DNA of 57,893 nucleotides, taken from contig JARKSE010000024.1 of the NCBI GenBank assembly GCA_029974315.1, positions 1 through 57,893 on the forward strand. Direction: 5' to 3'. The notes under the pieces were generated by a model. The model searched no databases and was not told where the DNA came from. It saw only the letters and a list, made by a program, of their open reading frames with translations. This stretch comes from Paludibacteraceae bacterium (GTDB lineage: Bacteria > Bacteroidota > Bacteroidia > Bacteroidales > Paludibacteraceae). Made by a program: the position numbers and the translations under genes. Of the stretch, positions 1 to 57,893 are shown piece by piece (position 1 is the first letter of the stretch; each line of letters begins with the position of its first letter).

Positions 1-1447
1 TAAAGCGTGTTGTACTTAAATCAGTTTTAGCAGCGAGATTATAAATGAGTTCTACCTTTTCTGGATTGTAGGGCAGTGAATAACCAGCAGAATCTCTAAA
101 TTCCCATTCGCGTATGCGATCTAAAATAATTTCCTGTTGAATACCTACGCCCCATTGCATATGGTGATTGGCATATTTAAATTCTCCTAAGTGTGATAAA
201 TTGATCACCGTCGCTGACAAACGGTTGCGAGCATGCTCGTGGTACGTGCCAACGCCTTGATTATTGGTGTAGCCAGTATTGTTCATGTCTAAATCCGACA
301 ACCAATACTGCCCAGTAATATCGTAAGTTTCTTGTTCATTCGTATTGTAAGTGGAAGTCATAACACTTAATTTGAGGTTTTTGTGCGGCTGATAATTAAC
401 CGTAAATGCCCCAAAATAAGTTCTAAAGATGTCTTTTTCCATACCTTCAAAAAAGACTTTAAAGTTACGGTTCATCTGTAAGGTTCCGAATGATGTCTCT
501 CTTTCAACAGGTGTAAATCGATAATAATTTTGCGAGAAATTACCTAAAAATGAACCTTTCCACTTGTCGCTGAATTTAAAAGTCATATAGGTTTGGTAAT
601 CCACAAATGAAGGCGAATATTCACCTTGGGTATCGAGTGTACCTAGTAAGTACGACGACGTTTTATAACGAATACCGTGTACTTGGGTAAAGTTTTTGGA
701 GGCAGAACCTAAGTAGGCCGAAGCGCCTAATAAACTAATGGAGAGTGAACTTTCTAAGTGTTCAGGTTTTTTGTAGGTTACGTCTAATACCGACGACATT
801 TTATCGCCATATTTCGCACTAAAGCCACCAGCCGAAAATTGCACTTTGTCTACCAAATCTGGGTTGATAAAACTTAAGCCTTCTTGCTGGCCTGCACGTA
901 CTAATAATGGGCGATATACTTCAATGTTATTGACATACACGCTGTTCTCGTCGTAACTACCACCACGTACAGAGTATTGGGAACTCAATTCGTTGGTGGA
1001 ATTGACGCCAGCAAAACTCGATAACATCGACTCTAAATTCCCACCCGAAGCGTCTGGCATCATTCTGAATTTTTCGGTATCGATGCCTTGCATGGTGTTT
1101 GTTTGGCGTTGAAAAGCTCTAATTTCAACACTTTCCAATTGTGTCGAAACCGATGGTAAAATTTTGGTGGCATTTATGACGTCTTCTGTTGCTGCGAACT
1201 TGTATTCTTTAGTTTCGTAGCCAATGCAAGAATATACCACGTGAAAAGTGTCCGTTGCCTCGAGGCGTAATTCATAAAAACCTTGATCGTTGGTAGAAGT
1301 ACCTTGACTGGTGCCTTTCACTTGTATGTTTGCTAAATCTATACCACGATTGTTATTGTCGAGTACATAACCGCGTAAATATATTTTTTTTGCAGGGAGC
1401 GTGCCACACAAAAAGAGTAAGAGTAGTATGAGAAGATTTTTTTTCAA
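1..1447 (-). CDS. TonB-dependent outer-membrane receptor, 3' part missing (cut by window edge)
   Basis: This is the N-terminal part (about 482 codons) of an outer-membrane transporter; the gene runs off the left edge. No in-frame ATG exists between the upstream in-frame TAA (1460-1462) and the signal peptide, so the start is non-ATG, best a TTG at 1445-1447 giving a Lys-Lys plus Leu-rich signal sequence ending around residue 20. A carboxypeptidase-regulatory-like beta domain follows (about residues 24-105, including GYVLDNNNRGIDLANI). The plug comes next, with the hallmark SVRGGSYDENSVYVNN and later QFSAGGFSAKYGDKMSSVLD, and then the first beta-barrel strands. It starts 36 bases after the uvrD stop and may be cotranscribed with it. 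The substrate cannot be told. No SusD partner is visible in the window. Confidence 0.85.
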   Translation of the reverse strand, partial: MKKNLLILLLLFLCGTLPAKKIYLRGYVLDNNNRGIDLANIQVKGTSQGTSTNDQGFYELRLEATDTFHVVYSCIGYETKEYKFAATEDVINATKILPSVSTQLESVEIRAFQRQTNTMQGIDTEKFRMMPDASGGNLESMLSSFAGVNSTNELSSQYSVRGGSYDENSVYVNNIEVYRPLLVRAGQQEGLSFINPDLVDKVQFSAGGFSAKYGDKMSSVLDVTYKKPEHLESSLSISLLGASAYLGSASKNFTQVHGIRYKTSSYLLGTLDTQGEYSPSFVDYQTYMTFKFSDKWKGSFLGNFSQNYYRFTPVERETSFGTLQMNRNFKVFFEGMEKDIFRTYFGAFTVNYQPHKNLKLSVMTSTYNTNEQETYDITGQYWLSDLDMNNTGYTNNQGVGTYHEHARNRLSATVINLSHLGEFKYANHHMQWGVGIQQEIILDRIREWEFRDSAGYSLPYNPEKVELIYNLAAKTDLSTTRF

Positions 1448-1483
1448 AAAAATAGGACTTTATCGATGTTTATAACGGTAACT

Positions 1484-3760
1484 TTAGTCTATTATTGTTA
1501 GTTTGGCATATTTAAGAAGCAGTGGTTTTTCGCCATGTGTTTCAAAATGTATATGTGCTTTGGTGTTATCACCACTTCCTTCGATGGCTGTAATTTCACC
1601 ATTTCCAAATACATGATGATGAACGCGCATGCCAACTTGGTATGGATAATTATGATGACCTGTATTGATGCCACTCTGATTACTTGGCACAATACGTTTT
1701 AAACGCTGTGGCGTGGTGACGGTTGGAGGCGTATCAAACTTTGAAAATGTAGGCATCGTTGAGCGCACTATTTCTGGTTTTTTATCTTCATAAGGCGTTT
1801 GGAAATATTTTGCATCAATGTCGTGTAAAAAGCGACTTGGATTTGAAAATTGCGTTTGACCGTTTCTAAATCGGGATTTAGCGTAACTTATCACACAATC
1901 TATTTTAGCGCGTGTGAGAGCTACGTAGAGTAAACGACGCTCTTCTTCCAACTCTCTTTCTGTTTCGCACATGTTGGATGGAAATAAATTTTCTTCAAGA
2001 CCAACGATAAAGACGTGCTTAAACTCCAAACCTTTCGCAGCATGTACCGTCATCATGGTGACACGATTTTTGTCATCTTCACTTTCCTTGTCCTGATCGG
2101 TGAGTAGAGCTACCTCTGATAAAAAATCAACTAACTTTAATTCGGTATCGCCAGCATTTGCTTTTTCTTCGCAAAACTGATTGATGGCACTCAAAAGTTC
2201 TTGCACATTTTCTTTGCGGCTCAAGTTTTCAGGCGTGTTATCGACTGAAATATCTTGCATAATTCCCGAGGCGATGACCACTTGTTCGGCTACAACATAC
2301 GCATCTTTTTCTTCATTCAGTGTTCTGAATTGTTCTATTAAACTTCCAAAAGTTTGTATTTTTTTGGCTGTGCCGTTATTTATATCTAGTGTGAAATCTG
2401 CTGGATTTTTAACTACTTCTAGTGGACTTACAGCTTGTTTGTGAGCTGTTTGTAATATTTTTTGTTGCGTGGTTTCACCAATGCCGCGTGCTGGATAATT
2501 GATGATGCGCTTAAACGATTCTTCATCATTCGGATTGATAATTAATCGTAAATAAGCCAGAATATCTTTTACCTCTTTTCGTTGGTAAAACGACAAACCG
2601 CCATAGATTTTATACGGAATGGCACGTTTTCGCAGTGCCTCTTCCAAGGTGCGCGATTGTGCGTTAGTGCGGTATAATATGGCGTAATCGCTGTAGGTAT
2701 CACGTGTGTCTCTAATGCTTTCTTGCATAGTGGCTGCTACAGCAAACGCTTCGTCGTAATCGCTGTAGGCTGTGAGTAATTTAATCGCTTTTCCGATATC
2801 GCCATCCGAAAATACGTTTTTGCGGATTTGATTTTTATTCCTGCTGATTAAGGAGTTGGCCGCATTAACGAGCGTTTGTGTAGAACGGTAATTTTGTTCT
2901 AATTTGAACAGCTTACAGCCTTCATATTGCCGTTGAAACATCAACATATTGTCGATATTGGCACCACGAAACGAATAGATGCTTTGTGCATCGTCGCCTA
3001 CCACGCAAATACGTTGATGATTGGCTGCCAATTTACTCACAATTAAATGCTGCGCACGGTTTGTATCTTGATACTCGTCCACCAAAATGTAACCAAATCG
3101 TTCTTGATAGGTTTTAAGAATTTCAGGATGTTTTTCAAAAAGGGTATTGGTGTAAAGCAACAAATCATCAAAATCCATCGCGTTCGAGTTCCTGCAGCGC
3201 TGGCAATAGAGTTGGTAAACTTCTATAAAACGTGGCGTTTTGGAATTCATGTCGGAACGCATCATGTCCGAGTCATTGGCATAAGTGGCTGGTGTTACCA
3301 GTTGATTTTTGGCAAATGAAATGCGACTTTGTATGTTGTTGACTTTATAAGTTTTGTCGTCGAGTTGTAACTCTTTGATTAAACTACGAATCAAACTTTT
3401 GGAATCGCTCGAATCGTATATCGTGAAATTGGAGGTAAACCCAAGATGCGAGGCTTCGTAGCGTAGAATTTTTGAAAAGATGGAGTGAAAGGTTCCCATC
3501 CAAAGATATTTAGCGCGCTGTTCACCAACCAATTTGGCGATACGCCCTTTCATCTCTTCGGCAGCTTTATTGGTGAATGTTAACGCTAGAATTTGGCTTG
3601 GATGCCATCCGTTTTGTAATAAATAGGCAATTTTATAGGTCAATACGCGTGTTTTACCTGAGCCGGCACCAGCCACAACCAGCGATGGACCATCTGTATA
3701 AGTGACAGCCTTGTATTGATTTTCGTTGAGTAGCTCTTTTAATTGATCAGTTAACGCCAT
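1484..3760 (-). CDS. pcrA: ATP-dependent 3'-5' DNA helicase, UvrD/PcrA type
   Basis: Superfamily 1A helicase of 758 residues for nucleotide excision and mismatch repair and removal of RecA or stalled polymerase. All motifs are visible in order: Q motif (NENQYKAV), Walker A GAGSGKT at residues 31-37, motif Ia LTFTNKAAEEM, motif II VDEYQDT near 226, motif III GDDAQSIYSFRGA, motif IV EQNYRSTQ, motif V TVHAAKGLEFKHVF and motif VI RRLLYVALTRAK. The C-terminal 50 residues (GMRVHHHVFGNGEI onward) look like the small Tudor-like tail that binds RNA polymerase in PcrA. Length is normal. The ATG lies about 25 bases after a strong TACCTTTG promoter box. Confidence 0.95.
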   Translation of the reverse strand: MALTDQLKELLNENQYKAVTYTDGPSLVVAGAGSGKTRVLTYKIAYLLQNGWHPSQILALTFTNKAAEEMKGRIAKLVGEQRAKYLWMGTFHSIFSKILRYEASHLGFTSNFTIYDSSDSKSLIRSLIKELQLDDKTYKVNNIQSRISFAKNQLVTPATYANDSDMMRSDMNSKTPRFIEVYQLYCQRCRNSNAMDFDDLLLYTNTLFEKHPEILKTYQERFGYILVDEYQDTNRAQHLIVSKLAANHQRICVVGDDAQSIYSFRGANIDNMLMFQRQYEGCKLFKLEQNYRSTQTLVNAANSLISRNKNQIRKNVFSDGDIGKAIKLLTAYSDYDEAFAVAATMQESIRDTRDTYSDYAILYRTNAQSRTLEEALRKRAIPYKIYGGLSFYQRKEVKDILAYLRLIINPNDEESFKRIINYPARGIGETTQQKILQTAHKQAVSPLEVVKNPADFTLDINNGTAKKIQTFGSLIEQFRTLNEEKDAYVVAEQVVIASGIMQDISVDNTPENLSRKENVQELLSAINQFCEEKANAGDTELKLVDFLSEVALLTDQDKESEDDKNRVTMMTVHAAKGLEFKHVFIVGLEENLFPSNMCETERELEEERRLLYVALTRAKIDCVISYAKSRFRNGQTQFSNPSRFLHDIDAKYFQTPYEDKKPEIVRSTMPTFSKFDTPPTVTTPQRLKRIVPSNQSGINTGHHNYPYQVGMRVHHHVFGNGEITAIEGSGDNTKAHIHFETHGEKPLLLKYAKLTIID

Positions 3761-3785
3761 GTTTTGCTAACATTATTACAAACTA

Positions 3786-3817
3786 CAAAGGTACAAAAAA
3801 GCGTTTAAACTTTGCAA
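3786..3817 (-). promoter_or_regulatory. Promoter of the pcrA/uvrD gene
   Basis: Reverse strand reads TTG (3815-3817), 21 bases, then TACCTTTG (3786-3793). This matches the Bacteroidetes housekeeping promoter, TTTG near -33 and TAnnTTTG near -7. The helicase ATG at 3760 follows after about 25 bases. Confidence 0.75.
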
Positions 3818-3874
3818 TGAAAAATTAGTTCTTAAAAAATCAGTGAAAGTATCCTCAAAATCAAAAAAAAATAC

Positions 3875-3882
3875 TACTTTTA
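3875..3882 (+). promoter_or_regulatory. Probable promoter -7 box of rubrerythrin
   Basis: TACTTTTA differs from the TAnnTTTG consensus only in the last base and lies 37 bases before the rubrerythrin ATG. No clear -33 box was found, so it may be an activated or weaker promoter. Confidence 0.45.
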
Positions 3883-3919
3883 CGCACAGAATACACTACT
3901 AATTTTAATTTTTTTATTT

Positions 3920-4495
3920 ATGAAAAGTATTAAAGGAACACAAACAGAAAAGCATTTGATGCAATCTTTTGCTGGCGAAAGTCAAGCTCGTATGCGTTAC
4001 ACCTATTTTGCGAGTACAGCTAAAAAAGAAGGTTATGAACAAATTGCTGCCATTTTCATGGAAACTGCCGAACAAGAAAAAGAACATGCTAAACGTATGT
4101 TTAAATATTTAGAAGGTGGTATGGTAGAAGTAAAAGCTAGTTTTCCTGCAGGTGTTATAGGAACAACTTTGGAAAATCTGAAAGCTGCTGCGGAGGGCGA
4201 ACATGACGAGTGGGCACATGATTATCCTCATTTTGCAGATGTAGCCGAAAAAGAAGGTTTTTTAGAAATTGCTTACATGTATCGTAACATTGCTATAGCT
4301 GAGAAAAATCACGAAGAGCGTTATCGTGCATTTGTAGCTAACATCGAAAATAAATCTGTTTTCGCTAAAGATGAAGAGGTGGTTTGGCAATGTCGTAATT
4401 GTGGGTACGTGCACACAGGCAAAGAAGCTCCAGAAGTTTGTCCTGCTTGTTTGCACGCTCAAGCACACTTTGAAGTTCAAAAAGAAAATATGTAA
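3920..4495 (+). CDS. rbr: Rubrerythrin
   Basis: Cytoplasmic non-haem di-iron peroxidase of 191 residues that reduces hydrogen peroxide in anaerobes. The N-terminal ferritin-like four-helix domain carries the di-iron ligands in ETAEQEKEHAKRMF (about residues 47-60) and IAYMYRNIAIAEKNHEERY (about 114-132). The C-terminal rubredoxin-like knuckles are CRNCG at 158-162 and CPAC at 174-177, which hold the electron-donating Fe(Cys)4 site. Length and domain order are typical. It is monocistronic, with its own promoter upstream and a strong terminator downstream. It belongs functionally with the superoxide dismutase, Bcp, Prx6-like peroxiredoxin and OxyR found elsewhere in the window. Confidence 0.96.
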   Translation: MKSIKGTQTEKHLMQSFAGESQARMRYTYFASTAKKEGYEQIAAIFMETAEQEKEHAKRMFKYLEGGMVEVKASFPAGVIGTTLENLKAAAEGEHDEWAHDYPHFADVAEKEGFLEIAYMYRNIAIAEKNHEERYRAFVANIENKSVFAKDEEVVWQCRNCGYVHTGKEAPEVCPACLHAQAHFEVQKENM

Positions 4496-4514
4496 TTATA
4501 AAGCATATTGCATT

Positions 4515-4545
4515 AAAAAAGGTCATCGTGAAGATGACCTTTTTT
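4515..4545. terminator. Bidirectional terminator between rubrerythrin and the nucleotidase genes
   Basis: Perfect 13-bp stem, AAAAAAGGTCATC at 4515-4527 against its complement at 4533-4545, with a 5-base loop and T runs on both strands. It lies between two convergent genes. Confidence 0.9.
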
Positions 4546-4561
4546 AGTTATATTTTGACTA

Positions 4562-5395
4562 TTAATATTCAACCGTAGTAACCGTTATTTCTTTTGCTGA
4601 TTTCCCAGCTTGCATCACAGAAACGGATTTCCCATCAAGGTTGTTGATGTGAAATACACCTCGTATATCGTGTGTGTGCCCACCCAAAACAAGGTCAATA
4701 TTTCGGCTGTTAATAGCCAAAATAGAATCAGACATCACATCGGGATTTGATGAATAACCGAGGTGTGAAAGTACAATCACAAAGTCGCACTTTTCTTTGT
4801 TTTTCAAAATTTCAGCATAGCGATTAGCTGATTCAATAGGATCGATATAGGTTAGACCTCCAAAATAAGTTTCTAAAATCAACTTGTGTGGATCTACGCC
4901 TAAACCTAAAATACCCACTTTTAATCCATCTTTTTTAATTACAGTATAACGCTTTAATAAACCTTCAAGAGCAGTTCCTTCTGCTTCGTAGTTGGTACAA
5001 ACAAATGGGAAATTGGCTTGACGAATGCGTGCAGCTAACGTATCAATGCCTTTGTCAAATTCATGATTGCCAAGCGTAGCAGCCTCGTAACCCATTTTGT
5101 TATAAGCGTCGATTTCTAAACGACCGTCGAACATATTAAAGTAGGGTGTTCCTTGAAAAATATCGCCAGCATCAAGTAAAAGGAGGTTTGGATTAACGGC
5201 TCGAAAGCTATCAATAAGTGCTGCGCGCGCAGCGAATCCCCCAAATCCATCTTTTGTGGCTTCAACTTGACTGTGTGAGTCGTTGGTGTGCAAAATGAGC
5301 AATTGTTTTGGTGCTTTGTTTGTGCAGGCACTAAGTGCAACTATGGCACCGATTATGATGAGTGCAACGTTTTTATTTTTCAACATAAATTTCAT
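4562..5395 (-). CDS. Metallophosphatase lipoprotein (catalytic half of a 5'-nucleotidase)
   Basis: A 277-residue calcineurin-like phosphoesterase corresponding to the N-terminal catalytic domain of UshA-type 5'-nucleotidases. Metal-binding motifs are visible: HTNDSHSQ (about 36-43), LLDAGDIFQG, TLGNHEFD, VLSHLGYSS and LGGHTHD. The start has a lipoprotein signal with lipobox LSAC at about residues 21-24, so the enzyme should be anchored in the cell envelope. The C-terminal substrate-specificity domain normally fused to it is encoded by the gene just upstream, with which it overlaps by 23 bases. Likely role: removing phosphate from extracellular or periplasmic nucleotides. Confidence 0.88.
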   Translation of the reverse strand: MKFMLKNKNVALIIIGAIVALSACTNKAPKQLLILHTNDSHSQVEATKDGFGGFAARAALIDSFRAVNPNLLLLDAGDIFQGTPYFNMFDGRLEIDAYNKMGYEAATLGNHEFDKGIDTLAARIRQANFPFVCTNYEAEGTALEGLLKRYTVIKKDGLKVGILGLGVDPHKLILETYFGGLTYIDPIESANRYAEILKNKEKCDFVIVLSHLGYSSNPDVMSDSILAINSRNIDLVLGGHTHDIRGVFHINNLDGKSVSVMQAGKSAKEITVTTVEY

Positions 5396-6104
5396 TTTTT
5401 AAGGTTGGTTTGATTGAGCGACCTGCAGCTGTCTGGTTTTTAATATCCAGAATAAGCGCATCACGTAGTAAAATATTTAAAGGCTCGATGGCTTTAAAAT
5501 TAGCAAGTGGGTCTAAGTGGTCGTTTCCAAATGATAAGTAGTCCGTGGTAATGATGCGATAAATTTTGTCTTCGTCAAGCGGTTTTCCTTGTATGCGAAC
5601 ATCTTCTGCTTCATCATCATCTATTTTCATAGAGATTCCTGCCACGGCATCACCACCTTTTTTAGCAATAGCATCGCATAAGTCTTCAACATCTTCACCA
5701 GATAATTCTAGAAAGACAAGTGCATTGTCAAAAGGCATTACAAGCATAATATCGCCAACGGTGATGGGACCTTCTTGAATATCATTACGTAAACCACCTA
5801 AATTACTAATGGCAATATCGGTAGGCTTAAATTTATTTCCGTAAGCCAACATTGCATCAGCAACAAATCGATTGAGCAATCCTTCGGGTAAACCTTTGCT
5901 CATGAGTTGTGCCGACGTTCCGATAACCACATTCATATCAGAGTCCATTTGTATTCTATAAGGCTCTATCAATTTAATCATCGAACTGTCTGAAAAGTTG
6001 TCGCCAATAACGGATACAAAATCTTGGGAGATAATACGTGGATTTTTCTGTTGGCAGCCAACTAAAGCGATTATAAACAAGGTTAGAACTAGATACTTTT
6101 TCAT
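5373..6104 (-). CDS. 5'-nucleotidase C-terminal domain lipoprotein
   Basis: A 243-residue protein corresponding to the C-terminal substrate-binding domain of 5'-nucleotidases (GTSAQLMSKGLPEG, FVADAMLAYG, AISNLGGLRNDIQEGPITVGD, MPFDNALVFLELSG). The ATG at 6104 is preferred over an upstream in-frame one at 6140 because it begins directly with a lipoprotein signal peptide (MKKYLVLT through lipobox LVGC) and because the upstream choice would lie inside the terminator that follows tRNA-Cys. It comes first in the operon and overlaps the catalytic-half gene, so the two probably form one two-subunit enzyme. The promoter is not clear; read-through from tRNA-Cys is possible. Confidence 0.87.
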   Translation of the reverse strand: MKKYLVLTLFIIALVGCQQKNPRIISQDFVSVIGDNFSDSSMIKLIEPYRIQMDSDMNVVIGTSAQLMSKGLPEGLLNRFVADAMLAYGNKFKPTDIAISNLGGLRNDIQEGPITVGDIMLVMPFDNALVFLELSGEDVEDLCDAIAKKGGDAVAGISMKIDDDEAEDVRIQGKPLDEDKIYRIITTDYLSFGNDHLDPLANFKAIEPLNILLRDALILDIKNQTAAGRSIKPTLKNEIYVEK

Positions 6105-6139
6105 AGTAATATAAATAGATTTAAGTTTACAATACAACA

Positions 6140-6169
6140 AAAGCCCTCTGTGTTAGAACTGAGGGCTTT
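6140..6169 (-). terminator. Terminator after tRNA-Cys
   Basis: Stem of 9 bp, AAAGCCCTC at 6140-6148 with GAGGGCTTT at 6161-6169, followed on the reverse strand by TTGTTGT. It sits 10 bases after the tRNA-Cys 3' end and 36 bases ahead of the nucleotidase start. Confidence 0.75.
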
Positions 6170-6178
6170 GGCTAGGAG

Positions 6179-6249
6179 AGGTTCCTAGCAGATTCGAACT
6201 GCTGTAGACGGTTTTGCAGACCGGTGCCTAACCACTCGGCCAAGGAACC
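6179..6249 (-). tRNA. tRNA-Cys (anticodon GCA)
   Basis: A 71-base cloverleaf on the reverse strand. Acceptor stem GGTTCCT pairs with AGGAACC, the anticodon loop is CTGCAAA with anticodon GCA, and the T arm carries GTTCGAA. The discriminator base is T and CCA is not encoded. Confidence 0.95.
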
Positions 6250-6261
6250 CTTTTGCGAACG

Positions 6262-6291
6262 CAAAGGTAATACTTTTTTTTAAATGAGCAA
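6262..6291 (-). promoter_or_regulatory. Promoter of tRNA-Cys
   Basis: Reverse strand TTG (6289-6291), 19 bases, TACCTTTG (6262-6269), placed 12 bases before the tRNA 5' end. Confidence 0.75.
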
Positions 6292-6304
6292 TTTTTTTAC
6301 AGAA

Positions 6305-6751
6305 TTATCGTTTGCGCCCTTGTTCTATATGTTTTAGTAACTCTTTTTTGTATTCATTTTCAGCGGTATAGTAGTTAAATACTTTCTCTGCCGACAATAT
6401 TTTTAAAAATTCTTTATGATATTTTTGTTTGAGCGCATGTTGTTGTGTTTCGATTTTTTGTAGTTGTTGAAGTGCGTTTTTATATTCATCTTCGCTCCAG
6501 TCAGAACTTACACTATGACGAACTGCACGGGCTTGTAGTCTTAATTCATGTCTTTGTGTAGTGAATTGATTGTACAACGGCCAAAACTTTTCAGCTTCTT
6601 CAGCTGTTAAACCTACTTTTTTAGTAATAAATGCCACTTTTTGAGCTTCCATGGCTTCGCGTTTGGCATGATTACATTTTTTTTGTTGAGCGGTCACAAA
6701 GCCAACACCCAACAGCGATAGCGTAATAAGTAACAAGAGCTGCTTTTTCAT
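6305..6751 (-). CDS. Spy/CpxP-like periplasmic protein, third gene of an ECF sigma operon
   Basis: A small secreted protein of 148 residues from the ATG at 6751; an in-frame ATG at 6769 would overlap the upstream gene by 8 bases. A signal peptide (MKKQLLLLITLSLLG up to VTAQ) is followed by a long, charged, helical region. It contains LTAEEAEKFWPLYNQF, which resembles the LTxxQ-type helical motifs of Spy/CpxP-like chaperones and metal sensors. Such proteins often follow an ECF sigma factor and anti-sigma factor in Bacteroidetes, as here. It probably senses or buffers envelope stress and is the last gene of the operon. The function is inferred from family and context only. Confidence 0.7.
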   Translation of the reverse strand: MKKQLLLLITLSLLGVGFVTAQQKKCNHAKREAMEAQKVAFITKKVGLTAEEAEKFWPLYNQFTTQRHELRLQARAVRHSVSSDWSEDEYKNALQQLQKIETQQHALKQKYHKEFLKILSAEKVFNYYTAENEYKKELLKHIEQGRKR

Positions 6752-6761
6752 AGTTGTAAAA

Positions 6762-7079
6762 TTATTCATTCAAAATATATTCCACCAATAGATCTTCGCT
6801 AATATCGGCGCTAATCAAGCTGTCATAATAATCTTCAGCCATTAGTGAGGTGGATTCCTGGTGATTGGTGTACCATATGTAACTCATCACGCCGATAGCC
6901 ACAACACCTACAAATATAGCTGCTGCATACATCCACGGCTGTAAAGAGCGTACTGAACGTTTCGGAGCAATTTGTTTATCTATATTTAGCGCAAATTGCT
7001 CAAAATATTCCTCAGGAACCGTAAAAGGGATTTCCCTAGGAATATTCGTTAATTTTAATGGCGTTTTTTCTTCTTTCAT
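6762..7079 (-). CDS. Putative anti-sigma factor, single-pass membrane protein
   Basis: A 105-residue protein with a cytoplasmic N-terminal part (residues 1-48), one clear transmembrane helix (about 49-69) and a short acidic C-terminal part. It lies between the ECF sigma gene (34 bases upstream) and the Spy-like gene, the usual place for the cognate anti-sigma factor. The N-terminal stretch PREIPFTVPEEYFEQFALNI resembles other short Bacteroidetes proteins at this position. No zinc-binding anti-sigma motif is present. The call rests mainly on topology and operon context. Confidence 0.65.
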   Translation of the reverse strand: MKEEKTPLKLTNIPREIPFTVPEEYFEQFALNIDKQIAPKRSVRSLQPWMYAAAIFVGVVAIGVMSYIWYTNHQESTSLMAEDYYDSLISADISEDLLVEYILNE

Positions 7080-7113
7080 AACTAATAATTAGACTGCTAA
7101 ACGTATAAAAAGT

Positions 7114-7686
7114 TTAATTTTCATCCAATAAAAACTGCTCTATTTTTTTTACAGCGTGATGATATGAGGCTTTTAAAGCACCAACCGAAGTTCCTAGTAT
7201 AGCTTCCATATCCTCATACTTCATATCGTCAAAATACTTCATTTGGAAAACTAAACGTTGTTTTTCAGGTAACGCGAGCATCGCTTTTTGTAGTTTGTAT
7301 TGTGCTTCGTCGCCCGAAAAATAGGCGTCACTTTCCAGTTTGTTGAGAAGTGTCTCTTCTAAATCCAGTGACGATGTGACGTTCTGCATACGTTGTTGAG
7401 CTAAAAACGTGAGCGTCTCGTTTGTAGCAATGCGATAAAGCCATGTGGTAATTTTGCTGTCTCCTCTAAAATTTTGCAGTCCGTTCCACGCTTTCAAAAA
7501 CGTATTTTGCAATACATCGTTTGTATCTTCATGCGATAGTAACATTTTACGAATGTGCCAGTACAAAGGCTCTTGTGTTAGACGCACGATAGCTGAAAAT
7601 GCAGTTTGTTTGTTTGCACTTGTCAGCAGGGTTTGCGTCCACAGTTCTATCTCTTTTTCTTTCATACGCATGGTGTCGTGAGCCAT
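7114..7686 (-). CDS. ECF-type RNA polymerase sigma factor (RpoE-like)
   Basis: Sigma-70 family ECF factor, up to 190 residues. Region 2 contains HEDTNDVLQNTFLKAWNGLQNFRGDSKITTWLYRIATNETL (positions about 62-102, with DVLQNTF and TWLYRIATNE as the core). Region 4 contains ALPEKQRLVFQMKYFDDMKYEDMEAILGTSVGALKASYHHA. The promoter box at 7697-7704 predicts a transcript start around 7690, so the first ATG (7686) would be almost leaderless and the in-frame ATGs at 7671 or 7665 are possible true starts. It is the first gene of a sigma, anti-sigma and Spy-like operon that probably controls an envelope-stress regulon. Confidence 0.9.
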   Translation of the reverse strand: MAHDTMRMKEKEIELWTQTLLTSANKQTAFSAIVRLTQEPLYWHIRKMLLSHEDTNDVLQNTFLKAWNGLQNFRGDSKITTWLYRIATNETLTFLAQQRMQNVTSSLDLEETLLNKLESDAYFSGDEAQYKLQKAMLALPEKQRLVFQMKYFDDMKYEDMEAILGTSVGALKASYHHAVKKIEQFLLDEN

Positions 7687-7696
7687 ATAAAGCCTA

Positions 7697-7704
7697 CAAA
7701 AATA
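7697..7704 (-). promoter_or_regulatory. Promoter -7 box of the ECF sigma operon
   Basis: Reverse-strand TATTTTTG matches TAnnTTTG and lies 10 bases before the first possible sigma-factor ATG. No convincing -33 box is seen. Confidence 0.55.
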
Positions 7705-7748
7705 CGCATTTTTATTTTCAGATTTATGACTTTTAGAATAAAAGGCGT

Positions 7749-7756
7749 TATCTTTG
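7749..7756 (+). promoter_or_regulatory. Promoter -7 box of the ZIP transporter operon
   Basis: TATCTTTG, a full match to TAnnTTTG, 19 bases before the ATG at 7776. Confidence 0.65.
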
Positions 7757-7775
7757 CAAAAAATACTGAACTTTT

Positions 7776-8669
7776 ATGAATCTAGATACTCAGACTATTT
7801 TAATTGCATTTGGTTTAACGCTGATTGCAGGTTTATCTACAGGCATAGGAAGTTTGATTGCGTTTTGTGCCAAAAAAACAAATCAGACCTTTTTAACTGT
7901 GTCGCTAGGATTCTCTGCTGGCGTGATGCTTTTTGTGTCGTTTGTCGATATATTTCCAGCTGCAGAAGAGGCTTTCGCTAAAACTCTGGGCGATAATGCT
8001 TTATTGGGTACAATGTTGGCTTTTTTTGGCGGTATGTTTTTAATTGCTATAATTGACTTGTTAATTCCCGAGCAAGACAATCCTCACGAAGCAGTTTCGG
8101 TGGAAGATATGAATAAATTGCCACTTTGGAAAAAAATGACACATCGCAAACATGTTCATTGTCATCATGATTCACATCATCGCGAACACTGTCATCATCA
8201 CCATGCAGATGATTCTAAAAAATTGCGTCGTGTCGGCATTTTAGTAGCATTTTCTATTGCTATTCACAACTTTCCTGAGGGGCTGGCGACTTTTGCTGTT
8301 GGTTTACAGGGGGTAAAAGTGGCTTTGCCTATTGTTATTGCTATTGCTTTGCACAATATTCCCGAAGGTATTGCTGTGGCAGTTCCTATCTATCAAGCGA
8401 CAGGTAAAAAGCGTAAAGCCTTTTGGTTATCGTTGCTGTCGGGTTTATCGGAACCATTGGGGGCTTTGATTGGTTATTTTATTTTATTGCCGTTTTGGTC
8501 GCCCACGGTCGAAGGTGCTTTAATGGCTTTGACAGCAGGTATTATGGTTTATATTTCGCTTGATGAGCTGTTGCCTACTGCTGAACGTTATGGTAAACAC
8601 CACTATGCCATAATTGGTGTTGTGGCGGGTATGATGTTTATGGCGTTTAGTATTTTAATGTTACATTGA
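7776..8669 (+). CDS. ZIP-family divalent metal transporter (ZupT-like) with His-rich loop
   Basis: A 297-residue inner-membrane transporter with about eight transmembrane segments, likely importing zinc or related divalent cations. The two signature metal-site helices are HNFPEG at 164-169 and HNIPEG at 193-198. Between membrane segments 3 and 4 there is a cytoplasmic-type loop with eleven histidines and two cysteines (about residues 123-143), a metal-sensing or buffering loop common in ZIP proteins. Length is slightly above the bacterial ZupT norm because of this loop. It heads a run of co-directional genes (DUF5063, exonuclease, methyltransferase) with gaps of 2-27 bases. A second, quite different ZIP protein is encoded at 53411-54160. 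Confidence 0.9.
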   Translation: MNLDTQTILIAFGLTLIAGLSTGIGSLIAFCAKKTNQTFLTVSLGFSAGVMLFVSFVDIFPAAEEAFAKTLGDNALLGTMLAFFGGMFLIAIIDLLIPEQDNPHEAVSVEDMNKLPLWKKMTHRKHVHCHHDSHHREHCHHHHADDSKKLRRVGILVAFSIAIHNFPEGLATFAVGLQGVKVALPIVIAIALHNIPEGIAVAVPIYQATGKKRKAFWLSLLSGLSEPLGALIGYFILLPFWSPTVEGALMALTAGIMVYISLDELLPTAERYGKHHYAIIGVVAGMMFMAFSILMLH

Positions 8670-8680
8670 TTTAGTTAGGT

Positions 8681-9202
8681 ATGTCTACATTTTACACAAA
8701 AGATAAACTCGAATTTCTAACCGTTGCTGTTGAAACGTGTAAGTTTTTGGAACATGCCAGTGAACTTACTAAAAGCGATTTTGTTTCAAAAACTACAAAA
8801 TTACTCCCCCTGTTATATCTTAAAACATCTATGGTTCAAGTGTCTGACGATGTGTTTGACGATAACGTAGAACGTTTTGTGACTGAAGTAGAGTATGCCC
8901 ATTTACGCTCTCAGTTGGCTGATTTGCTTGGCGAATCAGATGATTATTTAGATTCATTTGATGCTAATATGTTATTTAGCGACACTACTTTAGCAGCTAC
9001 AGTTTCTGAGGATTTGGCCGATGTATATCAATCTTTGAAAGATTACGTAGGTAATTGTCAAGTGGGCGATGAGCAGGTGATGAATGATGCGCTTTTTGTT
9101 TGTATTAGCGACTTTAAAAACTATTGGGGAGCACGTCTATTAGGTGCACTACGGGCATTGCACGTGGTGTCTATTGATTTGGCTTCTGCTGATAATCTCT
9201 GA
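8681..9202 (+). CDS. DUF5063 domain protein
   Basis: A 173-residue, mostly helical, acidic cytoplasmic protein (KDKLEFLTVAVETCKFLE near the start, SDFKNYWGARLLGALRALH near the end). It matches my recollection of DUF5063, a family found in Bacteroidetes and typically encoded directly upstream of an RNase D-like exonuclease, as here with a 2-base gap. It has no signal peptide or membrane segment. The biochemical function is unknown. The tight coupling suggests a partner or regulator of the exonuclease. Confidence 0.75.
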   Translation: MSTFYTKDKLEFLTVAVETCKFLEHASELTKSDFVSKTTKLLPLLYLKTSMVQVSDDVFDDNVERFVTEVEYAHLRSQLADLLGESDDYLDSFDANMLFSDTTLAATVSEDLADVYQSLKDYVGNCQVGDEQVMNDALFVCISDFKNYWGARLLGALRALHVVSIDLASADNL

Positions 9203-9204
9203 TT

Positions 9205-9795
9205 TTGATAAACTATTCTACACATATTACAAAAACAGAACTTGCCGAATTACCCGTTGTTCAAAATTTTGGCAAAATAGTGGTAGTAAATACTTCGCAA
9301 GAGGCAGATGATGTTGTTTCGTTATTGATGCAGGAATCCGTTATTGGATTTGATACAGAAACACGTCCGAGTTTTACCAAAAATGTGCGTTATACGGTTT
9401 CGTTGTTACAATTGGCTACAGCTAATACGTGCTATTTATTTCGCTTGAAGTCGATAGGGCAGCACGATGGCTTAAAACAGTTGCTGGAGAGTTCGGAGAT
9501 AAAAAAGATTGGTTTGTCAGTTCACGATGATTTTATGTCGCTCAATAAGTGGATGCGTGTCTATCCTAAGAACTTCATTGAACTACAAAAATATGTTGAG
9601 GCATTTGATATAGAAGAAAAAAGCTTGCAAAAAATTTACGCTATCGTATTTGCAAAAAAAATATCAAAAAGTCAACAACTTTCGAATTGGGAAGCTCCTA
9701 TTTTGTCGCCTCAACAGCAAGCGTATGCTGCTATCGATGCATTTGCCTGCCGAGAGGTTTATTTAGAGTTACAGAAACAAGCTATTGCCTTGTAA
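9205..9795 (+). CDS. RNase D-like 3'-5' exonuclease (DEDDy family)
   Basis: A 196-residue single-domain exonuclease. The three Exo motifs are visible: GFDTETRP near residues 48-55 (D and E), KIGLSVHDDFMSL near 99-111 (D), and AYAAIDAFACREVY near 175-188 (Y and D). There is no HRDC domain, so it is a short Bacteroidetes form rather than full RNase D. The start codon is TTG, two bases after the DUF5063 stop, and no in-frame ATG is available before the conserved region. Likely trims structured RNAs or tRNA precursors; the substrate is not shown by the sequence. Confidence 0.87.
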   Translation: MINYSTHITKTELAELPVVQNFGKIVVVNTSQEADDVVSLLMQESVIGFDTETRPSFTKNVRYTVSLLQLATANTCYLFRLKSIGQHDGLKQLLESSEIKKIGLSVHDDFMSLNKWMRVYPKNFIELQKYVEAFDIEEKSLQKIYAIVFAKKISKSQQLSNWEAPILSPQQQAYAAIDAFACREVYLELQKQAIAL

Positions 9796-9822
9796 TTGAT
9801 CATTCATATATTTCCACTATTT

Positions 9823-10998
9823 ATGGTTGTTGTCTATTTAAAACCTCATAAAGAGGAAAGTTTATTTCGTTTTCATCCTTGGATTTTTTCTGGTGCTATT
9901 GCTCAAATTAAAGGTAAACCAGAAGAGGGTGATGTAGTACGTGTAGTCGATTCACAAGGCAATTTCTTAGCCATGGGGCACTACCAAATTGGGAGTATTA
10001 TGGTGCGTGTTTTATCGTTTTGTGATGAAACTATAGATAGAACCTTTTTCCAAAATGCCATTCGTAAAGCCTACCAAATGCGACGCGACATTCGTGTGGC
10101 AGGTGTCGAAAATAACACCACCTATCGTTTAGTGCATGGTGAAGGTGATTATTTGCCAGGCTTGGTGGTCGACGTATATGGCGATACAGCGGTAATACAA
10201 GCACATTCTGTGGGTATGCACATGGTACGCGAACAGATTGCGGAAATTTTGGTTGCGGAAATTAACGGCGTCGAAAATGTGTATTATAAATCTGAAGGAA
10301 CCTTGCCATTCAAAGCACCAATTGTAGCAGAAGATACGTATTTAATTGGTCAGGAAAGCAAATGTATCCCTATAGAGAATGGTTTGAAGTTTCATGCTGA
10401 TTGGTTGAAAGGACAAAAAACAGGTTTTTTTATTGACCAACGTGAAAACCGCGCATTACTTGAGAAATATGCCCATGGCCGTGATGTGCTTAATATGTTT
10501 TGTTACACGGGTGGTTTTTCATTTTATGCCATGCGTGGTAATGCACATTCCGTCCATTCGGTTGATAGCTCTGCTAAAGCCATTGAATTAACCAATAAAA
10601 ATATTGCGCTCAATTTTGAGAACGACCCTCGACATAAGGCCTTTACGGTGGATGCCTTTAAATTCTTAGATGATATCGACGGTCAGTATGATTTGATTGT
10701 TCTTGATCCTCCAGCTTTTGCCAAACATAAAGATTCGTTGCGTAATGCTTTGCGAGGTTACCAAAAATTGAATGCCAAAGCCTTTGAACAGATTAAAATG
10801 GGTGGCATTTTGTTTACCTTTTCCTGTTCTCAAGTAGTTACCAAAGAGCAGTTTCGCTTGGCTGTATTTAGTGCAGCGGCACAAAGTAAACGTAAAGTAC
10901 GTATCTTGCACCAATTAACGCAACCTGCCGACCATCCTGTAAATATCTACCACCCTGAAGGTGAATATTTAAAAGGCTTGGTGCTATATGTAGAGTAA
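9823..10998 (+). CDS. Class I SAM-dependent rRNA methyltransferase, RlmI-like
   Basis: About 391 residues, combining an N-terminal PUA domain (VYLKPHKEESLFRFHPWIFSGAI) with a central domain and a C-terminal Rossmann methyltransferase. Visible catalytic features are QKTGFFIDQRENR, the SAM loop NMFCYTGGFSFYA, acidic VDSSAKAIELTNKN, and the DPPAFAK motif IV. These are characteristic of the RlmI/RlmK group that makes 5-methylcytosine in 23S rRNA (m5C1962 in E. coli). The ATG at 9823 is chosen over the TTG at 9796 because the PUA domain begins there. It is the last gene of the co-directional group started by the ZIP gene. Confidence 0.9.
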   Translation: MVVVYLKPHKEESLFRFHPWIFSGAIAQIKGKPEEGDVVRVVDSQGNFLAMGHYQIGSIMVRVLSFCDETIDRTFFQNAIRKAYQMRRDIRVAGVENNTTYRLVHGEGDYLPGLVVDVYGDTAVIQAHSVGMHMVREQIAEILVAEINGVENVYYKSEGTLPFKAPIVAEDTYLIGQESKCIPIENGLKFHADWLKGQKTGFFIDQRENRALLEKYAHGRDVLNMFCYTGGFSFYAMRGNAHSVHSVDSSAKAIELTNKNIALNFENDPRHKAFTVDAFKFLDDIDGQYDLIVLDPPAFAKHKDSLRNALRGYQKLNAKAFEQIKMGGILFTFSCSQVVTKEQFRLAVFSAAAQSKRKVRILHQLTQPADHPVNIYHPEGEYLKGLVLYVE

Positions 10999-11009
10999 TA
11001 CATATTTGT

Positions 11010-11017
11010 TATCTTTG
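11010..11017 (+). promoter_or_regulatory. Promoter -7 box of the DUF2147 gene
   Basis: TATCTTTG, a full match to TAnnTTTG, 42 bases before the ATG at 11060. The broken gene therefore still has an intact-looking promoter. Confidence 0.6.
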
Positions 11018-11059
11018 CCTTGTTATTATTATATTTTTAACCCAAACAACATTGTAGTT

Positions 11060-11497
11060 ATGAAACGAATTTTAATGTTTACAGCAGCCATTTGTATGGC
11101 GTTTATGGTTCAAGCATAGAACGAACTGCTTGGCGAATGGCGAACAATTGACGACAAAACAGGAAAAGAAAAGTCGATTGTGCGTATTTTTAAAGCCACT
11201 AATGGCTTGTATTATGGAAAACTTGAGCAACTTCTTCAACCTTCTGCCGATGGTAAACCTCCTGTGTGCACAGAGTGTCAGGGCGCTGATAAAGACAAAC
11301 CGTTGGTGGGCTTGCTGATTGTACGTGATATGAAGTTTGAAAATGGTAAATTAGTAGGTGGCACTATTCTCGATCCTGCCAATGGTAAAACTTATTACTC
11401 GTCTATTGAGTTAGAAAAAGCCACAGGAAAGCTCAAAGTACGTGGTTCTTTGGACAAACGTGGTGTGTTAGGACGTAGTCAATTTTGGGTACGATAA
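11060..11497 (+). pseudogene. DUF2147 secreted protein interrupted by an in-frame TAG at codon 20
   Basis: The reading frame opens with ATG at 11060 and encodes a normal signal peptide (MKRILMFTAA through MVQA), then meets TAG at 11117-11119. It continues in the same frame with NELLGEWRTIDDKTGKEKSI and the rest of a DUF2147 domain to TAA at 11497 (146 codons in all). The domain includes GLLIVRDMKFENGKLVGGTILDPANGKTYY and ends GVLGRSQFWVR. The TAG stands where an export-site glutamine (CAG) would be expected, so one C-to-T change explains it. The rest of the frame is undamaged, so the change is recent, a sequencing error, or tolerated by read-through or internal start. Confidence 0.8.
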
Positions 11498-11560
11498 CAT
11501 AAAAAATGTTAAACTTTCAATTTAATTGAAAAATATGTTGTACAGCATAAAAAAAGAGTT

Positions 11561-11568
11561 TATCTTTG
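11561..11568 (+). promoter_or_regulatory. Promoter -7 box for the 11705 operon or its leader RNA
   Basis: TATCTTTG, a full match to TAnnTTTG. The first clear coding start is 137 bases downstream (11705), leaving a long structured leader. Confidence 0.6.
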
Positions 11569-11601
11569 CAATGTGTTTTTCATGGTATTAGATTTAAGGT
11601 T

Positions 11602-11640
11602 AAGAAAAGATTGCGGTTGTCGGGATGACAACCCTTTCTT
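11602..11640 (+). promoter_or_regulatory. Stem-loop in the 5' leader of the 11705 operon
   Basis: Two-part stem: GGTTGTC (11615-11621) pairs with GACAACC (11627-11633) around a 5-base loop. An outer helix, AAGAAAAG (11602-11609) with CTTTCTT (11634-11640), extends it after an internal bulge, and GTTTT follows. It could be a weak terminator ending a small RNA of about 70 bases, or a regulatory leader. No known riboswitch core was recognised. Confidence 0.45.
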
Positions 11641-11704
11641 GTTTTATAGGGGTATTTTCTTTTGAAAATCAACCATTTTAAATAAAAAAATCACTATTCT
11701 TCTT

Positions 11705-12655
11705 ATGGCAACTTTATCGAAACGACTGCTGTCTTGTTTCAAATTGGCACTCAAAAAAGCGTCCAAAACCGTGCTTTGGTTGCTGAAAATAATTCTTCCA
11801 ATTTCGCTTTTTGTGAGTTTTTTGCAGTTTTTCGGCGTTATTGATTGGTTGTCTTTTATTCTGTCTCCTTTTTTTGCCTATTTAGGTCTTCCTGGCGAAG
11901 CCGCTATCGTTTTTATTTCCAGTATTTTTTTAGCGTTGTATGCGCCTATTGCTATTATTGCCACGTTACCATTGGGTGTGCGAGAAATGACGATTTTAGC
12001 ACTAATGTGTTTGATTTCGCACAATATGATTGTGGAAACGGCTGTACAACGTAAAACAGGGTCATCTCCATGGATTATTTTTCCTTTGCGTTTAGGTATG
12101 AGCATTGTGGCGGCGTTGTTGCTCAATTGGTTATTACCCGATCAAATGGGTGATATTACTGGAAGTGTTCAAACAGCTGTTGTTTACGAATCGATTTGGG
12201 CAATGTTGTGGGATTGGTGCATTATGGCGTTTTTCTTAGTGCTGAAAATGAGTGCTATTATATCGGGATTGATGTTTTTACAAGTGGTATTGAAAGAGTT
12301 CAAAATTTTAGATGTGGTGGCACGTCTGTTTGCACCTTTTATGAAAGTGATGGGCTTGTCGAGCGATAGCTCGTTCTTGTGGCTTGTGGCACAAACAGTT
12401 GGACTTACTTATGGCTCTGCTATTTTATTGGAAGAGCTGGAAGACCATGACATGAATGCTGAAGATGTAAATTTACTTAATTATCATATTGCTGTAAATC
12501 ACTCGCTTTTAGAAGATACGTCGCTATTTTGGTCGATGGGTGTGCCTTTGTTTTGGATAACCATTCCTCGGTTTTTATTGGCAGTAGCATTTGTGTGGAT
12601 AGTACGTGCTTATCGTCGTTTTCTTCCTGCTGTGCGAACTTTATGTTGTAAGTAA
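11705..12655 (+). CDS. Nucleoside-recognition (gate) domain membrane protein, SpmA/SpmB-like
   Basis: A 316-residue integral membrane protein with about eight helices. It appears to contain two gate-type halves (about residues 20-140 and 170-300), like SpmA/SpmB or FeoB gate domains. Polar residues in the helices include the EAAIVFISSIF and GLTYGSAILLEEL segments, and the latter is shared with Bacteroidetes proteins annotated as nucleoside-recognition proteins. Transport substrate unknown. It overlaps the next gene by one base (TAATG), so they are translationally coupled. It is preceded by a promoter and structured leader at 11561-11640. Confidence 0.75.
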   Translation: MATLSKRLLSCFKLALKKASKTVLWLLKIILPISLFVSFLQFFGVIDWLSFILSPFFAYLGLPGEAAIVFISSIFLALYAPIAIIATLPLGVREMTILALMCLISHNMIVETAVQRKTGSSPWIIFPLRLGMSIVAALLLNWLLPDQMGDITGSVQTAVVYESIWAMLWDWCIMAFFLVLKMSAIISGLMFLQVVLKEFKILDVVARLFAPFMKVMGLSSDSSFLWLVAQTVGLTYGSAILLEELEDHDMNAEDVNLLNYHIAVNHSLLEDTSLFWSMGVPLFWITIPRFLLAVAFVWIVRAYRRFLPAVRTLCCK

Positions 12656-13017
12656 TGCGCTATTTTTTACTTGGACTTGGTTTTTTGTGTGTAGCACTGG
12701 GCGTGTTGGGTATATTCTTACCGCTATTACCTACTACGCCGTTTTTGTTGTTAGCCTCCTATTTGTTTTATCAAAGTTCACCTAAGGCGCATGAATGGCT
12801 TCTCAATCACAAGCGGTTAGGTCCTTGCATTACTGATTTTCAGATAGATAAAGCTATTTCGTGGCGAGTTAAGGCGTATTCTATTTCTTTATTGTGGCTA
12901 ACGATTTTCTTGTCAGTTGTTTTTGTTTTAGAAACATGGTGGGTGAGAATTCTACTGCTTGCTATTGCTGTGGCAGTGACTATACACATCTTGTCATTTA
13001 AAACTAAAGAAGAGTAA
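12655..13017 (+). CDS. YbaN/DUF454 family inner-membrane protein
   Basis: A 120-residue protein with three to four transmembrane helices. The N-terminal motif GVLGIFLPLLPTTPFLLLASYLF followed by SPKAHEWLLNHKRLGPCITDF is the hallmark of the DUF454 (YbaN) family. The arrangement TTPF-LLLA and W-L-H/N is intact. Its ATG shares the last base of the preceding stop codon. Molecular function is unknown in the family. A strong terminator closes the operon. Confidence 0.85.
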   Translation: MRYFLLGLGFLCVALGVLGIFLPLLPTTPFLLLASYLFYQSSPKAHEWLLNHKRLGPCITDFQIDKAISWRVKAYSISLLWLTIFLSVVFVLETWWVRILLLAIAVAVTIHILSFKTKEE

Positions 13018-13035
13018 TAAGTGATTCGTAACGAA

Positions 13036-13070
13036 AAGCAGCTCGTACAGTAAAAGTACGAGCTACTTTT
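13036..13070. terminator. Bidirectional terminator between DUF454 gene and tyrA
   Basis: AGCTCGTAC (13040-13048) and GTACGAGCT (13056-13064) form a 9-bp stem, extended by AAAG/CTTT and flanked by A and T runs. It lies between convergent genes. Confidence 0.88.
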
Positions 13071-13095
13071 TTATCATGCAAATTGTAGGCACGGT

Positions 13096-13869
13096 TTATT
13101 CTACATTTGTGCGCACTTTGGTGAGAAATTGTTGCATGCCTACCATATCCTTTTTCTCTATAATGGATTGCAAATATGTCATTTGATTTTTAATGGCTTC
13201 GATCTGTTTTGCTGTGTGCGGGTTGAATAGAATTTCAGACAATAGATAATCATCTTCTGATAATAAGCCTCTGGCTACCGACAAATGTCTTTTAAAAGTG
13301 GTTCCTGGTGCCTCTTGATGTTTCATAACAGCTGCGAAAACCAACGATGATACAAACGGAATTGAGAGCGAGTAAGCAATTGTTTCGTCGTGTTCGGTAA
13401 ATGTATATTCGAAAATATTTAATTGTAACGAGCTGTAAAAATCCTTGAAAAAGGCTTTGCCCATGTGGTCGCTTTCAGCTATGATAATGGCGCTTTGCGT
13501 ACTTAAATCAGACAGATTGGCGAACGTAGGTCCAAACATTGGGTGTGTAGAGACATAACGCATGCTTGTACTCTGATAATAAGTTTGAAGTCCAGTTTTT
13601 ACAGAGGCAATATCAGATAATATACAGTTTTTCGGCAAAAAGGGTAGTACGCTTTCAAATGCACTAATAGTGTTTTTCAGCGTTACGGCATTAATACAAA
13701 TTTCGGGTTCAAATGCTTTGATTTCATCTAATTTTGTAAAGCGTTGCGTATTGAACACAAATCGTAATTTGCTGGGATTGGTGTCGTAGAGTGCAACTTC
13801 GTGCTTCATGCATAGGCAGTCGGTCAAAAACGTCCCCATTTTTCCTGCTCCGAGAATAAGAATTTTCAT
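13096..13869 (-). CDS. tyrA: Prephenate dehydrogenase (TyrA), short form
   Basis: A 257-residue NAD(P)-dependent dehydrogenase that converts prephenate to 4-hydroxyphenylpyruvate for tyrosine synthesis. The N-terminal Rossmann motif is GAGKMG at residues 7-12. The conserved substrate region has LSDIASVKTGL and STHPMFGPT (about residue 107). A helical dimerisation domain follows. There is no C-terminal ACT domain, so feedback by tyrosine, if any, is by another route. It is the last gene of the pheA, aminotransferase, DAHP synthase-chorismate mutase, tyrA operon, 10 bases after the previous gene. Confidence 0.9.
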   Translation of the reverse strand: MKILILGAGKMGTFLTDCLCMKHEVALYDTNPSKLRFVFNTQRFTKLDEIKAFEPEICINAVTLKNTISAFESVLPFLPKNCILSDIASVKTGLQTYYQSTSMRYVSTHPMFGPTFANLSDLSTQSAIIIAESDHMGKAFFKDFYSSLQLNIFEYTFTEHDETIAYSLSIPFVSSLVFAAVMKHQEAPGTTFKRHLSVARGLLSEDDYLLSEILFNPHTAKQIEAIKNQMTYLQSIIEKKDMVGMQQFLTKVRTNVE

Positions 13870-13879
13870 AATCTGAAAT

Positions 13880-14944
13880 TTAATCGTTATTCATTAACTC
13901 AATTTGAACACGCACTGATTCTTCGTGAATGGCTTCTAAAATGGTGCGCATAAACTCGTGGCTCATGCCCAGTTTTTCACCATTATTAATTCGTTTTTCG
14001 AGAATTTCGTTATAACGTCCAGTTTGTAGTACCGCAATACCGTGTTCTTTTTTGTACGTTCCAATCTCTTTGGAAACGCGCATACGCTTGGCCAATATTT
14101 CTAGTAAATTATTATCTAATTCGTCAATTTCACGGCGTAAATCAACTAAATCTTCGGTAGATTGTTTCATTTCTCGAATGACTAATTTTCGTACAATGAC
14201 ATCTAAAACGTCTGGCGAAATTTGTTGATCTTTATCGCTCCAAGCGATGTCTGGAGTGCAGTGGCTTTCGATAATTAAACCGTTGAACTGTAAATCCATA
14301 GCTTGCTGAGAGAGCGGAGCAATAAGTTCACGTTTCCCTCCGATGTGACTTGGATCGCAGAATAGTGGTAATTCAGGATAACGACGATGTAATTCAATCG
14401 GGATATGCCACTGTGGTAAGTTGCGATAGATTTTTTTATCGTACGAACTAAAACCGCGGTGAATAGCTGCAATTTGGTGCAAGCCAGCATTGTAAATACG
14501 TTCGATAGCACCAATCCAAAGTTCCAGGTCCGGATTTACTGGATTTTTAATCAGTATAGGAATGTCAACACCTTTCAAGGCGTCGGCTATTTCTTGCACA
14601 GCAAATGGATTGGCTGTAGTGCGCGCACCAACCCACAAAACGTCAACACCATATTTTAGTGCTTCGTAGGCGTGTTTTGCAGTGGCTACTTCGGTAGCGG
14701 TGTACATACCCGTTTCTTCTTTTACTCGGCGTAGCCATTGTAAACCCTCGCTGCCAACACCTTCAAAACCACCGGGTTTTGTACGAGGTTTCCAAATGCC
14801 AGCGCGGTAAATTTGAACTCCACTTTTAGCCAGAGCTTTGGCGGTTGTCATCACTTGTTCTTCTGTCTCGGCACTACATGGACCAGCAATAATAATAGGT
14901 CGTTTGTGTTCTAATTTGGGGAGTTTAAACCGTTCAAAATTCAT
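13880..14944 (-). CDS. Bifunctional DAHP synthase / chorismate mutase
   Basis: A 354-residue fusion. Residues 1-255 are a KDO8P-like (type I beta) 3-deoxy-7-phosphoheptulonate synthase: IIIAGPCSAETEEQ at 17-30, KPRTKPGGFEGVG, EVATAKHAYEALKYG, LIKNPVNPD and CDPSHIGGKRE. Residues from about 263 form an AroQ-type chorismate mutase helix bundle (VDLRREIDELDNNLLEILAKRM, YKKEHG, EILEKRI). It thus performs both the first committed step of the shikimate pathway and the branch step chorismate to prephenate. This fusion is common in Bacteroidetes and links entry to the Phe/Tyr branch in one polypeptide. The mutase domain may also provide allosteric control by prephenate. Confidence 0.95.
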   Translation of the reverse strand: MNFERFKLPKLEHKRPIIIAGPCSAETEEQVMTTAKALAKSGVQIYRAGIWKPRTKPGGFEGVGSEGLQWLRRVKEETGMYTATEVATAKHAYEALKYGVDVLWVGARTTANPFAVQEIADALKGVDIPILIKNPVNPDLELWIGAIERIYNAGLHQIAAIHRGFSSYDKKIYRNLPQWHIPIELHRRYPELPLFCDPSHIGGKRELIAPLSQQAMDLQFNGLIIESHCTPDIAWSDKDQQISPDVLDVIVRKLVIREMKQSTEDLVDLRREIDELDNNLLEILAKRMRVSKEIGTYKKEHGIAVLQTGRYNEILEKRINNGEKLGMSHEFMRTILEAIHEESVRVQIELMNND

Positions 14945-14964
14945 ATAATTGTGGTTTTATAATT

Positions 14965-16152
14965 TTATTCTTTTATGTTTTCGTTAATGCGATGGAGTGC
15001 TTCTGCTAATTTTTGTTCATTGCTACACAATGAAATACGGATGTAACGTGAGCCGTTGCTACCGAAAATGAAACCAGGCGTAATAAATACATGTGCTTTT
15101 TGCAAAACTGCTTCTGTTAACTCTTCAACGTGTTGATAATAGTTGGGTATTCGTCCCCACAGAAACATTCCGACTTGCGATTTGTCGTAGCTGCATTGTA
15201 GCGTATCTAAAATCTGTTCTGCTAAATGACGTCGCTTGCTGTACAAGTTGAAATTCATCTCTTCGTGCCAACTTTCATCGTTGTGTAACGCTGTGGTAGC
15301 TGCCAATTGTAAAGGTCGAAACATGCCCGAATCAATATTGCTTTTTACTTTTAAAATCCATTCTATAAACGTTGCATTAGAGGCTACCATACCAACACGC
15401 CAGCCCGGCATATTGTGACTTTTACTCATTGAATTTAACTCAATACAGCACTCTTTAGCGCCCTCTATTTGTAAAATGCTTAACGGATTTTTATTTAAAA
15501 TGAAACTGTACGGATTGTCATTGACAATGATAATGTGATGTTTTCGAGCAAAATCCACTAGTTTTTGATGTAAGTTTAATGTGGCATTGGTACCCGTTGG
15601 CATGTGTGGATAATTGGTCCACATCAATTTTACTTTGCTTAAATCCATGCGTTCCAAAGCATTAAAATCGGGTAACCAGCCATTGTCTTCAGTGAGATTA
15701 TACGGAATAACTTCTGCGCCAAGGAGCGTACTTAACGACGTGTATGTTGGATATCCTGGATTTGGGACTAAAACTTGCTCACCAGGATTGACAAACGCCA
15801 GGGTAATGTGCAAAATGCCCTCTTTGGAACCTATTAGCGGCTGAATTTCGTTGGCGGGATTGAGTGTTACGTGATACCATTTTTTGTAAAAATCGGTAAA
15901 AGCTTGGCGCAGTTCTGTAATTCCTACGTAAGGTTGATAGCCGTGTACATCAGCGTGTGGAGCATATTCGCACAAAGTTTTTATCGTTGTTTCTGATGGG
16001 GGCATGTCCGGACTACCTATGCCCAGGTTAATCACATTCTTGCCTTCGGCATTCATGCGAGCAACTTCTTTCAGTTTGCGTGAGAAATAGTACTCTTGCA
16101 CTGAATCTAAACGTGTGGCACCAACAAAGTTTTTGTTCATAAATAAGTGCAT
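14965..16152 (-). CDS. PLP-dependent class I/II aminotransferase of the Phe/Tyr operon
   Basis: A 395-residue fold-type I aminotransferase. Visible are VINLGIGSPDMPPSE near the start, the PLP-binding region GSKEGILHI, NPGYPTYTSL, and the lysine motif ELNSMSKSHNMPGWRVG carrying the Schiff-base lysine. TNYPHMPTG is close to the usual YPNNPTG. Overall it resembles LL-diaminopimelate and aromatic aminotransferases. Its place between pheA and the DAHP synthase-mutase gene suggests transamination of phenylpyruvate and hydroxyphenylpyruvate or of prephenate; which one is not decided by sequence. The ATG at 16152 directly abuts the pheA stop, and another ATG at 16140 is possible. Confidence 0.88.
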   Translation of the reverse strand: MHLFMNKNFVGATRLDSVQEYYFSRKLKEVARMNAEGKNVINLGIGSPDMPPSETTIKTLCEYAPHADVHGYQPYVGITELRQAFTDFYKKWYHVTLNPANEIQPLIGSKEGILHITLAFVNPGEQVLVPNPGYPTYTSLSTLLGAEVIPYNLTEDNGWLPDFNALERMDLSKVKLMWTNYPHMPTGTNATLNLHQKLVDFARKHHIIIVNDNPYSFILNKNPLSILQIEGAKECCIELNSMSKSHNMPGWRVGMVASNATFIEWILKVKSNIDSGMFRPLQLAATTALHNDESWHEEMNFNLYSKRRHLAEQILDTLQCSYDKSQVGMFLWGRIPNYYQHVEELTEAVLQKAHVFITPGFIFGSNGSRYIRISLCSNEQKLAEALHRINENIKE

Positions 16153-17001
16153 TTAAATAGTTTGTTCGCCTTCAGAATATTCGCCTAAAATTTTGATATT
16201 GCGTATCAAAGGGCGAATCGCATCAACTGCTTGCGTATAACGTAAGTAATTTTCAAAACTTAAATCGATGTAAAATAGATATTCCCACTCTTGTCCAATA
16301 ATAGGTAATGACTGAATTTTGGTCAAATTGATGTGGTAGCAGGAGAGCACGGTAAGCACTTTCGATAAACTGCCTTGTTCGTGTGGGAGGGAAAAAACAA
16401 GTGATGCCTTGTTGCATTGTTCTTGTTGCACCATTTTTTCGACTTTATCTTTGTGGGCTACCATTAAAAATCGCGTAAAATTGTGTTTGTTGGTTTCTAT
16501 TCCTTCTGCTAAAATTTTTAGTCCAAACTGTTTGGCGGTATCTGCGTGACAAATGCCTGCAATGCCGAACTGTTTTTTTGTAGCTATTTCATAAGCGCTT
16601 TTGGCTGTATCATCACTTTCTACCAATTGAATATGAGGATGTTCAGATAAAAATTGTTCGCACTGTAACAGTGCCATGTGGTGCGAATGTACTTCTCGAA
16701 TATTTGTAATATCTTGTCCATCTAAAGCTACCAAACTATGTTTTATGCGTAGTTTGTGTTCGCCAAAAATGCGCAGGTCGCTATCTTTAATGAGGTTATA
16801 ATTTTGTAACAGGCTACCTGCAATAGTGTTTTCGATAGCGATAGCTCCTACGATAGTTGGATTTTTTCGAACCAAATCAATTGATTCTTTGAACGTATCG
16901 CACGGTAAAATTTCTATATCGTTGCCGAAATAGAGGCGTGAAACAATGTCATGAAACGAGCCTTTTGCTCCTTGAATAGCGACTTGAATAGATGAATTCA
17001 T
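16153..17001 (-). CDS. pheA: Prephenate dehydratase with ACT domain
   Basis: A 282-residue monofunctional prephenate dehydratase giving phenylpyruvate for phenylalanine synthesis. The N-terminal catalytic lobes show IQGAKGSFHDIVSRLYFG, AIAIENTIAGSLL, and the catalytic NFTRFLMV motif (about residue 178). The C-terminal ACT domain (about 200-275) begins KASLVFSLPHEQGSL and should bind phenylalanine. The usual ESRP of this domain reads QSLP here. It is the first structural gene of the operon and lies 20 bases after the terminator half of a Phe/Tyr attenuator, so both allosteric and transcriptional feedback by phenylalanine are expected. Confidence 0.95.
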   Translation of the reverse strand: MNSSIQVAIQGAKGSFHDIVSRLYFGNDIEILPCDTFKESIDLVRKNPTIVGAIAIENTIAGSLLQNYNLIKDSDLRIFGEHKLRIKHSLVALDGQDITNIREVHSHHMALLQCEQFLSEHPHIQLVESDDTAKSAYEIATKKQFGIAGICHADTAKQFGLKILAEGIETNKHNFTRFLMVAHKDKVEKMVQQEQCNKASLVFSLPHEQGSLSKVLTVLSCYHINLTKIQSLPIIGQEWEYLFYIDLSFENYLRYTQAVDAIRPLIRNIKILGEYSEGEQTI

Positions 17002-17020
17002 ATATTGTTTTTAACAAACA

Positions 17021-17119
17021 AAAAATCCTGCTCGTATAGGAGCAGGATTTTTGTATAATTACAAATTTTGAAATCGCAATAACATACATCAAATCCCGCT
17101 CTTACTGCTAAAGTAAAAG
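17021..17119 (-). promoter_or_regulatory. Phe/Tyr attenuator: pause stem, antiterminator and terminator
   Basis: Read on the reverse strand. Segment 1, CTTTTAC (17113-17119), pairs with segment 2a, GTAAGAG (17099-17105), in a 7-bp helix with one wobble. Segment 2b, GAGCGGGATTT (17091-17101), can pair over 11 bp (one G-U) with segment 3, AAATCCTGCTC (17040-17050), giving an antiterminator. Segment 3 also pairs perfectly over 13 bp with segment 4 (17021-17033), giving a GC-rich terminator with a run of T. Segment 1 lies in the Phe/Tyr codons of the leader peptide and segment 2b ends at its stop codon. This is the classic mutually exclusive layout of ribosome-mediated attenuation. Confidence 0.88.
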
Positions 17120-17154
17120 TAGAAAAAGAAGTAGTTTGAAAATAACGATCTCAT
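17089..17154 (-). CDS. Leader peptide of the phe/tyr operon (PheL-like)
   Basis: A 21-codon reading frame, ATG at 17154 and TGA at 17089-17091. It encodes MRSLFSNY, then FFFYFYF, then SSKSGI. Six of the 21 residues are Phe and three are Tyr, with seven consecutive Phe or Tyr codons at 9-15. This mirrors the E. coli PheL peptide in function but adds tyrosine, which fits an operon that makes both amino acids. A ribosome stalled in codons 9-14 would leave the antiterminator arm (17091-17101) free, while one reaching the stop codon would cover it and allow termination. The ATG lies 20 bases after the end of tRNA-Gln. Confidence 0.85.
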   Translation of the reverse strand: MRSLFSNYFFFYFYFSSKSGI

Positions 17155-17174
17155 ATAAAATACTTTAAAACTAG

Positions 17175-17245
17175 TTGTCTCACCAGGATTCGAACCTAGA
17201 CAGACAGTACCAAAAACTGTAGTGCTACCGTTACACCATGAGACA
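17175..17245 (-). tRNA. tRNA-Gln (anticodon TTG)
   Basis: A 71-base cloverleaf on the reverse strand. Acceptor TGTCTCA pairs with TGAGACA, anticodon stem ACAGT/ACTGT encloses loop TTTTGGT with anticodon TTG, and the T arm has GTTCGAA. Discriminator A; CCA not encoded. It ends 20 bases before the Phe/Tyr leader peptide ATG, with no terminator between, so it is probably cotranscribed with the phe operon. Confidence 0.95.
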
Positions 17246-17272
17246 ATACCGCTTCCTCCGAAGAAGGTGGTG

Positions 17273-17304
17273 CAAAGGTAAAACTTTTTTTTATTCCCTC
17301 CAAA
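17273..17304 (-). promoter_or_regulatory. Promoter of tRNA-Gln and probably of the phe/tyr operon
   Basis: Reverse strand TTTG (17301-17304), 20 bases, TACCTTTG (17273-17280), an excellent consensus match, 27 bases before the tRNA. No comparable promoter exists in the 20 bases between tRNA and leader peptide. Confidence 0.82.
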
Positions 17305-17372
17305 GAAAAACAGAAAAAAGTACAAATAATTCTCATCTCGTATTCAGTCGTATAAAATTAGTAGTTTTTTTG

Positions 17373-17380
17373 TATATTTG
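17373..17380 (+). promoter_or_regulatory. Promoter -7 box of the GldA-type ATPase gene
   Basis: TATATTTG, a full match to TAnnTTTG, 25 bases before the ATG at 17406. Confidence 0.6.
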
Positions 17381-17405
17381 CAGATTGATTTTAAGACCTT
17401 GTTAG

Positions 17406-18305
17406 ATGTCGTTGTCCGTTCAATCTATTTGTAAGTCATATTCCAAAAAAGTAGTTCTCAATGACATAAATTTAGAACTAAAAGCTGGTGAAGTTGTTGG
17501 TTTTCTGGGACCAAATGGTGCAGGAAAATCCACACTAATGAAAATTATTACAGGCTTTGTGCAACCAGATAGTGGCGAAGTGTTTGTTTGCGGTGAGCGA
17601 GTGTCACCATCTAATTTAGTTACACGTAGATTGGTGGGTTATTTGCCAGAGCATAATCCGCTTTATTTGGATATGTATGTACGCGAATATCTTGATTTTG
17701 TATCTCGTTTTTACCCATTGGATAATCGTAAGGCGCGTATTGAACAGATGATTGAACGCACAGGTTTGACCGTAGAAGCTCACAAGCGCATCGGGCAACT
17801 CTCCAAAGGTTATCGCCAACGTGTTGGTTTGGCTCAAGCGCTTATCCATGATCCACAAGTGCTTATTTTAGACGAGCCCACTACGGGTTTGGATCCCAAT
17901 CAGTTGGTTGAGATTCGCCAACTGATTGGTGAAATTGGTAAAGAAAAAACGGTGCTATTCTCTACGCATATTATGCAGGAAGTGCAAGCCTTGTGTCAGC
18001 GTGTAGTGGTTATCAATAAAGGAAATATCGTAGCCGACGAAGCCGAATCGGTTATAACACAAGGTTCGCAAATGATGCGTTTTGAAGTGGAGTTTTCCAA
18101 ACCGATAGGTAGTGTTTTGTCGCAGTTTTTACACGATGACATTGTACAGGTGGAAACGATTTCAGATAAAACGGTTCGGATCTCTGCTAAATCGGATATT
18201 AGAGAGCTACTATTTCATTTTGCCACCGAACAACACGTGCCCATTCTTACCATGCGACAACTAGAAGAGTCGATGGAGGATTTTTTTAGAGCATTAACCA
18301 AGTAA
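17406..18305 (+). CDS. ABC transporter ATP-binding protein, GldA type
   Basis: A 299-residue ATPase. Walker A is GPNGAGKST at 35-43, the signature is LSKGYRQR near 132-139, Walker B is VLILDEP followed by TTGLDPNQ, and the switch histidine is in FSTHIMQEV. The motif [18 protein letters not shown] closely resembles GldA of gliding Flavobacteria, where GldA, GldF and GldG form a transporter. No permease gene of the GldF/GldG kind is adjacent; the next gene is ruvB. In non-gliding Bacteroidales this ATPase is kept for an unknown export role, so the GldA name describes similarity only. Confidence 0.8.
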
Positions 18306-18313
18306 TCCTTGAT

Positions 18314-19330
18314 ATGTCGGAATTTGATATACATCAATCGCCTTACGAACGTGATAATGACTTAGAACGTGCTTTACGTCCTTTGTCGTTTGTCGATTTT
18401 CGTGGTCAAGATAAGGCGATAGAAAATCTTTCTATTTTTGTGCAAGCTGCAAAGCAGCGTAACGAAAGCCTTGATCATGTCTTATTGCACGGGCCTCCGG
18501 GACTTGGCAAAACCACGTTGTCCAACATTATTGCTAATGAGTTAGGTGTTGGTTTCAAAGTAACTTCGGGTCCAGTACTTGATAAACCGGGTGATTTGGC
18601 TGGTTTGTTGACGGGTTTGGAGCGCAATGATGTGCTCTTTATTGATGAAATTCACCGATTGAGCCCGATTGTAGAAGAGTATTTGTATTCTGCAATGGAA
18701 GATTATCGGATTGATATAATGATTGACAAAGGTCCGAGCGCCCGATCTATTCAAATTGATTTAGAACCATTTACGCTGATTGGCGCAACAACACGTAGTG
18801 GTTTGCTAACCAGTCCTTTGCGCGCTCGATTTGGCATAAATTGTCACTTTGAATATTATGATGATCGGGTGCTGAGTGAAATCATTAAGCGTTCGGCATC
18901 TATTTTAGAAGTTCCTATTGTGGAGAATGCAGCTGTTGAGATTGCGTTACGGAGCCGTGGAACTCCGCGTGTAGCTAATGCGTTATTGCGTAGAGTACGT
19001 GATTTTGCACAGGTAAAGGGTAGCGGTAAAATTGATGTGGAAATTGCTCGTTTTGCCTTAGAAGCACTCAATATTGACAAATATGGTTTAGATGAAATAG
19101 ATAATAAAATTTTATTGACTATTATTGATAAATTTAGTGGTGGACCTGTTGGTTTAACTACAATAGCAACTGCTCTGGGTGAAGATGCGGGAACGATTGA
19201 AGAGGTGTACGAACCGTTCTTAATCAAGGAGGGATTTATAAAACGTACGCCTCGCGGACGTGAAGTGACCGCATTGGCATATCAGCATTTGGGACGATTG
19301 AAACCAACTGAACAAACAAGTTTATTTTAA
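18314..19330 (+). CDS. ruvB: Holliday junction branch-migration ATPase RuvB
   Basis: A 338-residue AAA+ motor that drives branch migration with RuvA. Walker A GPPGLGKT at residues 60-67, Walker [12 protein letters not shown], sensor 1 [20 protein letters not shown] with the arginine finger region, and sensor 2 [19 protein letters not shown]. The C-terminal winged helix ([37 protein letters not shown]) is complete. Length is normal. It lies 8 bases after the ATPase gene and 9 before the flippase gene, so the three form one transcription unit. Confidence 0.97.
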
Positions 19331-19339
19331 AAGAACATA

Positions 19340-20836
19340 ATGGCAGGATTAAAAAAATTGGCACAAGAAACCGCTATTTACGGTATTAGTAGTATTGTTG
19401 GTAGGTTTTTGAATTGGTGTTTAGTTCCGCTCTATTCGTATGTGTTAGTTGATTCCAGCGATTATGGCATTGTGACCAATTTGTATGCATGGACAGCATT
19501 GATTGTTATCGTGTTGACCTACGGTATGGAAACTGGTTTTTTTCGCTTTGTCAACAAACAACCGAAACATGAACAAGCTGACAATAGAGTTTATAGCACA
19601 ACACTTACAAGCGTAGGTTTTACGTCGTTGTTGTTTGCTATTACGTGTGTTATTTTTGGTCCTCAAATTGCCACTGCATTGGGCTACGGAGATCATCCTG
19701 AATTTATTCAAATGCTTGGCGTGGTTGTCTCTATGGATGCTTTTGACTCCATTCCTTTTTCCTATTTACGCTATAAAAACAAACCGATTGTCTTTGCCAG
19801 TTTGAAATTGTTGATGATTTTTGTGAACATCATTTTCAATATCTTCTTTTTGGTGATATGCCCTAAATTGGCCGTTTCGCATCCTGAATGGATAGAGTGG
19901 TTTTATAATCCAGATTATGGTGTTGGTTATATATTTGTAGCAAATCTTATTTCTACAACTACAGTTACGTTGGCACTGTTGCCTTATGTATTTGTAGGCA
20001 AATGGAATTTTGATAAGGTGTTGTTGCGTAGTATGTTGAAATATTCTTTGCCGTTATTACTGTTGGGTGTGGCGGGTATAATGAATCAAACTATTGATAA
20101 GATTATTTTTCCGGTGGTTTATCCAAATCCCGAAGAGGCGATGCGTGAGTTGGGAATTTACGGTGCTTGTTTCAAAGTGGCTATGGTCATGATGATGTTT
20201 ACTTACGCATTTCGTTTTGCGTATGAACCATTTGTTTTTGCAAAAAATCAAGATGCTGACAGTAAATCCACCTATTCAGATGCCATGAAGTATTTTGTAA
20301 TTTCTACGCTCTTTATCTTTTTGATTATCATTGCTTATATCGATATTTTCAAATTATTACTTGGACCACAGTATCGTGAAGGAATTCGTATTATACCTAT
20401 AGTGTTGATGGCCTATTTTTTACAGGGGGTGATGTACAACTTATCGTTGTGGTACAAACTTGTGGGCAAAACTATTTTTGGTGCTTGGTTTTCGCTGATT
20501 GGGCTTATTGTTACACTAGTAATCAATGTGGTGTTTATTCCCAAATATAGCTATATGGCATCAGCTTGGGCGGCGCTGATAAGTGCTGTGGTGATGGTTG
20601 TTTTATCGTATGGATTTGGACAGAAATATTATCCCATTGATTATAAGTTGAAAACGCTTGCATTCTATTTTGGATTGACTATGTTACTCTTTGCGGGAAT
20701 GCATTTTGTGTCGTTTGAATCGACAGTTGTCAATATTTTATACAGAACAGTTTTACTAGGTGTTTATGTGGCTGTAGTAGTTTGTCGGGAGTGGTCGCTA
20801 TTGCATCCTAAAAGTGCTGAAAAGAAACATTTGTAA
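19340..20836 (+). CDS. Polysaccharide/oligosaccharide flippase family protein (MOP superfamily)
   Basis: A 498-residue inner-membrane protein with 12-14 predicted transmembrane helices. It begins MAGLKKLAQETAIYGISSIVGRFLNW, typical of Wzx-like members of the MOP superfamily, and has the matching C-terminal half. It probably flips a lipid-linked saccharide. A homologue follows ruvB and precedes cell-shape genes in several Bacteroidetes, as I recall, which may point to a role in envelope building. The exact substrate, O-antigen, capsule or lipid II, is not shown. Confidence 0.82.
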   Translation: MAGLKKLAQETAIYGISSIVGRFLNWCLVPLYSYVLVDSSDYGIVTNLYAWTALIVIVLTYGMETGFFRFVNKQPKHEQADNRVYSTTLTSVGFTSLLFAITCVIFGPQIATALGYGDHPEFIQMLGVVVSMDAFDSIPFSYLRYKNKPIVFASLKLLMIFVNIIFNIFFLVICPKLAVSHPEWIEWFYNPDYGVGYIFVANLISTTTVTLALLPYVFVGKWNFDKVLLRSMLKYSLPLLLLGVAGIMNQTIDKIIFPVVYPNPEEAMRELGIYGACFKVAMVMMMFTYAFRFAYEPFVFAKNQDADSKSTYSDAMKYFVISTLFIFLIIIAYIDIFKLLLGPQYREGIRIIPIVLMAYFLQGVMYNLSLWYKLVGKTIFGAWFSLIGLIVTLVINVVFIPKYSYMASAWAALISAVVMVVLSYGFGQKYYPIDYKLKTLAFYFGLTMLLFAGMHFVSFESTVVNILYRTVLLGVYVAVVVCREWSLLHPKSAEKKHL

Positions 20837-20897
20837 AAGCAAATAATAGGGATAAACTTCATTTGTTGATAAGTTTTTGTAAAAGCTAACTAACTTA

Positions 20898-20930
20898 ATT
20901 GTAGCGTTTCAAATTCTTTTATTACTTTTG
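20898..20930 (+). promoter_or_regulatory. Promoter of the mreBCD-mrdA-rodA operon
   Basis: ATTG (20898-20901), 21 bases, TACTTTTG (20923-20930), then 44 bases to the mreB ATG. Confidence 0.68.
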
Positions 20931-20974
20931 TAACTCGATTTGTAAAAACTTACGATATTTAAGATATTTAAACT

Positions 20975-21997
20975 ATGGGACTTTTCTCTCTTACACAGGA
21001 AATAGCTATTGACTTGGGAACGGCTAATACCATTATTATTTGTAATGACAAAATTGTGGTTGACGAACCATCTGTTGTTGCTTTAGACAGACGCACTGAT
21101 AAGTTGATTGCTATTGGTAAAGTTGCTCAACAAATGCACGGTAAAGCACACGAAGGCATACGTACAGTTCGCCCGTTGCGTGATGGTGTAATTGCCGACT
21201 TCTACGCTGCAGAATTGATGATTCGTGGCATGGTAAAGTTAATTCCTAATAGAAATAAGCTATTTACGCCTTCTCTTCGCATGGTTGTTGGTATCCCTTC
21301 GGGCAGTACCGAAGTTGAAATACGTGCCGTGCGCGACTCGTCAGAACATGCTGGTGGACGTGAAGTGTATATGATTTACGAACCAATGGCAGCGGCTGTC
21401 GGTATTGGTTTAGATGTGGAAGCTCCTGCTGGTAATATGGTGGTTGATATAGGTGGTGGAACTACTGAAATTGCAGTTATTTCATTAGGTGGTATGGTAG
21501 CCAACAAGTCTATCCGTATTGCAGGTGACGATTTTACTGCCGATATTATGGAGTATATGAACCGTCAGCATAATATCAAAATTGGTGAGCGTACAGCAGA
21601 GCAAATTAAAATCAATGTAGGTTCTGCTTTGACTGATTTGGGCGAAGATGCACCAGAGGATTATGTGGTTCGCGGACCTAATCGTATGACTTCATTGCCA
21701 ATGGAAGTGCCTGTTTCTTACATGGAAATTGCTCATTGTTTGGAAAAATCAATTACAAAAATTGAAGCAGCTATATTGGCAGCGTTAGAAAGTACTCCTC
21801 CTGAAATTTATGCTGATTTGGTCAAGAATGGTATCTATTTAGCGGGTGGTGGTGCGCTATTGCGCGGATTGGCTAAACGTTTGACTGATAAAATTCAAAT
21901 TCAGTTCCATATCGCTGATGACCCACTACATGCAGTAGCTCGTGGTACAGGTGTTGCACTCAAAAATGTTAACAAGTTTCAATTCTTGTTACGCTAA
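20975..21997 (+). CDS. mreB: Rod shape-determining actin homologue MreB
   Basis: A 340-residue actin-like ATPase that forms membrane-bound filaments guiding lateral wall synthesis. Phosphate-1 motif is DLGTANTIIICND near residues 13-25, phosphate-2 is VVDIGGGTTEIAVIS, and the adenosine motif is GIYLAGGGALLRGL near the end. An amphipathic N-terminal segment (MGLFSLTQEIA) suits membrane attachment. Length is typical. It heads mreB, mreC, mreD, mrdA, rodA. Confidence 0.97.
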   Translation: MGLFSLTQEIAIDLGTANTIIICNDKIVVDEPSVVALDRRTDKLIAIGKVAQQMHGKAHEGIRTVRPLRDGVIADFYAAELMIRGMVKLIPNRNKLFTPSLRMVVGIPSGSTEVEIRAVRDSSEHAGGREVYMIYEPMAAAVGIGLDVEAPAGNMVVDIGGGTTEIAVISLGGMVANKSIRIAGDDFTADIMEYMNRQHNIKIGERTAEQIKINVGSALTDLGEDAPEDYVVRGPNRMTSLPMEVPVSYMEIAHCLEKSITKIEAAILAALESTPPEIYADLVKNGIYLAGGGALLRGLAKRLTDKIQIQFHIADDPLHAVARGTGVALKNVNKFQFLLR

Positions 21998-22022
21998 TTT
22001 GGTGATGGAATAATCAAATAAA

Positions 22023-22053
22023 ACAAGGGTAGAATATTTATTTTACCCTTTGT
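22023..22053 (+). promoter_or_regulatory. Stem-loop between mreB and mreC
   Basis: AAGGGTA (22025-22031) pairs with TACCCTT (22044-22050), extendable by ACA/TGT with one bulged base. A short T-rich stretch follows. It lies 26-44 bases after mreB and could lower read-through or stabilise the mreB message, setting MreB above MreC/D. Confidence 0.5.
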
Positions 22054-22070
22054 CTTTTCAAAATACATCT

Positions 22071-22889
22071 ATGTCGGCTCTATTACGTTTTTTTGTACGA
22101 TTTGCATTACTGTTTGAATTTCTTCTTTTAGAAATCATCGCTTTTGTGCTGATGTTTAACACGAGTTCTTTCCAACAAAGTGTTATTTACAAGGCAAATA
22201 CGGCTTTTGTGGCTTCAGTATATGAGGTTACAGATGCTTGGGGTGATTATTTTCATTTAAGTACAGATAATCAAAAGTTAGCACAGGAAAACGAGATGTT
22301 AGCAAATAAAGTGGCGCATTTAGAAGCAAAATTGGCAGCCTTAAAAGATACAGCATCGCGTGTAACTCCTGAGTATCGTGCTATTTCGGCCAAAGTTGTT
22401 TATAGTAGCGTGAATAAAATTCAGAATCATATTTTAATCAACAAAGGCAAAGATTATGGCTTAGCGCCAGATATGGGTGTTATTTCAGACGAAGGCGTAG
22501 TTGGTGTTATTGAAAATGTTTCGGAACATTTTGCAGTTGTTTTACCTATCATAAACACCAAATTACTGGTAAGTGGTAAGCTGAAAAACAATAACGTATT
22601 AGGTTCTGTATTGTGGAATGGTGTGTCGCCAACAATGGCACAATTTACAGAAATTCCCAGTCATGTGGAAGTGGTAGCAGGCGATTCGGTTGTGACAAGT
22701 GGTTTCTCTGCTATTTTTCCCGAAGGTATTTTAATTGGCACAGTTGATAAGGTCGATTACCATTCGCATCAAACATTTTGCGATATAAAATTGAAATTGG
22801 CTACCAAATTTCACTCATTACACTACGTGAGTGTATTAGATGTGAATCGTAGAGTAGAACAACAAAACATAGAAAATACCATTCATTGA
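22071..22889 (+). CDS. mreC: Rod shape-determining protein MreC
   Basis: About 272 residues from the ATG at 22071; a TTG at 22050 in the same frame lies inside the intercistronic stem-loop and is less likely. One N-terminal transmembrane helix (about residues 5-28) is followed by a coiled coil (TDNQKLAQENEMLANKVAHLEAKL, split here as TDNQKLAQEN then EMLANKVAHL) and a periplasmic beta domain with NHILINKGKDYGL and DEGVVGVIENV. It links MreB filaments to PBP2 and RodA in the elongasome. Confidence 0.93.
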   Translation: MSALLRFFVRFALLFEFLLLEIIAFVLMFNTSSFQQSVIYKANTAFVASVYEVTDAWGDYFHLSTDNQKLAQENEMLANKVAHLEAKLAALKDTASRVTPEYRAISAKVVYSSVNKIQNHILINKGKDYGLAPDMGVISDEGVVGVIENVSEHFAVVLPIINTKLLVSGKLKNNNVLGSVLWNGVSPTMAQFTEIPSHVEVVAGDSVVTSGFSAIFPEGILIGTVDKVDYHSHQTFCDIKLKLATKFHSLHYVSVLDVNRRVEQQNIENTIH

Positions 22890-22890
22890 T

Positions 22891-23391
22891 ATGCAAGATC
22901 AACTCAAAATTATTTTAAACTTTTTTTTGCTTATTGCAGTTCAAGTGTTGATTTTAAACAACATACAGCTGTTTGGATTGATCAATCCATACTTGTATAT
23001 TTTGTTTATTATCACATTGCCGATGTCTGTATCTACAGGCGTTATGATGCTGATCGCTTTTCTGCTGGGTGGTATTATTGATATGTTCTCTAATAGTTAC
23101 GGTATGCACATGTCCGCTTCGGTTTTGGTTGCATTTATTCGTCCGTATGTGATGGGGTTGTTTGCCTCGCGCGAGGATATGGAGAAGCCAGCACCTACCT
23201 ATCGTAATTTTGGTGTATCATTTTTTAAATATGCCACATCACTTGTGTTTATACACCATTTTGTGCTTTTTTTCTTAGAAGCATTTTCATTTTCTCATTT
23301 TGGTGTGGTTTTGCTTAAAACTTTGTGTAGTGGTTTGGTTACTATGCTTCTTATTTTTGGTATTCAAACTATTAATTTTAAGAGAAGGTGA
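22891..23391 (+). CDS. mreD: Rod shape-determining protein MreD
   Basis: A 166-residue integral membrane protein with about five helices. NNIQLFGLINPYLYILFII at the start and the GGIIDMFSNSYGMHMSASVLVAF segment are characteristic of Bacteroidetes MreD. It begins one base after the mreC stop and ends in a GTGA overlap with mrdA. Confidence 0.9.
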   Translation: MQDQLKIILNFFLLIAVQVLILNNIQLFGLINPYLYILFIITLPMSVSTGVMMLIAFLLGGIIDMFSNSYGMHMSASVLVAFIRPYVMGLFASREDMEKPAPTYRNFGVSFFKYATSLVFIHHFVLFFLEAFSFSHFGVVLLKTLCSGLVTMLLIFGIQTINFKRR

Positions 23392-25232
23392 TCAACGATT
23401 CGTTCAGCAATAGGCAATATGTTATTCGCATTTTTATTGCGGTATTATTGGCTATATTTGTAATTCAATTGTTTAGTCTTCAGTTGATTAAGGATTATGG
23501 AGAGCAAGCTGATAGTAATGCGTTGTTACGCCGTACGGTGTATGCGCCTCGTGGTTTGATTTATGACCGCAATGGTGTGTTGCTTGTTTACAATCAGCCC
23601 ACTTATGACATATTGGTTACCATGCACGAATTGCGTACAATGTCGAAAAACGGAACTCCTCTCGACACTTTGGAGTTTTGTAAAATACTTGCGATAACCA
23701 AAGATGAGTTTAATAAACGCATGACAGATGTTAAAAACCGACTTGGTTACTCAGCACGTGTTCCACAACGCTTTATTACGCAACTTTCGCCCACAGAATA
23801 CGCCGTGTTACAAGAAAAGTTGCATCGTTTTCCCGGCTTTACCATTCAAGGTAGGACGCTGCGTAATTATAGCTATCCTGTCGCAGGACATGCGCTCGGT
23901 TCTATTGGTGAAGTGTCGCGAAAAATGATCGAAAATGACCCTTACTACAAACAGGGCGACTATGCAGGGGTTAGTGGTTTTGAAAAATCGTATGAGAAAG
24001 CCCTACGTGGAGAGAATGGTGTAGAGATTTTATTGCGCGACGTGGCTGGACGCATTCAAGGACGTTACAAACATGGTGAGTTTGATAAAGCGGCTGTAGC
24101 GGGTGAGAATTTGACTGTAACACTCGATATTAAGCTACAAATTTTAGCAGAAGAACTCTTACAAGGCAAAAAGGGGAGTGTGGTGGCTATTGAACCAAGC
24201 ACAGGTGAAATATTGGCAATGGCTTCTAATCCAACGTGGAATCCTGATTTGCTAGTGGGGCGTCAACGCTCTAAAAATTACGCAATGCTACAAAATGATC
24301 CCACGAAACCGTTGCTAAATCGTGCGACACAGGGAATTTATTCACCCGGTTCAACATTTAAAACTCTACAAGCTCTGGTGTGTCAACAGGAGGGAGGAAT
24401 TACGCCTGAGACGCTTTTTGGTTGTAACGGGCAGGCTTCTACGCCTATTCGTTGTACGCACTACCATGGTTCGCCTGTCAATCTTGAAAATGCTTTAGAG
24501 CAGAGTTGTAATCCCTATTTTTGGCATGCCTATCGTGAAACTTTGGAAAAAGGCGGTTATGGCGACCGCAATGCGAATTTCAAAGCCAACTATGAGCGGT
24601 GGCGCAATGATATGATTAGTTTTGGGTTAGGTCCTAAATTTAAAGATTCTGACGTTCCCGATCAGGTGAACGGCAGTGTTCCTTCTATAAAAACCTATGA
24701 TAGGTGGTATGGTGTTCGTGGTTGGAAAGCGCTTACTATTCGTTCAAATGCTATCGGGCAAGGTGAAGTGCTGGTTACGCCGTTGCAATTAGCAAATTCT
24801 GTAGCCGTGATTGCTAATGAAGGCTATTACATCACACCGCATTTGCACAAATGCGATTCGATGTTAAAACACAAACACATGTCATTGATTGATAAAAAAT
24901 ATTTTCCTGTAGTCAAACAGGGTATGTGGCGTGTGTGCGAATATGGTACTGGTCGGTGGTATAAGTTAGATAGTATTCCGATGTGTGGAAAAACAGGAAC
25001 TGTTGACAATAGTCATGGTCGTCCACACTCACTGTTTGTAGGTTTTGCGCCAAAAGATGAACCGAAAATTGCCATTGCAGTAGTGATTGAAACATCGGGT
25101 TATGGTGCCACCTGGGCAAATCCTATTGCGAGCGTATTGCTGGAGCAGTATTTAACAGATACAGTAAAACGTACGGCTTTAGTTGATCGATTAAAAAACT
25201 CAGTTACAGATCCAGATGTCAAGAAATATTAG
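23388..25232 (+). CDS. mrdA: Penicillin-binding protein 2 (transpeptidase of elongation)
   Basis: A 614-residue class B PBP. One N-terminal membrane anchor (about residues 11-32), a pedestal domain with RTVYAPRGLIYDRNG, and a transpeptidase domain with the active-site SxxK at STFK 322-325 and KTG at 535-537. The SxN-like motif falls near SCNPYFW. The start is GTG at 23388, overlapping the mreD stop by four bases (GTGA), which implies translational coupling. It cross-links peptidoglycan with RodA as glycosyltransferase partner. Confidence 0.95.
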   Translation: MINDSFSNRQYVIRIFIAVLLAIFVIQLFSLQLIKDYGEQADSNALLRRTVYAPRGLIYDRNGVLLVYNQPTYDILVTMHELRTMSKNGTPLDTLEFCKILAITKDEFNKRMTDVKNRLGYSARVPQRFITQLSPTEYAVLQEKLHRFPGFTIQGRTLRNYSYPVAGHALGSIGEVSRKMIENDPYYKQGDYAGVSGFEKSYEKALRGENGVEILLRDVAGRIQGRYKHGEFDKAAVAGENLTVTLDIKLQILAEELLQGKKGSVVAIEPSTGEILAMASNPTWNPDLLVGRQRSKNYAMLQNDPTKPLLNRATQGIYSPGSTFKTLQALVCQQEGGITPETLFGCNGQASTPIRCTHYHGSPVNLENALEQSCNPYFWHAYRETLEKGGYGDRNANFKANYERWRNDMISFGLGPKFKDSDVPDQVNGSVPSIKTYDRWYGVRGWKALTIRSNAIGQGEVLVTPLQLANSVAVIANEGYYITPHLHKCDSMLKHKHMSLIDKKYFPVVKQGMWRVCEYGTGRWYKLDSIPMCGKTGTVDNSHGRPHSLFVGFAPKDEPKIAIAVVIETSGYGATWANPIASVLLEQYLTDTVKRTALVDRLKNSVTDPDVKKY

Positions 25233-26679
25233 CATAAAATCTTCTCTCGATTGGGCCACAGTCATTTTGTATTTGGTCCTGGTGTTCATAGGCTGGCTTA
25301 ACGTTTATGGCGCCAGTTTTGATTATGATCAAACGTCAATTTTTGATTTTTCATATCGTTCAGGTAAACAGTTTATTTGGATTGTTTGTGCTATCGGTTT
25401 GGCGGGAATTATTCTATTGATTGATTCGCGATTTTTTCAAACCTTTGCCATACTTTTCTACATCCTGATGATTGTGCTGCTTATAGTTACAGCTGTGGTT
25501 GCACCTGAAGTAAAAGGTTCTCGTTCGTGGCTAGTGTTGGGACCTGTGAGTATTCAGCCGGCTGAATTTTCTAAATTTATAACAGCCTTAGCTTTGGCTA
25601 AAGTGATGAGCGGCTATGGATTTAAACTTAATAATTTTAAGAGTTATCTGATTACAGGATTTATAATTCTTCTGCCTGCTATCATAATTATCTTTCAGAA
25701 AGAGACAGGTTCTGCGTTGGTTTATGCAGCTTTTCTGTTGGTTCTTTATCGTGAAGGTATGCCCGGTATGATTCCGCTTATTTGCTTCTGTTGTGTAGTT
25801 CTGTTTATCATTGTAATTCGCTTTAGCGATGTACCTTTTGCTGGTGTTGAAGCGGCATCTGCGGGATTGGTTGTAGCCTTTATATTGATATTGTTAGCCG
25901 TTCCTGTATTGCTATTTTTGTTCAAAAGCGACAAAGAAACACCTAAATACACAGCTTGGGGTTATTTTGCACTATTTGCTTTGGCAACATTCATTCACTT
26001 TATGGGGTGGATTTCTGTCAATTTTCTCTATGTGACGTTATTTTGTATTGCAGCATCTATTATATACCTGTCTGTCAATGCTATACGTTTCCGATTGCCC
26101 CATTATTGGTTTATAGTGCTTTTCTTGGTAGGTTTTACGGGATATTGCTATTCGGCAGAATATATTTTTGAACGCATTTTGGAGTCTCATCAACAGATGC
26201 GTATCAAAGTGGTTTTGGGTATGGAAAATGACCCTCGTGGTGTAGGATATAATGTGAATCAGGCTAAAATTGCTATTGGCTCTGGTGGTTTTTTAGGTAA
26301 GGGTTTTTTAAATGGTACGCAAACTAAATTGAAATATGTACCCGAGCAAGATACTGATTTTATATTTTGCACTGTTGGCGAAGAGTTTGGCTTTTTGGGT
26401 TCTATAACTGTTTTGGCACTCTACTTGTTGTTTCTATTTCGCTTGATTCATCTGGCTGAACGCCAGCGGGAGCCGTTTGCACGCATTTATGGCTATTCGG
26501 TGGTGGGCATATTCTTTTTTCACATAGCCATCAATATCGGTATGGTTATTGGTTTAGCGCCAGTTATTGGTATCCCATTGCCATTTTTCAGTTATGGCGG
26601 TTCTTCACTGTGGGCATTTACCTTTTTGCTCTTTATCTTTCTACGTTTTGATATTTCAAAAACGGCACGAGTACATTAA
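25216..26679 (+). CDS. rodA: Peptidoglycan glycosyltransferase RodA
   Basis: A 487-residue SEDS-family polymerase with about 10-12 membrane helices. It starts with a DWATVILYLVLVFIGWLNVYG segment, and carries the SEDS signatures GSRSWLVLGPVSIQPAEFSKF, GFLGKGFLNGTQTKLKYVPE followed by the catalytic QDTDFIF, and GIPLPFFSYGGSS. The central loop region is longer than in proteobacterial RodA, as usual for Bacteroidetes. It overlaps mrdA by 17 bases, and ends the operon. Confidence 0.95.
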   Translation: MSRNISIKSSLDWATVILYLVLVFIGWLNVYGASFDYDQTSIFDFSYRSGKQFIWIVCAIGLAGIILLIDSRFFQTFAILFYILMIVLLIVTAVVAPEVKGSRSWLVLGPVSIQPAEFSKFITALALAKVMSGYGFKLNNFKSYLITGFIILLPAIIIIFQKETGSALVYAAFLLVLYREGMPGMIPLICFCCVVLFIIVIRFSDVPFAGVEAASAGLVVAFILILLAVPVLLFLFKSDKETPKYTAWGYFALFALATFIHFMGWISVNFLYVTLFCIAASIIYLSVNAIRFRLPHYWFIVLFLVGFTGYCYSAEYIFERILESHQQMRIKVVLGMENDPRGVGYNVNQAKIAIGSGGFLGKGFLNGTQTKLKYVPEQDTDFIFCTVGEEFGFLGSITVLALYLLFLFRLIHLAERQREPFARIYGYSVVGIFFFHIAINIGMVIGLAPVIGIPLPFFSYGGSSLWAFTFLLFIFLRFDISKTARVH

Positions 26680-26707
26680 TCTTTTCAAGCAATGAGTTCA
26701 CATTTAG

Positions 26708-26780
26708 AGCCTTTTGGCGGACTCGAACCGCCGACCTACTCATTACGAATGAGTTGCTCTACCGACTGAGCTAAAAAGGC
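26708..26780 (-). tRNA. tRNA-Thr (anticodon CGT)
   Basis: A 73-base cloverleaf on the reverse strand. Acceptor GCCTTTT with AAAAGGC, D arm AGCTCAGTCGGTAGAGC, anticodon stem ACTCA/TGAGT with loop TTCGTAA (anticodon CGT), and T arm GGCGG-TTCGAGT-CCGCC. CCA not encoded. Confidence 0.95.
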
Positions 26781-26792
26781 ATTTTCAAAATG

Positions 26793-26823
26793 CAAAGGTA
26801 ATACCTATTGCATTAAAATCAAA
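26793..26823 (-). promoter_or_regulatory. Promoter of tRNA-Thr
   Basis: Reverse strand TTTG (26820-26823), 19 bases, TACCTTTG (26793-26800), 13 bases before the tRNA. Confidence 0.8.
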
Positions 26824-26839
26824 CAAATAAATGCATTTT

Positions 26840-27781
26840 TTATAGCAATAAAATCACTATGGCTGATAAAATAGAAATAATAAACCATAGTATAATGCCC
26901 AACAGTATAGGGCTGAAACCCACCTCTTTGATGTTCTCTTTTGATAAACCTGTTCCAATTAAAAAGAGTGTGTAAATCATACCCATTTTAGCAATGCTAA
27001 CAGCTTTGGTGTAAACGGCTTGTCCTTCAGGAAAATAAGTGGCTATCAGCATGGCAACAACATAGAGAAAAATGAACCAAGGAATCGTAATTTTTGATTT
27101 TTTCTCATGCCCACGATTGTAAAAGAAAGCAACGATAAGTGATAATGGAATAATCCACAATGCCCGAATAAGTTTAGTGGTTGTGGCAATATGTAGAGCT
27201 ATTTCGCTACGTGTGGCAGCCGCACCAACGACTGAACTGGTATCGTGTATAGCAATGGCGCACCAGTAGCCAAATTGTGTGTCGCTCATATGTAGCCAAT
27301 CTCCAATGGGCGGGAAAAGAAATAATGCGGCGGCATTTAGCATGAAAATAGTGCCAAGTGCCACAGTCATATCTCTATTTTTAGCGTCGATCACTGGTCC
27401 TAATGCAGCAATGGCACTACCACCGCAAATGGCAGTACCTCCAGCTACTAAAATGGTAGTATCTTTATTGATTTTGAGCAATTTTCCAAAAAGTAACCCC
27501 AAAATCATAGTAATGGCAATAGAAAAAATAGTAAACAGAATACCTGTTTTACCTGCCGAAATCGCTTGTTCTACATTCATACCAAATCCTAAACCAACCA
27601 CAGAGGCTTGTAGTAACATCTTGGTAAAAACTTTGTTGTGTTGTATGAAGGGATTTCCTATACTTAGTGCTACGACAAGACCTAATAGTAGAGCTAAACC
27701 GGGCGACAGAAAGGGAATGACAAAAAGTAAGAGAACAAAAATAGTTTCGCGCTGTTGTTGTGATAATTTTTGTTTAGTCAT
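26840..27781 (-). CDS. YeiH/UPF0324 family putative sulfate exporter
   Basis: A 313-residue membrane protein with about ten helices. The family hallmarks GGTAICGGSAIAALGPVI (about residues 113-130) and AIAIHDTSSVVGAA (about 175-188) are intact. Homologues are called YeiH or putative sulfate exporters, but the transported compound is not firmly known. It lies 30 bases after smpB on the same strand and could share its promoter. The C-terminal region has the usual VGFSPILLGIILWF helix. Confidence 0.85.
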   Translation of the reverse strand: MTKQKLSQQQRETIFVLLLFVIPFLSPGLALLLGLVVALSIGNPFIQHNKVFTKMLLQASVVGLGFGMNVEQAISAGKTGILFTIFSIAITMILGLLFGKLLKINKDTTILVAGGTAICGGSAIAALGPVIDAKNRDMTVALGTIFMLNAAALFLFPPIGDWLHMSDTQFGYWCAIAIHDTSSVVGAAATRSEIALHIATTTKLIRALWIIPLSLIVAFFYNRGHEKKSKITIPWFIFLYVVAMLIATYFPEGQAVYTKAVSIAKMGMIYTLFLIGTGLSKENIKEVGFSPILLGIILWFIISILSAIVILLL

Positions 27782-27811
27782 GGGCTATTGTTGTTAATGG
27801 AGTTTGATGAA

Positions 27812-28273
27812 TTATGCCATTATTTTGCGCACACGTTCCATTTCGCGTTTGTCATCTTTTTCGCGTAGCGATTCGCGTTTGTCGTAGGTTTTTTTGCCTC
27901 GTGCTAAAGCGATTTCGAGTTTAGCCAATCCTTTTTCGTTGATGTACAGTTTTGTAGGGACAATGGTTAATCCACTCTCTTTGGTAGCGCGTTCAAGCTT
28001 ACGCATTTCGCGTTTGGTCAACAGGAGCTTGCGTTCGCGTTTAGTATCGTGATTGTAAAATGTGCCTAAACGGTATAAAGCAATGTGCATATTGCGCACC
28101 CACAATTCGCCATTAGAAAATGAGCAAAATGTGTCAACCAAACTGGCTTTTCCTTCACGGATAGATTTTATCTCTGTACCGTATAGGACAATACCCGCTG
28201 TGAAACGCTCAATCAGTTCGTAATCGAATGAGGCACGCTTGTTTTTTATACTTATGTTTACTTTGGAATGCAT
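27812..28273 (-). CDS. smpB: SsrA-binding protein SmpB
   Basis: A 153-residue RNA-binding protein that delivers tmRNA to stalled ribosomes. The oligonucleotide-binding barrel shows [24 protein letters not shown] and [14 protein letters not shown], the [11 protein letters not shown] segment follows, and the basic C-terminal tail ([28 protein letters not shown], in parts) is complete. Length is typical. No tmRNA gene was recognised in this window. Confidence 0.96.
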
Positions 28274-28291
28274 AAAGTCCGTTTAGGCGTG

Positions 28292-28299
28292 CAAAGGTA
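28292..28299 (-). promoter_or_regulatory. Promoter -7 box of smpB
   Basis: Reverse-strand TACCTTTG, a full match to TAnnTTTG, 18 bases before the smpB ATG. Confidence 0.68.
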
Positions 28300-28330
28300 A
28301 CTTTTTTTTTACGTTTACTCATAATTTTAT

Positions 28331-28362
28331 ATTGTGAATTTCGCAAAATAGACCTACTTTTG
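28331..28362 (+). promoter_or_regulatory. Promoter of the secreted nuclease gene
   Basis: ATTG (28331-28334), 20 bases, TACTTTTG (28355-28362), then 31 bases to the ATG. Confidence 0.7.
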
Positions 28363-28393
28363 TCTAGTTAAAATCTAACTCAATCCTAACATT

Positions 28394-30355
28394 ATGAAAC
28401 AACGCCTGTCTATATTGACATCATTTCTTTGTGCGATCGCCTTAGTGGTAGTGGCTCAGGTAGATTGTAAAATTTACCAATTACCAACATTCGTAGCTTC
28501 GGCATCAGACCAACAAAAAGTGCGAACTTCAGACATTCGAACTTCGGGTGTTGTTACCGCCGTTGTACGAGATGGAGATACCATAAAAGGCTTTTATTTA
28601 CAAGATAAAGTTGGTGACGGCGATCGCTCAACGTGCGATGCAGTGTTTGTTGCTTTAAACAATGAACATGTGGCGGTAGGTAATGAGATAGAGCTAGTGG
28701 CATCAGTCACGTCAATGGCGGGACAACTTACACTTACTGATGTTTCTGTTTTGCATAAAGTTGCAGAAAATCAGGCTGTAACGCCAACCAAAGTAATTTT
28801 TCCTAAAGACTTTAGTAATTACAACCAATACGTTGGAATGGTTTTGGAGTTTGACCAAACGCTTTTTGTTACTAATAATTACTATTGGGGAAGTGGACGC
28901 ATTACGTTGTCGTCTCACCGTTTGAATGGTGGAGTGGAGATGGAACTGCCCGGTAGCAATGAGTATTTTGCTCTGGTGGCTAAAAATAAACAAGACCAAT
29001 TAACCTTGGTGAGTTCGCCCTCTGCAGCTTACCCTTTTGCTGATGAGCATGAAACATTACGCATGGGCTATCGTGTTGATAACTTACAAGGCACTTTAGT
29101 ACAATCAGGGGCTTATTATCAACTAGAAGTTTCTACGCGTCCCAATTTTTATGGAAATCCTCGCACAGCTACACATGAGCCGATTGGCGATTATAATGTT
29201 AAAGTGTGCTCGTTCAATATGCAGTATTACTTGCGTAGTGCTTATGGCGATTTTGCGGGACCAGCTAATGAAGAAGAAGCCGACCGCCAACATGCAAAAC
29301 TACTTAAAGCGTTACTAGCTATTGATGCTGATATTTATGGATTATTAGAAATTCAACAAGGCAATGAAGCTATTGCTTATATGTGTACTGCGCTTAATAT
29401 AGCTGTGGGTCGTGACGTGTATGCTTACGTGGCCGATGGAACTTCGACGAGTGGCTCTTATACAAAAGTGGGGTTTATTTATCGTAAAGATAAAATTAGC
29501 CCCGTGGGTGCGTTGGAGTTTAATAATTTAAAAACCATGTATCGCAAAGCCATACAACTATTTTCACTTAAATCGACTGGTGAAAAGTTTTTCTTCTCGC
29601 TTAATCACTTTAAGGCAAAAGGTACCACATATTCCACTACACCCGAAGGTGATTTGGATGCTGGCGACGGGCAAAGCACATACAATGCAACACGTGTAGC
29701 TGAAGCAAACTCGGTGATATCAAAATGTGCTAACAACTTGACTGTTGACCCTGATATATTGGTGATGGGCGATATGAACGCTTATTCAAAAGAAGATCCA
29801 ATTCGTCGTTTTGAATCGGCGGGCTACACTAATGTACTCAAACATTATCATGGTGATACAATCTATTCGTACTCTTACCGAGGTGAAGTGGGTTTGTTGG
29901 ATCATGCGCTGGCTAATAATACGATGATGGCGCAAATAACCGGTGCAACAGTTTTTCATATTAACACCGACGAGCATTATAAATTTGAATATAAAAATGC
30001 GGCTACATGTCAGGATAATATGTATCGCTCTTCAGATCATGACGTAGTGGTAGTGGGGTTGAATTTGAAAGGAACTCCAGATAGTGTGGTTAATGTAGTG
30101 GAACCTACTAAAACATGTGTAATTCCTACAGTTGTGAAAGATGATTTTATCACCATTTACAATGCAGCCAAAATGGATGTAACGATTAGCGATTTACAAG
30201 GACGTTTATGTTATAGCGGAAAGTTGCCCAATGATACAAAAGCGACTTTTACAACCGATCAGTTAAATCTTTCACAAGGTTTCTATGTGATACGCATTGT
30301 AGATCCACGTTCTACTGCTATTGAACCACAACTTTTCAAAGTTATAGTACGTTGA
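28394..30355 (+). CDS. Secreted endonuclease/exonuclease/phosphatase-family nuclease with type IX sorting tail
   Basis: A 653-residue secreted protein. A signal peptide (about residues 1-22) is followed by an OB-fold-like region of the YhcR type (FVASASDQQKVRTSDIRTSGVVTAV onward, in parts; about 30-250). An EEP catalytic domain (about 270-560) follows, with VCSFNMQYY, GLLEIQQGNEA, SLNHFKAKG, VMGDMNAYSKEDP and YRSSDHDVVVVGL as active-site motifs. The last 75 residues (VTISDLQGRLCYSGKL to QGFYVIRIVD) form a type A sorting domain of the type IX secretion system. The likely role is extracellular DNA or RNA degradation, at the surface or in the medium. Confidence 0.9.
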   Translation: MKQRLSILTSFLCAIALVVVAQVDCKIYQLPTFVASASDQQKVRTSDIRTSGVVTAVVRDGDTIKGFYLQDKVGDGDRSTCDAVFVALNNEHVAVGNEIELVASVTSMAGQLTLTDVSVLHKVAENQAVTPTKVIFPKDFSNYNQYVGMVLEFDQTLFVTNNYYWGSGRITLSSHRLNGGVEMELPGSNEYFALVAKNKQDQLTLVSSPSAAYPFADEHETLRMGYRVDNLQGTLVQSGAYYQLEVSTRPNFYGNPRTATHEPIGDYNVKVCSFNMQYYLRSAYGDFAGPANEEEADRQHAKLLKALLAIDADIYGLLEIQQGNEAIAYMCTALNIAVGRDVYAYVADGTSTSGSYTKVGFIYRKDKISPVGALEFNNLKTMYRKAIQLFSLKSTGEKFFFSLNHFKAKGTTYSTTPEGDLDAGDGQSTYNATRVAEANSVISKCANNLTVDPDILVMGDMNAYSKEDPIRRFESAGYTNVLKHYHGDTIYSYSYRGEVGLLDHALANNTMMAQITGATVFHINTDEHYKFEYKNAATCQDNMYRSSDHDVVVVGLNLKGTPDSVVNVVEPTKTCVIPTVVKDDFITIYNAAKMDVTISDLQGRLCYSGKLPNDTKATFTTDQLNLSQGFYVIRIVDPRSTAIEPQLFKVIVR

Positions 30356-30891
30356 TGAATCCACTTGCCATTATTGAAAACTACTATGCGCCTGATAGTG
30401 ATTTGTATCATCTTTTGGTAACGCATAGTCGATCAGTAGCGCAAAAAGCGTTGTTTTGGGCACGTAAACATCCAGAATTGGAACTCGATCACCAGTTTAT
30501 TGAAGAGGCAACTCTATTGCATGATATTGGTATTTTCCTCACTGACGCCCCGACATTAGGCTGTTATGGTCCTCATAGCTATATCGAACATGGGTATTTG
30601 GGAGCAGATCTGTTGCGTCAGCACGGCTTAGATAAACATGCTTTAGTTTGCGAACGCCATACAGGAACGGGACTTTCATTAGACGATATCAAACAGCAGC
30701 ATTTACCATTGCCACACCGTGATATGCGTCCAGTTTCGCTTGAAGAGCAATTGATCTGTTTTGCTGACAATTTTTATTCTAAAAGCAATCCCGATACAGA
30801 ACTTACTACCCAACAAATACGCCATAATCTAGCCAGATTTGGTGCTGATAAAGTTCGTACTTTTGATCATTGGATGAGTCTGTTTCTATAA
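30355..30891 (+). CDS. HD-domain (HDIG) phosphohydrolase
   Basis: A 178-residue HD-superfamily protein. HSRSVAQKA supplies the first histidine, EEATLLHDIGIFLTD is the HD motif, and SYIEHGYLGADLLRQ, CERHTGTG and CFADNFYSKSN supply the remaining ligands. The ATG at 30355 shares one base with the stop of the nuclease gene (TGATG); a TTG three bases earlier is less likely. Such short HD proteins are generic nucleotidases or phosphatases, and coupling to a secreted nuclease may reflect use of released nucleotides. Substrate unknown. Confidence 0.85.
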   Translation: MNPLAIIENYYAPDSDLYHLLVTHSRSVAQKALFWARKHPELELDHQFIEEATLLHDIGIFLTDAPTLGCYGPHSYIEHGYLGADLLRQHGLDKHALVCERHTGTGLSLDDIKQQHLPLPHRDMRPVSLEEQLICFADNFYSKSNPDTELTTQQIRHNLARFGADKVRTFDHWMSLFL

Positions 30892-30892
30892 A

Positions 30893-30920
30893 AAAAGCTT
30901 CACTATCAAGTGAAGCTTTT
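30893..30920. terminator. Bidirectional terminator after the HD gene
   Basis: AAAAGCTTCACT pairs with AGTGAAGCTTTT around a 4-base loop, with A and T runs on both sides. It lies between convergent genes. Confidence 0.9.
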
Positions 30921-30942
30921 TAGTTAATTGCGAGGCTACATG

Positions 30943-32379
30943 TTACTTGTCATTTTTAACACTAAACCAAAGTACTCCTGAAATAGCTAAACATATTGCA
31001 CAAATGGCAAAAATAATGGATTTGTCAGCTGCGGCATTTACCACTTCGCCCATTTTGAACGAGGCGACTAATTGCGGCAACACTACCGACAAGTTAAAAA
31101 TCCCCATGTATAATCCCATTTTCGTTTGATCTACTTTTTCACTCATAATAGCAAATGGTAATGATACTAACGATGCCCAACCAATACCAACGATAGCTAA
31201 TGAGATAAAGAAAATGGTGATATTCGACCCAAAGAAATATATGGCCGCATATCCTAAAGCCATTAACAAGATAGCGTTAGTGTGTGTCATTGTCATTCCT
31301 TTGCGTTTCGCAATTTTATTAAGCACTAATACGGGTAGTATAGCCCCAACCAAGTCTCTTACCAAGAAAGCCCATGAGTTAACTGCTTGCATGGAAGCAG
31401 GATTTAAATCCTTGATCACTGTAGATACATAGAAGAACATGTATATGTTCATGGTTTGTACACCCCACCATGTAAATGAGTGCGCAAGTAATATTTTTTG
31501 AAATTCATTAGTATTTTCTTTTGTCTTGGTCATGTTGCTTACAACTACAACAATGGAAATAAGTTGAATAACAACACATGTAAGTTCAACTACGCTTAAC
31601 GTGCAGAAACCTAGATCAATGTGGCTATGGTCTTCTAAACCGAATAATTTAGCTACAATAACGTAGATACCATACAATAAAAATCCATATAAGGGTAATA
31701 GTGCTTCATTGATGTCTTTTATAGATGTTTTAACTTTAACTTGTTCGTCTTCTGAAGCCAATTGACGAGGTTCTTCTATGAAGAACATCGGAATTACTGT
31801 AAATAAAATGGCAATAGCTACACCAACATAAATCAAAACGATGTTACCCCATGTGACTGCAATTAAATAAGCGAGCACACCAAATGTCCCCGATACGGTT
31901 TGCATCCATGTGTAACCTTTAGCACGCTGGTCTTTGGGCGTACAATCGGCAATAAGCGAACGAGTTGGGTTAAAACTTACATTTATAGAAAGATCCAATG
32001 TTAAGGCAACTGTAATAGCAATAGCCAATAGTCCTTCAGAACCTGAAGCTCCAAACACTTGTTGAATAATGCCTAAATTTGGCAGAGCCAGCAGCATCAT
32101 AGCAGTAAGTATGCCACCGAGTAAAATCCAAGGACGACGGCGTCCGCCCATAAACCATAAGTTATCGCTTACTGCACCTACAATAGGTTGTGCAATTATA
32201 CCAGCAATAGGTCCAGCTGCCCATACAATACCAATTTGACTGATATCTAAGTGATACACCTCACTTAAGATCCAACTTAACGCTGAAATTTGAACAGACA
32301 GCGCGAAACCCATGGCTGTGGCGGGTAAACTTAGCAATGCAAAAAAGGCATTACTCATTTTCTTTTGAATACTTAACAT
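30943..32379 (-). CDS. Major facilitator superfamily transporter, SLC45-like sugar transporter
   Basis: A 478-residue membrane protein with 12 predicted helices. The N-terminal half has SALSWILSEVYHLDISQIGIVWAAGPIAGIIAQPIVGAVSDN (in parts) and the cytoplasmic RRRPWILLGG motif typical of SLC45/sucrose-type MFS proteins. Relatives in Bacteroidetes often sit in maltose or sucrose utilisation loci, but no glycoside hydrolase is adjacent here. It has its own consensus promoter and stands alone. A disaccharide or oligosaccharide is the likely substrate, by inference. Confidence 0.8.
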   Translation of the reverse strand: MLSIQKKMSNAFFALLSLPATAMGFALSVQISALSWILSEVYHLDISQIGIVWAAGPIAGIIAQPIVGAVSDNLWFMGGRRRPWILLGGILTAMMLLALPNLGIIQQVFGASGSEGLLAIAITVALTLDLSINVSFNPTRSLIADCTPKDQRAKGYTWMQTVSGTFGVLAYLIAVTWGNIVLIYVGVAIAILFTVIPMFFIEEPRQLASEDEQVKVKTSIKDINEALLPLYGFLLYGIYVIVAKLFGLEDHSHIDLGFCTLSVVELTCVVIQLISIVVVVSNMTKTKENTNEFQKILLAHSFTWWGVQTMNIYMFFYVSTVIKDLNPASMQAVNSWAFLVRDLVGAILPVLVLNKIAKRKGMTMTHTNAILLMALGYAAIYFFGSNITIFFISLAIVGIGWASLVSLPFAIMSEKVDQTKMGLYMGIFNLSVVLPQLVASFKMGEVVNAAADKSIIFAICAICLAISGVLWFSVKNDK

Positions 32380-32426
32380 ACCATTAAATTAAAGAGTTGT
32401 TATCAATGAAAAATATTATTCCCCGA

Positions 32427-32457
32427 CAAAAGTATTTTTTTTATTTAGAAAATACAA
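32427..32457 (-). promoter_or_regulatory. Promoter of the MFS transporter gene
   Basis: Reverse strand TTG (32455-32457), 20 bases, TACTTTTG (32427-32434), 47 bases before the ATG. Confidence 0.7.
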
Positions 32458-32510
32458 TTTTTTTTCATCTTTTATGATATGAATATTCGTTGAAATTCCT
32501 AAGGAGTTGA

Positions 32511-32540
32511 TTGTAATCCCGATTTTTATTTTTATCTTTG
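32511..32540 (+). promoter_or_regulatory. Promoter of bcp (and possibly recA)
   Basis: TTG (32511-32513), 19 bases, TATCTTTG (32533-32540), 21 bases before the bcp ATG. Confidence 0.72.
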
Positions 32541-32561
32541 TAAAATTAAAAGAATAATAAT

Positions 32562-33017
32562 ATGGCAATAAAAATAGGAGATAAAATACCCGAGAGTTTG
32601 GGTGTCAATAAAATAGGAGAGCCTGTTTCGGCAAGTATGTTTCGTGGTAAAAAAGTAGCTTTATATTTTTATCCAAAGGATAACACATCTGGCTGCACAG
32701 CACAAGCCTGCAATTTACGCGATAATTATGCTGAATTACGGCAAGCGGGTTATGAAATTGTAGGCGTAAGCGTGGATGACGAAAAATCACATCAAAAATT
32801 TATAGCGAAATACAATTTGCCCTTTATGCTCATTGCAGATACCGATAAAACATTGGTGCAGCATTTTGGCGTGTGGGGCGAGAAAAAAATGTATGGTCGT
32901 ACCTATATGGGAACATTTCGCACCACTTTTCTGTTTAATGAAGACGGAATTCTAGAGCGGATTATTTCGCCCAAAGAGATAAAAACAAGCAACCATGCAG
33001 CACAAATTTTACAATAG
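32562..33017 (+). CDS. bcp: Thioredoxin-dependent thiol peroxidase (Bcp/PrxQ)
   Basis: A 151-residue atypical two-cysteine peroxiredoxin that reduces hydrogen and lipid peroxides. YFYPKDNTSGCTAQACNLRD places the peroxidatic Cys at 45 and the resolving Cys at 50, the standard Bcp pair. VSVDDEKSHQKF and RTTFLFNEDG are further family motifs. It precedes recA by 33 bases, an arrangement that suggests cotranscription of an antioxidant gene with DNA repair. Confidence 0.95.
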   Translation: MAIKIGDKIPESLGVNKIGEPVSASMFRGKKVALYFYPKDNTSGCTAQACNLRDNYAELRQAGYEIVGVSVDDEKSHQKFIAKYNLPFMLIADTDKTLVQHFGVWGEKKMYGRTYMGTFRTTFLFNEDGILERIISPKEIKTSNHAAQILQ

Positions 33018-33050
33018 AAACGTATAAATTATTAAACAAAAAATCATATT

Positions 33051-34058
33051 ATGTCAGTAGAAATTAAAAAACCATCGCCTGAAAAGTTGAAAGCGCTTCA
33101 GTTGGCGATGGATAAAATTGAGAAAGATCATGGGCGTGGCACAATTATGAAAATGGGCGACGATCATGTTGAAGAGGTGGGAGTTATATCTACAGGTTCC
33201 ATTGGTTTGAATATGGCTTTAGGCGTAGGCGGTTTTCCTCGTGGTCGTGTTATCGAAATTTATGGACCAGAATCGAGTGGTAAAACCACGTTGGCTATTC
33301 ACGCCATTGCAGAAGCGCAAAAAGCGGGGGGTATTGCAGCAATTATTGACGCTGAACACGCATTCGACCGCTTTTATGCAGAGAAATTAGGGGTTGATGT
33401 GGAAAATCTTTTAATTTCACAACCTGATAGTGGCGAACAGGCACTCGAAGTTGCAGATCAACTCATTCGTTCATCAGCAGTTGATATTGTTGTGATTGAC
33501 TCAGTGGCTGCACTGACGCCAAAAGCTGAATTAGAAGGCGATATGGGCGACTCTAAAATGGGTTTGCAAGCTCGTTTGATGTCGCAAGCATTGCGTAAAT
33601 TAACAGCAAGTATCAATAAAACCAATACAACATGTATCTTTATCAACCAATTGCGCGAAAAAATTGGTGTTATGTTCGGTAATCCTGAAACCACAACGGG
33701 TGGTAATGCGTTGAAATTTTACGCATCGGTACGTTTGGATATTCGTCGCATTGGGCAGATTAAAGACGGCGAAAATCCTATTGGTAATCAAACACGTGTG
33801 AAAGTGGTTAAAAATAAAGTAGCACCTCCTTTCCGTAAAGCCGAATTTGATATTATGTTTGGCGAAGGCATTTCTCGCTCGGGCGAAATTGTGGATTTGG
33901 GTGTGGAGTACGGTATTATCAAGAAAAGCGGTTCTTGGTTTAGCTATGGCGAAACTAAGCTTGGTCAGGGACGTGATGCCGTGAAAAAACTGCTTGAAGA
34001 TAATCCTGAATTATCAGCTGAACTTGAAGCCAAACTCATGGAACAAGTAAAAGTATAA
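33051..34058 (+). CDS. recA: Recombinase RecA
   Basis: A 335-residue ATP-dependent strand-exchange protein. Walker A is GPESSGKT at 72-79, Walker B is [12 protein letters not shown], loop L1 is [22 protein letters not shown] (in parts), and L2 is [26 protein letters not shown] (in parts). The C-terminal acidic tail is short, as usual in Bacteroidetes. No LexA-type operator was recognised upstream. Confidence 0.98.
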
Positions 34059-34077
34059 TCTCTGTTGAGTAAAATAA

Positions 34078-34112
34078 AAAACTCCGCAAATCTAAAATGT
34101 TGCGGAGTTTTT
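34078..34112. terminator. Bidirectional terminator between recA and queG
   Basis: ACTCCGCAA (34081-34089) pairs with TTGCGGAGT (34100-34108), flanked by A5 and T7. The last codons of queG on the other strand lie within it. Confidence 0.9.
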
Positions 34113-35024
34113 TTGTTGATTATCAAAGTGTTGAATAATGACATCTAAACGTTTTTTGACTTTCTGATAACCAGCACGCTCTAAAGCTGACTGTTTGAAT
34201 AGTTGTTTAAAAGTACTTCGTGAGAAACTGTGCCAGTCGAGTGTGAACAGCTGTTCGTGCGGTTGTAGTTCTGGCGTGTGGTGTGCTTTTGCTTTTTTAT
34301 TCCACGGACAAGCATCAAGGCAAATATCGCAACCAAATAAACGATTGCCCATGGGTAGTGTAAATTCATCGGCAATGTCGGCGCGATGTTCTATGGTAAG
34401 GTATGAAATACAGCGATTTGCGTTTAGTTCATAAGCGGATAAGGCTTGGGTAGGGCAGGCTTTGATACAAGCCGTACATGTTCCACAATGTTCTTGTTGC
34501 GGTGTGTCGTAGTCGAGTTGGAGCGTAGTTATAATTTCCCCAATCAAACAATACGAACCAAATGTTGGATGTATAAATAAACCACTTTTCCCAATCCAAC
34601 CTAATCCAGCGCGCTCTGCCCAACGGCGTTCTAAAACGGGAGCCGAATCGCAAAATACCATACTGTAGTTTGACATTTGTTCATCGATAAAAGTTTGTAA
34701 TTCCCGCAGTCTGTTTTTGATAATGAAGTGATAATCTTTCCCATAAGCGTATTTGGCAATTTGTGGCGCACTTTCGGGTTGAGTTTGAGCAGGGAAATAG
34801 TTAAGTAAAACTACTATTACAGACCGTGCACCATTGACGAGTAACTGTGGATTGGTGCGTTTGTCGAAATGATTTTCTAAATAGCCCATATTGGCATGAA
34901 AACCTTTGTTGAGCCAATTTTTTAATACCTGCGCATCGTCGGTAAGAGGTTCTGCTTTGGCAATACCACAAGCGTCGAATCCAAGTTGTAGGGCTTTGGC
35001 TTTTATCTCGTCCGACAGTGTCAT
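34092..35024 (-). CDS. queG: Epoxyqueuosine reductase QueG
   Basis: A 310-residue iron-sulfur and cobalamin enzyme for the last step of queuosine tRNA modification. Family motifs are GFDACGIAKAEPL, the MGYLENHFDKRTNP substrate loop, RRWAERAGLGWIGKSGLFIHP and GEIITTLQLDYD. The ferredoxin-like domain carries CGTCTACIKACP and FGCDICLDACPWN, binding two 4Fe-4S clusters. It depends on cobalamin; a BtuB-like receptor gene is found at 48690-50621. It overlaps the previous gene by four bases on the same strand. Confidence 0.95.
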   Translation of the reverse strand: MTLSDEIKAKALQLGFDACGIAKAEPLTDDAQVLKNWLNKGFHANMGYLENHFDKRTNPQLLVNGARSVIVVLLNYFPAQTQPESAPQIAKYAYGKDYHFIIKNRLRELQTFIDEQMSNYSMVFCDSAPVLERRWAERAGLGWIGKSGLFIHPTFGSYCLIGEIITTLQLDYDTPQQEHCGTCTACIKACPTQALSAYELNANRCISYLTIEHRADIADEFTLPMGNRLFGCDICLDACPWNKKAKAHHTPELQPHEQLFTLDWHSFSRSTFKQLFKQSALERAGYQKVKKRLDVIIQHFDNQQKNSATF

Positions 35025-36151
35025 TTTTTATACAGTTGTTGCTCAATGGAAGCGTTCAAATTGTTCGTATTTAAATCTTTGCCAGCTACAATATCGCCAT
35101 TCCTATCTACCAAAAACCAAGCAGGAACTTGTTGCACGTTGTATGTGCGTAGCACGGCAGAATTAACACCACGTTCATCGCGCACACATATCCAAGGAAT
35201 TTCACGAGTTTGTTCGAGCCAGAATAATTTATTATTATCCACAGATACTTGATAAATTTCAAAACCTTCTGCTTGGTAAACTGAATACAGGTCGCGTAAA
35301 AAGAGTGTGTGCGCTGGTGCAAAATCGGTCTCGTAAGCCACAAAGTCAATAAGTACGACTTTACCTTTGAGCGATGAAACAGAGGTAGCATCTCCGGCAC
35401 GATTGGGCAGTGTGATGTCAATAATCCCAGTTTGTTCGCCTGCGAGTAGGCGATCATAATTGGCTTGAGCTTCACGTGTCTCTTTGAGTGCAGTTAGTAC
35501 AATATGAGTTAATATCTCTGTACGTGGATTGTCTGGTTGAAATACTTGAAAAGCTGTTGCTACAGCCGACCAATAACTACGATCGTTTTTATTATAGGGT
35601 GAAAAGATATAAAAACCGTTTATAGTTTGATTTACAGCGTAATAAGCCGCAGTAGAGCGTGTGTCGCTTAAAATCACTTGGCGTGCTTTTACTTTATGTT
35701 TTTCAATCATGGCTACCGCATCGTCTTTATTCAGTTTTTTTGCTTCATGGGCTGTTTTTATGTAGCGTTGAATGTCGAAACTTGAATTGCGGAGCGTTTT
35801 AATGGCTTCGGAGTTGGGCGAATTTTCAACGGTGTAGTGCGTAGCAAATTGCTCTTTTTGCCCGTTGATGATAATATGTTCTGTTGAATCGATTGCAAAT
35901 AGAATGTTTTGGTCGCCTAAACGCAGACGATAAAATTCAGGATAGGCTGGCTGTGGCGCTTTAAATTTATAATTTCCAGTTTTTGATAGTTGTACAGAGT
36001 CCAATAAAATGATTTGGGCATCGTTGACCTGTTCCAAATATAACATCTCTTGGTTGGCATTGGTAATTTCGCCCTCAACACTGAACTTGGCGCTCTTATT
36101 ACACGCTACCAAACTCACAACAAGTGTACAAAAAAGAAAAAAACGTCTCAT
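35021..36151 (-). CDS. DUF4369 thioredoxin-fold lipoprotein lacking the CxxC site
   Basis: About 376 residues from the ATG at 36151, which shares one base with the CYTH stop (TAATG). A lipoprotein signal (MRRFFLFCTLVVSLVAC) is followed by a DUF4369 domain (about residues 22-120) that is typical for Bacteroidetes TlpA-like proteins. A helical linker and a C-terminal thioredoxin fold (about 245-376) come next. Where active family members have WCGPC this one reads FVAYETDFAPAH, with no cysteine; the cis-proline motif QQVPAWFLVD is retained. It cannot be a thiol oxidoreductase and may act as a binding or chaperone-like envelope protein. Confidence 0.85.
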   Translation of the reverse strand: MRRFFLFCTLVVSLVACNKSAKFSVEGEITNANQEMLYLEQVNDAQIILLDSVQLSKTGNYKFKAPQPAYPEFYRLRLGDQNILFAIDSTEHIIINGQKEQFATHYTVENSPNSEAIKTLRNSSFDIQRYIKTAHEAKKLNKDDAVAMIEKHKVKARQVILSDTRSTAAYYAVNQTINGFYIFSPYNKNDRSYWSAVATAFQVFQPDNPRTEILTHIVLTALKETREAQANYDRLLAGEQTGIIDITLPNRAGDATSVSSLKGKVVLIDFVAYETDFAPAHTLFLRDLYSVYQAEGFEIYQVSVDNNKLFWLEQTREIPWICVRDERGVNSAVLRTYNVQQVPAWFLVDRNGDIVAGKDLNTNNLNASIEQQLYKK

Positions 36152-36618
36152 TATTTCCAAAATTTATAGGGGGTTCTTATTAAGTTGGCATTGTAATAAC
36201 GACTGTCGTTAGTTACCTCTGTGCCAATAAATGGTGGTTTTTCGAATGTGGTTTCTACACTTGGCAATTCAATTTCAGCAACAACCAAGCCTTCGTTTTC
36301 GCCATAAAATTCATCTATTTCCCAGCAAAAACCTTTGTAGTCGTAGCAATAGCGAACTTTTTCAATAATGGGTTGTTCGCAAATTTCTTTCAACATCACC
36401 TTTGCATCGGCTACCGGAATGGCGTATTCAAATTCGTGGCGTGCAAATCCAACCGTAGCATTTTTAATCGTGATATAGGCTTGTTCGCCGTAAATACGAA
36501 CACGTACAACACGGTCTTTATCGCTACAAATGTAACCTTGCACAATGCGTTTACTGGTAGATTTAGCTTTGTATTCGTCTGATAAAAGCAGGAATTTACG
36601 CTCAATTTCTAATGTCAT
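36151..36618 (-). CDS. CYTH-domain triphosphate tunnel metalloenzyme
   Basis: A 155-residue protein starting with the diagnostic EIERKFLL (ExExK) motif. The family's alternating charged strands follow: RVVRVRIYGEQAYITIK, FEYAIPVADAKVML, VRYCYDYKGFCWEIDEF and LVVAEIELPS. These build a tunnel that binds triphosphate and metal. Short bacterial CYTH proteins are usually tripolyphosphatases, thiamine triphosphatases or adenylate-cyclase-like; the substrate here cannot be told. It leads a small operon with the DUF4369 lipoprotein and queG. Confidence 0.9.
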   Translation of the reverse strand: MTLEIERKFLLLSDEYKAKSTSKRIVQGYICSDKDRVVRVRIYGEQAYITIKNATVGFARHEFEYAIPVADAKVMLKEICEQPIIEKVRYCYDYKGFCWEIDEFYGENEGLVVAEIELPSVETTFEKPPFIGTEVTNDSRYYNANLIRTPYKFWK

Positions 36619-36640
36619 AACAGGCTCTTTTTGTCTGCTA

Positions 36641-36648
36641 CAAAGGTA
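36641..36648 (-). promoter_or_regulatory. Promoter -7 box of the CYTH operon
   Basis: Reverse-strand TACCTTTG, a full match, 22 bases before the CYTH ATG. Confidence 0.68.
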
Positions 36649-36753
36649 TATTTTTTTTCTATATTTTATGAGAGTAAGGGGAGTTCACCTTAATTAAAAA
36701 CAAAAAAAGAGCCTCTTATGGAGTAAATAGTATGTAATTACAAAAAAAAATAG

Positions 36754-36761
36754 TATTTTTG
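36754..36761 (+). promoter_or_regulatory. Promoter -7 box of the TPR membrane protein
   Basis: TATTTTTG, a full match to TAnnTTTG. An 80-base leader follows before the ATG at 36844. Confidence 0.62.
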
Positions 36762-36843
36762 CGAGTTACTTTTCGTGAGGGAATATCTTCTTACGAGTTG
36801 ACTTAGAAATTATTTAACTTTTAACTTTATAACTTTTTTAAGT

Positions 36844-37530
36844 ATGTCAAAAAAGAAAAAACAACAGGGTGAATTTGAAATGCCAAATGTACAGGAAGCC
36901 TTGAGCAAATCAGAAGCATTTATCGAAACCTATCGTAAGGAGTTGCTTTATGGTATTGGTGCTGTGGTAATTTTGGTGGTAGCCATATTAGCATTTCACA
37001 CCTATTATTTAGTACCTCGTGAAACTGAAGCACAAGAAAAAATGATTTTCTGTGTGAGTCAGTTTGAACGTGATTCTTTTCACATAGCACTTCGCGGCGA
37101 TGGTATGAACGAAGGTTTTGAAGCTATTATTGATGACTACAAATTTACTGATGCTGCCGAATTAGCTGCCGCTTATGCTGGCGTTTGCGCTTATCACTTG
37201 GGCGAATACGAAGAGGCTATTGACTATTTAGACAAATTTGATGCGCGCTCGGTGAATATGACACCAGCTACCATCTGTTTAAGAGGCGATGCTTACGTAG
37301 AGTTAGGTGAATACAACAAAGCAGTAAAAGATTTTTTGCGTGCAGCTGAAACCAGAAATGAAATGGTGGCTCCTCGCAGTTTGAAAAAAGCAGGCTTGGC
37401 TTACGAAGCGTTGGGCAAATACGATAAAGCAGTAAAAGTGTACACTGAAATTAAAGATACTTATTTCAATTCTATGGAAGCTGGTGACATCGATAAATAC
37501 ATCGAACGCGCTAAAGCTTTGGATAAATAA
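36844..37530 (+). CDS. Membrane-anchored tetratricopeptide repeat protein (YfgM-like)
   Basis: A 228-residue protein. A lysine-rich cytoplasmic start (MSKKKKQQGEFEMPN) precedes one transmembrane helix (about residues 36-56). About four TPR-type helical pairs follow (AAAYAGVCAYHLGEYEEAIDYLDKF, in parts; GDAYVELGEYNKAVKDFLRA; AGLAYEALGKYDKAVKVYTEI). The layout matches YfgM, a partner of the SecYEG/chaperone network, so periplasmic protein folding is a plausible role. This is inference from topology. Confidence 0.8.
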   Translation: MSKKKKQQGEFEMPNVQEALSKSEAFIETYRKELLYGIGAVVILVVAILAFHTYYLVPRETEAQEKMIFCVSQFERDSFHIALRGDGMNEGFEAIIDDYKFTDAAELAAAYAGVCAYHLGEYEEAIDYLDKFDARSVNMTPATICLRGDAYVELGEYNKAVKDFLRAAETRNEMVAPRSLKKAGLAYEALGKYDKAVKVYTEIKDTYFNSMEAGDIDKYIERAKALDK

Positions 37531-37548
37531 TTAGTACCGAAAACTTTA

Positions 37549-37586
37549 AAAGAGCTGTTTCAGACGTCTGTCGGTAACAGCTCTTT
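37549..37586 (+). terminator. Terminator between the TPR gene and ribH
   Basis: AAAGAGCTGTT (37549-37559) pairs with AACAGCTCTTT (37576-37586), followed by TTTAA. The loop contains the palindrome CAGACGTCTG. Confidence 0.82.
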
Positions 37587-37603
37587 TTTAACTTATATAG
37601 CTT

Positions 37604-38101
37604 ATGGCAACTCAATATCACAACTTATCAGCTTACGATGCCGAGGCAATGCCCTCAAAAGAACAACTAAAAAACCAACGTTATGCAATCGTTGTAGCCG
37701 ATTGGAATCCAAATGTAACTTATGCACTTTTAGAAGGTGCTTACGATACGTTGGTAATGCATGGTGTATTGCCCGAACATATTATGGTAAAACATGTACC
37801 CGGAACTTTTGAACTCACGTTTGCCGCTAAACGCATTTTGCGTGAACAGACCGATACGTCCGCTGTCATTGTAATTGGTTGTGTGGTGCAGGGCGATACA
37901 CCCCATTTCGATTATGTGTGTCAAGGTGTAACGCAAGGCGTGGCAGCTCTTAATGCTTTAGAAACAAGTCGTGTGCCTGTTATTTTTAGCGTGCTTACCA
38001 CCAACACTATGCAACAGGCTTTAGATCGTGCTGGCGGTGTTTTAGGCAATAAAGGTATAGAAGGTGCAGTAACTGCAATCAAAATGGCGAATTTGTTTTA
38101 A
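37604..38101 (+). CDS. ribH: 6,7-dimethyl-8-ribityllumazine synthase
   Basis: A 165-residue riboflavin pathway enzyme joining the ribityl-aminouracil and dihydroxybutanone phosphate precursors. Conserved parts are [53 protein letters not shown] with the catalytic histidine, and [21 protein letters not shown] with NKG. Length is typical. It follows a terminator, so it either relies on partial read-through or on a weak promoter not recognised. Confidence 0.96.
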
Positions 38102-38133
38102 AAATCAAATCAAAACTTGCATCACCTGTGGTG

Positions 38134-38192
38134 TTACGCTCCACGTAAAAGCGTAAAAAATAACGGCTTGAAAACACTCAAGCCGTTATTTT
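38134..38192. terminator. Tandem hairpins ending in a bidirectional terminator after ribH
   Basis: First stem TTACGCT/AGCGTAA (38134-38156). Second stem AAATAACGGCTTGA/TCAAGCCGTTATTT (38158-38192), with A and T runs for both strands. It lies between ribH and the convergent surface-protein gene. Confidence 0.85.
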
Positions 38193-38211
38193 ATAGGTAT
38201 GGTTCAATAAA

Positions 38212-39090
38212 CTATTTTACCACCACTTTTTCTGCACCATTATTTACCATAACCACATAGAAACCGTTTGCCAACGGTATTTGGTGGTGTCCTTCCGATA
38301 ATGTTTTACCAAACACTTCTACTCCTGCAAGCGTATAAACCGATACGGATGCTTGATGCGGAAGCACAACTTCTACACTGCTTTTACCTGCCGCCAGCTT
38401 AATGCCTTGCTCTGCAAGCGATGCTGATATGCCTGTACTTCCATCCGGAATTATAGATATAGCTGTTTCTACCAACGCTCCGTCAAGTGCTACGCCTTGA
38501 AGCGTTTCACTAAATGTCGCACCTTCAGGGGTAGCTATTTTACACCCTGTTAGCGCAAGGGAACCAAAACGATAAATCCCGTATTTAGCAACATTTACCG
38601 TACTGTTTATAATTTTTAAATGCTGATTGGCGTCTTCTCCTGCTATACTCATGTCGGTATTTATGGTACACCCGCCGGCAATGGTCAGTGTGTGGTTTGG
38701 ATCAAATATAGAAATAGCCGGGTACATATTCTTTTTTATATTAAGCGTACCTGTACCCTGTATAGTGGTGTTGTTAAGTAGAGATATTCCTTGATAATTA
38801 CTATATTCTATCGTATTTGTTCCTTTCAGTTCAATAATCAATCCGTCAATGTAAGATTGAATTCCACGTCCAAAATCACCGGCGGTATTATCTATCACGG
38901 CATTGTCTAACGTCAGTGTGAACGACTCGGGGTTGTAGGTAATAGTACCGCTTTGGCACGGCAGGTTGTCCTTGTTGGTTGCTGTTACCTGCTCACCACG
39001 CACCCATAATTGGTAAGTTTGTGCCACAGTGGCGGTAGTTACAGCCGAAAGCATTGTGGCTACACATAAAAGTAAAAATTTTTGTTTCAT
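38212..39090 (-). CDS. Secreted beta-rich surface protein with C-terminal sorting domain
   Basis: A 292-residue protein with signal peptide (MKQKFLLLCVATMLSAVTT up to AQT). A carbohydrate-surface type repeat follows: YQLWVRGEQVTATNKDNL, then GTITYNPESFTLTLDNAVI and beta-helix-like strands (NTTIQGTGTLNIK, NHTLTIAGGCTINTD, HLKIINSTVNV). The last 75 residues (VSVYTLAGVEVFGKTL to NGFYVVMVNNGAEKVVVK) match type IX secretion sorting tails. The gene looks more GC-rich than its neighbours. Its upstream region holds a run of nine G. The function is not known; surface display is the safe inference. Confidence 0.75.
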   Translation of the reverse strand: MKQKFLLLCVATMLSAVTTATVAQTYQLWVRGEQVTATNKDNLPCQSGTITYNPESFTLTLDNAVIDNTAGDFGRGIQSYIDGLIIELKGTNTIEYSNYQGISLLNNTTIQGTGTLNIKKNMYPAISIFDPNHTLTIAGGCTINTDMSIAGEDANQHLKIINSTVNVAKYGIYRFGSLALTGCKIATPEGATFSETLQGVALDGALVETAISIIPDGSTGISASLAEQGIKLAAGKSSVEVVLPHQASVSVYTLAGVEVFGKTLSEGHHQIPLANGFYVVMVNNGAEKVVVK

Positions 39091-39359
39091 AATTCTGTTT
39101 TTTTAAAAATTAATAATTGAATAAATATAAAATAGGTATCCCCGCACCTGTACGGCACGAGGTAAAAATACAGATTTGTTAATAAATGTTATTTCTGGGG
39201 GGGGGTAAAACCGCTTCCTGTATTCCACAGCAAGGCACAGTACGGTTATTGCCGCAGCAGTAGTGCAGATATGTGCCGTTTGTCGGGTTCATTGGAATGT
39301 AATTTAACAAACCTTTTGTACCCGGCGATAGCACTCATGGAGTAGTAGTTAATTTCTAT
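39091..39359. other. Compositionally odd intergenic region with a G9 tract
   Basis: This 269-base stretch is more GC-rich than its surroundings. On the reverse strand it serves as the upstream region of the 38212 gene. It holds a GC-rich imperfect 8-bp hairpin (around 39137-39159), a TATTTTTA box like the promoter -7 element (around 39164-39171), and a run of nine G at 39197-39205. From 39206 to 39345 there are open frames in several registers (for example one of 25 codons from 39271) but no gene I recognise. It may be a remnant of a deleted or transferred gene. Confidence 0.5.
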
Positions 39360-39560
39360 GTGAATACTTTCTTTCAGGCTATTGCTGCTAATTATGATCT
39401 TGCTCAAGTTACGCCCAATGCAGATGGTGTTATTGTAATTACCTACAATGAAAATGACGACAAGGCAAATCACTACGAGCTCGGAAAAGTTATCTGGGAT
39501 CTTATGGACGACATGTTCGAATGCGACGATGACTTCGAAGATGACAACGATGATGATTAA
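39360..39560 (+). CDS. Small acidic protein, unknown function
   Basis: A 66-codon frame starting with GTG at 39360 (no in-frame ATG; the frame stays open back to 39303). The first half (NTFFQAIAANYDLAQVTPNADGVIVITYN, in parts) could form an alpha-beta fold. The second half is strongly acidic and ends FECDDDFEDDNDDD, with at least a dozen Asp/Glu in the last 20 residues. Codon use is like the neighbours, and a strong terminator follows 17 bases after the stop, which supports a real gene. Function unknown. No promoter was recognised because the upstream region is unusual. Confidence 0.55.
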   Translation: MNTFFQAIAANYDLAQVTPNADGVIVITYNENDDKANHYELGKVIWDLMDDMFECDDDFEDDNDDD

Positions 39561-39576
39561 GTAATGATCTAAACAA

Positions 39577-39617
39577 AACTAAAAAGAGCTGTCCTTAAAA
39601 GACAGCTCTTTTTAGTT
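39577..39617. terminator. Long bidirectional terminator between the acidic protein and tRNA-Leu
   Basis: Perfect 17-bp stem, starting AACTAAAAAGAGCTGTC at 39577-39593, with its complement at 39601-39617 and a 7-base loop. It serves the acidic gene (+) and tRNA-Leu (-), whose 3' end is 6 bases away. Confidence 0.92.
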
Positions 39618-39622
39618 TGTTG

Positions 39623-39706
39623 TGCCCAGAGCCGGGATCGAACCGGCATGGAAGTGAATCCACTGGTGTTTGAGACCAGCGCGTCTACCAATTCCGCCAT
39701 CTGGGC
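39623..39706 (-). tRNA. tRNA-Leu (anticodon CAA)
   Basis: An 84-base class II tRNA on the reverse strand. Acceptor GCCCAGA/TCTGGGC, anticodon stem CTGGT/ACCAG with loop CTCAAAC (anticodon CAA), a long variable arm, and T arm GCCGG-TTCGATC-CCGGC. Discriminator A; CCA not encoded. Confidence 0.95.
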
Positions 39707-39719
39707 TTTTAAGCGAATG

Positions 39720-39751
39720 CAAAGGTAGATTATTTTTTGATGTCTGCCAAA
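39720..39751 (-). promoter_or_regulatory. Promoter of tRNA-Leu
   Basis: Reverse strand TTTG (39748-39751), 20 bases, TACCTTTG (39720-39727), 13 bases before the tRNA. Confidence 0.8.
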
Positions 39752-39807
39752 TATTTTCTATTTTTTCTGAAATAAATTTACAGCAGCTTTTTCTCATACT
39801 TTTTTTG

Positions 39808-39815
39808 TACTTTTG
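39808..39815 (+). promoter_or_regulatory. Promoter -7 box of aroK
   Basis: TACTTTTG, a full match, 46 bases before the aroK ATG. Confidence 0.65.
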
Positions 39816-39861
39816 TAATCGCTTTGGCAGATGTTGTTGATGCTAAAGGATTATTGAGTGT

Positions 39862-40380
39862 ATGAAACGCATCTTTTTAGTTGGTTTTATGGGCTGTGGT
39901 AAAACAGCTACAGGTAAGCGGTTAGCTGAGCAAATAGGTTGGCAGCTTGTCGATTTGGATAAATTCATCGAAAATCGTTACTGTAAAACTATTCCTCAAC
40001 TTTTTGCGGAGTGGGGCGAAGAGGAGTTCCGTTTGCACGAACGTGCTGCCTTACTCGAAGTGTCTGACTACGAACAGGTGGTAATTTCAACAGGTGGTGG
40101 AGCAGCTTGTTTTCACAACAATATGGACGATATGAATGCGCGAGGTTTGACGGTTTATTTATACGCTTCACCCGAAGAATTGGTTGAGCGTTTGAGTCAC
40201 GCCAAAGTAGAACGTCCGTTGCTTAAAGGAAAAACCCATGAAGAGTTGGCGCTCTATATACGCGAGTTGTTGGAAAAACGCGAAGTTAGCTACAAACAAG
40301 CTCAACTAACGATACACACATCGCCAGATAATAGTTTTTCTCACGTGGAAAAACTAATTAGCTTATTACCAAAGAATTAA
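39862..40380 (+). CDS. aroK: Shikimate kinase
   Basis: A 172-residue kinase that phosphorylates shikimate at O3 in the common aromatic pathway. Walker A GFMGCGKT at residues 8-15, the shikimate-binding VDLDKFIE (about 31-38) and EEEFRLHE, STGGGAA near 74-80, and the lid arginine region VERPLLKGKTHEEL are all present. It shares the pathway with the DAHP synthase-mutase at 13880-14944. It is followed at 20 bases by a SRPBCC-like gene on the same strand. Confidence 0.95.
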   Translation: MKRIFLVGFMGCGKTATGKRLAEQIGWQLVDLDKFIENRYCKTIPQLFAEWGEEEFRLHERAALLEVSDYEQVVISTGGGAACFHNNMDDMNARGLTVYLYASPEELVERLSHAKVERPLLKGKTHEELALYIRELLEKREVSYKQAQLTIHTSPDNSFSHVEKLISLLPKN

Positions 40381-40400
40381 ACTTTATAAACTTATATCGT

Positions 40401-40826
40401 ATGGAACGCTATGAAAGCCCATTACAGCCATTAACTTGCACACAAGCTGATGCTTACGCAAAACTGTCAGATTTACGTCATTTAGAAGCGGTAAAAGATC
40501 GTTTGCCACAAGATAAAATGAAAGATATGGTGTGCGATGTTGATACGTGCTCGGTAACTGTTGATCCCGTTGGACGTTTGACGTTGCGTATCGTAGAGCG
40601 TCAGCCTGAACAATTAGTGAAATTTGGTGCCGATAATTCACCAGTCGATTTCCATTTATATGTGGTTTTGACGGAAACGTCTGATAATCAAGCGCAATTG
40701 CAAGTGAGAATTGAAGCCAACATTCCGTTTATGATTAAAGCGATGATTGGTGGCAAAATTGATGGGTTTGTTCAGCAATTTGCCGAAATGACTGCTATGA
40801 TGCTCAATGCTTCATATTCTGCATAA
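40401..40826 (+). CDS. SRPBCC-like (START/Bet v1 fold) protein
   Basis: A 141-residue cytoplasmic protein. The pattern of a long N-terminal strand region, SVTVDPVGRLTLRIVERQPEQLVKF, LYVVLTETSDNQAQLQVRIEANIP and a C-terminal helix MIGGKIDGFVQQFAEMTAMM is that of polyketide-cyclase/SRPBCC ligand-binding folds. It is conserved in Bacteroidales next to aromatic or housekeeping genes, to my recollection, but its ligand is unknown. It likely forms a two-gene operon with aroK. Confidence 0.7.
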   Translation: MERYESPLQPLTCTQADAYAKLSDLRHLEAVKDRLPQDKMKDMVCDVDTCSVTVDPVGRLTLRIVERQPEQLVKFGADNSPVDFHLYVVLTETSDNQAQLQVRIEANIPFMIKAMIGGKIDGFVQQFAEMTAMMLNASYSA

Positions 40827-40846
40827 AATCATGCTATAATTGATAT

Positions 40847-40882
40847 AAAAAAGTGTAGTTCAAATTTGAACTACACTTTTTT
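40847..40882. terminator. Bidirectional terminator, perfect palindrome
   Basis: An 18-bp inverted repeat centred between 40864 and 40865 (AAGTGTAGTTCAAA and its complement, with A and T runs outside). It separates convergent operons. Confidence 0.9.
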
Positions 40883-40903
40883 ATTTATGTATAAACCGTA
40901 ATG

Positions 40904-41371
40904 TTATCGCAAACGATCGGCTGCGCGTACTTTGGCTTCATCTTTACCTATGCCACGTATAGCCAACCAACTTAAAATAATGTTGATTAGTGGAAAAACA
41001 ATAGCAATTTGTGGATGATAATGGTCAGGATTATGTTTCATTGTGATGCTCCAAATACTAACAGCTAATACAGCATAGTAACCAATCATTAGCAAAATAT
41101 TCAGAATAGTTAAACGAATTTGAAGCATGCGTTTTTTATATAACCAAATAGTAATAAAAGCAAGTAGCGGAATAATTGCTGACAATATCGCTAAACCCCA
41201 CAAATAGTCGAGGACAACCTCGCTATTTCCTTGCGATATTTGGGTAAATCCGATGGCGCTGAGTGTTCCATAATTCATTTCACGTGTAAAATCCATAAGT
41301 GGCATAAAACAGCCAAATACGCCTAACAATGAAACTATTAACAGATAGATGGTTTGAATACGTTGTATCAT
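40904..41371 (-). CDS. DUF4293 membrane protein
   Basis: A 155-residue protein with four transmembrane helices. The start MIQRIQTIYLLIVSLLG and the GYYAVLAVSIWSI and FPLINIILSWLAIRGIGKDEAKVRAADRLR segments (in parts) are characteristic of DUF4293, a Bacteroidetes family. The basic C-terminal tail KDEAKVRAADRLR is conserved in the family. Function unknown. It is the last gene of the recR operon. Confidence 0.82.
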   Translation of the reverse strand: MIQRIQTIYLLIVSLLGVFGCFMPLMDFTREMNYGTLSAIGFTQISQGNSEVVLDYLWGLAILSAIIPLLAFITIWLYKKRMLQIRLTILNILLMIGYYAVLAVSIWSITMKHNPDHYHPQIAIVFPLINIILSWLAIRGIGKDEAKVRAADRLR

Positions 41372-41389
41372 ATCATTGGGTTTAAGTGG

Positions 41390-41809
41390 TTATTTAGTAC
41401 GGGTAAATCCGAAAAGTTTTTTCTTTTTGGGCATAGGGCTTTCACCAGAAGTGGCTTGCTCTAAGGTTTCGCCAAATTTAATCATGCGGTAAATAATGCC
41501 CCAGTCAGGAATACCGCCTAAATTGCGGTCGTCAATAAACAGATCTGCCGATAGTTTACGTGAACGTACGTTATCAGGCTCCTCTTCTGGATAATTGGAG
41601 TTGACAGCATAAAATTCTAACCCTTGTTGTTTGCAATACTCAACCGCTTCGTCCAGCAATTCGCCTTCGCGTACTGTCCACAGTATTAAGCGATGGTGAC
41701 ACTCGTCTTGTAAACGTTTCAGTACATCAATGGCAAAAGGAATTGGCTTGCCTATTTTTGGGTAAGCGTGCTCCACAATTGTTCCGTCAAAATCTACAGC
41801 TATAATCAT
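41390..41809 (-). CDS. HAD-superfamily hydrolase, BT0820 type
   Basis: A 139-residue small HAD phosphatase. Motif I is VDFDGTIVEH at the start (nucleophile and acid/base Asp), motif II is ILWTVREG, and the acidic motif is FIDDRNLGG near residue 93. It has no large cap domain, like the crystallised Bacteroides protein BT0820. A basic tail (PKKKKLFGFTRTK) follows the catalytic domain. Substrate unknown. It is the third gene of the recR operon. Confidence 0.88.
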   Translation of the reverse strand: MIIAVDFDGTIVEHAYPKIGKPIPFAIDVLKRLQDECHHRLILWTVREGELLDEAVEYCKQQGLEFYAVNSNYPEEEPDNVRSRKLSADLFIDDRNLGGIPDWGIIYRMIKFGETLEQATSGESPMPKKKKLFGFTRTK

Positions 41810-41838
41810 AATTCCTTGACTTAATTAGATTTACTATT

Positions 41839-42309
41839 TTATTCTTTTTCTTCTGGTTCTTCGTCAGGTGTTTCTGTTTTTACCGCCAAATCATTTTCTA
41901 TTTTTTCAGGTGTCGGTTTGCAAAAATAGAGCGCAATAGCAGAAATTCCGGCTACCCACAACAGTGCTTTTTGTTGTAAAACGTAATAAAAAAAGATAGC
42001 TGCGAATAGCCCTATTGCAATAATGGTGATGCGCCATGTAGCATAAGTTTTGTAGCGTGATAGTTTGTCTGTTTCTTCCGTAACTGTTGCTAATTTACTA
42101 ACATGCATGCTAAACAGTTTGAGTGCTACCGGCGTAGTGATAATTACGTATAAAATGATAACAGAATAAATCGTAATACTTGCAGGCGCATCTTTTGCCA
42201 TGATAAACCAATTTTGCGTAACACAAGTATAGCCTAAAGCTGCTACTACAACGGCTTTGATGGCTGCGGCATAATACCACATGTAGAGATATTTAGAGAG
42301 CTGTTCCAT
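41839..42309 (-). CDS. Membrane protein of the recR operon, function unknown
   Basis: About 156 residues from the ATG at 42309; an in-frame ATG at 42345 would lie inside recR. Four transmembrane helices are predicted (about residues 14-34, 45-65, 93-113 and 115-133). A cytoplasmic acidic tail rich in Glu follows (ENDLAVKTETPDEEPEEKE). It starts 4 bases after the recR stop, so it is translationally linked to it. I do not recognise a named family. Confidence 0.72.
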   Translation of the reverse strand: MEQLSKYLYMWYYAAAIKAVVVAALGYTCVTQNWFIMAKDAPASITIYSVIILYVIITTPVALKLFSMHVSKLATVTEETDKLSRYKTYATWRITIIAIGLFAAIFFYYVLQQKALLWVAGISAIALYFCKPTPEKIENDLAVKTETPDEEPEEKE

Positions 42310-42313
42310 AAAA

Positions 42314-42940
42314 TTAAGTAGGTGTATTATAGGTTGAAAATGCAATGCGGTTACGAATAGAGCGTCCCAATGTCACTTCATCGGCATATTCCAGCTCGTC
42401 ACCAATGGCAACGCCACGTGCAATGGTGGTAATTTTACAATCGTAATCGGCTAATTTGCGAAATAGGTAAAAAGCCGTAGTGTCGCCTTCCATGTTAGGA
42501 CTGAGCGCAAAAATAATCTCTTCAATGCCACCTTGTTTTACACGTTCTACAAGTGAAGCAATTTCTAAATCGGTTGGACCTACACCATTCATCGGTGAAA
42601 TAATGCCCCCTAAAACATGGTACAACCCGTTAAATTGCTGCGTGTTTTCAATAGCCATTACATCTTGAATGTTTTCTACCACACAAATAAGTGCAGAGTT
42701 ACGGTTGGGATTGTTACAAATTTGGCATGTGTCCGTATCCGAAATGTTGTGGCAAACGGTACAGTGTTTTACCTCTTTTTTTAATTCTACTAATGCGTTG
42801 GCTAGTGCTTCAACATCACTATCATCCTGTTTGAGCAAATGCAACGCTAATCGGAGCGCACTTTTACGCCCGATAGTAGGAAGTTTGCTGAGTTCGTTTA
42901 CAGCTTGCTCCAACAGAATAGAAGGATAGTTGTGTTGCAT
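42314..42940 (-). CDS. recR: Recombination protein RecR
   Basis: About 208 residues from the ATG at 42940. That start is chosen because a consensus promoter at 42968-42975 lies downstream of the longer frame's first ATG (42991), and [21 protein letters not shown] matches the family start. The helix-hairpin-helix [21 protein letters not shown], the zinc finger [16 protein letters not shown] and the TOPRIM domain ([16 protein letters not shown], in parts; [21 protein letters not shown]-like) are intact. It works with RecF and RecO in gap repair. Confidence 0.95.
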
Positions 42941-42948
42941 AACAAACG

Positions 42949-42966
42949 GCGTTAAAATTTTAACGC
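42949..42966. promoter_or_regulatory. 18-bp perfect palindrome between the recR promoter and start
   Basis: GCGTTAAAATTTTAACGC is its own reverse complement. It begins 8 bases before the recR ATG and ends one base before the -7 box, covering the predicted transcription start. It is a candidate repressor site or a 5' stem-loop in the leader. Confidence 0.5.
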
Positions 42967-42967
42967 A

Positions 42968-42975
42968 CAAAGATA
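42968..42975 (-). promoter_or_regulatory. Promoter -7 box of the recR operon
   Basis: Reverse-strand TATCTTTG, a full match, 27 bases before the recR ATG. It fixes the recR start downstream of 42968. Confidence 0.7.
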
Positions 42976-43015
42976 CAAAAAAACCGCACATCTTGTTAAG
43001 GAAGTGCGGTTCTTT
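42976..43015 (-). terminator. Terminator of superoxide dismutase
   Basis: Reverse strand AACCGCAC (43004-43011) pairs with GTGCGGTT (42982-42989), followed by a run of T. It directly abuts the recR promoter. Confidence 0.85.
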
Positions 43016-43023
43016 TAGTAAGC

Positions 43024-43596
43024 TTACCAGCGACTTTCAACTACTTTCCAGTCAAGAATGTTCCATAAAGCATTCAGATAATCGGCTCTACGGTTTTGAT
43101 AGTCAAGATAATAAGCGTGTTCCCACACATCGAATGTAAGTAATGGTTTTAAGCCTTTGGTTAAAGGTGTTCCGGCGTTGCTCTCTTTCAAAATTTCGAG
43201 GTTGCCATGAGCATCTTTCACCAGCCAAACCCAACCAGAGCCAAATAGTGTGGCGCCTGCATTGTTGAATTCGGTTTTGAAAGCTTCAAAAGAGCCCCAT
43301 TTCTTTTCTATAGCAGCTCTTACTTCGCCTTTAGCTTCGCCACCATTAGTTTTAAATTGTTCAAAAAAGAACGTGTGGTTCCATACTTGAGCTGCGTTAT
43401 TGAAAATACCGCCATCCGATTCGCGTATGATTGATTCCAAATCCATAGATTCAAAACGTGTCCCTTTAATTAAATTATTGAGGTTGTTTACATACGTCAA
43501 ATGGTGTTTGCCGTGATGGAAATTCAACGTCTCTTGGCTCATAGTTGGAGCCAATGCTTCTGCCGCATAAGGCAGATCAGGTAATGTAAATAACAT
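43024..43596 (-). CDS. Fe/Mn superoxide dismutase
   Basis: About 190 residues from the ATG at 43596, where the family sequence begins ([17 protein letters not shown]); an in-frame ATG at 43644 would add 16 residues of no known role. Metal ligands are the histidine in [12 protein letters not shown], the histidine in [13 protein letters not shown], and Asp and His in [13 protein letters not shown]. Iron or manganese, or either as in Bacteroides, cannot be assigned. It has its own promoter and terminator. Confidence 0.95.
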
Positions 43597-43668
43597 AGTC
43601 ACTGAAGTTTGAATGGTTAATAAATAAAAAACGATTGAATTCATAGTAATTTCGTTTTAATGATAATA

Positions 43669-43676
43669 CAAAAATA
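43669..43676 (-). promoter_or_regulatory. Promoter -7 box of superoxide dismutase
   Basis: Reverse-strand TATTTTTG, a full match. The distance to the preferred ATG is 72 bases. Confidence 0.6.
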
Positions 43677-43700
43677 ATTTTTTTTTTGAAATAAATAGCG

Positions 43701-43708
43701 TATTTTTG
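43701..43708 (+). promoter_or_regulatory. Promoter -7 box of the SPOR lipoprotein gene
   Basis: TATTTTTG, a full match, 25 bases before the ATG. It is divergent to the dismutase promoter with 24 bases between the two boxes. Confidence 0.62.
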
Positions 43709-43733
43709 TAGAAATAAATTAAAAAAATGCCTT

Positions 43734-44192
43734 ATGAGAAATTATAAGTTGGTTATCAGTCTGTTATCATTGATATTATTTCTAGGTAGTTGTAAAGTAA
43801 AAGAGTCGGCGGGAGCGTATCGACCAGCTGAAGATACAAAAAAGCTTCAAGAGGTGGTGGTGAAGCCTAAAACAGAAACGCAAAAAACTGTTCAGGCTGT
43901 TGCTGAACTGCCAGATAGAATTCGCACAGAGTCTTTTAAAGTGATTGAGGGTGAGGATGCTACGGGTGTAAAAACTTATAACGTGGTGATTGGTAGTTTT
44001 AAAAATCGTGCCAATGCGCAGGGGTTGCAATCGCTTATGAAAGCTGATTATTCACCAATTATTGTCATCAATGAGCAAGGTATGTTTCGCGTGATTCTTA
44101 TTTCGTACAATGACTATGTTGCTGCTAAGCAAAAAATTGCGCAAATCAAATCGCAATTTGATGATGCGTGGGTTTTAGTGCAGAAACAATAA
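43734..44192 (+). CDS. SPOR-domain lipoprotein
   Basis: A 152-residue envelope protein. A lipoprotein signal with lipobox LGSC (about residues 17-20) is followed by a low-complexity linker. The C-terminal SPOR domain (about 78-150) has YNVVIGSFKNRANAQGLQSLM and PIIVINEQGMFRVILISY. SPOR domains bind denuded peptidoglycan at division sites, so a role in septum or wall remodelling is likely. It may be cotranscribed with RNase Z 30 bases downstream. Confidence 0.9.
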   Translation: MRNYKLVISLLSLILFLGSCKVKESAGAYRPAEDTKKLQEVVVKPKTETQKTVQAVAELPDRIRTESFKVIEGEDATGVKTYNVVIGSFKNRANAQGLQSLMKADYSPIIVINEQGMFRVILISYNDYVAAKQKIAQIKSQFDDAWVLVQKQ

Positions 44193-44222
44193 TCTTGTTA
44201 ACTACTCAATAGCGTGGAGCCG

Positions 44223-45128
44223 ATGAAATTGACTGTTTTGGGTTCTGGTTCGGCTATGCCGACTCCCGAACGTTACCATTCAGCTCAATTACTGGAGGTG
44301 CGCAACAAGCAGTTTCTTATCGATTGTGGCGAGGGTACGCAAAATAGAATGATTCAGTTTGGCGTACGTGCTAATCGGCTAAATCACATTTTTATTTCGC
44401 ACTTACATGGCGACCACTGTTTTGGTCTGATGGGGTTGATTTCCACGCTCGGTATGCTTGGTCGCACTGCCGATATTGAAATCCATGCACAGCCCGATTT
44501 AGAACCGTTGCTTCGTCCACAAATTGATTATTTTTGTAGAGAATTTCCGTTTCAAGTTAAATTTCATTCGTTTAGTCCGTATCAAAGTGCAGTTATCTAT
44601 GATGATCGCAGCGTTAAGGTGACTACCATTCCTCTAAAACATCGTGTTCCTGCGGTGGGTTTTTTGTTTGAAGAAAAATCGCTGGAGCGTCATCTGATTC
44701 GCTCAATGATTGAAGCGTACGAAATTCCTGTGCGTCTGCTCAAAGAAATCAAGCAAGGAGCCGATTATGTGACTTCTGATGGTGAAGTGGTACCCAATGA
44801 GCATTTGACTACACCGCCAACGCCACCACGCCGATTTGCGTACTGTTCAGATACGGCTTATTCCGAAAAAATAGTGGAGTTAATTCGTGGCGTAGATTGT
44901 TTGTATCATGAAACGACTTATTTGAATGAAGATCTGTTTCGGGCTAAACAAACGATGCATAGCACGGCAATGCAAGCGGCTCAAATAGCTCAAGCAGCCG
45001 GAGTAGGACGATTGATTATTGGGCATTATTCGGCACGTTATCGGGAGATAGAACCTTTTGTAGAAGAGGCAAGAGCTATTTTTCCTAATACGGTAGGCGC
45101 TACTGATGGTGCGCAATTTGATATTTAA
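44223..45128 (+). CDS. rnz: Ribonuclease Z
   Basis: About 301 residues from the ATG at 44223 (a GTG nine bases earlier is less likely). A metallo-beta-lactamase fold nuclease that cuts tRNA precursors after the discriminator base. Motif I is GSGSAMPTPERYHSA, motif II is FISHLHGDHCFGL, motif III IPLKHRVPAVGF, motif IV YCSDTAYSE, and motif V is LIIGHYSARY. The exosite arm region is between motifs II and III. None of the four tRNA genes in this window encodes CCA, so all depend on this enzyme and CCA addition. Confidence 0.95.
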   Translation: MKLTVLGSGSAMPTPERYHSAQLLEVRNKQFLIDCGEGTQNRMIQFGVRANRLNHIFISHLHGDHCFGLMGLISTLGMLGRTADIEIHAQPDLEPLLRPQIDYFCREFPFQVKFHSFSPYQSAVIYDDRSVKVTTIPLKHRVPAVGFLFEEKSLERHLIRSMIEAYEIPVRLLKEIKQGADYVTSDGEVVPNEHLTTPPTPPRRFAYCSDTAYSEKIVELIRGVDCLYHETTYLNEDLFRAKQTMHSTAMQAAQIAQAAGVGRLIIGHYSARYREIEPFVEEARAIFPNTVGATDGAQFDI

Positions 45129-45157
45129 CACGCGTTTTGGTTCAATTTGGACATAAA

Positions 45158-45185
45158 AATAGGCCGACCTCACGGCCAGCCTATT
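45158..45185 (+). terminator. Hairpin after RNase Z (weak terminator)
   Basis: AATAGGC (45158-45164) pairs with GCCTATT (45179-45185), with an inner CCG/CGG. No T run follows, so termination is uncertain. Confidence 0.45.
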
Positions 45186-45300
45186 CCACCAAAATGTTTA
45201 ACCAAAACAATTTTTCATTATTAAATGAAGTACTTAAAAATAAGCAAGTATCATGCCAAACTCAAATTAAAATGCACTAAATAGTATTTTTTTTGACTCC

Positions 45301-45317
45301 TTGGCACTGCATTTGTA
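45301..45317 (+). promoter_or_regulatory. Candidate sigma-54 promoter of the TPR/PD40 gene
   Basis: TTGGCACTGCATTTGTA fits the -24/-12 layout TTGGCAC, five bases, TTGnA. It lies 28 bases before the ATG at 45345, a suitable distance. The -12 GC is GT here. No canonical TAnnTTTG box is present. The alternative is a weak TGCATTTG housekeeping box. Confidence 0.4.
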
Positions 45318-45344
45318 CTTATAACGAATTTTAATCTTATTTGA

Positions 45345-46745
45345 ATGCGATTTTTAGCGACTTTTTTGGCTGTTTTTATGTTTGTGTGCGTGTCTGCTCA
45401 GCGGATGTCGGATGCCGAAGCATTTTTTAATCAAGGACATTACCGTGAGGCAGGTTCGATTTATGTTCAGGCGTTGAAGAAAACGCCAAAAGATGGCACG
45501 CTTAATTTTAAGTATGCACGTTGTTTGTATGAACAAGGCCAAGTAACTGAAGCTACACTCTATTTTGAGCAAGCAGCGCTATTTGGGTTTGCCAAATCAA
45601 ATCGTTTCTTGGGTGATATCTATTTTGCTGATTATCGTTTTCAAGAGGCAGCGCAAGCTTATGACGCTTGGTTGGCATCGGATAAATTGCCAGCCGACGA
45701 AAAAATGCAGGTGACAAAATTGGCGGCTAAAGCCAAATTAGGTGCTGCGATGCTGGAACGCGTAGAGGATATAGGAGTGATTGATAGTGTAAAAGCAGAT
45801 AAAAGAACCTTTATACGTCAAATAAAGATGGCTCGCGAAATGGGATTTTTTGCATTTTCGGCTGATTTATTAGGGTTGAAAACGGATAACACATTAACTG
45901 CTTTTCAGTCGGGACGAAATGATAGACGTTACTTGGCATTACAACAAGGCGATAGGCAAAGCGATTTGTTTCAATCTTTTAATGTATTGAAAGAGTGGAG
46001 TGAGCCTGTGGTTTTGTCATCAATATTGAATACGCCCCAAAATGAAAATTATCCGTTTGTAGCAGCCGATGGAATAACTATCTATTTTGGTTCCGAAGGA
46101 CATGAGGGTTTGGGTGGGTATGATATTTTTATGTCACGATTTAATTCTGAAACAGCTGATTATTTGCCTCCTCAAAATGTGGGTATGCCTTTTAATTCAA
46201 CGTACAATGATTATATGATGGCGTTTGATGAACTGGCTGGCTTGGGGTGGTTTGTAACTGATCGTTACCAACACCCAGATAGTGTAATTATATATCGTTT
46301 TGTACCAAATACAGAACGACTGATTTTACGAAATAAAACACTTCAAGAGTTACGTGATGCAGCCCGTATGCGTAGTTACCGTACTGTGACGCTAACAGAT
46401 GAAAAAATAGAAATTCAAGAAGTGATTGCTCAAAAACTCCAAGCCACATTGTTTTGGGTAAATGATACCATCGTTTATCATTCGGCCGAGCAATTTGTGA
46501 GCAATGAAGCGCGTGAGCAATTTGTAGCGTTGTGTGAATTGAAAGCACAAGGTGAACAAAAGCAATTTACTTTAGAGGCAAAACGTGAATTGTGGGATAT
46601 AATTGAAGATGAAAACGAACGCCAAGTATTTGGCAATGAGATAGTAACGCTTGAAAAATCGTGTTTGTTGATACAGCAACAGTTAATGCGATACGAATTA
46701 GATATACGAACTTTAGAAAATGTACAACTCTTAACCACTGATTAG
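45345..46745 (+). CDS. Secreted TPR and beta-propeller (PD40) protein
   Basis: A 466-residue protein with signal peptide (MRFLATFLAVFMFVCVSAQ). TPR units follow (AEAFFNQGHYREAGSIYVQAL, NFKYARCLYEQGQVTEATLYFEQAAL in parts; about residues 24-140). A PD40-like propeller region contains NYPFVAADGITIYFGSEGHEGLGGYDIFMS (in parts; about 235-265). The C-terminal part is a charged helical region. It resembles the N-terminal part of PorE-like T9SS proteins but has no OmpA domain. An envelope scaffold role is possible; it is not proved. Confidence 0.7.
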   Translation: MRFLATFLAVFMFVCVSAQRMSDAEAFFNQGHYREAGSIYVQALKKTPKDGTLNFKYARCLYEQGQVTEATLYFEQAALFGFAKSNRFLGDIYFADYRFQEAAQAYDAWLASDKLPADEKMQVTKLAAKAKLGAAMLERVEDIGVIDSVKADKRTFIRQIKMAREMGFFAFSADLLGLKTDNTLTAFQSGRNDRRYLALQQGDRQSDLFQSFNVLKEWSEPVVLSSILNTPQNENYPFVAADGITIYFGSEGHEGLGGYDIFMSRFNSETADYLPPQNVGMPFNSTYNDYMMAFDELAGLGWFVTDRYQHPDSVIIYRFVPNTERLILRNKTLQELRDAARMRSYRTVTLTDEKIEIQEVIAQKLQATLFWVNDTIVYHSAEQFVSNEAREQFVALCELKAQGEQKQFTLEAKRELWDIIEDENERQVFGNEIVTLEKSCLLIQQQLMRYELDIRTLENVQLLTTD

Positions 46746-46748
46746 AAT

Positions 46749-47228
46749 ATGGATATTGCATTAGTTATTGTATTTATGCTTTTGGGCATAGTTTTCTTTT
46801 TGCTCGAAATTTTCTTTTTACCTGGTTTTTCCATAGGTGGAATTGCGGGTGTGTTGTTTGTGGTAGCATCTATTTGGTATGCTTTTGTGCATTTAGGCCC
46901 GACTGCTGGTGTTATGACTATCGTTGGCGGAGTAGTGGCGATGGGTGTGGCTATTTGGGCATTTTTGCGCTCGCGTGCTTTGGAAAAAATGGCTTTACAA
47001 ACCGAAGTAGAAGGTAAAGTTGACACGCTCAAAGATGTTGCTTTATCGGTTGGTGATAAAGGTGTTGCAGTGTCGCGTTTAGCTCCGATTGGAAAAGTGC
47101 GTTTTGGGACAGAAGTTGTAGAGGCTAAATCGCTTGATGGTTTTGTAGATCAAGAGGTGGAAGTTGAAATTGTGGAAGTCTCAGCATTTGTTGTTTTAGT
47201 ACGTGCTGTAGAAAAAGTAACTAAATAA
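46749..47228 (+). CDS. NfeD-like membrane protein
   Basis: A 159-residue protein. About four transmembrane helices (residues 5-75, with FFLLEIFFLPGFSIGGIAGVL as the family signature) are followed by a C-terminal OB-fold (GDKGVAVSRLAPIGKVRFGTEVVEAKS, in parts). NfeD proteins are encoded next to flotillin-type proteins and act with them in membrane microdomains; the next gene is floA. It starts 3 bases after the preceding stop. Confidence 0.88.
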   Translation: MDIALVIVFMLLGIVFFLLEIFFLPGFSIGGIAGVLFVVASIWYAFVHLGPTAGVMTIVGGVVAMGVAIWAFLRSRALEKMALQTEVEGKVDTLKDVALSVGDKGVAVSRLAPIGKVRFGTEVVEAKSLDGFVDQEVEVEIVEVSAFVVLVRAVEKVTK

Positions 47229-47265
47229 AATTTACATTATATTATTCACTTAATTATTAATTATT

Positions 47266-48252
47266 ATGACAGTATTATCGATTCTTGGTGTAGCCGTACT
47301 GATTGTATTGGTTAGCATTTTCTTTTATTACGTGCCATTTTTATTATGGCTGTCGGCTAAAGTATCGGGAGTAAGTATCTCGTTGGTGCAATTATTTTTG
47401 ATGCGTATTCGTAAAGTTCCGCCATCCGTTATTGTAAGCGCTATGATTGAAGCTCACAAAGCTGGTTTGAAAGACGTTCGTCGTGACGACTTGGAAGCTC
47501 ACTATTTGGCAGGTGGTGATGTGGAACGTGTGGTTCATGCTTTGGTTTCAGCAAACAAAGCAAACATTGACTTGTCGTTTAAAATGGCTACCGCTATCGA
47601 CTTGGCTGGTCGTGATGTGGACGAAGCTGTAAAAATGTCGGTAAATCCAAAAGTTATTGATACGCCTGTGGTGTCGTCGGTGGCGAAAGATGGTATTCAG
47701 TTGCTTGCTCGTGCTCGTGTAACTGTTCGTGCTAACATTAAACAGTTAGTTGGTGGTGCTGGCGAAGAGACGGTTTTGGCGCGTGTTGGAGAGGGTATTG
47801 TATCGAGCATTGGTTCGAGTGCTACTCATAAAATGGTGCTTGAAAATCCTGATTCTATCTCTAAGTTAGTGTTAAGTAAAGGTCTGGATGCAGGTACAGC
47901 GTTTGAGATTTTATCTATTGATATTGCCGATGTAGATGTTGGTAAAAATATTGGTGCTAATTTACAAATGGACCAAGCTGAAGCTGACAAAAATATTGCG
48001 CAAGCACGTGCTGAAGAACGCCGTGCCATGGCTGTGGCATTAGAGCAAGAGATGAAAGCAAAAGCACAAGAGGCTCGTGCTAAAGTAATTGAGGCTGAAG
48101 CTGAAATTCCAAAAGCTATTGCCAAAGCATTTCATGAAGGTAATTTAGGTATTATGGATTACTATAGAATGAAAAATATAGAAGCTGACACTAATATGCG
48201 TGACTCTATAGCTAAACCAGTTCAAAGAACAACAAAAGAGGCTAAAAAATAA
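47266..48252 (+). CDS. floA: Flotillin-like protein FloA
   Basis: A 328-residue membrane-associated scaffold. An N-terminal hydrophobic hairpin (residues 4-30) precedes [19 protein letters not shown]. Most of the UPF0365/FloA body follows: [22 protein letters not shown], then [32 protein letters not shown], and an alanine/glutamate-rich coiled coil ([24 protein letters not shown] in parts). The last ten residues, [10 protein letters not shown], repeat a motif at the start of the next protein because of a 23-base DNA repeat; this tail is unusual for FloA. Confidence 0.94.
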
Positions 48253-48331
48253 TTATTTTTTTTTAAAAGGAGATTGAAAATGTTTAAAAAATTAACAGAT
48301 TTTGGTTATCAAAGAACAACAAAAGAGGCTA
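48222..48331 (+). repeat. Two perfect 23-base direct repeats bridging floA and the next gene
   Basis: Copy 1 is 48222-48244, in the last codons of floA. Copy 2 is 48309-48331, near the start of the 48280 gene. The offset is 87 bases and both copies are read in frame as QRTTKEA. They mark a duplication or recombination between the end of floA and the start of the next gene. Confidence 0.85.
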
Positions 48332-48633
48332 TTGGCTTTTATTTGGCTTATTTACTTATGGTAATGGTGGTAGCTGGAGTATTAGCTGCTATACTTGGTG
48401 TAATAGTGCAAAGCAATGATACTTTTAATTTGGGAGTCAAAATTGGAACTACAGTAGCAATCATTGCTTCTTTAGGAATTTCCTTTTGGATTCTTAAAGA
48501 GAAGAAATTGCTTAGTAACTTTGGTTTGATTTTATTAGCTGTGTTTATTGGCGGTATAGGAGGTCTTATTCCTGCTGCTTATTTGACTACCAGACCAGCA
48601 GCAAATTCAGATAGTGAAAATGCAGCACATTGA
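48280..48633 (+). CDS. Small membrane protein with four helices, unknown function
   Basis: About 117 residues from the ATG at 48280, chosen because a strong Shine-Dalgarno AAGGAGA lies at 48267-48273, six bases upstream (an in-frame TTG at 48274 lies just after it). The sequence opens FKKLTDFGYQRTTKEAIGFYL. It has helices at about 18-40, 50-68 and 78-100, and a short hydrophilic tail. The architecture is like small Bacteroidetes/Firmicutes proteins with no assigned role. The use of a Shine-Dalgarno is rare in this window and suggests foreign origin. Confidence 0.68.
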   Translation: MFKKLTDFGYQRTTKEAIGFYLAYLLMVMVVAGVLAAILGVIVQSNDTFNLGVKIGTTVAIIASLGISFWILKEKKLLSNFGLILLAVFIGGIGGLIPAAYLTTRPAANSDSENAAH

Positions 48634-48654
48634 TAAAATAGGAATATTCTTTCT

Positions 48655-48688
48655 AAAAAAATCCTCCAATTTCTCGGAGGATTTTTTT
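48655..48688. terminator. Bidirectional terminator after the FloA operon
   Basis: AAAAAATCCTCC pairs with GGAGGATTTTTT around an 8-base loop. It lies between convergent genes, two bases beyond the receptor stop. Confidence 0.9.
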
Positions 48689-48689
48689 A

Positions 48690-50621
48690 TTACTGTAAGT
48701 CAAAATTTACTGTAATGCCAGCTTTTATCCAGCGACCAGGTTGTTCGATACCTCCATAATCATAATAGTGTGTGTTGAGTAAATTGGAGCACTCTATAAA
48801 TATATTGAACTTTTCGGTTTGCCAAAAAAAGCGTCCATCAAGCATCCAAAACGGTTGATAGGTTTGTGTGTTTCCCTGTTTGTCGGAATAAGCTCCATTG
48901 CGGCTTTGGTAAGTAGCTTGCCAACTTGCTCCAAATCCTTTATAAATACCGTGCTCTAGATGCAGCGCCAGTTTGTGTTCCAAATAATCGAGTGCATATT
49001 TTGAGAGTAATTCGCCCGCTTCTTTATTTAAATGACAATAGGCGTAGCTGATTTCTATGTTTTTTAGCCAATAGCCGTAACTATAGCCGAGATTGATTTC
49101 ACCACCCATGGCGTCAACTCGCGTGTGGTTCACGCTTTGCCATTTTTCTTCCTCTGCACGTTTTACCCAGTCAATCAAGTTTTGTCCAATGCGATAATAG
49201 GCGTTAAGATTGGTACGGAACCCGTAATTGTTCCAACGTACGCCTAATTCAGCAGTAAGACTTTCTTCTGGTTTTAGATTTGGATTGGCAATTTGCGTAG
49301 CGCTTTTGTAATACAAATCCGTAAAGGTTGGTAAGCGTAATGAGCGATTGATATTAGCGTATAGATTTCCCTTTTTTGTAAAGGTGTAACCTAAATTCGC
49401 ACCCAAAGCAAAATTATTTTGAAACATCGTATTATAGTTCCCTGAAAATCCTACAGAAGCCGACCAATTACCTATAAACACAGCTTGTTCTGCAAAATAA
49501 TTCAGATTTAATCGGTTTTTTGCATATTTGAAATAAAGTGTATCGGGTGCAAATGGTATGGCTGGTTTTGTGTTGATGGCGTCGCCCAAAACATTGCTGA
49601 TAATATGCTCGTTACGTAGTTCTACACCTATAGATGTTTTTCCTATATGTGAGAACCATGCTCCTTTAACTGAACTGCCAGCTACATCGGTAATGTGGTA
49701 ATTGTGTGATGTGTACCATGCGGGAAAAGTAGCGATGTCTTCGCGAAAAAGTTCAAAACGGTCGTAGTGAGTGCGGTAATAAGCCTGTGCATCTATGCCG
49801 AATGCACCCAAACGTTTACTCCATTGTAAGGAGATTAAAGCTGTTTTTGTAGTTTCGTATTGGTCAGGATATTTGAGTGAATAAAATGAGTTTGAGCCAA
49901 AGGCTTTGAGTTGTCCACCCAATTGCAAATTCCAATTGCCTAACAATGAATCGGAGTAACAACTTTGGAAGAATAGATTTCCATAGTTATAATCGGTGTT
50001 ATAAGTGTAGCCTGTACTTTGGTTATAGCTGGTAGCTCCCATTAGCCTCCATTTGTTTTTTGTATAATGAATTCCTGCGTTGGGTGCAAAATAACCAAAA
50101 TTACCACCAGTGACACTCGCTTTCACCTCTTTTTTATCGAAGCTGTTTGTAATAATGTTGATTGCACCGCTAAAAGCAGATAAACCAAATAAATTCATAG
50201 AAGTACCTTGCAATACTTCAATGCGATCAATCATATTTAAATCAATTGGTAAATCGAGGTTGGCGTGTCCTGTTCGTGGGTCGGTAATGTTGACACCGTT
50301 GAGTAAAATCAGTACCTGATCGAATGTGCCACCACGTATCGAAATATCAGCTTGTGCTCCATTGGCACCACGTGTGCGGATATCTACATTGGGTAAATAA
50401 TCGAGCAGCTCATTGATGCTTTGTACGGGCATGGCTTGTATCTCTTTGCTGGTAATGGTTGTAATAACACGCAGTGCATCACTGGCAATTTGAGGTTGTT
50501 TAGCAATTACTTGTATTTCGGATAAGTGATGGATTTTTGTAGTGTCCATTTGAGCCTGTAGTTGTGTAGAGCTTATCAGAAACAGGATAATCATGCCTAA
50601 AGTTTGTTTTTTTAACATCAT
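48690..50621 (-). CDS. TonB-dependent receptor, BtuB-like
   Basis: A 643-residue outer-membrane receptor with signal peptide (about 1-23, ending TQLQAQ). The TonB box region is near HHLSEIQVIAKQ. The plug contains INELLDYLPNVDIRTRG, ADISIRGGTFDQVLILLNG and MNLFGLSAFSGAINIITN. A barrel follows, ending in NFDLQ with a loosely conserved terminus. The size and plug resemble BtuB/cobalamin receptors. QueG in this window also needs cobalamin, but no B12 riboswitch was found upstream. The substrate is therefore only a guess. A hairpin sits 34 bases upstream. Confidence 0.85.
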   Translation of the reverse strand: MMLKKQTLGMIILFLISSTQLQAQMDTTKIHHLSEIQVIAKQPQIASDALRVITTITSKEIQAMPVQSINELLDYLPNVDIRTRGANGAQADISIRGGTFDQVLILLNGVNITDPRTGHANLDLPIDLNMIDRIEVLQGTSMNLFGLSAFSGAINIITNSFDKKEVKASVTGGNFGYFAPNAGIHYTKNKWRLMGATSYNQSTGYTYNTDYNYGNLFFQSCYSDSLLGNWNLQLGGQLKAFGSNSFYSLKYPDQYETTKTALISLQWSKRLGAFGIDAQAYYRTHYDRFELFREDIATFPAWYTSHNYHITDVAGSSVKGAWFSHIGKTSIGVELRNEHIISNVLGDAINTKPAIPFAPDTLYFKYAKNRLNLNYFAEQAVFIGNWSASVGFSGNYNTMFQNNFALGANLGYTFTKKGNLYANINRSLRLPTFTDLYYKSATQIANPNLKPEESLTAELGVRWNNYGFRTNLNAYYRIGQNLIDWVKRAEEEKWQSVNHTRVDAMGGEINLGYSYGYWLKNIEISYAYCHLNKEAGELLSKYALDYLEHKLALHLEHGIYKGFGASWQATYQSRNGAYSDKQGNTQTYQPFWMLDGRFFWQTEKFNIFIECSNLLNTHYYDYGGIEQPGRWIKAGITVNFDLQ

Positions 50622-50654
50622 ATTGTTTGTATTTGGTTAATTAGTGAAAAATAA

Positions 50655-50686
50655 AAAGCTACCGATGCAAGCGCATCGATAGCTTT
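50655..50686 (-). terminator. Hairpin between the small upstream gene and the BtuB-like receptor
   Basis: Reverse strand AAAGCTATCGATGC (50673-50686) pairs with GCATCGGTAGCTTT (50655-50668) in a 14-bp stem with one wobble and a 4-base loop, followed by TTATTTTT. It overlaps the last codons of the 50659 frame. It may act as terminator or attenuator for the receptor. Confidence 0.75.
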
Positions 50687-51006
50687 AAAAACAAATATAG
50701 ATAGTTACGACAAGCAGCGGCTGTGTCGTATTGATTCAATGTGAATGTGGTGAAAGATGATTCTATAAGTTGAAGTAAACTCTCTTTCGGTTTTTTTTTG
50801 TTTAATTCATAGTCGCTTTGTACGTTAATAAATTCATACTCTGCAAGCTGATGATGTGTGTTAGATTTTTTAAGTTGTAAATCGGCGATATGTCTAGCAA
50901 CATTACCAATGTGAATAACACGATGTAATGAATTAAATGCCGCATAACCTTTGCGGCTAAAACGACGAAAACGAATGTGAGCGCTATGTTGAGCAACTTT
51001 ATTCAT
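50659..51006 (-). CDS. Small protein with TonB-receptor-leader motif, upstream of the BtuB-like gene
   Basis: A 115-codon frame, ATG at 51006; longer starts lie upstream of the promoter box (51017-51024), so they are excluded. The first 30 residues (HIRFRRFSRKGYAAFNSLHRVIHIG) hold a motif, RFxRxSRKxYAxFxSLxRxVxIG, that I recall from extended signal regions of Bacteroidetes TonB receptors, but here no hydrophobic signal core follows. The rest is polar and unrecognised. It ends inside the hairpin before the receptor. It could be a regulator or leader of the receptor gene, or a decayed receptor start. Confidence 0.5.
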   Translation of the reverse strand: MNKVAQHSAHIRFRRFSRKGYAAFNSLHRVIHIGNVARHIADLQLKKSNTHHQLAEYEFINVQSDYELNKKKPKESLLQLIESSFTTFTLNQYDTAAACRNYLYLFLKLSMRLHR

Positions 51007-51016
51007 AATTCGGTCG

Positions 51017-51024
51017 CAAAGGTA
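51017..51024 (-). promoter_or_regulatory. Promoter -7 box of the small protein upstream of BtuB-like
   Basis: Reverse-strand TACCTTTG, a full match, 10 bases before the ATG at 51006; the message would be almost leaderless. Confidence 0.62.
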
Positions 51025-51205
51025 CAGTAAATATTTTATCAAAATCACATTTAAATATGTCATTGTGGCGTGACTGATAATATTTTTACGACATAATGAC
51101 ATACTTTGTAAGTTGAGTTTTGATCGTGTTGTTTTGGTTGTAAGTTGTTGATTATCAAATGTTAATTTGTTTGAATAGTGCCTTGAAAGTGATATATTGT
51201 TCTTG

Positions 51206-51222
51206 TTGGCATTGAATTTGAC
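51206..51222 (+). promoter_or_regulatory. Candidate sigma-54-like or weak promoter of hsp20
   Basis: TTGGCATTGAATTTGAC resembles the -24/-12 layout and also the candidate at 45301-45317, but with GA in place of GC. It also contains TGAATTTG, one base off TAnnTTTG. It lies 98 bases before the hsp20 ATG. Confidence 0.3.
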
Positions 51223-51320
51223 TAATTCTTATCGAAAGCGAGTTAGAAGTTAAACTTATTGATTATTAAAACATTAATAAAACATATAAAATAATAAATT
51301 AAAATAAGGAGGATTAAATT

Positions 51321-51755
51321 ATGACACTTGTAAGAAGACATGGAAATTGGTTACCATCAGTATTCAATGATTTATTTGACAACGACTTGATGCTTCGTAC
51401 TAATACTGGTAGCACAGCTCCCGCTATCAACGTGAAGGAAACTGTTGATGGCTATTTGGTTGAAGTTGCTGCTCCAGGTTTGTCTAAAGAAGACTTTAAC
51501 GTACGTGTGGACGAAGATGATAACTTGGTAATTACACTCGAGAAACAAGAGGAAAAGAAAGACGAGAATAAAGAGGTGCGCTATTTGCGTTGCGAATTCT
51601 CATATTCTAAATTCCAACAAACAATGATTTTGCCAGATAATATCGACAAGGATAAAATTTCGGCAAAAGTAGAAAATGGTGTTTTGAGTATTGATATCCC
51701 CAAATTATCAGAGGTCGATATTAAAAAGGCACAGCGCTTAATTGAGATTGTTTAA
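51321..51755 (+). CDS. Small heat-shock protein, Hsp20/alpha-crystallin family
   Basis: A 144-residue ATP-independent chaperone. N-terminal arm RHGNWLPSVFNDLFDND, alpha-crystallin domain about residues 33-133 (NVKETVDGYLVEVAAPGLSKEDFNVRVDEDDNLVITL, in parts; SYSKFQQTMILPDNIDKDKI), and the conserved KVENGVLSIDIPKL (GVL motif). A strong Shine-Dalgarno upstream fits rapid high translation on stress. It is monocistronic with its own terminator. Confidence 0.94.
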   Translation: MTLVRRHGNWLPSVFNDLFDNDLMLRTNTGSTAPAINVKETVDGYLVEVAAPGLSKEDFNVRVDEDDNLVITLEKQEEKKDENKEVRYLRCEFSYSKFQQTMILPDNIDKDKISAKVENGVLSIDIPKLSEVDIKKAQRLIEIV

Positions 51756-51776
51756 AAACAACCAGTTTTGAATCAT

Positions 51777-51814
51777 AAAAATAGTCGACAAAGTTTATTT
51801 GTTGACTATTTTTT
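51777..51814 (+). terminator. Terminator of hsp20
   Basis: AAAAATAGTC (51777-51786) with GACTATTTTT (51804-51813), continued inside by ACAAA/TTTGT, then a T run. Confidence 0.88.
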
Positions 51815-51832
51815 TTAAAAAAAACTTAATTA

Positions 51833-51846
51833 TGAACAAATGTTCA
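51833..51846. promoter_or_regulatory. Candidate operator in the DUF134 promoter
   Basis: TGAACAAATGTTCA is an inverted repeat with 6-bp arms and a 2-base centre. It lies 10 bases upstream of the -7 box (51857-51864), that is in the spacer or -33 region, where a bound repressor would block RNA polymerase. DUF134 autoregulation is the simplest idea. Confidence 0.5.
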
Positions 51847-51856
51847 AAATTATTTG

Positions 51857-51864
51857 TATCTTTG
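51857..51864 (+). promoter_or_regulatory. Promoter -7 box of the DUF134 / NifX / MinD cluster
   Basis: TATCTTTG, a full match, 37 bases before the DUF134 ATG. No other strong promoter was found up to 55876. Confidence 0.7.
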
Positions 51865-51901
51865 TGCTAATTAAATTATTGTTTTTTTATTTCATTGTAT
51901 T

Positions 51902-52312
51902 ATGTCTCGTCCTCAAAATAATCGAAAAATATTGTCTCCTCCATTAATGCAAGGGTTTAAGCCTTTTGGTATTCCTCGTTCATCTTTGGAGTCAATAGTG
52001 CTTAAGTATGATGAATATGAGTCAATTCGATTGCTCGATTATGAAGGATTAGTACAAGAGCAGGCGGCAGAACGTATGCAAGTGTCTCGCCCTACGCTTA
52101 CGCGTATATATGAAAGTGCACGAAATACTATTGCTAAAGCCTTTGTTGAAGGTAAAATGATTGTCATTGAAGGTGGCAATGTTCAGTTTGATCAGCCGTG
52201 GTTTCGTTGTAAACGTTGTTTTAAAGTGATTAACGGATTAGAAGCAGGTGTGCGTTGCAAGGATTGTAGAACAGCTTGTTCTGATGAACTAACTCATATC
52301 AATACACAATAA
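51902..52312 (+). CDS. DUF134 family predicted DNA-binding regulator with a Cys-rich tail
   Basis: A 136-residue protein. Residues 1-95 are DUF134: SRPQNNRKILSPPL at the start, KYDEYESIRLLDYEGL, and the sigma-70-region-4-like helix-turn-helix QEQAAERMQVSRPTLTRIYE (about 52-71). The C-terminal part carries C103, C106, C119, C122 and C126 in two CxxC pairs, a likely zinc- or iron-sulfur-binding knuckle that could sense metal or redox state. DUF134 genes often accompany NifX-family and MinD-type genes in anaerobes. It heads the cluster and is probably its regulator. Confidence 0.88.
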   Translation: MSRPQNNRKILSPPLMQGFKPFGIPRSSLESIVLKYDEYESIRLLDYEGLVQEQAAERMQVSRPTLTRIYESARNTIAKAFVEGKMIVIEGGNVQFDQPWFRCKRCFKVINGLEAGVRCKDCRTACSDELTHINTQ

Positions 52313-52392
52313 AATAGTTGTAAAGCGAATAGGAACTTGTAGATATCAATTAAGACTTTTCTCGGTTATATATTTTTAATTTTTTTATTATT

Positions 52393-52710
52393 ATGAAAAT
52401 TGCTATTGCATCTGAAGGAAATACGTTGAAATCCCAGATTGACAGCCGATTTGGGCGTTGTAATTATTTTGCTTTTTACGATACGGATACAAATCAAGTT
52501 GAGTTTTTGAATAATCTGGGTAAAGAAGCTTCTGGTGGCGCAGGACCTGCTACAGTTCAGTTTGTAGCTCAACACGGTGTTAAACGAGTGGTTGCACGTG
52601 AATTTGGTGGTAAGACTGTACTTTTACTGCAAAATTTAGGTATAGAAATGGTAACTCAATCGGATAAAACGATAGAAGAAATAATTAGCGAAGTGAACGC
52701 TAATAAATGA
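52393..52710 (+). CDS. NifX-family (dinitrogenase cofactor / ORP-like) protein 1
   Basis: A 105-residue protein of the NifX/NifB-C/NafY family that binds metal-sulfur clusters. The start MKIAIASEGNTLKSQIDSRFGRCNYF, with a FGRCNYF metal-site motif, and GGAGPATVQFVAQHGVKRVV are typical. The family includes the Mo-Cu-binding orange protein (ORP) of Desulfovibrio, so a molybdenum, iron or copper cluster is possible. No nitrogenase genes are visible, so a nitrogen-fixation role is unlikely. Cotranscribed with DUF134, 80 bases upstream. Confidence 0.85.
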   Translation: MKIAIASEGNTLKSQIDSRFGRCNYFAFYDTDTNQVEFLNNLGKEASGGAGPATVQFVAQHGVKRVVAREFGGKTVLLLQNLGIEMVTQSDKTIEEIISEVNANK

Positions 52711-52739
52711 TTGTAAACGTATAAAAATAGGAGGTTATT

Positions 52740-52967
52740 ATGCCAGGTTTTAATCAGAATGGTCCAATGGGACAAAAAGCTATGAGTGGTCGTAGAATGG
52801 GAAGATGTACAAATGTTGATAATGGCCAACAACCAATAAATAACAACGAAGAGCATATAGAGATGTTAGGTCGTGGTATGTGCCAAGGTCGCAGGCAACA
52901 TCAACGGGGGCATGGTCTTAAACAAGGTGCTCGTGGTGGTTGTTGTGGTAATAAAAGATCTAATTGA
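52740..52967 (+). CDS. DUF5320-type small Gly/Arg/Cys-rich protein
   Basis: A 75-residue protein. MPGFNQNGPMGQKAMSGRRMGRC matches the DUF5320 pattern (GPMG followed by MSGRxxGxC; the first 20 residues are quoted in two parts: MPGFNQNGPMG and QKAMSGRRMGRC). Further Cys at about 49, 69 and 70, and many Gly, Arg and His, suggest a metal-loaded or disordered accessory protein. It has a strong Shine-Dalgarno AGGAGGT (52729-52735). Found in the same clusters with NifX-family genes in other anaerobes; function unknown. Confidence 0.75.
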   Translation: MPGFNQNGPMGQKAMSGRRMGRCTNVDNGQQPINNNEEHIEMLGRGMCQGRRQHQRGHGLKQGARGGCCGNKRSN

Positions 52968-53003
52968 TAGTCTCTTAAATTATAAATAAAAAGAACGTAA
53001 AAC

Positions 53004-53375
53004 ATGAGTAAAACTATTATTGCTATACCCATGGAGAATGGGGTGTTGTGTGCTCACTTCGGACATTGTGAGTATTTCTCAGTTGTGACAGTTGAAGATG
53101 GGAAAATTGTAACCATTAAAGAGTTATCACCTCCTGAGCATGTTCCAGGACTTTACCCGCGTTGGGTAGCCAGCCATGGCGTGACAGATGTTATTGCTGG
53201 CGGCATGGGACAAAAGGCTATCAATTTGTTTCATGAGCAAGATATCAATGTGTTTGTTGGAGCACCACAAAAAGAGGCTACGGCTATTGTGGAGGATTTT
53301 TTAGCTGATAAATTACAATTAGAGGCTAATTACTGTAATCACACTGATGCTAAAGAACATCGTTGTCAACATTAA
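53004..53375 (+). CDS. NifX-family (ORP-like) protein 2 with Cys/His tail
   Basis: A 123-residue second NifX-family protein. The metal-site motif is CAHFGHCEYF at residues 16-25 with two Cys and two His, richer than in protein 1. GVTDVIAGGMGQKAINLF is a second family mark. The last 13 residues hold C111, H113, H119, C121 and H123, an extra potential metal-binding tail. It probably binds or delivers a metal cluster together with the MinD-type ATPases. Confidence 0.87.
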   Translation: MSKTIIAIPMENGVLCAHFGHCEYFSVVTVEDGKIVTIKELSPPEHVPGLYPRWVASHGVTDVIAGGMGQKAINLFHEQDINVFVGAPQKEATAIVEDFLADKLQLEANYCNHTDAKEHRCQH

Positions 53376-53410
53376 AAATACGTTCAATCGGTCTGTAATC
53401 TTTCAACGTC

Positions 53411-54160
53411 ATGAATGTTAATTTTATTATGATGATTGTGGCGCTGTTGGCGGGTAGTGTTGGCAGTGTTTTGTTAGCGTCGTTGGTGTTGTTATTGAAA
53501 GGTAAATACCTACAAAAAGTGTCAGAGTATCTTATGTATTTGGCAGGTGGAACATTGTTGGGTGCCGCTTTTTTAGGTATGATACCAAATGCTGCCGCTC
53601 AGCTTAATGTCACTAATGCTTTAAGAATAGTGTTGGTTGGTATTGTGTTTTTTTTCTTATTAGAAAAGATCATCTTGTGGCGAATTTGCGTAAATCAAAA
53701 CTGTGAACGTCATAATCATGCGGCAGTACCAATGATTTTAATAGGTGATGCGTTTCATAATGCCATTGATGGTATTGTGATAGCATCAGCTTTTTTGACA
53801 TCACCAGAATTAGGTTTTTTTGTGACGCTTTCAGTAGTTATGCACGAAATCCCTCAGGAGTTGGCTGATTTTGGTATTCTTATTTATAGTGGCATGTCAA
53901 GAGGTAAAGCGCTGTTATACAATGCCTTGTCAGGTAGTTCTGCTATTGTAGTGGGAGTGCTTACGTGGTTTTTTCTTCATGAAATGAGTCATCTAGTGCC
54001 GTATGTATTAGCCTTTTCAGCTTCTAGTTTTTTGTATATTGCAATGGCAGAGTTGATTCCTGAAATGCATAAAAAAACTAAAGCATTAGAGTCAATTATT
54101 CAGTTATTACTGATTGTCGCTGGTATTTTAATTATCTTTTTAATCAAACATTCACATTGA
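53411..54160 (+). CDS. ZIP-family metal transporter of the NifX/MinD cluster
   Basis: A 249-residue membrane protein with about eight helices. Metal-site helices hold HNAIDG at 116-121 and HEIPQELADF at 145-154. It lacks the long His-rich loop of the ZIP protein at 7776-8669 and differs in sequence, so it is a separate subfamily rather than a recent copy. Its place inside the cluster, overlapping the first ATPase gene by four bases, suggests that it supplies the metal used by the NifX-family proteins. Confidence 0.88.
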   Translation: MNVNFIMMIVALLAGSVGSVLLASLVLLLKGKYLQKVSEYLMYLAGGTLLGAAFLGMIPNAAAQLNVTNALRIVLVGIVFFFLLEKIILWRICVNQNCERHNHAAVPMILIGDAFHNAIDGIVIASAFLTSPELGFFVTLSVVMHEIPQELADFGILIYSGMSRGKALLYNALSGSSAIVVGVLTWFFLHEMSHLVPYVLAFSASSFLYIAMAELIPEMHKKTKALESIIQLLLIVAGILIIFLIKHSH

Positions 54161-55035
54161 GCTTAAAACTAAAAATAGCAATTGCTAGTGGTAAAGGCGG
54201 TACGGGTAAGACTTTTATTGCTACAAATTTATTCAATGTACTTCAAAAAATGGGCAAACAGGTCAATTTAGTCGATTGTGATGCTGAAGAGCCTAATGAT
54301 CGGGAATTTATTTCTGGAGACTATATGCACTCATTTGATGTAACACAGAAAATTCCTGTTGTAGACGAATCTAAATGTACATATTGTGGTAAATGTTACG
54401 ATTACTGTAATTATCATGCCATATTCTTTTTAAGTGAACAACGTGTTATACAAGTGCTCGACGAGCATTGTCATGGGTGTGGTGCTTGTTCTGTAGCGTG
54501 TGAATATGGGGCTATTACAGACAAAGATGATGTGTTGGGTACGGTGACACGATACAAAGTGCAACAAAATACTCACCTTATAGAAACGCGTATTAAAGTA
54601 GGTGTACATTCGTCTGTTCCAGTAATAAAAGAGGGCATAAAAGCAGCTATGGATGCAGAATTAGTTTTACTTGATGCTCCACCGGGCACGTCATGTGCAT
54701 TTATTCAAACAGTCGCCATGGCTGATTATGTGGTGTTGGTAACAGAACCTACTCCATTTGGATTAAGTAATTTGCGTCAGTCGGTGGAGACGCTCCGTAG
54801 TTTGGGAAAACCACATGGTGTGATTGTCAATCGCATTGGATTAGGTAATAATGAGGTGTTTGATTATCTTAAAAATGAAAATATCTCCTTACTGATGTCC
54901 GTGCCTTTTGATAGATCAATTGCCAAGATATATTCCAATGGGCAACTACTTACGAATGCTAGTGATGAGTGGACAATGAAATTTACGCAATTGTTCGATA
55001 ATATATTCGAGAAACATGGAAATAGCAGTTATTAG
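54157..55035 (+). CDS. MinD-type P-loop ATPase with inserted 2x[4Fe-4S] ferredoxin domain, 1
   Basis: A 292-residue Mrp/MinD-superfamily ATPase. Deviant Walker A GKGGTGKT at residues 12-19. The inserted ferredoxin domain holds C74, C77, C80, C84 and C105, C108, C111, C115; the first cluster has Asn after the fourth Cys rather than the usual Pro. VLLDAPPGTSCAF and VLVTEPTPFGLSNLRQS complete the nucleotide site. Start is TTG at 54157, overlapping the ZIP stop by four bases (TTGA). Paired with the next gene as in ORP operons, where the two ATPases act as an assembly or partition complex. Confidence 0.92.
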   Translation: MSLKLKIAIASGKGGTGKTFIATNLFNVLQKMGKQVNLVDCDAEEPNDREFISGDYMHSFDVTQKIPVVDESKCTYCGKCYDYCNYHAIFFLSEQRVIQVLDEHCHGCGACSVACEYGAITDKDDVLGTVTRYKVQQNTHLIETRIKVGVHSSVPVIKEGIKAAMDAELVLLDAPPGTSCAFIQTVAMADYVVLVTEPTPFGLSNLRQSVETLRSLGKPHGVIVNRIGLGNNEVFDYLKNENISLLMSVPFDRSIAKIYSNGQLLTNASDEWTMKFTQLFDNIFEKHGNSSY

Positions 55036-55876
55036 TGGAAAAGGAGGAACCGGAAAGAGTAGTGTAAGTGCTGCTTTTGCTACGCTGAAGCCCGAAGTGG
55101 TTTTGGTGGATTGTGATGTTGATGCTGCTAACCTTTATCTTTTATTTAATCCAACTCACGAAAAAGAAGAGATTTTTATCTCAGGTTTTAAGGCAGTTAT
55201 CAATAAAGATGTTTGTACAAATTGTGATTTATGTGTTGATTATTGTCGTTTTGACGCTATTACTAACGTGAATGGCGAGGTGGTTATTAACGAAATCGTG
55301 TGCGATGGCTGTAAATTGTGTTCGCGTATTTGTCCGTTAGAGGCTATTTCTATGATCCCTGAAGATAAAAGTCGGATGTATTCAGGTACTTTTCGTAATG
55401 GAAAAATGGTGTATGGACTTTTATCACCAGGCGAAGAAAATTCAGGTCAATTAGTAGATATGGTACGTGAAGAAGCTAAAAAAGTAGCTCAAAAAAACAA
55501 TCTCGATACTATTATTATTGATGGACCTCCGGGAATAGGCTGTGCTGTAATCTCAACTATCACTGGTGTCGATAAGGTAGTCATAGTTACTGAACCAACG
55601 CTATCGGGTTTGCACGACTTAAAACGTACTATCGAAATTGTGTCAAAATTTAATTTAACAAAAATGGTTATTATCAACAAATATGATCTCAATGTTGATA
55701 TGTCAAAAACCATTGAAAACTATTGTATTTCAGAGGGTGTGCCCGTGATAGCTAAGTTGCCTTTTGATAAAATTGTAGTAGATGCAATGGTAAGTTGTAA
55801 AAGCATTATAGAATATGCACCTGACTCAGAAATAGCAGCACTTCTCACAGATGCTTTTGCAAAAACTGTCAGTTAA
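55016..55876 (+). CDS. MinD-type P-loop ATPase with inserted 2x[4Fe-4S] ferredoxin domain, 2
   Basis: A 286-residue paralogue of the previous protein. Walker A GKGGTGKS at 8-15, cluster cysteines C67, C70, C73, C77 and C96, C99, C102, C106 (the second followed by Pro), IIIDGPPGIGCAV, and TEPTLSGLHDLKRT. It overlaps gene 1 by 20 bases. Sequence divergence between the two is large, so they are old partners, probably a heterodimer, and not a recent duplication. No terminator is seen right after it; the next gene has its own promoter. Confidence 0.92.
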   Translation: MEIAVISGKGGTGKSSVSAAFATLKPEVVLVDCDVDAANLYLLFNPTHEKEEIFISGFKAVINKDVCTNCDLCVDYCRFDAITNVNGEVVINEIVCDGCKLCSRICPLEAISMIPEDKSRMYSGTFRNGKMVYGLLSPGEENSGQLVDMVREEAKKVAQKNNLDTIIIDGPPGIGCAVISTITGVDKVVIVTEPTLSGLHDLKRTIEIVSKFNLTKMVIINKYDLNVDMSKTIENYCISEGVPVIAKLPFDKIVVDAMVSCKSIIEYAPDSEIAALLTDAFAKTVS

Positions 55877-55945
55877 TTTCCTTTTACTTTGCTATTTAAG
55901 TATTTAGTTTATAGATGTCGTAAATAACCCTATTGATGGCATCTG

Positions 55946-55976
55946 TTGTTTTCGTGTTTGCAGATCAGTATCTTTG
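55946..55976 (+). promoter_or_regulatory. Promoter of the Prx6-like peroxiredoxin
   Basis: TTG (55946-55948), 20 bases, TATCTTTG (55969-55976), 50 bases before the ATG at 56027. It shows that the frame's earlier possible start at 55946 is not used. Confidence 0.72.
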
Positions 55977-56026
55977 CAGTACGAAAATTAAATGATTTAT
56001 TCACTTTTAAAAACAAATATAGAATT

Positions 56027-56731
56027 ATGGAAAATCAAGTAAATGTAATGCCACGTATTGGCGATTTAGCTCCTTCTTTTCAAGCTGTAACAACTCAGGG
56101 TACGATTAATTTCCCTGCTGATTATAAAGGCAAATGGGTAATTCTTTTTAGCCATCCAGCTGACTTTACTCCAGTTTGTACGTCAGAGTTTATGACCTTT
56201 GCTTCTATGCAAAAAGATTTTGATGCGTTAAATACTCAATTGGTAGGTTTGTCAGTTGATGGACTTTATAGCCACATTGCATGGTTGCGTACCATTAAGG
56301 AAAAAATTGAGTATAAAGGTATGAAAAATGTGGAAGTAACATTCCCATTGATCGAAGATATTACGATGAATGTAGCTAATTTATATGGTATGTTACAACC
56401 GGGCGAAAGTACAACAAAAGCTGTTAGAGCCGTATTCTTTATTGACCCTAAAGGTGTAATTCGTACCATTATTTATTATCCACTATCGTTAGGTCGTAAT
56501 TTTGACGAAATCAAACGTGTGCTTATTGGATTGCAAACAGCTGATAACTTTGACGTAGCTCTTCCAGCTGACTGGCGTCCTGGCGATGATGTTATTGTTC
56601 CAACAGCAGGCTCGTGTGGCGTAGCAAAAGAACGTATGGACGACAAATCAGGCGATGTGACTTGTTATGATTGGTTCTTCTGCACCAAAAAACTTTCAAA
56701 AGAAGATGTTGAAAAGAAATTAGGTAAGTAA
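56027..56731 (+). CDS. Peroxiredoxin, Prx6-like (1-Cys group, long form)
   Basis: About 234 residues from the ATG at 56027. SHPADFTPVCTSEF places the peroxidatic cysteine at 51. The C-terminal arm (ADWRPGDDVIVPTAGSCGVAKERM, in parts, then VTCYDWFFCTKKL) is like archaeal-type peroxiredoxins, and contains three more Cys that may take part in disulfide exchange. It removes hydrogen peroxide and organic peroxides. It stands next to OxyR in convergent orientation, sharing a terminator, and is a likely OxyR target although no OxyR site was recognised at its promoter. Confidence 0.93.
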   Translation: MENQVNVMPRIGDLAPSFQAVTTQGTINFPADYKGKWVILFSHPADFTPVCTSEFMTFASMQKDFDALNTQLVGLSVDGLYSHIAWLRTIKEKIEYKGMKNVEVTFPLIEDITMNVANLYGMLQPGESTTKAVRAVFFIDPKGVIRTIIYYPLSLGRNFDEIKRVLIGLQTADNFDVALPADWRPGDDVIVPTAGSCGVAKERMDDKSGDVTCYDWFFCTKKLSKEDVEKKLGK

Positions 56732-56762
56732 ATTACTCGTTTACAACAAATACTTTCACAAA

Positions 56763-56794
56763 AATAAAGCCACCTTATTTTGGGTGGCTTTATT
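56763..56794. terminator. Bidirectional terminator between peroxiredoxin and oxyR
   Basis: AATAAAGCCACC (56763-56774) pairs with GGTGGCTTTATT (56783-56794) around an 8-base loop. Confidence 0.9.
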
Positions 56795-56796
56795 AG

Positions 56797-57720
56797 TTAT
56801 TTTAAGCGAATTGAAAATTTTTTCAAGCGTTCGTCAAGCATTTGTAGAGGGATAATTTTTTTGACGGTATTAGCCACAGCATTAATCATGCGCTCTTTCA
56901 CAAAATCGTGGCGAATAACGATAGAAACTTCACGTACGGCTGGTGGCGAATTTATTTCGCGTACGTTTTTTAACTGTTTTTCAGTTAAAAATTGCAAATG
57001 AAGTTCTGGAATCATAGTGTAACCACCGCTTTTGTCCACTATTTTTACAAGTGTATCAATACTGCCAGCTTCGTACATGTGATTGCTGGTTTCAGCATGA
57101 CAAAAATTGAAAATTTGGCGTCGAGCGCAATGCCCCTCTTGTAGAACCCATAAATCGTCGAGTGGCATATCTTTAGGATTAAGTGGAATTTCTGTAAACC
57201 GTTGTGTGGGAGAGAAATAGGCTACAAACTTTTCATAGTATAGTGGAATTTCTAAAATATCAGGTTGCTCGAGCGGAGTAGAGATAATGGCTAAGTCCAA
57301 ATTGCCAATTTGTAATTGTTCCAAAACATCGGTTGTGCGCATTTCTGAAATGGTAAGTGTGATACCTTCATATTCACTTCTAAACCGAGTGATAAACTCA
57401 GGAACTAAATAGGGTGCTATGGTTGGTATAATACCAATTTTCAAAGTGCCAATCAGAGAATTTGTTTCATTATTTACCACTTCTTGAATACGACGCATCT
57501 CATTAAGTGTGGTTTCTGCTTGACGAATAATTTTTTCGCCGATGGCTGTTGGCTCTATCGGATGTTTGGAGCGGTCAAATATTTTGACATCCAATTCCTC
57601 TTCCAATTTTTGAACCATGGCACTTAACGTTGGTTGCGTTACTCCGCATTCTTCGGCCGCTTTTACAAAGTGACGATGGCGGTTTAAGGTCACAATGTAT
57701 TCGATTTGTTGTAAAGTCAT
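56797..57720 (-). CDS. oxyR: LysR-type peroxide sensor OxyR
   Basis: A 307-residue LysR-family regulator. The N-terminal winged helix-turn-helix spans about residues 1-60 (HFVKAAEECGVTQPTLSAMVQKLE, in parts). The effector domain holds the redox pair C198 and C207 in LQEGHCARRQIFNFC, with the same spacing as C199-C208 of E. coli OxyR. It therefore should sense hydrogen peroxide by disulfide formation. It is divergent from the DUF6132 gene with a shared 96-base region that contains a candidate OxyR site. Confidence 0.95.
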   Translation of the reverse strand: MTLQQIEYIVTLNRHRHFVKAAEECGVTQPTLSAMVQKLEEELDVKIFDRSKHPIEPTAIGEKIIRQAETTLNEMRRIQEVVNNETNSLIGTLKIGIIPTIAPYLVPEFITRFRSEYEGITLTISEMRTTDVLEQLQIGNLDLAIISTPLEQPDILEIPLYYEKFVAYFSPTQRFTEIPLNPKDMPLDDLWVLQEGHCARRQIFNFCHAETSNHMYEAGSIDTLVKIVDKSGGYTMIPELHLQFLTEKQLKNVREINSPPAVREVSIVIRHDFVKERMINAVANTVKKIIPLQMLDERLKKFSIRLK

Positions 57721-57743
57721 AATGTTTATAGATTATATCAATG

Positions 57744-57751
57744 CAAAGATA
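57744..57751 (-). promoter_or_regulatory. Promoter -7 box of oxyR
   Basis: Reverse-strand TATCTTTG, a full match, 23 bases before the oxyR ATG. Confidence 0.66.
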
Positions 57752-57785
57752 GAAAATATCTGTTGTATAAATAGTATATTGGCAG
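57749..57785. promoter_or_regulatory. Candidate OxyR binding site between oxyR and the DUF6132 gene
   Basis: Two ATAG half-sites at 57749-57752 and 57771-57774 are spaced exactly 22 bases as in the OxyR consensus. CTGT at 57760-57763 is one base off the expected CTAT. The outer right half-site is not conserved. The site overlaps the oxyR -7 box, fitting autorepression. Confidence 0.42.
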
Positions 57786-57793
57786 TACTTTTG
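57763..57793 (+). promoter_or_regulatory. Promoter of the DUF6132 gene
   Basis: TTG (57763-57765), 20 bases, TACTTTTG (57786-57793), 23 bases before the ATG. Confidence 0.7.
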
Positions 57794-57816
57794 TACCAAC
57801 AAAATTAAATAATATC

Positions 57817-57893
57817 ATGCTTAAACGAAATTGGTTATATATAGTAGGTGCTTTATTGGGTGCTGTTGGCGGATTCGCTTATTGGTATTTTGT
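57817..57893 (+). CDS. DUF6132-like membrane protein, 5' end only (cut by window edge)
   Basis: The first 25 codons of a gene that continues past the right edge. The sequence MLKRNWLYIVGALLGAVGGF followed by AYWYF is one transmembrane helix and matches the start of DUF6132 proteins as I recall them. Such proteins are short, with a Cys-containing loop, and are found in Bacteroidetes near oxygen-defence genes. Its promoter shares a control region with oxyR. Confidence 0.6.
   Translation, partial: MLKRNWLYIVGALLGAVGGFAYWYF

Follow-up and report, generated by a model that had tools for sequence, protein, structure and literature searches.

A predicted ribosome-mediated attenuator with mixed Phe and Tyr codons upstream of the pheA operon in a Paludibacteraceae bacterium and its relatives

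What decides whether the aromatic amino acid genes of this Paludibacteraceae bacterium are transcribed, when the first of them, pheA, is preceded by a short frame full of Phe and Tyr codons and by a hairpin? The window, by which we mean the whole stretch of 57,893 nucleotides analyzed here, carries four genes in a row on its minus strand, with intergenic gaps of 0, 20, and 10 nt (Table 1). A first-pass annotation, made from the letters alone, had placed pheA, an aminotransferase, a DAHP synthase-mutase, and tyrA under joint control of an attenuator, and this gene content was borne out by Pfam; the same order was kept in 65 of 80 named Bacteroidales loci, several of the others being interrupted by contig ends. 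One Bacteroidales pheA among the 80 (L104) lacked an attenuator and was also the sole locus with no other operon gene found downstream.

The anatomy of the region upstream of pheA largely agreed with what had been proposed. The 21-residue leader frame was confirmed as a 21-codon ORF at 17154-17089, with the correction that its run of Phe/Tyr codons is not seven long (FFFYFYF) but eight (YFFFYFYF, codons 8–15). The pause stem said to lie inside these codons corresponds to a 7-bp 1:2 stem whose strand 1 falls within the run, and the 11-bp antiterminator said to end at the leader stop codon does so, its 5′ arm ending on the first base of the stop and its 11 pairs including one G-U. We likewise recovered the 13-bp terminator shortly before pheA, with a 6-nt loop and a U-rich tail, 19 nt before the pheA ATG at 17001. 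Helix energies calculated in isolation were −3.4 kcal/mol for 1:2, −10.6 kcal/mol for 2:3 (in a 10-bp version), and −17.7 kcal/mol for 3:4, and a 186-nt stretch containing the leader, which includes 27 nt of the tRNA 3′ end, folded better than all of 200 dinucleotide shuffles (z = −5.4).

Table 1. Positions in the window of the element, its candidate promoter, and the downstream genes.
Feature	Coordinates	Strand	Remarks
TTTG, candidate −33 element of a Bacteroidetes primary-sigma promoter	17301..17304	minus	20 nt from −7 element; read from sequence
TACCTTTG, candidate −7 element (TAnnTTTG)	17273..17280	minus	Upstream of tRNA gene
tRNA-Gln (anticodon UUG)	17174..17245	minus	ARAGORN, Rfam; ends 19 nt before leader ATG
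Leader peptide ORF MRSLFSNYFFFYFYFSSKSGI	17089..17154	minus	ATG 17154-17152, stop 17091-17089; 21 aa, 8 consecutive Tyr/Phe codons
1:2 (pause) stem strand 1, CUUUUAC	17113..17119	minus	Inside Phe/Tyr codons
1:2 stem strand 2, GUAAGAG	17099..17105	minus	7 bp with strand 1
Antiterminator 5′ arm GAGCGGGAUUU	17091..17101	minus	Alignment and fold scan; pairs with AAAUCCUGCUC
Antiterminator 3′ arm AAAUCCUGCUC	17040..17050	minus	Shared with terminator 5′ arm
Strand 3, terminator 5′ arm	17040..17052	minus	17040-17050 doubles as antiterminator 3′ arm
Strand 4, intrinsic terminator 3′ arm	17021..17033	minus	Runs into U-tract; terminator spans 17052-17021
pheA, prephenate dehydratase	16153..17001	minus	Pfam PDT 2.8e-51
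Class I/II aminotransferase	14965..16152	minus	Pfam Aminotran_1_2 1.4e-62
DAHP synthase fused to type II chorismate mutase	13880..14944	minus	Pfam DAHP_synth_1 and CM_2
tyrA-like prephenate dehydrogenase	13096..13869	minus	Pfam PDH_N 1.2e-8

A U-rich stretch might yield such a frame by accident, and we therefore compared the arrangement with shuffled and unrelated sequence. Short ORFs on both strands of the window held two F/Y runs of at least 5, of which the run of 8 alone has a terminator after it. In 60 dinucleotide-shuffled windows, runs of at least 7 were absent, as were runs of at least 5 with a terminator. Over the 80 named loci, an aromatic leader (at least 6 aromatic residues in 9, at most 600 nt upstream) preceded 74 of 77 pheA-proximal ORF starts as against 13 of 658 other long ORFs, and it was present in 103 of 104 real 450-nt pheA upstreams vs. 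7 of 520 shuffled ones. Since the shuffles give no such combination, and given the pheA-proximal enrichment, we concluded that chance is excluded.

We then asked how the predicted fold depends on the position of a translating ribosome, which was taken to hide the whole transcript as far as 13 nt beyond the beginning of the A-site codon. With the A-site on codons 8–14 of the window leader, the predicted probability of the antiterminator was 0.95–0.99 and that of the terminator at most 0.04, while with the A-site on codons 16–22 the terminator was predicted at 0.82–0.95; codon 7 was intermediate (antiterminator about 0.57) and codon 15 partly switched. At an 11-nt offset the antiterminator window (0.84–0.99) covered exactly codons 8–15, the eight aromatic codons, and offsets of 9, 15, and 17 nt moved it by 1–2 codons, taking in codon 7 or 6, or 16. 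For footprint offsets of 9–17 nt, the model predicts antitermination when the A-site lies on the aromatic run or no more than two codons away from it. The same scan was applied to 126 distinct leaders, namely those among 180 upstreams that yielded both an ATG leader and a terminator. The terminator probability reached its minimum on the aromatic run in 124 of them and exceeded 0.5 at the stop codon in all 126, with means of 0.76 with the A-site on the run vs. 0.97 after it. A full equilibrium switch (terminator below 0.2) was predicted in only 32 of the 126, which suggests that in most relatives the antiterminator would have to be in place before strand 4 is synthesized, just as the classical model has it. 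Without a ribosome, a window transcript ending before strand 4 favored 2:3 (0.92) and the full transcript favored the terminator (0.87); because the shortened transcript favors 2:3, the 1:2 stem alone would be a weak guard. In the window the leader stop falls where strand 2 ends, and in many relatives, such as those ending YFYFSTK, it comes ahead of that strand; a finished ribosome at either position would be expected to interfere with strand 2.

Whether these helices are maintained in relatives was assessed in an alignment, A2, of 44 sequences. These were drawn from 68 distinct regions by removing near-duplicates and a number of the most divergent; the 68 are what remained, after identical regions were collapsed, of the loci among 110 (L001-L110, with 102 distinct 150-nt upstreams) in which a scan found leader and terminator. 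When all column pairs were ranked by two-sided changes in an unguided scan, the 3:4 stem came first (70 cells) and the 2:3 stem second (43 cells), numbers reached by none of 500 shuffles in either case, in a test that takes no account of kinship among the sequences. In the 3:4 stem 96.1% of cells were paired, 7 of 11 pairs showed two-sided change (reached by 9 of 500 shuffles), and the number of pair types was reached by none. For the 2:3 stem, 91.5% of cells were paired (0 of 500 shuffles), as against 33–46% in slid controls; its 4 pairs with two-sided change (81 of 500) and its 8 pair types (489 of 500) did not go beyond the shuffles. The 1:2 stem was paired in 86.4% of cells with 12 two-sided cells (0 of 500 for both), its pairs with two-sided change and its pair types being reached by 30 and 338 of 500 shuffles, respectively, and its columns 28–30 were unpaired in 12 to 16 of the 44 sequences. 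For all three helices the covariation score lay above every one of the 500 shuffles, and slid versions paired worse in every case. One strand is kept complementary to two others, since columns 52-126 (A-U in 22, G-C in 21, G-U in 1) and columns 126-146 (C-G in 21, U-A in 12, U-G in 11) co-vary. An extra basal helix around the run, UUUACAUAY / RUAUGUAAA, was seen in many relatives (mean best 6.70 vs. 5.95 shuffled, 0 of 300 as high) and is weak in the window itself. Conservation of the Phe/Tyr run and covariation of the three helices had been put forward as checks in the first-pass annotation. The run is indeed kept in relatives; the alignment indicates strong covariation for the terminator, clear covariation by two-sided changes, though not on every measure, for the antiterminator, and weak covariation for the 1:2 stem.

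The locus thus combines a run of product codons, a terminator between leader and first gene, a mutually exclusive antiterminator, and a predicted switch with ribosome position, which are the marks of an attenuator. Its anatomy, conservation, and covariation, and the placing of the aromatic run so as to switch the predicted fold, are observed. We consider it very likely (probability about 0.93) that the element is a ribosome-mediated transcription attenuator of the classical 1:2 / 2:3 / 3:4 type that controls the Phe/Tyr operon. RNA polymerase would start upstream of tRNA-Gln and then transcribe the leader. If charged Tyr-tRNA or Phe-tRNA were scarce, a ribosome would stall in the eight Tyr/Phe codons and cover strand 1, so that strand 2 (17101-17091) could pair with strand 3 (17050-17040); no terminator would form, and pheA, the aminotransferase, DAHP synthase-mutase, and tyrA would be transcribed. 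With both charged tRNAs plentiful, the ribosome would reach the stop at the end of strand 2 and cover that strand, leaving strands 3 and 4 to form the terminator. Translation of the leader, stalling within it, a response to Phe and Tyr, and co-transcription with tRNA-Gln are steps that we infer from this arrangement.

The first-pass annotation had also supposed that both Phe-tRNA and Tyr-tRNA are sensed. The 92 distinct leaders contained on average 5.1 Phe and 4.4 Tyr codons, with Trp in 9, and codon 5 of A2 was Phe in 22, Tyr in 21, and Trp in 1 of 44 sequences. This near-equal use, together with the interchange at codon 5, supports the supposition and makes it likely, as far as sequence comparison can tell, that both tRNAs are sensed. 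The competing idea is that only Phe is sensed, the Tyr codons being there because the 1:2 stem needs UAC. Alignment codons 7–9 (Tyr-Phe-Tyr) do overlap strand 1, and codons 8–9 read Phe-Tyr in all 44 sequences with nearly invariant nucleotides (UUU in 44, UAC in 41), as the 1:2 stem would require; at codons 7–9, a reason for Tyr that lies in the stem alone is possible. The second base of codon 6 also pairs with column 55 in 33 of 44 sequences (7 of 1000 shuffles), a pairing that is out of register with its neighbors and that we discounted as evidence because it was the best of about 29 columns tried. However, codons 3–6, which lie upstream of the stem, are still Tyr in 36, 8, 21, and 12 of the 44 sequences, respectively, and 90 of the 92 distinct leaders have at least two Tyr codons. 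Nor does in-register column pairing clearly explain the choice at codon 5, the observed pairing being reached by 85 of 1000 shuffles, and the notion that base pairing dictates Phe or Tyr there is unsupported. Sensing of Phe alone therefore appears unlikely to us.

To follow the element through the family, we built a covariance model, R1, from 44 sequences. PheA was found in 101 of 150 family genomes, the window's own included, and the upstreams of 100 of these 101 were examined (not included were G089, whose match was fragmentary, and an additional copy in G035). R1 found the element in all 30 of a first family set, 21 of them training sequences, and in 64 of 70 of a second set at E 1.5e-6 or better; three matches of the second set were weak (L188, L218, and L219; E 0.001–0.005) and three loci gave no match (L205, L216, and L217). 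Three of the 70 (L157, L163, and L165) include a sequence used in training, which leaves 61 of 67 as the independent count. The leaders of L218 and L219, which belong to a divergent PheA in genus g8, read YYYYWFRF or YFYYWFRF, with Trp and Arg. Among the 80 named Bacteroidales loci R1 was applied to 70 (23 of them training sequences; L031-L034, L042, L049, L099, L100, L107, and L108 lay outside the search), and 68 scored below E 0.05, with L082 at 0.19 and L104 without a match. In the window genome itself there was one strong match, this element, at 102.8 bits. We rejected a second copy there: the 8 weaker matches scored at most 33.6 bits, the 6 inspected (L112, L114-L118) held no F/Y run longer than 2, and a further weaker match, L113, is the same terminator read from the opposite strand.

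Across the class, R1 matched 26 of 295 genomes, own included, under strict filters that lose weak matches. Besides the window it marked 26 places, of which 20 precede pheA, 3 precede a DAHP synthase-mutase, and 3 (L136, L142, and L144), lacking an aromatic leader, were taken to be plain terminators. The three before a DAHP synthase-chorismate mutase instead of pheA (L138, L140, and L141, family f20) show a similar aromatic leader and terminator. Independently of R1, a PheA match was obtained in 58 of 197 class genomes, own included (the fragmentary G172 was left out). Outside the order, 30 of 50 PheA upstreams had an aromatic leader (F, Y, or W, at least 6 in 9), 22 of them with a terminator by a simple scan, and some of these distant leaders include Trp, as in YFWFYYYFF. 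Three members of family f21 with 5 aromatic residues in 9 (TYFWFYP) were counted as misses, and the leader was present in none of 7 members of family f17, which shows that the element is not universal. Among phages, a search with PheA returned 16 records, all below 60% identity, and was uninformative.

While the first-pass anatomy of leader and helices stood, it had missed the tRNA-Gln gene that lies between the candidate promoter and the leader. The Bacteroidetes promoter consensus is given as TTTG / TAnnTTTG (PMC7366714). Of 106 loci in which a leader was called, 92 have a TAnnTTTG box no more than 110 nt from where that leader starts, at a median of 33.5 nt; 12 of these 92 boxes are downstream of the called start, and the window genome and L002 are outside the 92. 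In the window the distance from box to leader start is 126 nt, the gap being filled by tRNA-Gln. The tRNA-Gln(UUG) gene occupies this place in both species of the genus that were examined (the window genome and L002), and no tRNA was found at that position in the other 108 of the 110 loci scanned, 6 of which have less than 250 nt upstream. When the two genomes of the genus were searched at the DNA level with the 401-nt region, neither showed another tRNA-Gln(UUG), the window genome being 1.63 Mb and 82% complete; the second match of that search in G030 was a tRNA-Gln(CUG). From the order of these parts, the transcript in this genus very probably begins upstream of the tRNA-Gln gene. One transcript would then run through tRNA-Gln and leader, the promoter would need to stay active, and the attenuator would also end the tRNA transcript. 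It could be argued that the hairpin at 17052-17021 is a mere tRNA-Gln terminator and the F/Y run a by-product of U-rich sequence, as 19 nt separate the tRNA from the leader ATG and its transcript would indeed be terminated by the hairpin. Yet the tRNA occurs only in this genus's two of the 110 loci, whereas most of the remaining loci retain both leader and terminator, and shuffled upstreams rarely give an aromatic leader (7 of 520) when real ones nearly always do (103 of 104). We rejected this explanation as scarcely credible because the element is conserved without the tRNA, and kept to the attenuator.

A second variation was found in relatives, where two R1 matches on the same strand precede pheA in 11 of 100 family genomes: 9 of the 12 PheA genomes of genus g28 (L013, L014, L015, L170, L171, L174, L175, L177, and L179) and both genomes of genus g6 (L011 and L184). 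A named record, L035, is tandem too and shares its upstream with L014 and L015. The tandem spans include L170:418-683 and L013:1222-1483, and L184 lies on the minus strand. Both leaders are aromatic, and the second has complementary strands of its own, GGCGGGA/UCCCGCC in L013 and GGUGAGA/UCUCACC in L184; as the second R1 matches score weakly (E 4e-5 to 0.015), part of the case for the second elements comes from inspection of the sequences themselves. Genome G138 (L188) has a single attenuator, of the second tandem type. Tandem attenuators with two leader ORFs in series before one operon are described for Salmonella mgtCBR (PMC3641672); the relatives' tandems differ in carrying the same aromatic codon class in both leaders, and the window has a single attenuator. 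At its widest, our interpretation is that much of class Bacteroidia shares a one-leader attenuator reading Phe and Tyr, and in some lineages Trp; that the leader transcript of this genus has taken in a tRNA-Gln(UUG) gene, probably the sole copy, whose transcript the attenuator also ends; and that two other genera of the family have two attenuators in series as a two-stage gate on the same signal. We would give this even odds.

Other kinds of leader were also considered. TnaC is an example of peptide-specific ribosome arrest, and a leader of that kind could sense free Phe or Tyr instead of stalling at specific codons. The recurrence of aromatic leaders before pheA across the whole class would suit such a peptide, but what is conserved is mainly aromatic character, with Phe and Tyr interchanging at alignment codons 4–6, and lineages differ in where the stop falls and in the residues that follow the run, so that we regard arrest by the peptide as very improbable compared with codon-specific stalling. 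A T-box was absent among 5 Rfam matches at the gathering threshold and 38 matches up to E 10 over 16950-17300. No known Rfam leader family reached threshold in the window, and in 14 related loci nothing at the element's position passed the gathering threshold. At window positions 11573-11648 (plus strand) Rfam did match the sRNA BTncRNA_FopS (RF04319, 77.9 bits), directly upstream of an ORF at 11705.

How does the element compare with known attenuators? The E. coli phe attenuator consists of a leader peptide rich in codons for the product, alternative 2:3 and 3:4 helices, and a U-tract, and E. coli PheL has Phe codons and no Tyr codons. The enterobacterial pheA (pheL) attenuator and the present element share the operon head, a product-codon leader, the 2:3 / 3:4 alternatives, and the U-tract, whereas here Phe and Tyr codons are near-equal in number and the operon adds DAHP synthase-mutase and tyrA; the Rfam Phe_leader model (RF01859) scored 22.1 bits at the element, below its gathering score of 55. 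Mixed amino acid specificity within one leader is a property of the E. coli thr and ilvGMEDA attenuators, which serve different amino acids and a different pathway, and Thr_leader scored 28.6 bits against a gathering score of 55. The proposed mechanism is textbook phe-type attenuation. What differs is the mixture of Phe and Tyr codons, the tRNA-Gln(UUG) gene between promoter and leader in this genus, and the tandems in 11 of 100 family genomes.

Bacteroidetes cases may be listed in the 2010 comparative attenuator survey of Lopatovskaya and colleagues, which is cited in PMC4833913, and we therefore make no claim of first prediction. In Flavobacterium psychrophilum and other Flavobacteriaceae, a conserved structured 5′ element without an Rfam hit was described in 2021 upstream of pheA, with clues for leader-peptide attenuation (PMC9723704), which means that such elements already had a precedent in the phylum. 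It shares phylum and gene with ours, and the section concerned gives neither a leader peptide sequence nor a helix and does not say which amino acid is sensed (PMC9723704); the two are likely identical. Small ORFs reminiscent of leader peptides are also reported from B. thetaiotaomicron (PMC7366714). In the titles and abstracts of the literature matches listed, we found no description of the element with its leader and helices.

Bacteroidota are major gut and environmental bacteria whose amino acid control is little described in the literature that we found. Here, a conserved element without a matching Rfam family predicts, with the exact bases given, how Phe and Tyr synthesis may be regulated across much of the class, and the tRNA-Gln insertion of this genus and the tandem attenuators of its relatives offer testable variations on a textbook mechanism.
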